Source: a virus. Taken from it: DNA of 27,505 bases. Position numbers and translations under genes: made by a program. The stretch lies in IMG/VR virus record IMGVR_UViG_3300032213_002847, positions 1 through 27,505 of that record; one strand, given 5' to 3'. The notes below the pieces were generated by a model that did not search any database, was not told where the DNA came from, and was given only the letters and a program-made list of their open reading frames with translations. The first letter of the stretch is position 1. Each line of letters opens with the position of its first letter. Below, in pieces: positions 1 to 27,505 of the stretch.

Positions 1-918
1 GAAATTGAAGCAAAATTAAATCAATTATATCCTGGACGTGCTGAAAGAAAGAAAAATGACTCACCAGAAGAATCTAAATTACGTGAAATAATTCGTGAAA
101 TGATTGATTCTGAATTAGAGGAAGCATATCAAATGATGAATGTGAATCCTTCAGCAGGTGGTGGTGAAGGAGGTAGACGTTTTATTCCAAATCAACTTCC
201 ATTCCCTCAAAATGTTAGAAAACGTTTTGGTGATCATATTGTATATAACCCTGCAAGTAACACATTATATGTTTCTCAAATTTTATATAATAACTTAGTT
301 AAAGGATATGGTGATCAACCAGCAATTAAAAAATTAATTATGGACATCCCACCAATGGTTAAACAGATTTTAAATAAAACTGAAAACTATGGTCCTGTAA
401 CTAATTTACCTAAAGAATTTAAAACATATCTTCCGTTAAATGCTGAAGTAATTAAAGCTAAGGCAGATAAATTTAATAAAGCTGGTACTAAACAATATTG
501 GGCTGAGGGTGATTTCTTAATTCCAAACTTAAACGTAATGGAAGAAGGCGAAATGGAATCTTTAATGGAAAGTGTTGAAAAAGATCTTGCTGCAATCAAT
601 AAAGAAGCAGAACACGAAATTCTCCAATCTAAATTAGACAAAATTCAGGAATTAATTGACAAAAAACAATCCCAACTTGGTAAACTTGATGAGGATGAAG
701 ATATGAAAGCTTTAACTGATGCTAAAAAAGTTAAAGAAATTGAAAAAGATATTAAATCCTTAGAAAAAGCAAAATCCAAAGTTGAAAAAATGATGGGTAA
801 ACATAAAGGTAAGAAAAAAGAAGTAATTGACGAAACAGGTGATGAAATGATGGATGAAAATATGCCATTAGATGATAATATGATGGGCGAAGAAATGTCA
901 TACGAAGAAAATTACTAA
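1..918 (+). CDS. Unrecognised virion-region protein, 5' end outside window
   Basis: The reading frame is open from base 1, so the gene starts upstream; 305 residues are visible and the first in-frame ATG (100) is probably internal. I do not recognise the family. The visible part has a charged N-terminal stretch, a Gly-rich linker (GGGEGG), a region rich in Pro, Tyr and Asn around IPNQLPFPQNVRKRFGDHIV, and a long Lys/Glu-rich coiled-coil-like segment. It ends in an acidic, Met-rich tail (DETGDEMMDENMP). It lies two bases before the prohead protease gene. In T4 this place is held by portal gene 20 and the small prohead core genes 67 and 68, so a prohead or portal-associated role is a guess from position and the acidic tail. 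I see no clear portal signature. Confidence 0.6.
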   Translation, partial: EIEAKLNQLYPGRAERKKNDSPEESKLREIIREMIDSELEEAYQMMNVNPSAGGGEGGRRFIPNQLPFPQNVRKRFGDHIVYNPASNTLYVSQILYNNLVKGYGDQPAIKKLIMDIPPMVKQILNKTENYGPVTNLPKEFKTYLPLNAEVIKAKADKFNKAGTKQYWAEGDFLIPNLNVMEEGEMESLMESVEKDLAAINKEAEHEILQSKLDKIQELIDKKQSQLGKLDEDEDMKALTDAKKVKEIEKDIKSLEKAKSKVEKMMGKHKGKKKEVIDETGDEMMDENMPLDDNMMGEEMSYEENY

Positions 919-920
919 AA

Positions 921-1553
921 ATGAACAAACAACTCTTAATAGAAACTAGACACTTTATACCCAAACCAGTTCGCCTTATAGAAGGTATGCGAAACGGGGG
1001 AAATGTTTTTGTTGAAGGTATTTTAGCTACTGTTGAAGTAAAAAACGGTAACGGGAGATATTATAAACGTGAGTTGTGGGAACGTGAAATTGAACATTTT
1101 CAAAGAAAAATCGAAACTAAAACCACAGAAACATGTGGTGAATTAGACCACCCAGACTCTCAAATAATTAACCTAAAAAACGCATCTCACACTATTAGAA
1201 AAATATGGTGGAATGGGGATGAGATCATGGGAGTAGTTGAAATATTCTCAGACCCAGGAGAAAAAGGTACAGTATCTGGTCGTATAGCAGGTGCTTTGGT
1301 TAACAATGGTTTAACTATTGGTATTTCATCCCGAGGAATGGGCTCATTAAAAGAAATGGGTGGGGTAATGGAAGTACAAGATGACTTTGAATTATTAACT
1401 TGGGACTTAGTCTCTAACCCTTCAAACCCAGATTCTTGGATGAAAAACGGACAATTAAATGAATCAAGAACAACATATTTAGATCCATATGCACGTACAA
1501 ATTCAATATTAACTGAAATTTTATGTGCAAAAGGCACATGTCCTATAATTTAA
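921..1553 (+). CDS. 21: Prohead core protease (T4 gp21-like)
   Basis: This 210-aa protein matches the T4 gp21 family of serine proteases, which sit inside the prohead and cut scaffold and capsid proteins before DNA packaging. Landmarks visible in order are NGRYY (44-48), GELDHP (73-78, His77 the likely catalytic His), GISSRG (134-139, containing the likely nucleophile Ser) and WDLVSNPS (161-168). The length is close to T4 gp21 (about 212 aa). It starts two bases after the preceding stop, so it is probably translated from the same message, and a strong terminator follows. Scaffold and major capsid genes come next, the same 21-22-23 order as T4. Cleavage in T4 follows an (I/L)-x-E motif, and such motifs occur near the N-terminus of the capsid protein here. 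Confidence 0.92.
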   Translation: MNKQLLIETRHFIPKPVRLIEGMRNGGNVFVEGILATVEVKNGNGRYYKRELWEREIEHFQRKIETKTTETCGELDHPDSQIINLKNASHTIRKIWWNGDEIMGVVEIFSDPGEKGTVSGRIAGALVNNGLTIGISSRGMGSLKEMGGVMEVQDDFELLTWDLVSNPSNPDSWMKNGQLNESRTTYLDPYARTNSILTEILCAKGTCPII

Positions 1554-1578
1554 GATTTGCAAACCGGTGACTAAAACG

Positions 1579-1602
1579 GCCCTCTTTTTGAGGGCTTTTT
1601 TG
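1579..1602 (+). terminator. Rho-independent terminator after gene 21
   Basis: A perfect 6-bp GC-rich stem (GCCCTC / GAGGGC) with a five-T loop is followed directly by TTTTTT. It lies 25 bases after the protease stop codon and separates that unit from the scaffold-capsid unit. Confidence 0.9.
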
Positions 1603-1631
1603 TTTCTTGCGACTTTAGTAAATTACATACA

Positions 1632-1647
1632 TACATATAACAGAATA
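1632..1647 (+). promoter_or_regulatory. Candidate late promoter for scaffold-capsid unit
   Basis: TACATATAACAGAATA fits the window-wide motif TAnnTATAAYAAAATA. It comes just after a terminator and about 95 bases before the scaffold start, the longest leader in the window. Confidence 0.5.
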
Positions 1648-1741
1648 TACCACCCCTCACACATTATGTGGTATCGATATTAATTGAATTCTATTACGTT
1701 TTAAAATAAACGTACTTTCCCAACAAATAAATTTAGGAAAA

Positions 1742-3004
1742 ATGGCAAAAAACAGAGAAATGCTTAAAGAAGCAATCGCTGAAGCTAAAGCTGTAAAAGA
1801 AATGGCAATAGCAAACGCAAAAGCAGCTCTAGAAGAAGCCTTCACACCTCAATTAAAATCAATGTTATCTCTAAAACTTCAAGAAATGGAAGAAGAAGAC
1901 CTCGATGAGGATGGATTCGGAAAAGCAAGAGCAGAAGGAGATGTAGGATTTGGTTCAATGGGCGAAAAAGCGCTTGATGAAACTGATGATAACGATGATG
2001 ATGACATGAATGAAGTTGATTTGGAAGAGCTTTTAGCAGAGCTAGAAAAAGAAGAAATGGATGAATCTTTAAACGAAGCTGAAGAGGAAGAAGAAGGTGG
2101 AGAAGAGGAAGAAGAAGGTGGAGAAGAAGGTGAACCATTAGATTTAGAAGACATGACCGATGAAGACCTTAAAAAAATGATCGAAGACGTAATCGCAGAC
2201 ATGGTTGGCTCAGGTGAACTTGAAGCAGGACATGAAGGTGGTGAAGAAGGCGGTGAAGAAGAAGGTGAAGAAAGTGGTGAAGAAGAAGTAGATCTAGCAG
2301 AACTTTTAAGAGAAATTGAAGAAATGGAAGAAGAAGAAATGTACGAAGAAAAAGAAGAGATGACTGAAGAAAAAGAAGAAGTCGAAGAAGGTCTTGGTGA
2401 TTTCTTTAAAAACCTATTCAAAGGTGCAGAACAAAAATGGCTAGAGAAAAACTACCCAGATTGGGAAAGTATTGACTCTAAAGATGGAGCTAAAATTAAA
2501 GAAATTGTATCTAAATTTCAAGCTGAAATGAAAGCCGGAGGTGTTCAACCAGAATATCTAAGAGCAATGAACTCAGAACTTTTACGTCTTTTAGGAAGAG
2601 GTAGTGGTGTTAGAGGAGTAGGAGCGGGATTAACCGTAGCTCGTGAAGGTCAAGAAAAAGAACTAGAAGAAGCATATGCTACAATCGAAACTTTAAAATC
2701 AGAATTGAATGAAATCAATTTGTTAAATGCTAAATTGCTTTATTCAAATAAAATCTTCAAATCTAAAAACTTAAACGAAAATCAAAAGGTAAAAGTATTA
2801 AGTTCGTTTGATAAAGCTAAAAACGTAGGTGAAGTAAAAATGGTATTTGAAACTTTAAACGAGGGAATCAAAGTTAAAAAAGAAACCATTAAAGAAAACC
2901 TAGGTAGAGCTTCAAAATCAACTGTTACTCCTACCGCAAAACAACCAATCGTAGAGTCAAACGATGTATTTAAAAGAATGCAAAAATTGGCTGGAATAAT
3001 TTAA
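1742..3004 (+). CDS. 22: Prohead scaffold / core protein (T4 gp22-like)
   Basis: This 420-aa protein is very acidic and follows the plan of T4-type scaffold proteins, which form the core around which the capsid assembles and are then degraded by gp21. Residues 1-55 form a helical, Ala/Glu/Lys-rich N-terminus ending in FTPQLKSMLSLKLQEMEEED. Residues 55-215 are mostly Glu, Asp and Gly with short EEEEGGEE repeats. The C-terminal third is helical and contains LNAKLLYSNKIFKSKNLNEN and then FDKAKNVGEVKMVFETL, which I recognise as the conserved gp22-type end. The helix plus acidic tail at the front resembles T4 gp67, so the gene may join gp67-like and gp22-like parts (inference). It starts at ATG 1742 after an A-rich leader. 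The major capsid gene follows 28 bases downstream. Confidence 0.85.
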   Translation: MAKNREMLKEAIAEAKAVKEMAIANAKAALEEAFTPQLKSMLSLKLQEMEEEDLDEDGFGKARAEGDVGFGSMGEKALDETDDNDDDDMNEVDLEELLAELEKEEMDESLNEAEEEEEGGEEEEEGGEEGEPLDLEDMTDEDLKKMIEDVIADMVGSGELEAGHEGGEEGGEEEGEESGEEEVDLAELLREIEEMEEEEMYEEKEEMTEEKEEVEEGLGDFFKNLFKGAEQKWLEKNYPDWESIDSKDGAKIKEIVSKFQAEMKAGGVQPEYLRAMNSELLRLLGRGSGVRGVGAGLTVAREGQEKELEEAYATIETLKSELNEINLLNAKLLYSNKIFKSKNLNENQKVKVLSSFDKAKNVGEVKMVFETLNEGIKVKKETIKENLGRASKSTVTPTAKQPIVESNDVFKRMQKLAGII

Positions 3005-3032
3005 TTTTAATTTAAAAACAAAAAACAAAACA

Positions 3033-4709
3033 ATGTCAAGTATTAATTCTTTATTAGAAAGTGCAGCATCTGGATGGAAAAACATGCAGAGTGATGCAGC
3101 TCGTATGGCCTCAAAATGGTCAAAAACGGGATTATTAGAGGGTCTTGGTAGCGAAGTTGATAAAAACAACATGGCTATGATCCTTGAAAACCAAGCAAAA
3201 CAATTAGTTGTTGAAGCTAACACAACTGGAAACGGTGGTGCTACTTTTCAAGTAGGACAAGGTGAGCAATGGGCTGGTGTAGCTCTTCCATTGGTACGTA
3301 AAGTATTTGGTTCTTTATCAACTAAAGAATTCATGTCAGTACAACCAATGAACCTACCTTCAGGTCTTGTATTTTTCCTAGATTTCCAATATGGTCAAGG
3401 AAAATTTGCTCCAGGATCTCCATTTGGCCCTTCAGGAAATGTTTACGGTGCTACCTCTTCAATGTATGGTGACACTAACCCAGGTGCTGATTTTCTTCCA
3501 AATGGTGGTTTATACGGTGCTGGTAGATTTGCTTATTCAATTAACCAATTCTCAGCTTCTATTGCTTCAAACCCATCAACAGATGCAGAATGGGCTGATT
3601 TAGATTATGCAGCTGAACTTTCAGCTTCAGTTGCTGCTGGTGACTTTAAAAAGTTAGTAATTCCTTCTGCTTCTTTAGCTGCTGGTGCTCCAAATGCAGA
3701 CCTTAAAGGTATCCGTGCATTTGTTATTAGTGGTTCAGGTGTAGATATTACTCAAATCTTACCTCAATATACTAGTTATAACCCAGTAAATGGTTTAACA
3801 TTTGTATTTGCTTCAGGTTCACTTCCAACAACAGGTAGTACATTGTTCTACAACATCCAACCAGTTGATAACAACAGAGGTGATTTCGAAGATCGTTCAA
3901 CTGCAGGATACGGTGGTTATCCAAATGCTGAATCAACAGCTGCTGATCAATTAGCTATCCCTTCTATCGATATCAAAATGAAATCTGAAGCTATTGTTGC
4001 TAAAACAAGAAAATTGAAAGCACAATGGACACCAGAATTCGCACAAGATTTGAATGCTTACCAATCTTTGGATGCTGAAGCTGAATTGACTTCAATCATG
4101 TCTGAATATATCGCTCTAGAAATTGATCTAGAAAACTTAGATATGTTGATTCAAGATGCTTCTGCTGCTGATGAGTATTGGAGTGCACTTAATAATCAAT
4201 CATTAAATTCTACTAAAACAGGATTTGATAATTTAGGATTCTACAACACACAAGGTCAGTGGTTCCAAACTTTAGGTACTAAATTCCAAAAAGTATCTAA
4301 CAAAATCCACTTGAAAACTTTACGTGGTGGTGCTAACTTCTTAGTATGTTCCCCAACAGTTGCAACTGTACTTGAATCTATCCCAGGATTTGCTACAAAC
4401 TCTGATGGTGATGTAACTAAAATGTCTTATGCATTTGGTATCCAAAAATCAGGTAACTTGAATAACCGTTACACTGTTTATAAAAACCCTTACATGACTG
4501 AAAACGTTATTTTGATGGGTTATAGAGGATCTCAATTCCTTGAAACAGGTGCGGTATTTGCTCCATATGTTCCACTTATCATGACTCCATTAGTTTACGA
4601 TCCAGACACTTTCACACCAAGAAAAGGTCTATTGACTCGTTACGCTAAGAAAATGATTCGTCCAGAATTTTACGGTCGCGTATTCGTATCAGGTTTGAAT
4701 TCTCTATAA
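3033..4709 (+). CDS. 23: Major capsid protein (T4 gp23-like)
   Basis: This 558-aa protein is a T4 gp23-type HK97-fold capsid protein; T4 gp23 has 521 aa. Recognisable parts are the N-terminal MILENQAK segment (around 49-56), VFGSLSTKEFMSVQPMNLPS in the first third, the conserved core IDIKMKSEAIVAKTRKLKAQ followed by WTPEFAQDLNAYQSLDAEAE, and the C-terminal PRKGLLTRYAKKM. The N-terminal region is probably removed by the protease: LLE36, ILE52 and VVE61 are candidate cut sites, with VVE61|A closest to the T4 position (Glu65). Codons look selected for high expression: Ile is mainly ATC/ATT and Arg often CGT. It shares a leader with the scaffold gene and ends in a strong terminator, so the two form one unit. 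Confidence 0.95.
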   Translation: MSSINSLLESAASGWKNMQSDAARMASKWSKTGLLEGLGSEVDKNNMAMILENQAKQLVVEANTTGNGGATFQVGQGEQWAGVALPLVRKVFGSLSTKEFMSVQPMNLPSGLVFFLDFQYGQGKFAPGSPFGPSGNVYGATSSMYGDTNPGADFLPNGGLYGAGRFAYSINQFSASIASNPSTDAEWADLDYAAELSASVAAGDFKKLVIPSASLAAGAPNADLKGIRAFVISGSGVDITQILPQYTSYNPVNGLTFVFASGSLPTTGSTLFYNIQPVDNNRGDFEDRSTAGYGGYPNAESTAADQLAIPSIDIKMKSEAIVAKTRKLKAQWTPEFAQDLNAYQSLDAEAELTSIMSEYIALEIDLENLDMLIQDASAADEYWSALNNQSLNSTKTGFDNLGFYNTQGQWFQTLGTKFQKVSNKIHLKTLRGGANFLVCSPTVATVLESIPGFATNSDGDVTKMSYAFGIQKSGNLNNRYTVYKNPYMTENVILMGYRGSQFLETGAVFAPYVPLIMTPLVYDPDTFTPRKGLLTRYAKKMIRPEFYGRVFVSGLNSL

Positions 4710-4730
4710 TAGAGTAAATACCTAAAATTA

Positions 4731-4760
4731 AAGCCTCGCCAAAAAGCGGGGCTTTTTTAT
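4731..4760 (+). terminator. Rho-independent terminator after major capsid gene
   Basis: A 9-bp stem (AAGCCTCGC / GCGGGGCTT, one T-G wobble) with loop CAAAAA runs into a T tract. It begins 22 bases after the capsid stop codon. Confidence 0.9.
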
Positions 4761-4770
4761 TTTCTCTTCA

Positions 4771-4786
4771 TATTTATCAACAAATA
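4771..4786 (+). promoter_or_regulatory. Candidate late promoter for phoH-like gene
   Basis: TATTTATCAACAAATA is a variant of the window-wide motif. It sits right after the capsid terminator and begins 23 bases before the ATG at 4794. Confidence 0.45.
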
Positions 4787-4793
4787 TAGTTAT

Positions 4794-5492
4794 ATGAGTG
4801 ATTATAATCGCACCCCCGAAGCACAAGAGGCTTTCAAAGCAAAAAGAAAACCAAAAGGTCCTATTAAATTTAATATTTCATTAAACGAGGAACAAAAATT
4901 AGCTAAAGCCAAAATACTAAACGATACTGTAACAATATTACGTGGTAAAGCAGGATCTGGAAAATCATTGCTAGCGGCAAATGTTGCTTTAGATTTACTA
5001 TTTAGTAGAGAAATTGAAAAAATCATAATTACTAGACCAACTGTAGTAGCAGGACAAGACATTGGATTCTTACCAGGTGATGTTAACGAAAAATTAGCCC
5101 CATTTACTGCCCCAGTTTACGAAAACATGCACCGTTTATATAGTAAAGAAAAAATTGAAAAATGTATATCTGAAGGTGAAATTGAAATTGTACCTGTATC
5201 ATTTATGCGAGGTAGAAACTTTACAAATTGTTTAGTTGTAGTAGATGAAGCACAAAATTTAACAGACAACCAAACCGAATTACTTTTAACTAGAATATGT
5301 TCAGGTAGTAAAATGATATTTTGTGGAGATGGTGCTCAAATTGACTTAAAAGATAAAAAAACATCTGGATTTGATGTAATATGTAAACATATGAAAGAAG
5401 TACCTGGGTTTAACGTAATTACATTAGAAAAAAATCATAGACACCCAATAGTAGACGACATTCTTGAAGTTTACAAATCATTTAGAGGTTAA
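4794..5492 (+). CDS. phoH: PhoH-like P-loop ATPase
   Basis: This 232-aa protein belongs to the PhoH family of cytoplasmic P-loop ATPases, which resemble the helicase superfamily 1 core. Visible motifs are Walker A GKAGSGKS (51-58), the family signature RPTVVAGQDIGFLPG (81-95), FMRGRNF (138-143 region), Walker B VVVDEAQN (148-155) and GDGAQIDL (178-185). Length is typical of the phage versions. PhoH-like genes are common in marine and freshwater phages, often called phosphate-stress genes, but their function in phages is not settled; an RNA-related ATPase role is possible. The gene is free-standing, with a terminator before it and its own motif, between the capsid gene and the adhesin block. 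Confidence 0.9.
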   Translation: MSDYNRTPEAQEAFKAKRKPKGPIKFNISLNEEQKLAKAKILNDTVTILRGKAGSGKSLLAANVALDLLFSREIEKIIITRPTVVAGQDIGFLPGDVNEKLAPFTAPVYENMHRLYSKEKIEKCISEGEIEIVPVSFMRGRNFTNCLVVVDEAQNLTDNQTELLLTRICSGSKMIFCGDGAQIDLKDKKTSGFDVICKHMKEVPGFNVITLEKNHRHPIVDDILEVYKSFRG

Positions 5493-5495
5493 CCA

Positions 5496-5513
5496 TATTT
5501 ATAACAAAAAATA
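5496..5513 (+). promoter_or_regulatory. Candidate late promoter for adhesin block
   Basis: TATTTATAACAAAAAATA matches the window-wide motif and ends at the base before the ATG at 5514. A transcript starting just downstream of the TATAA core would have almost no leader. Confidence 0.55.
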
Positions 5514-5915
5514 ATGGCCGCAGGAAGATACTCTTTTGTAATTGAACAAGGTGCTACAGTTAATTTTCAAATAGCTTACACAGATTCTAACGGAACCCCA
5601 GTTGATTTAACAGGATATCAAGCTAGAATGCAAATTAGACCTAATGTTGGGTCAAATGATGTATATATTACATTATCATCTAGTTTAGACCCATGTGGAA
5701 CTGGCTTAAATTTAAGTGGATCCAATTCAATTAACCCACCTACTTCAGGAACAATAGGAATATATATTTCTGCTGTATCTTCTTCTCAACTTGATTTTGC
5801 TCAAGGTGTATACGATCTAGAACTTGCCACAGGAAGTGGAGATTGTTATGTAGTAACACGTATTTTAGAGGGAGAAGTACGATTATCTAAAAATGTAACT
5901 TTAGGGAGTTTTTAA
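5514..5915 (+). CDS. Small beta-rich structural protein upstream of tail fibre
   Basis: This 133-aa protein opens with a pattern seen in small phage tail or baseplate domains: FVIEQGATVNFQIAYTDSNG, then PVDLTGYQARMQIR (about 33-46), with alternating hydrophobic residues to the end (GVYDLELATG, then RILEGEVRLSKNV). This suggests a single beta-sandwich similar in style to N-terminal domains of baseplate upper proteins (BppU-like); that match is from memory and weak. Its stop codon shares one base with the start of the giant fibre gene (TAATGG), so translation is probably coupled. It may be an adaptor or an N-terminal partner of the fibre. Confidence 0.7.
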   Translation: MAAGRYSFVIEQGATVNFQIAYTDSNGTPVDLTGYQARMQIRPNVGSNDVYITLSSSLDPCGTGLNLSGSNSINPPTSGTIGIYISAVSSSQLDFAQGVYDLELATGSGDCYVVTRILEGEVRLSKNVTLGSF

Positions 5916-8900
5916 TGGCTAATAACATAAATATTAACCAAAATAACAATTCTGTATCTTTACAGGACAATAATAAAAACATTATCATCACCGATAATAA
6001 TACAGGAACTTCTGTAAATATAACTCAACCTACTACAGATATTATTACAGTATCTACTCTTGGCCCACAAGGTTTACAAGGACTTCAAGGTCCTTCAGGT
6101 TCACAAGGCCCTTCAGGTTCACAAGGCCCTTCAGGTTCACAAGGCCCTTCAGGTTCACAAGGCCCTTCAGGTTCACAAGGTCCCCAAGGTCCTTCAGGTT
6201 CACAAGGTCCCCAAGGTCCTTCAGGTTCACAAGGCCCCCAAGGTCCTTCAGGTTCACAAGGTCCCCAAGGTCCTTCAGGTTCACAAGGTCCAGCAGGTGA
6301 AATACCTGATACAGGTTCATTTGTTTTAACATCTTCATTTAATGCTTTTACTGCATCATATTATACAGACAGTGCATCATTTGAAACACAGATATTAACA
6401 AATAGTTCAAGTATTTCATTACTTTCTGGTAGTTTTGAAACAACTAGTGGTTCATTTTCTACACGCATAACTGATTTAGAAAACTTTAGTTCATCACTGG
6501 ATGCAACCTTTGCAACTGAAGCTGAATTAAACGCAGCTACGGCTTCTTTAAGTGCAAGTATAGCATATTTAAGTTCAAGCTTTGAAACATTTAGTGGATC
6601 ATATAATACAGGTTCATTTACAGGATCTTTTATTGGAGATTTAACGGGAACCTCCTCATATGCTATAAGTGCATCTTATGCTATAAGTGCTTCATACGAG
6701 ATAAATTATGAAACATCTTCTTCATATGCTGAAACAGCAAGCATAGCTTATACTGCCTCATATGTAGAAAACGCTCAAACATCATCATATTATGATGAAA
6801 CAGACCCTGTATTTGTATCTAAAAGTGGTTCATTTGCAACAACAGGCTCAAATACATTTAATGGCAATCAAACCATTTCAGGTACTTTACATCAATCTGG
6901 AACGTTTTACCCTGACCAAATTGATTGGTTTAGTAGTAGTATAGGGTATGATACTGGTTCTTATATACTAACAACTACTGCTAATGGTTTAACAACATAT
7001 GCTAATTATCAAGATATAGCAACTATAATAAACAGTGGAGTAGTTCTTACATCTTCATTCAATAACTACACAGGTTCAAACACCAGCCAATTTGCAGGAA
7101 CAGCTTCATACGTTGAATTTGCTCAAACTGCCTCAAATATACTAGGTGGCAAATCAACACATATACCATATTTTATTACAGATACAACCCTTGCAACTAG
7201 TTCTCTATACCAATCTGGTTCCACAACTGTTGTAATCAACCAAGATAATGCCACAGAAGCCAACCCAGAAGCATTATATGTTTGGCAACCATCAACAAGT
7301 TCATTTAACGTAATAAGCGGTAAAGGTAATTTAAATAATTACCTACAATTAAATATCCAAAATACAAATAATGGTGATAGCGGTTCATCAGATGTAGTTG
7401 CTACAGCAAACAATGGTGATGAAGATAGTAACTATATTGACATGGGTATTAATGGTGAAAACTATGCCCAAAACTTTATTGGTAATGCTAATGATGCTTA
7501 TCTATACTCTACCGGTAACCGTTTACATATAGGAAATGTATCAAATTTCCCCATACAAATATTTGCTGGCGGCAGTGATGTTGATATACATAATAAACTT
7601 GAATTAAACCCTAACAACCAACATTTAATGTCAGGTTCATTAGATGTTAGTGGTAGTATAGTAGCATTTTCATTTACTGGATCATTACAAGGTAATGCTA
7701 CAACGTCAACAACTGCAGGTACAGCATCATATTCAACAACATTGGGGGCTAGTTTATCTCAACCAGCAAACAACCAAGTTAGATTATTGAATAGTGTAGG
7801 TGGTACTTTAAGTACAGTTACAGTTAACAACGTAACATCAGCATCACATGCAGATAATGCATCAACAGCAAATTATGCTACAACTGCAGGAAATGGTGGT
7901 GTGACTCAATTAATAGCAGGATCAGGAATTACATTAATCCCAGCCGGAGGAACAGGAGCAGTAACAGTAATATCCACTGGTGGTGGTGGTGTAACTATAA
8001 TTTCTGGTTCACTTGTAACTGGATCATTTGTTAATACAACATCATATACTTTTAACCACAACTTAAGTACTAGAACACCTATCATAACAGTATTTGATTC
8101 AAATTACAATCAAATAATCCCAGAAAATATACAACTTGTAGATACAGCAAGTGCTATAATAACATTCCCAACCCTAGAGAGTGGATTTGCAATTGGTTCA
8201 ACTGGTGGAACAACAGGAACAGCTTTATCGTCTTCATATGCTCTACTTGCAGAATATGCCAATACAGCATCATTTTACCAAGAAACTGATCCCGTTTATA
8301 TAGCACAAAAACCTACATTAGCAACAACTGGTTCAAATATATTTAAAGGTAACCAAACAGTAACTGGTAGTTTATTAATAACGGGTTCCCTAACAGTATC
8401 AGGTTCAAATACATTTACAAATATAGGACCTGCTTTATTTACTGGTAGTGTTAACATAACTGGTTCAACAACTCAAACTGGTGACAATACATTAATAGGA
8501 AATACAATATTAAGTGGTAGTATTGGTATTAGTGGATCCAGTACAATACAAGGAACCACTACAATGAGCGGTTCATTAAATATATCAGGCTCTACAACTC
8601 AAACAGGAAATAATACTTTAATAGGTACTACTACATTAACAGGTAGTATACAAGTAGCTGGAAATATTATACCACAAATATCAAGCTCATTTGATTTAGG
8701 ATCATTAACAAATCCATGGAGATCAATATACGTTCAGTCTGGATCAATCAGCATACAATCAGATATTCCAGGTGGTATCCCAGCAACAATATCAAACGCA
8801 AATGGAAACGTTACTTTTGCAGGAGCAGGTTTTCAATTAAAAAGCGGATCGTTTGTTCCATTTGAGATATCATCATCTGCAAGAACAATAATAAGAGTGC

Positions 8901-10123
8901 CTGACATACCTGCTAACGATGTTGGGGGGTTAAGTATTATAGGTAGCTCAACTGGAGTATACCAGGGTGTTACAAATGCTGGTGGTTTATTACATCTTAC
9001 TAGTAACGATGGGCAAAGCTCTAGAATTACAAGTGATGCTTACGGAATCAACTCAGTTGTAGCATATGTAGGAAGAAAAGCAAGAGGAACAGCAGCAAGT
9101 CCTCTACCAGTACAATCAGGTGATACTCTAACAAGAATAAGTACAGTAGGATGGACGGGACCTGAATATGGATTTTTAATGTCTGCTAGTTCAACAATAG
9201 CATCAACAGCTATAGAAACGGTAGCACTTGAAAATTTTACAACATCTAGCTTTGGTACTGGACATACTTTTTACAATGCCCCTTTAGGTGGTACTATAAG
9301 AACTTTATCAGCTCAAATAGATACAACCGGTATAACAATACCAACAAGCAGTAGATTTTTTGGTACTGCAAGTTGGGCTGAAAATGCTTTAACTGCATCA
9401 TATGTTACAACAGCTCAAACAGCAAGTTATGTTTTAAATGCAATTAGTGCTTCATATGCTACAACAGCTTCTTATACATTAAGTAGCTCATTTGCCTCAA
9501 CAGCATCATATGTCAACCCACTTATTCAAAATGTAGTAATAACTGGATCTTTAAAAGTATCCGGATCACTAACTGAAATAGGAAATACAGTATTATCAGG
9601 TTCACTAACGCTAAGCTCAGGATCAGCATTAAACATAAATGACGGCTTCTATGTAAACGGTAATAAGCAATTTAATTACGGACAATTTAGCAGCACAACA
9701 ACCCAATCAGGATCAGCAGACACGGCATACTCAATGACGTTTAATACAACTGATTTCTCACAAGGAATAAGCTTAGTAAGTGGTAGTAGATTAACTGTAA
9801 CTAACACTGGGTTGTATAATGTTCAATTTTCCTCTCAGCTACACACCACGGCTAATCAAGCAGTTGATTTTTCAATTTGGTTTGCTATGACAGGTTCTAA
9901 TATTGCTAATTCAAACACTGATTTTACCATTGAAAAAATAGCTGGTGGCGGGTTTGTGGTAGCAGCTTTAAACTTTTTAACCCAAATAACAAGTGGTAGT
10001 TATGTAGAGCTAAAATATTCAAAAACAACAGCTCAAGGTCAATTACAAGCAAAAGGAACACAATCTACACCAACCAGACCAGCAACCCCATCAGCAATAG
10101 TAACAATAACACAGATAGCATAA
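5915..10123 (+). CDS. Large tail-fibre-like adhesin with collagen-like and C1q-like parts
   Basis: This 1402-aa protein looks like a trimeric fibre. Residues 50-130 are 27 uninterrupted Gly-X-Y triplets (GPSGSQ units, then GPQGPSGSQ units), as in collagen-like phage fibres. Next comes a long Ser/Thr/Ala-rich shaft with many TASYA/SASYA motifs and repeated TGS-I-SG-hairpin segments (about 780-930). The element FDLGSLTNPWRSIYVQSG, near residue 930, is common in phage fibres. The last ~150 residues (from NINDGFYVNGNKQFNYGQF) end in a jelly-roll-like domain resembling C1q/TNF heads, with GLYNVQFSSQLHTT as a typical strand pair; this is the likely receptor-binding tip. There is no signal peptide. 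It overlaps the preceding stop by one base, and the next fibre-like gene starts one base after its own stop. Confidence 0.8.
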   Translation: MANNININQNNNSVSLQDNNKNIIITDNNTGTSVNITQPTTDIITVSTLGPQGLQGLQGPSGSQGPSGSQGPSGSQGPSGSQGPSGSQGPQGPSGSQGPQGPSGSQGPQGPSGSQGPQGPSGSQGPAGEIPDTGSFVLTSSFNAFTASYYTDSASFETQILTNSSSISLLSGSFETTSGSFSTRITDLENFSSSLDATFATEAELNAATASLSASIAYLSSSFETFSGSYNTGSFTGSFIGDLTGTSSYAISASYAISASYEINYETSSSYAETASIAYTASYVENAQTSSYYDETDPVFVSKSGSFATTGSNTFNGNQTISGTLHQSGTFYPDQIDWFSSSIGYDTGSYILTTTANGLTTYANYQDIATIINSGVVLTSSFNNYTGSNTSQFAGTASYVEFAQTASNILGGKSTHIPYFITDTTLATSSLYQSGSTTVVINQDNATEANPEALYVWQPSTSSFNVISGKGNLNNYLQLNIQNTNNGDSGSSDVVATANNGDEDSNYIDMGINGENYAQNFIGNANDAYLYSTGNRLHIGNVSNFPIQIFAGGSDVDIHNKLELNPNNQHLMSGSLDVSGSIVAFSFTGSLQGNATTSTTAGTASYSTTLGASLSQPANNQVRLLNSVGGTLSTVTVNNVTSASHADNASTANYATTAGNGGVTQLIAGSGITLIPAGGTGAVTVISTGGGGVTIISGSLVTGSFVNTTSYTFNHNLSTRTPIITVFDSNYNQIIPENIQLVDTASAIITFPTLESGFAIGSTGGTTGTALSSSYALLAEYANTASFYQETDPVYIAQKPTLATTGSNIFKGNQTVTGSLLITGSLTVSGSNTFTNIGPALFTGSVNITGSTTQTGDNTLIGNTILSGSIGISGSSTIQGTTTMSGSLNISGSTTQTGNNTLIGTTTLTGSIQVAGNIIPQISSSFDLGSLTNPWRSIYVQSGSISIQSDIPGGIPATISNANGNVTFAGAGFQLKSGSFVPFEISSSARTIIRVPDIPANDVGGLSIIGSSTGVYQGVTNAGGLLHLTSNDGQSSRITSDAYGINSVVAYVGRKARGTAASPLPVQSGDTLTRISTVGWTGPEYGFLMSASSTIASTAIETVALENFTTSSFGTGHTFYNAPLGGTIRTLSAQIDTTGITIPTSSRFFGTASWAENALTASYVTTAQTASYVLNAISASYATTASYTLSSSFASTASYVNPLIQNVVITGSLKVSGSLTEIGNTVLSGSLTLSSGSALNINDGFYVNGNKQFNYGQFSSTTTQSGSADTAYSMTFNTTDFSQGISLVSGSRLTVTNTGLYNVQFSSQLHTTANQAVDFSIWFAMTGSNIANSNTDFTIEKIAGGGFVVAALNFLTQITSGSYVELKYSKTTAQGQLQAKGTQSTPTRPATPSAIVTITQIA
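6062..6304 (+). repeat. Collagen-like Gly-X-Y tandem repeat in fibre gene
   Basis: The DNA holds five nearly identical 18-base units (encoding GPSGSQ) followed by four 27-base units (encoding GPQGPSGSQ), flanked by less regular triplets. Near-identity at third codon positions indicates recent expansion by slippage or recombination, so copy number probably varies between relatives. Confidence 0.9.
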
Positions 10124-10124
10124 A

Positions 10125-10766
10125 ATGAGAATATTTCAACCTACAATAACAGGATCATTTACAACATCAGGATCGGTATTTCTGAAAGGATTAACATCCA
10201 CCGCACAATCAAACGTTGTTTTAATTGATACTAGTTCTGGACAATTATATTTTACGGCATCTGCTGCAATTGGTGGAACTAATATTGATTCTGGATCACT
10301 AGTTACAACTGCATCATTCAATGCATATACAGGATCTAATACCTCACAATTTGCAGGCACTGCATCATATGCATCTGTAGCTAGCACAACCATAACAGCA
10401 CAAACCGCATCATATGCTACTAATTTTGTAATAGGTAGTACACTAGCATTAAATGGAACATTAACTGATTCATCTACCATTAATTCAACAATAGTAGGAG
10501 CAAATAATATATTTCAACAATCAACTGGATCATATACTTCTGCTCATGGGAAATATACATTGTATAAAGGAGCTAATTCAAGAGCAGGTGAATTTATAAC
10601 TTCATGGAATGCAGGAAATACATCATATTACGACAATTCAACAGTAGATATAGGTAACACAACAGACATAACATTTCAATCTTTAATTGTAACCGGACAA
10701 ATCCAAATAAATGCAGTAGCTGCTTCATCTGGTTGGACTGTAAAAATGTTAGTTACATATTTATAA
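10125..10766 (+). CDS. Fibre-like protein with TASYA repeats
   Basis: This 213-aa protein shares building blocks with its neighbours. The segment around residues 22-45 (TSTAQSNVVLIDTSSGQLYF) resembles TDTPQTNVVTIDTSTGQFYY in the SHAEG protein at 22650. The segment FNAYTGSNTSQFAGTASY (about 65-82) is almost the same as one in the preceding large fibre. The C-terminal half (from IVGANNIFQQSTGSYTSAHG) is a compact beta-rich domain with no recognised relative, perhaps a receptor-binding head. The ATG follows the fibre stop after one base, so the gene is in the same unit. An alternative fibre tip or a second short fibre are both possible. Confidence 0.7.
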   Translation: MRIFQPTITGSFTTSGSVFLKGLTSTAQSNVVLIDTSSGQLYFTASAAIGGTNIDSGSLVTTASFNAYTGSNTSQFAGTASYASVASTTITAQTASYATNFVIGSTLALNGTLTDSSTINSTIVGANNIFQQSTGSYTSAHGKYTLYKGANSRAGEFITSWNAGNTSYYDNSTVDIGNTTDITFQSLIVTGQIQINAVAASSGWTVKMLVTYL

Positions 10767-10772
10767 TAAATA
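10758..10772 (+). promoter_or_regulatory. Candidate late promoter overlapping a stop codon
   Basis: TATTTATAATAAATA matches the motif. The stop codon of the preceding gene (10764-10766) lies inside it, and the next ATG (10804) is 46 bases from its start, one of the longer spacings. Confidence 0.5.
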
Positions 10773-10803
10773 CCGTTAGTTGGATAGAGAAAACTAATAA
10801 AAC

Positions 10804-12252
10804 ATGGCAAACGAATTTATAGCTCGCAATGGTCTTATTGCACAAAATAACTCAATAGTAACAGGTTCATTAACTGTAACTAATGGAATAACAGGAAGTT
10901 TAAGTGGAAGTGCAACAAATGCTGTAAGTGCTTCTTTTGCATTAACTGCTTCATATGTTCAAACAGCACAAACTGCATCTTATGTTTTAAATGCTGTATC
11001 AAGTTCATACGCTTTAAGTGCTTCATATGCCCCATCATCAATACCTTCAGGTCCGTGGGGTATATCAAATTCAAGTGGAGTTTATACTTACTATGCTACA
11101 TTATCAGCTTCAATAGCTGCCGCTACATCAGGTCAAGTAATAGAAATGTTTGCTGATGTAACAGCTACATCAGTTGCACCATTAAAACCAAACGTAACCA
11201 TACAAGGTAACGGCCACACTTACACCTACTCTGGAAATACAGGAGATGTATTTGTAACACCACCAGGAGCAGGAACGTATACATACTATTTTAATAACAT
11301 AAATATAAACAGAGCTAATACGGCAACTTCAACCGGTACAATTTTTTCAGGTGATGGTACTGGATTTACTACTGCATTAAATTTTAAATGCACTGCTACA
11401 AGAGTTACATATACAACAACAACGGGAACAGCACCAATTGTTAAATCAACTGGATCTTTTGGTATTTATGGTTGGTCATTTGATGATATTGATGTTATAG
11501 GAAATACATCAGGCTACTTGTTTGACACCACTTTTGCAGTTAATAATATTAAAAATAGCCGATTAGAAAATACTGGAACTGGTGGATGTATAACAACCCC
11601 TAACATTACAGGTGGGTGTTTTTATGAAAATAACTATATAAAAACTGTTTCTGGAACAGGAATATTTTGCAATTATGCTTCAGATGTTATAAGAAATTGC
11701 ACAGGTATATCTTCAACAGGAATAGCATTTGGAGGACAATCAGGAGCATCAGCATATGATTCTTTTGCTTTTTCAAATACATCAAGAGCATTTAGTGGTT
11801 TAGTTTGTTATAATTGTACAGGACAAACAACCACAGGAAATGCTTTCTATCAAACAACAGGTTATAATTGTACAGGTAGATCTACTACTGGATTTACGGT
11901 AAGACCATTTTCGGCTATGTCTAATTTTTACAATAGTTCATTTTATTCATCTGGAAATATTACTGTTTATGATGTAGACTATGGTGCATCTTTTTATAAC
12001 TGCTCTATAATTACAGACTATAATAATGCCGCTGGTCATGCCATATCAATTGGCCCATCATCAGGTAATCCTGCATTTGTAAATAATTATATTCAAGTAG
12101 CTAATACTTCGTCAAACTGTATTAGAGGCACAAACCCATTTACTGGTGTAGTAACAAATACAGTATTTAAAGGAGCAACAACTCCAATAAATGCAAATGT
12201 TACTTTATCTGCAGTTACTATTAATACAACTTATAATAATATCACAATATAA
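10804..12252 (+). CDS. Fibre/tailspike-like protein with probable right-handed beta-helix
   Basis: This 482-aa protein has a short N-terminal shaft (about 1-80) with the motif run ALTASYVQTAQTASYVLNA, nearly identical to a stretch of the large fibre. After it, GQVIEMFADVTATSVAPLKP followed by NVTIQGNGHTYTY is the typical entry of a pectate-lyase-like right-handed beta-helix. The body repeats short strand-turn units rich in Asn, Gly and aromatic residues (NNININRAN, YNCTGQTTTGNAFYQTTGYN, FYNSSFYSSGN, FYNCSIITD), as in phage tailspikes. No catalytic residues can be assigned by eye, so glycan binding is as likely as glycan cleavage. The gene overlaps the next one by one base. Confidence 0.75.
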   Translation: MANEFIARNGLIAQNNSIVTGSLTVTNGITGSLSGSATNAVSASFALTASYVQTAQTASYVLNAVSSSYALSASYAPSSIPSGPWGISNSSGVYTYYATLSASIAAATSGQVIEMFADVTATSVAPLKPNVTIQGNGHTYTYSGNTGDVFVTPPGAGTYTYYFNNININRANTATSTGTIFSGDGTGFTTALNFKCTATRVTYTTTTGTAPIVKSTGSFGIYGWSFDDIDVIGNTSGYLFDTTFAVNNIKNSRLENTGTGGCITTPNITGGCFYENNYIKTVSGTGIFCNYASDVIRNCTGISSTGIAFGGQSGASAYDSFAFSNTSRAFSGLVCYNCTGQTTTGNAFYQTTGYNCTGRSTTGFTVRPFSAMSNFYNSSFYSSGNITVYDVDYGASFYNCSIITDYNNAAGHAISIGPSSGNPAFVNNYIQVANTSSNCIRGTNPFTGVVTNTVFKGATTPINANVTLSAVTINTTYNNITI

Positions 12253-12575
12253 TGGATACTTATAAAATAGACATATTAAAACTTTCTGATACTTTAGTAT
12301 CTCAAAATTTAAAAACACAAGAGCAGAAATATTTTACAATCTCTGAATTAAACGGGGAACTATTAAAATCATATAATAATTTTAATTTATTAGTTAACAG
12401 TAAAATAACTATTAAATACAACCAAGTATTTGTAGGTGAGGAAGTTGTAAAAAGATTTGTAGGTATAGATTTAGAAGGGATTAATGTAGGTGATTTTCAA
12501 GAAGTACTTTATGATGATTTAACCAATCAAGAAAAAACAATATTTGATAATTTTTACAATTCATTCTCCAGTTAA
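12252..12575 (+). CDS. Small hypothetical protein coupled to beta-helix gene
   Basis: This 107-aa, mildly acidic protein has no family I recognise. It looks folded, with an N-terminal DTYKIDILKLSDTLVSQNL segment, a central hydrophobic part (NFNLLVNSKITIKYNQVFVG) and a C-terminal helix-like end (DLTNQEKTIFDNFYNSF). Its ATG shares one base with the stop of the beta-helix protein (TAATGG), which implies coupled translation. Small genes directly behind a fibre gene are often fibre assembly chaperones or tip adhesins; that is only a positional guess. Confidence 0.6.
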   Translation: MDTYKIDILKLSDTLVSQNLKTQEQKYFTISELNGELLKSYNNFNLLVNSKITIKYNQVFVGEEVVKRFVGIDLEGINVGDFQEVLYDDLTNQEKTIFDNFYNSFSS

Positions 12576-12591
12576 TATTTATAACAAAATA
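12576..12591 (+). promoter_or_regulatory. Candidate late promoter for neck genes
   Basis: TATTTATAACAAAATA is an exact match to the motif consensus and starts right after the preceding stop codon, 23 bases before the ATG at 12599. Confidence 0.6.
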
Positions 12592-12598
12592 TTTAACC

Positions 12599-13747
12599 AT
12601 GAATGTTAAAATATGGCCTGGTTCAAGTAGCTTCTTTCCAGGCGGCACCCCTTTTGGATTTTACGATAACGATTATCAGTTTCAACAAGATGCTGATAAA
12701 TTTGCTAAATTTGCTTCACAACGTTTAGGATATCCTTTAGTTGAAGTTGAACTTCAAGATATAAATTTCTATACTGCTTTAGAAGATGCAATAACAACTT
12801 ATGGAAACGAAATATACTCGTACCAAGTAGCAGATAATTTATTATCTTTTCAAGGAAACCCATTAACAATCCCTGCAGCAAATAATAAACTTGTACAAGA
12901 AAATTTATCCAATGTTATTTTATTGTCCCACCAATATGGAACCGAAGCTGGAGTTGGAGGTAAAGTAACATATTATTCTGGTTCACTTGATTTACTAGCA
13001 AATCAACAAGAATATGATCTAAACGAATGGGCAATTTCCCAAAGTATTTCAGGTGGGATTGAAATTAAACGAGTATATTATGACTCACCCCCAGCAATTA
13101 CACGTTATTTTGACCCATATGCAGGTACGGGTACAGGTATGATGCAAATGTTAGATAGTTTTGGGTGGGGTTCATATTCACCCGCTATTAACTTTATGTT
13201 AATGCCTATAAATTACGATTTACAAAAAATTCAAGCAATTGAACTTAACGATCAAATTAGAAAGTCACAATATACTTTTGAACTTGTAAACAATCGTATA
13301 AAAATATTTCCTATCCCACGTACAAGTGGGTATTTAAAACTGTGGTTCCAATATGTTAAATTAGATGACACAAGAGGTGCATATGCTGATATAAGCGGTA
13401 GTGTAATAACAAATGTTGCTGATGTTCCATATGCAAATCCAACATATTCTAATATAAATTCAATAGGACGTTCTTGGGTATTTGAATATGCTTTAGCAAT
13501 TGCTAAAGAAATGCTAGGATATATTAGAGGAAAATACCAATCCGTACCTATTCCTGGATCTGAAATTACTCTAAACCAGTCAGATTTAATTTCTGCTGCA
13601 ACTGCTGAAAAAACAGCATTAATTGAGCGTTTAAGAGCATATTTGGATACAACTTCACGTAAATCTTTACTTGAAAAGAAAGCAGCAGAGGCAGATGCTC
13701 AAAATAAAACTTTAAGTCAAGCACCAATGACAATTTATATAGGATAA
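12599..13747 (+). CDS. 13: Neck protein (T4 gp13-like)
   Basis: This 382-aa protein is assigned as the gp13-type neck protein, which together with gp14 completes the head and joins it to the tail. Support comes from order (it directly precedes a gp14-like gene, as in T4) and from its architecture: an N-terminal region with GYPLVEVELQDINFYTALED, characteristic of head-tail connectors, a middle domain with NDQIRKSQYTFELVNNRIKI followed by FPIP and LKLWFQYVKLDD, and a helical C-terminal part with EYALAIAKEMLGYIRGKYQ. T4 gp13 has 309 aa, so this one is longer. The exact identity is less sure than a general connector role. Confidence 0.7.
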   Translation: MNVKIWPGSSSFFPGGTPFGFYDNDYQFQQDADKFAKFASQRLGYPLVEVELQDINFYTALEDAITTYGNEIYSYQVADNLLSFQGNPLTIPAANNKLVQENLSNVILLSHQYGTEAGVGGKVTYYSGSLDLLANQQEYDLNEWAISQSISGGIEIKRVYYDSPPAITRYFDPYAGTGTGMMQMLDSFGWGSYSPAINFMLMPINYDLQKIQAIELNDQIRKSQYTFELVNNRIKIFPIPRTSGYLKLWFQYVKLDDTRGAYADISGSVITNVADVPYANPTYSNINSIGRSWVFEYALAIAKEMLGYIRGKYQSVPIPGSEITLNQSDLISAATAEKTALIERLRAYLDTTSRKSLLEKKAAEADAQNKTLSQAPMTIYIG

Positions 13748-13748
13748 C

Positions 13749-14258
13749 ATGGCATTATTTGGATCAGCTCGTGACATTTCATTGTTTAGACATCTCAATA
13801 GAGAGTTGTTATGGGATGTTATTACACAACAATGTGTATTTTATCAACTTAAAGCAGCTGAAACAAAGGTAAACATATATGGTGAAGCATCTGGTGCTAA
13901 ATATTATGCTGAACCTGTTTTATTAAATGTATTGATTGATAGAGGAGATGCCTCCCAACCAGTTGATGATTTTGGTGTATCTTATGATCGTCCTATGACA
14001 TTTAAATTTTTACGTGATGATCTAGTTGATGCTAACGTATTACCTGAATCTGGAGATATAATAATGTGGTATGAATCGTATTGGGAAATAAATAATGTAA
14101 ACAATAACCAACTTGTAGTTGGAAAAGACCCATTATACCCATACAATGAAAACCCTTTAAACCCAGGTTTAGAAAATTTTGGTGCAGATTGGTCTATTAT
14201 TTGCACAGCAAATTACATTCCTGCAGATAAAGCTCAAATTTCAAGAGAAAGACTATAA
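13749..14258 (+). CDS. 14: Neck protein (T4 gp14-like)
   Basis: This 169-aa protein resembles T4 gp14. The segment PESGDIIMWYESYWEINNV (about 98-116), followed by KDPLYPYNENP, parallels the gp14 pattern of [20 protein letters not shown] followed by DPFYQLGQN. The N-terminal part (ITQQCVFYQLKAAETKVNIYG) fits the region where gp14 carries its strand-rich core. It is shorter than T4 gp14 (256 aa), lacking the extended C-terminal tail. One base separates it from the gp13-like gene, and its stop shares a base with the next start, so all three are co-translated. Its role would be sealing the head for tail joining. Confidence 0.72.
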   Translation: MALFGSARDISLFRHLNRELLWDVITQQCVFYQLKAAETKVNIYGEASGAKYYAEPVLLNVLIDRGDASQPVDDFGVSYDRPMTFKFLRDDLVDANVLPESGDIIMWYESYWEINNVNNNQLVVGKDPLYPYNENPLNPGLENFGADWSIICTANYIPADKAQISRERL

Positions 14259-14968
14259 TGGCAGAACAACTTAATATAACTAAAAAATATTTAAATCAAT
14301 TTAAAAATAGAAATATTATTAACGGTGCAACTACAACTACAATAACCAATATAAATATTCCACCTGATATGATGGAAATGGTTGAAAACGCCGCTAATTT
14401 ATTATATAACTTAACATCATCCGTTTCATATATATCTCAATCTTTAACAACTCAAAGTATTCAAATAGAGGATTTATCTTCAACAGCAAATGCTTTAAAT
14501 TCATCTAAAATATTTGTTAACAAAGAAATACCCTCGGGTTCAATAGATGGTATAAATACTAGATATACTTTAGAACATGAACCAACTTTAGGTAGCGATC
14601 ATTTATACTTAAATGGTTTATTAATTGAAGATGGAGTATCCACTGATTATTCAATTTCAGGATCAACTATAATATTTTCAGAACCTTTACTTTCTGGAAT
14701 GAAATTACACTGTACATATTATTATGCTGACTCAACCCCAGTAAAAGTACTAGTAGATAAAGAAATACCTTTTGGTTCAATAGATGGTATAAATTATGTA
14801 TATGTGTTAAAAAACACACCTGTAGAGGGAAGTGAACATGTATATTTAAATGGTCTTTTACAAGAAAGTGGTGGAAATGATTATACTATTTTTGAAAATA
14901 CTATAACGTTTATTACTCCTCCTGAAACAGGCTTAAAAATTCGTGTAAGCTATTATCATTTAATGTAG
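14258..14968 (+). CDS. Structural protein with two LNGLL-type modules
   Basis: This 236-aa protein has a helical N-terminal part (1-85, with PPDMMEMVENAANLLYNL) and two tandem copies of a ~70-residue beta-rich module: 87-157 (EIPSGSIDGINTRYTLEHEP then LYLNGLLIEDG) and 166-234 (EIPFGSIDGINYVYVLKNTP then VYLNGLLQESG). The same module ends the coiled-coil fibre at 15378. Such modules occur widely in phage neck, fibre and baseplate proteins. Coupling to the gp14-like gene by a one-base overlap suggests a neck or whisker-associated part, but T4 has no clear counterpart at this place. Confidence 0.7.
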   Translation: MAEQLNITKKYLNQFKNRNIINGATTTTITNINIPPDMMEMVENAANLLYNLTSSVSYISQSLTTQSIQIEDLSSTANALNSSKIFVNKEIPSGSIDGINTRYTLEHEPTLGSDHLYLNGLLIEDGVSTDYSISGSTIIFSEPLLSGMKLHCTYYYADSTPVKVLVDKEIPFGSIDGINYVYVLKNTPVEGSEHVYLNGLLQESGGNDYTIFENTITFITPPETGLKIRVSYYHLM

Positions 14969-15025
14969 AAAAAAAATACTTTAAATCTACTTAAAAACTA
15001 CTCTACATTTTTAAAAAATACCCCA

Positions 15026-15041
15026 TACGTATAACAAAACA
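15026..15041 (+). promoter_or_regulatory. Candidate late promoter variant (TACGTATAAC)
   Basis: TACGTATAACAAAACA differs from the consensus mainly at positions 3-4. It begins 27 bases before the ATG at 15053, in an otherwise featureless 84-base gap. Confidence 0.45.
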
Positions 15042-15052
15042 CTACTATTTAG

Positions 15053-15283
15053 ATGAATCCAGAAGTATATTCAACCTCAGATTTATATTTAACAGCATAC
15101 CTTAAGATCAAGGGACATAAATTTAAAGTAGAAAAATCTGCAAAGAAATCTACATTTATTTTTCCATCTAGTCCCGAACTATTATCCGATGCAGATGCAT
15201 ATTTAACGGAAATGGGGTCATGTGAGCCTTTAGCTTACACAAACGCCATTAAAAACTTGAAAAACCTTTTATTTAACCGTTAA
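15053..15283 (+). CDS. DUF5659-like small protein
   Basis: This 76-aa basic protein has the look of the DUF5659 family: an N-terminal YSTSDLYLTAYLKIKGHKF, a central hydrophobic strand (STFIFPS) and a C-terminal YTNAIKNLKNLLFNR. Members occur in phages and bacteria and have no established function; a small nucleic-acid-binding or regulatory protein is possible. The family name is from memory of the motif. It is a single-gene unit in front of the coiled-coil fibre. Confidence 0.65.
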   Translation: MNPEVYSTSDLYLTAYLKIKGHKFKVEKSAKKSTFIFPSSPELLSDADAYLTEMGSCEPLAYTNAIKNLKNLLFNR

Positions 15284-15377
15284 TATTCTATTTCTAGAGT
15301 AGACATTACAATAAGGGGACATTCTGTTTTTTCCTATTTAATTTATTTATTTAATTTTTTAATTTAATTTAAAAACT

Positions 15378-17906
15378 ATGTCAACAACTAAAATTGTCTT
15401 AAATAGACAGTCCGACTTAATTTTAGACAACGCACAGATCACCGCTCCGGTTGGTATCGTGGTAGCGGATATCGATGGTTTAGAATCAGCGATTACCTCC
15501 ATTGATACTAATGTATCTGATGCAATGTCAACTGAAGTATCTAACCGCGTAGCTGGTGATGCTTCTGTAGCTGCTGATTTATCTACTGAAACAGCAAACC
15601 GTGAAGCAGCAGTATCTGCTGAAGCTTCAAATCGTGTTGCTGGTGATGAATCATTAGCTGCAAACTTATCTACTGAAGTAGCAAACCGTGAAGCAGACGT
15701 TGATGCTGAGGAATCTCGTGCTATTGTTGCTGAAACTTCATTACAAAACAACATCGATGCTGAAGCATCTTTAAGAGTTGTTGGTGATGAGTCAGTAATG
15801 GCTGCAATGTCAACTGCTGATGCTGCTTTGACTGCTGATTTGTCAACTGAAACTGCACGTGCAGAATCAGCTGAGGCTTCATTAAACACTAAAGTTGATT
15901 ACGTTATCTCTAACGTTGACCCAGCTGCTTTAGATTCATTAACTGAAATCGTTACTGCATTCCAAGACGCTGATGGTGATTTAGATGGTGCTATTACATC
16001 TTTAGCTACTGCTGCTACAACTGCATTGGATAACGAAGCATCTATCCGTTTAGCTGCTGATCAATCAATTGCAGGAGATCTTTCTTCTGAAATCGCTGAT
16101 AGAGAAGGTGCAGTATCTTTAGAAGAAGCTGCTCGTATCTCAGGTGACGCTTCTGTAACTGCTGATTTATCAACTGAAACTGCTAACCGTGAAGCTGCTG
16201 TATCAACTGAGGCTTCAACTCGTTTAGCTGCTGACCAATCATTGGCTTCTGACTTATCAACTGAAACATTAAACAGAGAAAATGCAGTATCTGCTGAGGC
16301 TTCAACTCGTTTGGCTGCTGATAACAGTTTAGCTACTGATTTATCAACTGAAACTTCATCTCGTATTGCTGATGTTGATGCTGAAGAATCTCGTGCAACT
16401 AGTGCTGAGGCATCTTTAGAAACAGCAATGAACGCTGCTGATTCAACTGAGGCTTCTATCCGTTTAGCTGCTGACCAATCTTTGGCTACTGACTTGTCTG
16501 CTGAAACATCTGCAAGAATCGCTGACGTTGATGCTGAAGAATCTGCTCGTATTGCTGCAGTAAGTGCTGAAGAGTCTGCAAGAGTATCTGGTGATGCTTC
16601 TATTGCTGCTGATCTATCTACTGAAACATCTGCAAGAATCGCTGACGTTGACGCTGAAGAATCACGTGCAATGTCTGCCGAAGCAGTATTAACTAACGAC
16701 TTGTCTGCTGAAGTTTCTAACCGTATCGCTGATGTTGATGCTGAAGAATCAAGAGCAATGAGTGCTGAGTTAGTATTAACTAACGATTTATCTACTGAGG
16801 TTGCCCGTGCAGAATCTGCTGAAACTTCTATTACAACTGCAATGGATGCGGCTGATTCAGCTGAAGCATCTACACGTTTATCTGCTGACCAATCTTTGGC
16901 AACTGCAGTATCTGCTGAAGCATCTCGTATTGATGTTATCCTTGATGGATCTGATGTTGATTTAGATCAATTTGCTGAAATCGTTGATTTCGTTAACGGA
17001 ATTGATTTAGAGAACGATAACGCATTGTTAAGTGCTGTAACTTCAATTGGTTTAGATATCAATGCTGAAACTTCAAATCGTATCGCTGATGTTGATGCTG
17101 AAGAATCAAGAGCAATGAGTGCTGAGTTAGTATTAACTAACGATTTATCTACTGAAGTATCTAATAGAATTGCTGATGTTGACGCTGAAGAATCTCGTGC
17201 AATGTCTGCTGAAGCAGTATTAACTTCTGATTTGTCTACTGAAGTAGCAGACAGAGAGGCTGCTATCTCTGCTGAAGAATCTGCACGTGCATCTGCTGAT
17301 GCTTCTTTGGCTGCTGATTTGTCAAACGAAATCGAATCACTTGGTGATGTTGATGGTGCTACAATTAGTCTAGATACTGCAACAAACACTATCCGATTGA
17401 AAGAAGCAATTGCTGCCCCAGCTTCTGGACAGTACACTTTTAATAGTGACGTTGAAGTTAGCGGTGTATTAACAGTAGACGGAGTAGACGTAATGGCAGA
17501 AATTTCTTCTGAAATTTCACGTGCTGAAGCTGCTGAAGATTCAATCGCTACTGAATTGTCAACTCAAGTTTCTTACTTGATCTCAAACATTGACGTAACT
17601 GAAATCGATTCATTCTCTGAAATCGTTGAAAACTTGTCAACTGAAGTATCAAGAGCGGAAAGTGCTGAATTGTCATTAGCTGATGATTTTGCTAATATCT
17701 ATTTTAGAAAAACAACTGTGAACGAAACAGCTAATGGTTCAATTGCTGAATTTACATTTGGTGATACACTTAGAACAGGTTCACAAGCAGTTTACTTGAA
17801 TGGTCTATTACAAGACGCTGGTGATTACACAATTACTACAACTTCAGTAACATTTGCTACAGCTCCACTTGCTGGTGATAAAGTTGCTGTTTACGGTATG
17901 TATTAA
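15378..17906 (+). CDS. Long coiled-coil fibre protein
   Basis: This 842-aa protein is dominated by Ala/Ser/Glu-rich repeats of the form DLSTEVSNRIADVDAEESRA, MSAEAVLTNDLSTE and relatives, which should form a long trimeric coiled coil. Three related non-repeat elements interrupt it near residues 174, 518 and 731: YVISNVDPAALDSLTEIV, VILDGSDVDLDQFAEIV and YLISNIDVTEIDSFSEIV. The last ~67 residues (776-842) are an LNGLL-type beta module with VYLNGLLQDAGDYTI, similar to the double module at 14258. Codon choice is capsid-like: Ile is nearly always ATC/ATT and Arg often CGT, unlike the ATA- and AGA-rich fibre genes nearby. That hints at a high-copy virion protein, such as a head fibre, whisker or decoration protein. 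A terminator follows. Confidence 0.78.
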   Translation: MSTTKIVLNRQSDLILDNAQITAPVGIVVADIDGLESAITSIDTNVSDAMSTEVSNRVAGDASVAADLSTETANREAAVSAEASNRVAGDESLAANLSTEVANREADVDAEESRAIVAETSLQNNIDAEASLRVVGDESVMAAMSTADAALTADLSTETARAESAEASLNTKVDYVISNVDPAALDSLTEIVTAFQDADGDLDGAITSLATAATTALDNEASIRLAADQSIAGDLSSEIADREGAVSLEEAARISGDASVTADLSTETANREAAVSTEASTRLAADQSLASDLSTETLNRENAVSAEASTRLAADNSLATDLSTETSSRIADVDAEESRATSAEASLETAMNAADSTEASIRLAADQSLATDLSAETSARIADVDAEESARIAAVSAEESARVSGDASIAADLSTETSARIADVDAEESRAMSAEAVLTNDLSAEVSNRIADVDAEESRAMSAELVLTNDLSTEVARAESAETSITTAMDAADSAEASTRLSADQSLATAVSAEASRIDVILDGSDVDLDQFAEIVDFVNGIDLENDNALLSAVTSIGLDINAETSNRIADVDAEESRAMSAELVLTNDLSTEVSNRIADVDAEESRAMSAEAVLTSDLSTEVADREAAISAEESARASADASLAADLSNEIESLGDVDGATISLDTATNTIRLKEAIAAPASGQYTFNSDVEVSGVLTVDGVDVMAEISSEISRAEAAEDSIATELSTQVSYLISNIDVTEIDSFSEIVENLSTEVSRAESAELSLADDFANIYFRKTTVNETANGSIAEFTFGDTLRTGSQAVYLNGLLQDAGDYTITTTSVTFATAPLAGDKVAVYGMY

Positions 17907-17929
17907 TCATTAGATTAACTTTAAAATTA

Positions 17930-17960
17930 ACATCGGGGGAGAAATCTCCCGGTGTTTTTT
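17930..17960 (+). terminator. Rho-independent terminator after coiled-coil fibre
   Basis: An imperfect ~11-bp stem (ACATCGGGGGAGA / TCTCCCGGTGT, one bulge and one wobble) with an AAA loop runs into TTTTTT. A GTG at 17952 lies inside the 3' arm and is not a credible start for the next gene. Confidence 0.85.
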
Positions 17961-17964
17961 AAAA

Positions 17965-17979
17965 TACGTATAATAAATA
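17965..17979 (+). promoter_or_regulatory. Candidate late promoter variant (TACGTATAAT)
   Basis: TACGTATAATAAATA follows the terminator at once and begins 29 bases before the ATG at 17994. Confidence 0.5.
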
Positions 17980-17993
17980 AAAAATTTAAAATT

Positions 17994-18179
17994 ATGGCAA
18001 ATAAAACAAGTATAAAAGGCGTTAACACAGGAGGAGGAACCCCACAATGGGATGGCGGAACGATTTATAATATTGGTGCTGTTGTAACATTTGAAGGACA
18101 AATTTGGTCTTGTATTCAATATGCACCGTCTGGTTATGGCCCATTTGGTGGATATATTGATGTTTATTGGACTTTATAA
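17994..18179 (+). CDS. Small carbohydrate-binding-like protein
   Basis: This 61-aa protein starts at ATG 17994 (MANKTSIKG), since the longer GTG frame from 17952 begins inside a terminator. Its core, PQWDGGTIYNIGAVVTFEGQ followed by IWSCIQ, has the W-x(4)-Y-x-x-G-x-x-V pattern of small chitin-binding type 3 (CBM5/12-like) domains, with aromatic residues able to stack on sugars and a terminal YWTL. There is no catalytic domain and no signal peptide, so it would be a free or virion-bound glycan-binding unit. Its first residues (TSIKGVNTGGG) resemble the start of the next protein ([11 protein letters not shown]), which suggests a common docking tag. Confidence 0.65.
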   Translation: MANKTSIKGVNTGGGTPQWDGGTIYNIGAVVTFEGQIWSCIQYAPSGYGPFGGYIDVYWTL

Positions 18180-18220
18180 GAATTTACTATAACTGATTTT
18201 TAACATGATATACTAGTAGT

Positions 18221-18238
18221 TATTACAATAACAAAATA
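18221..18238 (+). promoter_or_regulatory. Weak late-promoter-like site before DUF285 gene
   Basis: TATTACAATAACAAAATA matches the 3' part of the motif (TAACAAAATA), but the 5' part carries extra bases. It begins 39 bases before the ATG at 18260. Confidence 0.25.
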
Positions 18239-18259
18239 AAAAATTTAAAACTTAAAATT

Positions 18260-19495
18260 ATGCCAATTAACGTAAACGGAAAATTAAGAATCAAAGGTGC
18301 TACCACAGGCGGAAACGGTGGAGGTGGTGGAACAGACTTTATCTCAGTATGGGATACAACACTAGGTGATGGAAATCCTTCCATTACACTACCATTAGTT
18401 GCTTCTGGTAACTACAACTTTAGTGTAAACTGGGGTGATGGAAACACTGATACTATCACAGCATATGATCAAGCAGAAGTAACTCACACTTATGCAACAG
18501 GAGGAATATACACAATTACAATCACAGGAACAATTGATGGATGGTCATTCGCAAGTGCTGGAGATTGTGAAAAATTAACTTCAATCACAAACATCGGACA
18601 ACTTAAACTAGGAAATGAAGGTGGATGTTTTGAAGCATGTTCAAACTTAACAACAATTGGAGGAACATTTGATTTAACAGGTGTAACTAATATGGGTGGT
18701 ATGTTTGCTGATTGTGGTTTATTAACCTCAGTAAATGGAATTGGGTCTTGGGACACTTCAAATGTAACTGATATGAGTGGTATGTTCTCTGGTACAATAT
18801 TCAACCAAGATATTAGTGGATGGAATGTTTCTTCTGTAAATGATATGAGTAGCATGTTCTCTGGTACAATATTCAACCAAGATATTAGTGGATGGAATGT
18901 TTCTTCTGTAACTGATATGGGTGCTATGTTTGTGGGAGCAACATCATTCAATCAAGACATTAGTGGATGGGATGTTTCTTCTGTAATTAATATGTTTAAG
19001 ATGTTTGTGGGAGCAACATCATTCAATCAAGACATTAGTGGATGGAATGTTTCTTCTGTAACTAATATGAATCAGATGTTTGTGGGAGCAACATCATTTA
19101 ACCAAGACATCAGTTCATGGAATGTTTCTTCTGTAACTAATATGGGTAGTATGTTTTCTGATGCAACATCATTTAATCAACCATTAAATTCATGGAATGT
19201 TTCTTCTGTAATTGATATGAATAATATGTTTTATAATGCAACATCATTCAACCAAGACATTAGTGGATGGGATGTTTCTTTAGTAACAGATTTGAGTGGT
19301 TTTATGGCTTTTAAATCAACAGCAGATTATTCATACTATGACAATCTCCTAAATGCTTGGTCATTGTTAACTCTACAAAATGGAGTAACTTGGGATATGG
19401 GTACAATTGAATATACTGCCGCTGGAGCAACAGCAAGACAGGATATCATTGACAACTACTCATGGACAATTACTGATGGTGGATTAGCTGCTTAA
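18260..19495 (+). CDS. BspA/DUF285 repeat protein with PKD-like domain
   Basis: This 411-aa protein has the full layout of flavobacterial BspA-family surface proteins. A PKD-like domain (about 38-92) contains [12 protein letters not shown] and [17 protein letters not shown]. Seven DUF285 repeats of 24-25 residues follow (181-354), each built on [16 protein letters not shown]. The usual family ending is present ([20 protein letters not shown], then WTITDGG). It lacks the signal peptide and type IX sorting domain that the bacterial versions carry; a Gly-rich N-terminus ([14 protein letters not shown]) replaces them and may attach it to the virion. Capture of a host surface-protein gene for use as an adhesin is the likely origin (inference). 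A terminator follows. Confidence 0.8.
18800..19321 (+). repeat. DUF285 tandem repeat, seven units of 72-75 bases
   Basis: Units begin at codons 181, 205, 230, 255, 280, 305 and 330. The first two are 72 bases long, the rest 75. Long stretches are identical between units (for example GATGGAATGTTTCTTCTGTA), so the array expanded recently and copy number is likely unstable. Confidence 0.88.
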
Positions 19496-19520
19496 TTTAA
19501 TTAACAACCAAAAACAAAGA

Positions 19521-19547
19521 AAGGAGACTCAAAAGGTCTCCTTTTTT
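19521..19547 (+). terminator. Terminator between convergent transcripts
   Basis: An 8-bp perfect stem (AAGGAGAC / GTCTCCTT) with a seven-base loop is followed by TTTT on the plus strand. On the minus strand the stem is followed by TCTTTGTTTTT, so it may also stop the converging glycosyltransferase unit. Confidence 0.85.
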
Positions 19548-19566
19548 CTATGCATATTAAATTAAT

Positions 19567-20751
19567 TTACTTATATAAATTAGTCATTGGATCATACACT
19601 AATCCATCATTTCCACCATTAAATACACCCTCAATTAAACGATCATACGTTTCAATAACATCGGTATTTTCAATATGGTAACGTTGTAACACAACATCAT
19701 TGCGTTGATTATAACCATCAATATCCTTATCGTGTTCTGTTAAAATATAGTTCAATGTTTTAGAGGCCTCAACCGTATCTGAACCTTCATAATAGTATCC
19801 CAAATCTTTACACATTGGAGCATTATGTAATACTGGATACCCTAAATAAGCAGCATCTAAATACAGATAATTTAATGGATTCAGCAACTGATGACAAATC
19901 AACACATCCAAATGTTGAGTTAACATGTAGGCTGTTTGGTACCGTGATTCAGCACTTATTTTACCTTCCCTAAACAAATCAAACGTGTTGATAATTGACA
20001 TGAACTCTTTATGTTTTGAGACTGCCGTTCCATTTGTAATACGAAGTTTTTCAATGTGTTTTCTACCTGTAGTAGTACGATATGATTCCTCTGCAATCAT
20101 GGCTGGTATTAAACAAAACTTAACAATGTTAAGATTCGGCTCCATTATACCTAAAATTTTCTTTTCTTTTGTGTTGTCGTACTGCCAATCTTTTGTATAT
20201 TTTCCGGATTTGAAACCTTTGTGAATATCTCTAACCGACTCGAATAGAAACTTTTCAGACCAGATAAAAGGAACTGCAAAGGCATTTGTACGATACAGTG
20301 TTTTATACAACCCAGAATTGACTTCATCTTGTTGCGGTACATACCATATTTCATCATATTGTTTTTCATATTGAAATTTTTTATCTTCACTTGGACGGAA
20401 CAAAATATTTTCCATATGTATTACATAGTTGTTTCCACATTTATAAGATACAACTTTTTTGTTTGACCCGGATTTTTTAAATGTTTCAAGTTGGTAATCA
20501 AATATTTGAGCACCCATTACAATTAATAGATCCATTTCCAAAAACTTATCGTTAAAGTAGTGTATATCTATTCCATCTAGATAAGATGGTTTTTCTGTAA
20601 AATCTACGTTCATTGAATTTAAAATACAAACATCGTATTTTTTCTCTGAATTTTTTAACAAATGTACAAGCATCAAAACATTTTGTTTGATACCGTTTGT
20701 CCAAATTGATTCTTTGTTGTCTTTTAAGCCAAGTGTAATTCCAATTTTCAT
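19567..20751 (-). CDS. DUF2827-type glycosyltransferase-like protein
   Basis: This 394-aa protein resembles the DUF2827 family, which has a GT-B-like glycosyltransferase fold. Supporting stretches are the N-terminal MKIGITLGL and IWTNGIKQNVLMLVHLL (16-32), LLIVMGAQI (75-83), ILGIMEPNLNIVKFCLIPAM (199-218) and the C-terminal NPLNYLYLDAAYLGYPVLHN (291-310), the usual donor-site side of the family. The sugar and acceptor cannot be told. Phages use such enzymes to modify DNA, virion proteins or host surface glycans. Its start overlaps the stop of the J-domain gene by four bases (ATGA), so the two form an operon. It is one of only two minus-strand genes in the window and looks like an inserted cassette. 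Confidence 0.75.
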   Translation of the reverse strand: MKIGITLGLKDNKESIWTNGIKQNVLMLVHLLKNSEKKYDVCILNSMNVDFTEKPSYLDGIDIHYFNDKFLEMDLLIVMGAQIFDYQLETFKKSGSNKKVVSYKCGNNYVIHMENILFRPSEDKKFQYEKQYDEIWYVPQQDEVNSGLYKTLYRTNAFAVPFIWSEKFLFESVRDIHKGFKSGKYTKDWQYDNTKEKKILGIMEPNLNIVKFCLIPAMIAEESYRTTTGRKHIEKLRITNGTAVSKHKEFMSIINTFDLFREGKISAESRYQTAYMLTQHLDVLICHQLLNPLNYLYLDAAYLGYPVLHNAPMCKDLGYYYEGSDTVEASKTLNYILTEHDKDIDGYNQRNDVVLQRYHIENTDVIETYDRLIEGVFNGGNDGLVYDPMTNLYK

Positions 20752-21311
20752 ATGCTGTTTCCGTGTTTATTTATAAATTGATCTATTAGTTTTTGTTTTT
20801 CTTCTTCTGTTTGAGCATGAGCATATAACCATATAAAAGAAGATTCAATAGATTTGAGCTCATCCCGTTTTTTGTTTATACGTATTTTCAAAATATCTTT
20901 ATCTTCAATATCTATTGAATGAGATATATTTAATTTAGAACATATTTCATATAAAACAAACAGATTAAATTCATCTGCCGCTACTGTAGCCTGCATATAT
21001 AAATCAGTATGCTCATCTGTTTTTGCTTTATCTGGATGAGTTACTTTAGCAATTTCACGATATAATTTTTTTACTTTATCCTTTGTAGTTTTATCCACTG
21101 TAGATGGATCTATTTTATCCTTTTTTGGTTTTTCTTGGGGTTGAGTTGGGGGTGGAGGAGGAGGTGTATCTCCACGTGTATTTCGTATTTTATTTAAAAA
21201 TTCTTCCCTATTACTTTCAACAATTTCCCTTTTATATTCTTCATCTAGTAACAAAAAACTATATTCTTGTAATAATTTTTGTACCTCAAGTTGCTCTAGT
21301 CGTTTGCTCAT
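20748..21311 (-). CDS. J-domain (DnaJ-like) protein
   Basis: This 187-aa protein has a charged coiled-coil-like N-terminus (1-45), a Pro-rich linker (50-58) and then a J-domain core: KDKVKKLYREIAKVTHPDKA (77-96), with the invariant HPD at 92-94. J domains stimulate the ATPase of Hsp70 (DnaK) through this motif. Here the domain is internal and no Gly/Phe-rich or zinc-finger regions follow, so it is a specialised J protein and not a general DnaJ. It could recruit the host DnaK to a phage substrate such as the linked glycosyltransferase or a fibre (inference). The ATG at 21311 faces the gp15-like gene across a 40-base divergent gap. Confidence 0.75.
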   Translation of the reverse strand: MSKRLEQLEVQKLLQEYSFLLLDEEYKREIVESNREEFLNKIRNTRGDTPPPPPPTQPQEKPKKDKIDPSTVDKTTKDKVKKLYREIAKVTHPDKAKTDEHTDLYMQATVAADEFNLFVLYEICSKLNISHSIDIEDKDILKIRINKKRDELKSIESSFIWLYAHAQTEEEKQKLIDQFINKHGNSI

Positions 21312-21313
21312 AT

Positions 21314-21322
21314 TTATAAATA
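21314..21322 (-). promoter_or_regulatory. Possible promoter for minus-strand operon
   Basis: On the minus strand TATTTATAA ends two bases before the ATG of the J-domain gene. The same bases are partly palindromic and also read as TATTTATAA on the plus strand (21311-21319), so direction is ambiguous. Confidence 0.25.
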
Positions 21323-21337
21323 TTTATCATTGACTTA

Positions 21338-21352
21338 TATTTATAAGGGATA
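21338..21352 (+). promoter_or_regulatory. Candidate late promoter before gp15-like gene
   Basis: TATTTATAAGGGATA has the 5' half of the motif but GGGATA in place of AAAATA; it reaches into the ATG at 21352. The GGGA could act as a rare Shine-Dalgarno-like element, though it lies too close to the start for normal use. Confidence 0.4.
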
Positions 21353-22617
21353 TGCCATCAAAACGAAAACCCAACCCAAAATCACAACGTCAAATCTCAA
21401 ATGATTTGATAAACCCATATGTTAACCCTGAAAATGGAGAAACTAGAGGTAACCCAAATATTCCTTCAAATTTTGATCAATTCACAGCAAATGAACAAAA
21501 TGGGGTTGGATTTAATCGCTCAAATCAACTTTCATTTAAAGGAGATACAACAAAACCATTTACACTTGGATTTGAAGATATAGACGAATCTATAATGTAT
21601 TACTTTGAAAACGTAATACGCCCTTATGTTGTCCAAAATGGAAATAGACTCCCAGTACCTATAATTTATGGTTCACCTGAGAGATGGAAATCAACACAAA
21701 AAGACGGATATTATAAAGATAAAAATGGCGCTATTATGGCACCGTTAATTATGTTTAAACGTAGTGGAATAGATAAAAATAGATCTTTAGGTAACAAATT
21801 AGATGCAAATTCTCCAAATTTATACACTTCTTGGAAAAAAGTATACAACCCTAAAAATTCCTATTCAAATTTTGACGCATTAAATAATAGAGTACCAACA
21901 GAACAATTTATAGTTAATGTAATACCTGATTATGTTACTATAAGTTATGACTGTGCTATACAAACATATTATGTATCTCAATTAAATAAAATAGTTGAAG
22001 CAATAAATTACGCATCTGACTCATATTGGGGTAATCCTGAACGTTTTAAATTTATGGCTACCATAGATTCATATTCAACCCCAATAGAAATTACAGACAA
22101 TACAAGTAGAATAGCAAAAGCTACATTTACTTTAAATATTAAAGGTTATATTATACCAGATAGTATTCAAAAACAAATAACCGCTATTAAAAAATACAAC
22201 AGTAAATCTCAAGTTATTATTGGATTAGAGGTAGAAGGAGTAGGAGAAGAATTTATAGCTTCCCAAACTAAAAAATCTTCTGTACTCTTTGCTAGCTCAC
22301 CAAGTGAAACTACTGCTAGTCCGTTTAATCAAGGAACATTAGATTATCTTAATTCAAATATAACAATGATGGGAACATTTGTTGATGTACAAACAGCAAC
22401 ATTCCCAGCAGGTTGGTTAACAGCCCCACAAACCCTACCTCCAACTTCAATTAATGATTTTTCATTTTTTATAAATGGTGTTTTGATACCTAATTCTTCT
22501 GTTATATCGTTTACCCAATCTAATGGAGTGTCAACTTTAGTTTTAGACATATCATTACTAGGATATTCACTAGATCCAACTGATGTGATAACATCCATAG
22601 GAAAGTTTAATCCTTAA
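21352..22617 (+). CDS. 15: Tail sheath stabiliser / tail terminator (T4 gp15-like)
   Basis: This 421-aa protein matches T4 gp15, the hexameric ring that caps the tail tube and sheath and docks to the neck. Shared patterns are VPIIYGSPERW (102-112; T4 has VPITYASKEHF), APLIMF (130-135), VNVIPDYVTISYDCAIQTYY (188-207) and RIAKATFTLNIKGYIIP (253-269; T4 has RRRIEWSLTFEVNGWMYP). The N-terminal ~65 residues are polar and disordered-looking. A C-terminal addition of roughly 90 residues (from about 330, with FFINGVLIPNSSVISF) is a likely extra beta domain; T4 gp15 has 272 aa. It starts the last plus-strand block, with fibre and sheath genes following. Confidence 0.82.
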   Translation: MPSKRKPNPKSQRQISNDLINPYVNPENGETRGNPNIPSNFDQFTANEQNGVGFNRSNQLSFKGDTTKPFTLGFEDIDESIMYYFENVIRPYVVQNGNRLPVPIIYGSPERWKSTQKDGYYKDKNGAIMAPLIMFKRSGIDKNRSLGNKLDANSPNLYTSWKKVYNPKNSYSNFDALNNRVPTEQFIVNVIPDYVTISYDCAIQTYYVSQLNKIVEAINYASDSYWGNPERFKFMATIDSYSTPIEITDNTSRIAKATFTLNIKGYIIPDSIQKQITAIKKYNSKSQVIIGLEVEGVGEEFIASQTKKSSVLFASSPSETTASPFNQGTLDYLNSNITMMGTFVDVQTATFPAGWLTAPQTLPPTSINDFSFFINGVLIPNSSVISFTQSNGVSTLVLDISLLGYSLDPTDVITSIGKFNP

Positions 22618-22628
22618 TTAATTAAACA

Positions 22629-22644
22629 TATTTATAATAAAATA
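22629..22644 (+). promoter_or_regulatory. Candidate late promoter for SHAEG gene
   Basis: TATTTATAATAAAATA is an exact consensus match, 12 bases after the gp15-like stop and beginning 21 bases before the ATG at 22650. Confidence 0.6.
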
Positions 22645-22649
22645 ATAAA

Positions 22650-24278
22650 ATGGCAAATATTTTATCTAAAGTTAATATTCTTACAGGAAATACCGTTCAA
22701 GACTATCATGTTACACAATCAATAGATGCTTTTACAGGAACTGAAGCATATGACATAACATTATCCGGTTCTTTTACCCTAACAGGACCCCTTGATGTAA
22801 CCGGAAATACCAGAATTTCAGATTCTTTAATTGTAGAAGGTTTAACAGATACACCTCAAACTAATGTAGTAACTATAGATACATCTACAGGTCAATTTTA
22901 TTACACATCATCAACAGATTTAGATATAACTGCTAATACTGCATCTTATGCTTTAACAGCTTCATACGTAGATCTAGTTGCTGGCCCTAATGTTACCATC
23001 AACCAATCAGGAACTTCATTTGTAATCTCAAGTTCAGCAGGATTTCCAAGTGGAAATGACACAGAAATTCAATTTCAAACTGGAAGTAGTGAATTAGGTG
23101 GAGATTCTTCATTTAAATTTATTTACTCTTCCCAAAGTTTCCAACAAGGAGAAAACGTAACAGTTAATAGTAATTATTCACATGCCCAAGGAAAACAAAC
23201 AATAACAGCAGGAGACCATTCCCACGCTGAAGGATTTCTTTCTATATCATCAGGTTCTTTTTCCCACGCTGAAGGAAGAGGTGCTATATCTCGAGGAAAT
23301 TTTTCACATGCTGAAGGGTACCAATCTATTTCTACTGGAGATTATTCACATGCCGAAGGATATCAATCTACCTCCCCAGGTATGTATTCACATGCTGAAG
23401 GATATCAAACAACATCTTCCGGTGATTACTCACATGCTGAAGGTACAAGCACAATCTCAACAGGAGACTTCTCACATGCTGAAGGTAGAAGTACAACCGC
23501 TACTGGAGATTACTCACACGCTGAAGGTAGAAATACAATTGCTTCTGGTTCTCATTCACACGCTGAAGGAAGTAGTACTTTATCTTTAGGAACATATTCA
23601 CATGCTGAAGGTCAATCTACTGTATCAATAGGATTTGCTTCTCATGCTGAAGGTACTCAAACAAATGCGGGAGACGATTTTGCTCATGCTGAAGGTCAAT
23701 TAACTCAAGCTTTAGGAGTAGCATCTCATTCTGAAGGTTATGCTACAATTGCATCTGGCTCTAACTCACACGCTGAAGGTACTCAAACAAATGCAAATGG
23801 AGCTGCATCTCATGCTGAAGGAATAGATTCAACCTCAGTAGGAATATCTTCTCATGCTGAAGGTAATACTACATATGCTGGAGGAAATTTTTCACATGCT
23901 GAAGGATCATACACTTCAGCTTCTGGACTATCATCTCATGCTGAAGGATCCTTTACAACAGCTTTAGGAAACTATTCACACGCTGGTGGTTTAAATACAG
24001 TTGCCTCTGGGGCATATCAAACAGTAGTAGGGCAATATAACACTCAAAATGACACTACTTCATTATTTGCTGTAGGAAATGGTAATGGAGGTACTCGTTC
24101 TACTGTATTTAAAGTTTTATCCCAAAACCCACTTTCGGGTTCAATAGTAGTTCAAACCCAATCAATTGCACCCGGTTGGACAGGAGAAGAAGGAGAAATA
24201 GTACCTGTAAAAATTGGTGGAAGTTGTTATCTATATGTTTTTATAGGAGGAACCTGGAAATCATCATCATTATCATAA
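22650..24278 (+). CDS. Adhesin-like protein with twenty SHAEG repeats
   Basis: This 542-aa protein has three parts. The N-terminal shaft (1-176) carries TASYALTASYV and a TNVVTIDTSTGQFYY module also found in the protein at 10125. Residues 177-456 are twenty 14-residue repeats with the core SHAEG, followed by nine residues usually containing a Gly four from the end (for example SHAEGYQSISTGDY). This periodicity and the S-x-A-x-G core match the head repeats of trimeric YadA-like adhesins (Hep_Hag type), which stack as a left-handed trimeric beta-roll. The C-terminal end (457-542) is a small domain with VVGQYNTQND and GGSCYLYVFIGGTW. There is no membrane anchor, so it should be a virion fibre. 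Its place between the sheath terminator and the sheath genes is unusual for a fibre gene. Confidence 0.8.
   Translation: MANILSKVNILTGNTVQDYHVTQSIDAFTGTEAYDITLSGSFTLTGPLDVTGNTRISDSLIVEGLTDTPQTNVVTIDTSTGQFYYTSSTDLDITANTASYALTASYVDLVAGPNVTINQSGTSFVISSSAGFPSGNDTEIQFQTGSSELGGDSSFKFIYSSQSFQQGENVTVNSNYSHAQGKQTITAGDHSHAEGFLSISSGSFSHAEGRGAISRGNFSHAEGYQSISTGDYSHAEGYQSTSPGMYSHAEGYQTTSSGDYSHAEGTSTISTGDFSHAEGRSTTATGDYSHAEGRNTIASGSHSHAEGSSTLSLGTYSHAEGQSTVSIGFASHAEGTQTNAGDDFAHAEGQLTQALGVASHSEGYATIASGSNSHAEGTQTNANGAASHAEGIDSTSVGISSHAEGNTTYAGGNFSHAEGSYTSASGLSSHAEGSFTTALGNYSHAGGLNTVASGAYQTVVGQYNTQNDTTSLFAVGNGNGGTRSTVFKVLSQNPLSGSIVVQTQSIAPGWTGEEGEIVPVKIGGSCYLYVFIGGTWKSSSLS
23178..24017 (+). repeat. Twenty 42-base repeats encoding SHAEG units
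   Basis: Each unit is exactly 42 bases with no insertions. The core (TCACAYGCTGAAGG) is highly conserved and the remaining positions vary, so the array is older than the DUF285 and collagen arrays. Departures from the core are SHAQG (unit 1), AHAEG (13), SHSEG (14) and SHAGG (20). Confidence 0.9.
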
Positions 24279-24290
24279 AAATAAAATAAA

Positions 24291-24551
24291 ATGGAAGTTA
24301 CAGAAAAACAGTTTTTAACAGAAGAAGAAATAAAAACATTAAGAGAAATTCAAAACGAAACTCAAGCAGTAGTAATAGAGTTAGGTGAAATTGAAATGGT
24401 TAAACTACAATTAGAAACCCGAACAAAAAATGCTAGAGAATTTTTAACTCAAGTTGAAAATAAAGAAAAAAATTTCTCCCAATCTATATTTGAAAAATAT
24501 GGTAAATCCAACATTAATCCAGAAACTGGAGAAGTAATCAAATTGGCTTAA
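24291..24551 (+). CDS. Small coiled-coil protein
   Basis: This 86-aa protein is mostly helical: TEEEIKTLREIQNETQAVVI and ELGEIEMVKLQLETR form a likely hairpin of coiled coils, followed by KYGKSNINPETGEVIKLA, an end seen in small phage proteins next to tail genes. I do not know a function; tail chaperone or regulatory protein are both possible. It starts 12 bases after the SHAEG gene without its own motif, so it is probably read from the same message. Confidence 0.65.
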   Translation: MEVTEKQFLTEEEIKTLREIQNETQAVVIELGEIEMVKLQLETRTKNAREFLTQVENKEKNFSQSIFEKYGKSNINPETGEVIKLA

Positions 24552-24560
24552 AAAACACCA

Positions 24561-24576
24561 TATTTATAATAAAATA
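24561..24576 (+). promoter_or_regulatory. Candidate late promoter for first sheath gene
   Basis: TATTTATAATAAAATA is an exact consensus match beginning 26 bases before the ATG at 24587. Confidence 0.6.
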
Positions 24577-24586
24577 ATTTATTCAA

Positions 24587-26689
24587 ATGGCAGAAACAAT
24601 TGTATCACCCGGTGTATTAGCTATAGAAAATGATCAATCCTTTATAACCCAACAACCTATACAAGTAGGTTCTGTTATTGTAGGACCAACTGTAAAAGGT
24701 CCTGTTGGTATTCCTACTGTGGTTACTTCATATAGTGATTATTTAAATAGATTTGGTGCGACATTTTTAAGTGAAAGCCAAACATATTCGTATTTTACTT
24801 CAATTGCTGCATATAATTATTTTAACAATGGAGGTACCTCTCTATTGATTACTCGTGTAGTAAATGGAGATTTTACCCCTGCAACATCATCAACTATCCC
24901 TACATCAACAGCTGCTACATCGGCTTCTGTTAATTTAAATTTAACATATGTTTCTGCTAGTGTAGCTTCCGTAGGTTCAAGTTCATTTGGTGTAAATGGA
25001 ATTACATTTTACTTTACAGGATCTACCGTAGCAAATACTTCAACAACTGTATATGTTAATACTTCTTCATTTGCTAGTTCAACTATAAATGATTATGTTG
25101 TAACCTCTTCTACTATATTTAACGCTAGTAGTTCTGCAACTTCATATAGTGGTTCATTACAATATATTTCTTCAAATGCATCTTCTCCAAATATAGTATT
25201 TACTTACATAGGTTCAAATGGATTAACAGGGAATTTACAATATGTAACTTCTGGAAGTACTACAACATATTTCTCTGGAGGCACAAATACTGAAGCATTT
25301 GTATTAGAAACATTATCTGAAGGTGAAATCATGAATAGTGATGGAACATTATATGCTAATGGAACTTTAGAAAATGGAACCCCGAATAATGTTAGATGGC
25401 AAATAGTTTCACCTAATGTTAACAATGGTACATTTTCCCTAGTTATTCGTCAAGGAAATGATTCTAGTCTTACACCTTCTATTTTAGAAACATTTGGGAA
25501 TTTATCATTAGATCCATTAGCTAGTAATTACATTGAAAAAGTAATTGGTAACCAATACGAAACTGTAGAAGAAGATAATGGTGAGTATTATACTCAATTA
25601 AATGGAGATTATCCAAATAAATCTCGCTACGTAAGAGTAAAACAAGTAAATGCCCCTACCCCAAATTATTTTGACAATACAGGAAACCCAAAACCACAAT
25701 ATACAGGATCAATTCCAACAGTTTCCAATGGTGCTTTTGGAGGCGCTCTAGGTAATATTGTTTCCCCTACATTATCGGGATCATATTACGAAAACATAAC
25801 TAATGAAAGTATTCAAGGAATATCCCCTTCAGATTATACTTCATCAATTTCATTACTAGCTAATAAAGATGCTTATAGATATAATCTTTTAATAGCTCCT
25901 GGTTTAATAGCAGATGAAAATTTCTACCCAGATCATTTTCCTGTTATATCTCAAATGATAACCACTGTTCAAAATAGAGGAGATTCTATGACGGTAATTG
26001 ATTTGGTTGGATATGGATCTCCTATCCTCCCAGTATTATCTAATGCTTTATCTTTTGATACTTCATATGCTGCAGCATATTGGCCTTGGGTTCAAACAGT
26101 TGACCCTAACATATCTAGACAAACTTGGACCCCAGCATCAACATTGATCCCAGGAGTATATGCTTTAAATGATAGTTTAGCTAATCCATGGTCGGCACCT
26201 GCTGGAACTCAAAGAGGAGTATTAACTAGTGCTATAAGAGCTGAAAGATATTTAACTCAAGGAAATAGAGATGATTTATATGAAAACAATATAAATTCAA
26301 TTGCTACTTTCCCTAACACTGGAGTAGTAGTATTTGGACAAAAAACATTACAGAAAAAACAAAGCGCATTAGATCGTATCAACGTAAGACGTTTGTTAAT
26401 TGAATTAAAAGGATATATTTCTCAAATAGCAGATACTTTAGTATTTGAACCAAACAATATTGTTACAAGAAATAACTTTTTATCTCAAGTAAATCCATAT
26501 TTAGCTTCTGTTCAACAAAGAAATGGTTTAACTTCATATAAGGTTATAATGGATGAATCAAATAACACTCCAACCGTAATAGACAATAACCAATTAATAG
26601 GACAAATTTATTTACAACCTACAAGAACCGCAGAATTTATAATTTTAGATTTTAATATCCTACCTACAGGTGCAACATTCCCAAGTTAA
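24587..26689 (+). CDS. 18: Tail sheath protein (T4 gp18-like), copy 1
   Basis: This 700-aa protein is a T4 gp18-type contractile sheath subunit (T4: 659 aa). The N-terminus has the family pattern SPGVLAIENDQSF, VGPTVKGPVGIPTVVTSYSD (32-51) and FGATF. A Ser/Thr-rich insert (about 100-240) is a likely surface-exposed domain. The conserved C-terminal core contains FGQKTLQKKQSALDRINVRR (about 584-603), LLIELKGYISQIADTLVFEP, and the final QIYLQPTRTAEFIILDFNI, which lies in the sheath-handshake region. It is followed 46 bases later by a second, homologous gene with its own promoter-like motif. Confidence 0.93.
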   Translation: MAETIVSPGVLAIENDQSFITQQPIQVGSVIVGPTVKGPVGIPTVVTSYSDYLNRFGATFLSESQTYSYFTSIAAYNYFNNGGTSLLITRVVNGDFTPATSSTIPTSTAATSASVNLNLTYVSASVASVGSSSFGVNGITFYFTGSTVANTSTTVYVNTSSFASSTINDYVVTSSTIFNASSSATSYSGSLQYISSNASSPNIVFTYIGSNGLTGNLQYVTSGSTTTYFSGGTNTEAFVLETLSEGEIMNSDGTLYANGTLENGTPNNVRWQIVSPNVNNGTFSLVIRQGNDSSLTPSILETFGNLSLDPLASNYIEKVIGNQYETVEEDNGEYYTQLNGDYPNKSRYVRVKQVNAPTPNYFDNTGNPKPQYTGSIPTVSNGAFGGALGNIVSPTLSGSYYENITNESIQGISPSDYTSSISLLANKDAYRYNLLIAPGLIADENFYPDHFPVISQMITTVQNRGDSMTVIDLVGYGSPILPVLSNALSFDTSYAAAYWPWVQTVDPNISRQTWTPASTLIPGVYALNDSLANPWSAPAGTQRGVLTSAIRAERYLTQGNRDDLYENNINSIATFPNTGVVVFGQKTLQKKQSALDRINVRRLLIELKGYISQIADTLVFEPNNIVTRNNFLSQVNPYLASVQQRNGLTSYKVIMDESNNTPTVIDNNQLIGQIYLQPTRTAEFIILDFNILPTGATFPS

Positions 26690-26714
26690 TAATATATTTT
26701 AAAAAAAAGATTAA

Positions 26715-26731
26715 TATTTATAATAAAAATA
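26715..26731 (+). promoter_or_regulatory. Candidate late promoter for second sheath gene
   Basis: TATTTATAATAAAAATA matches the motif with one extra A and begins 21 bases before the ATG at 26736. Confidence 0.55.
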
Positions 26732-26735
26732 CAAA

Positions 26736-27505
26736 ATGGCAAATTTCTCAATTTCTCCAGGAGTAACAACAAATGAAATAGACAACACGTTTTTAACTAA
26801 TACTGTTGTAGGAGCTAGTACAGCTATTATAGGACCAACTGTAAAAGGTCCTGTTAACATTCCAACATTAGTTACTTCTTATAGTGATTATCAATCTTTA
26901 TTTGGAGATTCTATAATAAGTGGAAGTGATATCTACTCTTATTTTACTTCTATAGCAGCATACAGCTTTTTCAATTATGGAGGTAACTCATTACTAGTAA
27001 CTAGAGTAGCTTCAGGTTCATATACTTCTGCAACCTCAGACATATATTCAGGAACTGGAACAACTTCAGCATCTATTTCAATCAATTTAACAAGTGCTGC
27101 AACAAGTGCTTACACTGCTTCTTTTAATGGAGTAAATGTAATACTTTCTGGATCATCTGCTCAAGATGTATTTAATAACGCTTCAGCATCGATTAATACT
27201 AATCCAACTATTAATAGTAGTGCTTCATTTAGTACTCCTAATATGTTATTAACAGCACTAGCTCAAGGTGTTGCTGGTAATTCATATTATTATACTTCTG
27301 GTTCTACTACAACTTTTTACACTGGTGGTACTAATTCTACAGCTTTTGTACTAGAAACCCTATCAGAAGGTGATCTTATGAATAATGGCACACCAGGAAT
27401 AAGTGGATCATTATCATTAGGTTCAAAAGATAATGTTAGATGTGAAATTACTAACTCAAATACAGGATCAGGTACATTTAATCTAATAGTTAGACAAGGA
27501 AATGA
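26736..27505 (+). CDS. Tail sheath protein paralog, copy 2 (cut by window end)
   Basis: The 256 visible codons are clearly homologous to the gene just upstream: SPGVTTNEIDNTF, GPTVKGPVNIPTLVTSYSDY, YSYFTSIAAYSFFNYGGNSL and FVLETLSEGDLMNNG all have close counterparts. A 26-base stretch is identical in both genes (24681-24706 and 26830-26855). The Ser/Thr-rich insert has diverged strongly while the flanks are conserved, suggesting the exposed domain is where the copies differ. No stop occurs before the window end. It could be a second sheath component in a mixed sheath or a replacement under different regulation. Confidence 0.92.
   Translation, partial: MANFSISPGVTTNEIDNTFLTNTVVGASTAIIGPTVKGPVNIPTLVTSYSDYQSLFGDSIISGSDIYSYFTSIAAYSFFNYGGNSLLVTRVASGSYTSATSDIYSGTGTTSASISINLTSAATSAYTASFNGVNVILSGSSAQDVFNNASASINTNPTINSSASFSTPNMLLTALAQGVAGNSYYYTSGSTTTFYTGGTNSTAFVLETLSEGDLMNNGTPGISGSLSLGSKDNVRCEITNSNTGSGTFNLIVRQGN

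Follow-up and report, generated by a model that had tools for sequence, protein, structure and literature searches.

Organization of the locus

The DNA analysed here, which we call the window, is a viral fragment of 27,505 bases (IMG/VR record IMGVR_UViG_3300032213_002847). The contig is T4-like. A gene for a 411 aa protein of the DUF285 family is located at 18260–19495 on the plus strand, and around it lie genes for a gp21-type head maturation protease, gp23, PhoH, a head-tail adaptor and the tail sheath. Thus, the earlier placement of this architecture inside a phage structural region holds. The gp23 capsid protein is 59% identical to that of Flavobacterium phage immuto and 49% identical to that of Microcystis phage Mel-JY01; the host would be a member of the Bacteroidota, probably of the Flavobacteriia.

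The DUF285 gene is part of a slot between two recurrent flanking genes. The upstream boundary is a gene for an 842 aa protein (15378–17906, plus strand) with a repetitive STEVxxR region and a conserved C-terminal part (..YLNGLLQDAGDYTI..KVAVYGMY), a homologue of which flanks the slot in related phages; it is called fibre-like solely because proteins annotated as phage tail fibres match it weakly. A hairpin search placed a terminator-like hairpin between this gene and the slot (17935–17959, plus strand). It is followed by a gene for a 61 aa CBM5/12 protein (17994–18179, plus strand; Pfam CBM_5_12, 27.9 bits, cut-off 26.2) and then by the DUF285 gene. Another such hairpin (19520–19549) lies where the DUF285 and DUF2827 genes converge; it was scored on the minus strand, and direct reading shows a T run on the plus strand, too. 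In the window the two-gene cassette of CBM5/12 and DUF285 is hence bordered by terminator-like hairpins on either side. The downstream boundary is formed by the DUF2827 gene (19567–20751, minus strand; Pfam 331.7 bits, cut-off 25), which has the same position in related phages and adjoins the slot in many IMG/VR phages; no DUF2827 was found in records of cultured phages. Together with a DnaJ-like gene it occupies the opposite strand within the structural region (19567–21311).

Architecture of the DUF285 protein

The open reading frame, which starts with ATG, is real and complete, and the Gly-rich N-terminus, PKD-like domain, DUF285 repeats and family-type C-terminus named in the preliminary description are all present. 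On the plus strand, a KLRIKG peptide (18281–18298) is followed by a flexible Gly-rich linker (ATTGGNGGGGG, 18299–18331), a PKD-like beta-sandwich (residues 27–93, 18338–18538), the DUF285/TIGR02167 repeats (18680–19309) and a C-terminal cap (19310–19483) with helices at residues 357–367 and 387–400, ending in WTITDGG. This cap (YDNLLNAW...) is common to phage and cellular relatives. Membership in the repeat family is clear from PF03382 (278 bits, E = 7e-84, cut-off 25) and from TIGR02167, the PARCEL 26-residue repeat, which matches in eight stretches with 153 bits (cut-off 30). The PKD_4 score of 20.1 bits lies below the Pfam cut-off of 27, and therefore we use the name PKD-like on account of fold and motif alone; a WGDG and an H.Y pair are invariant in this region in an alignment of 18 sequences.

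An AlphaFold2 model (mean pLDDT 89.7, pTM 0.84) predicts a PKD-like sandwich, confident at residues 27–93, plus an LRR-type solenoid, and leaves residues 1–23, which comprise the tag and linker, disordered (pLDDT below 50). Foldseek gave no significant match in the PDB (nothing below E 0.03), and by sequence search no meaningful solved relative was found (best E 0.018). A second structural aligner returned LRR ectodomain chains with Z scores of 14–19, among them the Bacteroides protein 4fs7.

With the BspA-like or DUF285 (PARCEL, TIGR02167) surface proteins of Bacteroidota and other microbes the protein shares the PKD-like domain, 25-residue repeats, C-cap, LRR-type solenoid and variable repeat number. 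What sets it apart is the lack of a signal peptide and of a T9SS tail and the presence of a Gly linker and a KLRIKG tag that is specific to phages. In flavobacterial homologues whose complete N-termini were read, a signal peptide precedes the PKD-like domain by a few residues, and a T9SS-like C-terminal tail was recognized by eye in five sequences (L062, L070, L079, L082, L088). In the phage protein no signal peptide is visible on reading the sequence, residues 1–23 being Gly-rich without a hydrophobic stretch; its end, LAA, lies three residues past ITDGG, without a T9SS sorting domain by eye. The proposed replacement of the sorting signals by a Gly-rich N-terminus is thus borne out as to position, but this N-terminus is not mere filler, as it holds a short tag common to unrelated proteins. 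A missing signal peptide would be expected of a virion protein that is assembled in the cytoplasm.

The repeats had been described as nearly identical at the DNA level. This applies to exact runs of 58 nt (18782/18854) and 45 nt (18926/19001), but not to the 25-residue units as a whole, which average 57% DNA identity and reach 89% at most (in this register one unit out of eight is misplaced by three residues). The suggestion that the length of the repeat region can change agrees with a comparison among related phages, in which the number of units ranges from about 6 to 17. PARCEL elements are dyad-symmetric (palindromic) coding repeats that were found with MEME on motifs (Roske 2010). A simple inverted-repeat search of the repeat DNA gave one distant 15-nt pair only; the criterion of Roske 2010 rested on MEME motifs.

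A six-residue peptide on unrelated proteins

Loci of related phages were gathered with two genes as bait, the CBM gene and the flanking DUF2827 gene. Among their 653 distinct ORFs the strict pattern KLR[IV]KG occurs 26 times, compared with 0.03 expected by shuffling, an expectation that overstates independence because many of the occurrences are related by descent. A looser form occurs 29 times: 13 copies are close to the N-terminus and 9 to the C-terminus (25 aa or less in each case), 6 are located at internal junctions or linkers, and one is unrelated. The bodies that carry the tag are PKD-DUF285, CBM_5_12, LRR and Laminin_G_3 proteins, plus four without a Pfam match. DUF285, CBM, LamG (L092, as KLRIRG), LRR (L093) and unknown (L105, L109, L115, L140) bodies have it at the N-terminus. 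In a number of LRR proteins (L102, L107, L108, L110, L112, L115) it stands at the very C-terminus, and in fusions of LRR and CBM (L090, L091, L093, L116) it marks the junction. In L006 a DUF285 protein and a CBM5/12 protein of 64 aa (L006:4069–4263, 33.7 bits) have an identical tag-bearing N-terminus of 13 residues. The latter is a relative of the small CBM5/12 protein of the window, in which the tag has diverged to KTSIKG (18003–18020); we count this against docking by the tag.

Tagged genes are nearly always located between the fibre-like gene and the DUF2827 gene. When 21 phage records were scanned over their whole length (2.1 Mb), 23 out of 23 codon-pattern matches were tagged genes. As far as flanks are visible, 22 of them occupy the slot or agree with such a location; the remaining one (L129) is outside, upstream of the fibre gene. 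Scans of IMG/VR for the tag yielded L130 and L140 as the only new tagged loci; further hits (L136, L138, L141, L146) were dismissed as chance matches in other phages. The tag was absent from the fetched ORFs of cellular homologues, and a text search of open-access papers for KLRVKG or KLRIKG gave no phage report.

The codons of the tag vary (TTA, CTA, CTT and CTC for Leu; AGA, CGT and CGA for Arg) while its residues are constant. Hence it is the peptide and not the DNA that is conserved, and a role of the tag as a DNA site for recombination is disfavoured for the same reason. On several unrelated bodies the core of six residues is kept while the flanks diverge (VNSGGG, VGQINP, ATTGG). The DUF285 body of the window recurs in L112, where it carries KLRVKGVGQIG, different from the tag region in the window, and where the adjacent LRR gene has KLRVKGVGQLN. 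The tags of one genome tend to match across bodies (p = 0.013, based on six pairs only).

In the non-empty slots for which both flanks were available (L102, L105, L107, L108, L110, L112, L115 and the window) every adhesin-type gene is tagged, and the untagged genes resemble, by eye, those for enzymes or for a small membrane protein. Genes resembling sulfotransferases or glycan enzymes (by eye) stand beside the tagged adhesins at L107:6957–9270 and L110:10249–12072 (minus strand). The same flanking genes enclose an empty slot in L103 and L106; therefore, the content of the slot is not essential, which, like the position of L129, speaks against our proposal below. In L113 and L118, which have more distant DUF2827 genes, the slot proteins are untagged.

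Proposed function

In the arrangement that we propose, the DUF285 adhesin would be displayed on the virion of the T4-like phage. The N-terminal KLRIKG peptide on its Gly-rich tether would dock it to a virion part, for which the fibre encoded just upstream is the first and most likely candidate (compare gp37/gp38); the PKD-like domain would act as a spacer, and the LRR-type solenoid would present a variable binding face for the host surface or a polysaccharide. Related phages would retain the tag and swap the body (DUF285, CBM5/12, LamG, LRR and others) within the slot. As the slot keeps the tag and exchanges the body, the binding part could be changed without rebuilding the attachment site. 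Virion presence, docking by the tag, the identity of the partner and receptor binding are what we infer from this pattern. That the DUF285 protein is a tag-docked virion adhesin, and an exchangeable body in the slot of a T4-like Bacteroidota phage, appears rather probable to us, and use as a virion ligand, as put forward in the preliminary description, is plausible and the best reading. More tentative, at somewhat less than an even chance, is the general proposition that KLR[IV]KG serves this phage lineage as a universal docking tag. Located at the N- or C-terminus or between two domains, it would attach adhesion folds of unrelated kinds to the virion for a plug-and-play display of receptor-binding parts.

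T-even tail-fibre adhesins of the gp38 type are encoded just downstream of the fibre gene and possess a Gly-rich part and an exchangeable specificity module. The DUF285 gene resembles them in its location downstream of a gene that is fibre-like by weak matches, in the Gly-rich part and in the exchangeable module. In contrast to the gp38 type, unrelated folds here carry a common terminal peptide of six residues and not a conserved attachment domain; no gp38 family was among the Pfam, PHROGs and NCBIfam matches. Encapsulin cargo-loading peptides are short terminal peptides on a flexible linker, are carried by unrelated proteins and are thought to dock to the shell. The phage tag is likewise short, on a flexible linker and shared by unrelated proteins, with docking being putative; it differs in sequence and system and in its position, which may be N-terminal, C-terminal or interdomain.

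Of the deposited phage records, 114 gave DUF285 matches. The same repeat family is present in Aeromonas phage D3, Klebsiella phage N1M2 and the Aureococcus anophagefferens virus, with matches mostly over the repeats only. Purified particles of the latter, a giant virus (AaV), contained two DUF285 proteins (PMC7507832), so DUF285 proteins in virus particles have a precedent. The PhoH-to-sheath interval of immuto, the region equivalent to the slot, encodes LamG-like proteins (by eye) that are annotated as 'structural protein'. Our literature search found no virion proteomics for immuto, which is not mentioned in a 2020 paper on Baltic Flavobacterium phages, nor any proteomics for this phage group.

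The protein family is already known; what is new, and the part worth pursuing, is the shared terminal tag. Host-range change in phages is driven by the exchange of receptor-binding modules, and recombination inside conserved fibre domains is the usual explanation. The occurrence of one terminal tag on unrelated adhesins in one slot suggests plug-and-play swapping of such parts. If this is true, a tag of six residues that works at either terminus would show how wholly unrelated folds get exchanged, and adhesins of uncultured phages could be recognized by it from sequence. KLR[IV]KG is a concrete and testable candidate for an attachment motif.

Alternative explanations and origin

The DUF285 protein could be a virion adhesin that is attached in another way, with the tag as a neutral relic of the interdomain linker in an ancestral LRR-linker-CBM protein, left over after this protein was broken up and its pieces recombined. 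This would account for the location of the tag between LRR and CBM in the fusions, and the identical 5' leaders on paralogues in L005 and L006 show that gene starts have undergone recombination recently. Drift would be expected of a neutral linker, however, whereas the core is held with synonymous changes on several unrelated bodies with diverged flanks, and we consider a relic unlikely, though with some chance of being right. The proteins of the slot might also act inside the cell or on release by lysis, for instance on host polysaccharide or in a block of superinfection, the tag then being a signal for intracellular localization or processing. The lack of a secretion signal on the DUF285 protein, the DUF2827 and DnaJ-like genes without assigned role that adjoin the slot on the opposite strand, and the presence of DUF285 in many unrelated phages are in line with this. 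Yet the bodies (CBM5/12, LamG, PKD-DUF285) are of types that bind outside the cell, their genes lie in a structural neighbourhood, and a missing signal peptide is expected for a cytoplasmically assembled virion protein; an intracellular role is, in our judgement, quite improbable.

An origin from the host was suggested in the preliminary description, which took the protein for a captured host adhesin that points to the host lineage, and regarded nearest relatives consisting of phage proteins, with no bacterial nesting, as an outcome speaking against it. A recent capture from present-day flavobacteria, with reuse as a ligand, would explain why the domain order equals that of flavobacterial secreted proteins, and a relative is present in 110 of 299 genomes of the Psychroflexus family. 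The best flavobacterial matches are only about 50% identical, though, and in a tree of the PKD-like domain, built on 109 columns only, the window falls into an all-viral clade (7 rows, support 99/94). Around it is a mixed set of 18 rows with archaeal, actinobacterial and few flavobacterial sequences, while the main flavobacterial clade is separate. So only phage proteins are among the closest relatives, one half of that outcome, but cellular rows do occur in the wider set; the nesting of the phage clade among cellular proteins appears weakly resolved, and one single viral clade was not rejected in a topology test (p-AU 0.22). With the nearest cellular rows taxonomically scattered, a recent capture is very unlikely. 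For the same reason, that is the mixed set around the viral clade and the main flavobacterial group elsewhere, the DUF285 protein is no marker of the host lineage, which is better indicated by the capsid protein and its similarity to immuto. A PKD-DUF285 body with 65% identity and an untagged start (MAIQIAISNAVGSRSRSTSTP) was seen at L003:5938–7086, in a different phage setting with a GroEL-like gene on the contig.

Further modular proteins

At L118:10580–17628 (minus strand) three adjacent proteins have the common start MTQxxVGWR on partly different bodies. One of these bodies (VDADAQAFI..) recurs with a KLRVKG tag in L140, and for this reason MTQxxVGWR may represent a second tag.

Two other proteins of the window contain repetitive motifs: a 1402 aa protein (5915–10123) with a collagen-like GPSGSQGPQ tract (Pfam Collagen, 46 bits) and a 542 aa protein (22650–24278) with SHAEG repeats of the YadA-head type (Pfam YadA_head, 40 bits). 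Furthermore, the C-terminal part of the protein encoded at 10804–12252 recurs in L003 (7217–9427) behind a different N-terminus, and the same small gene follows in both cases (window region 10804–12575). This pair adds a further exchange between head and body.
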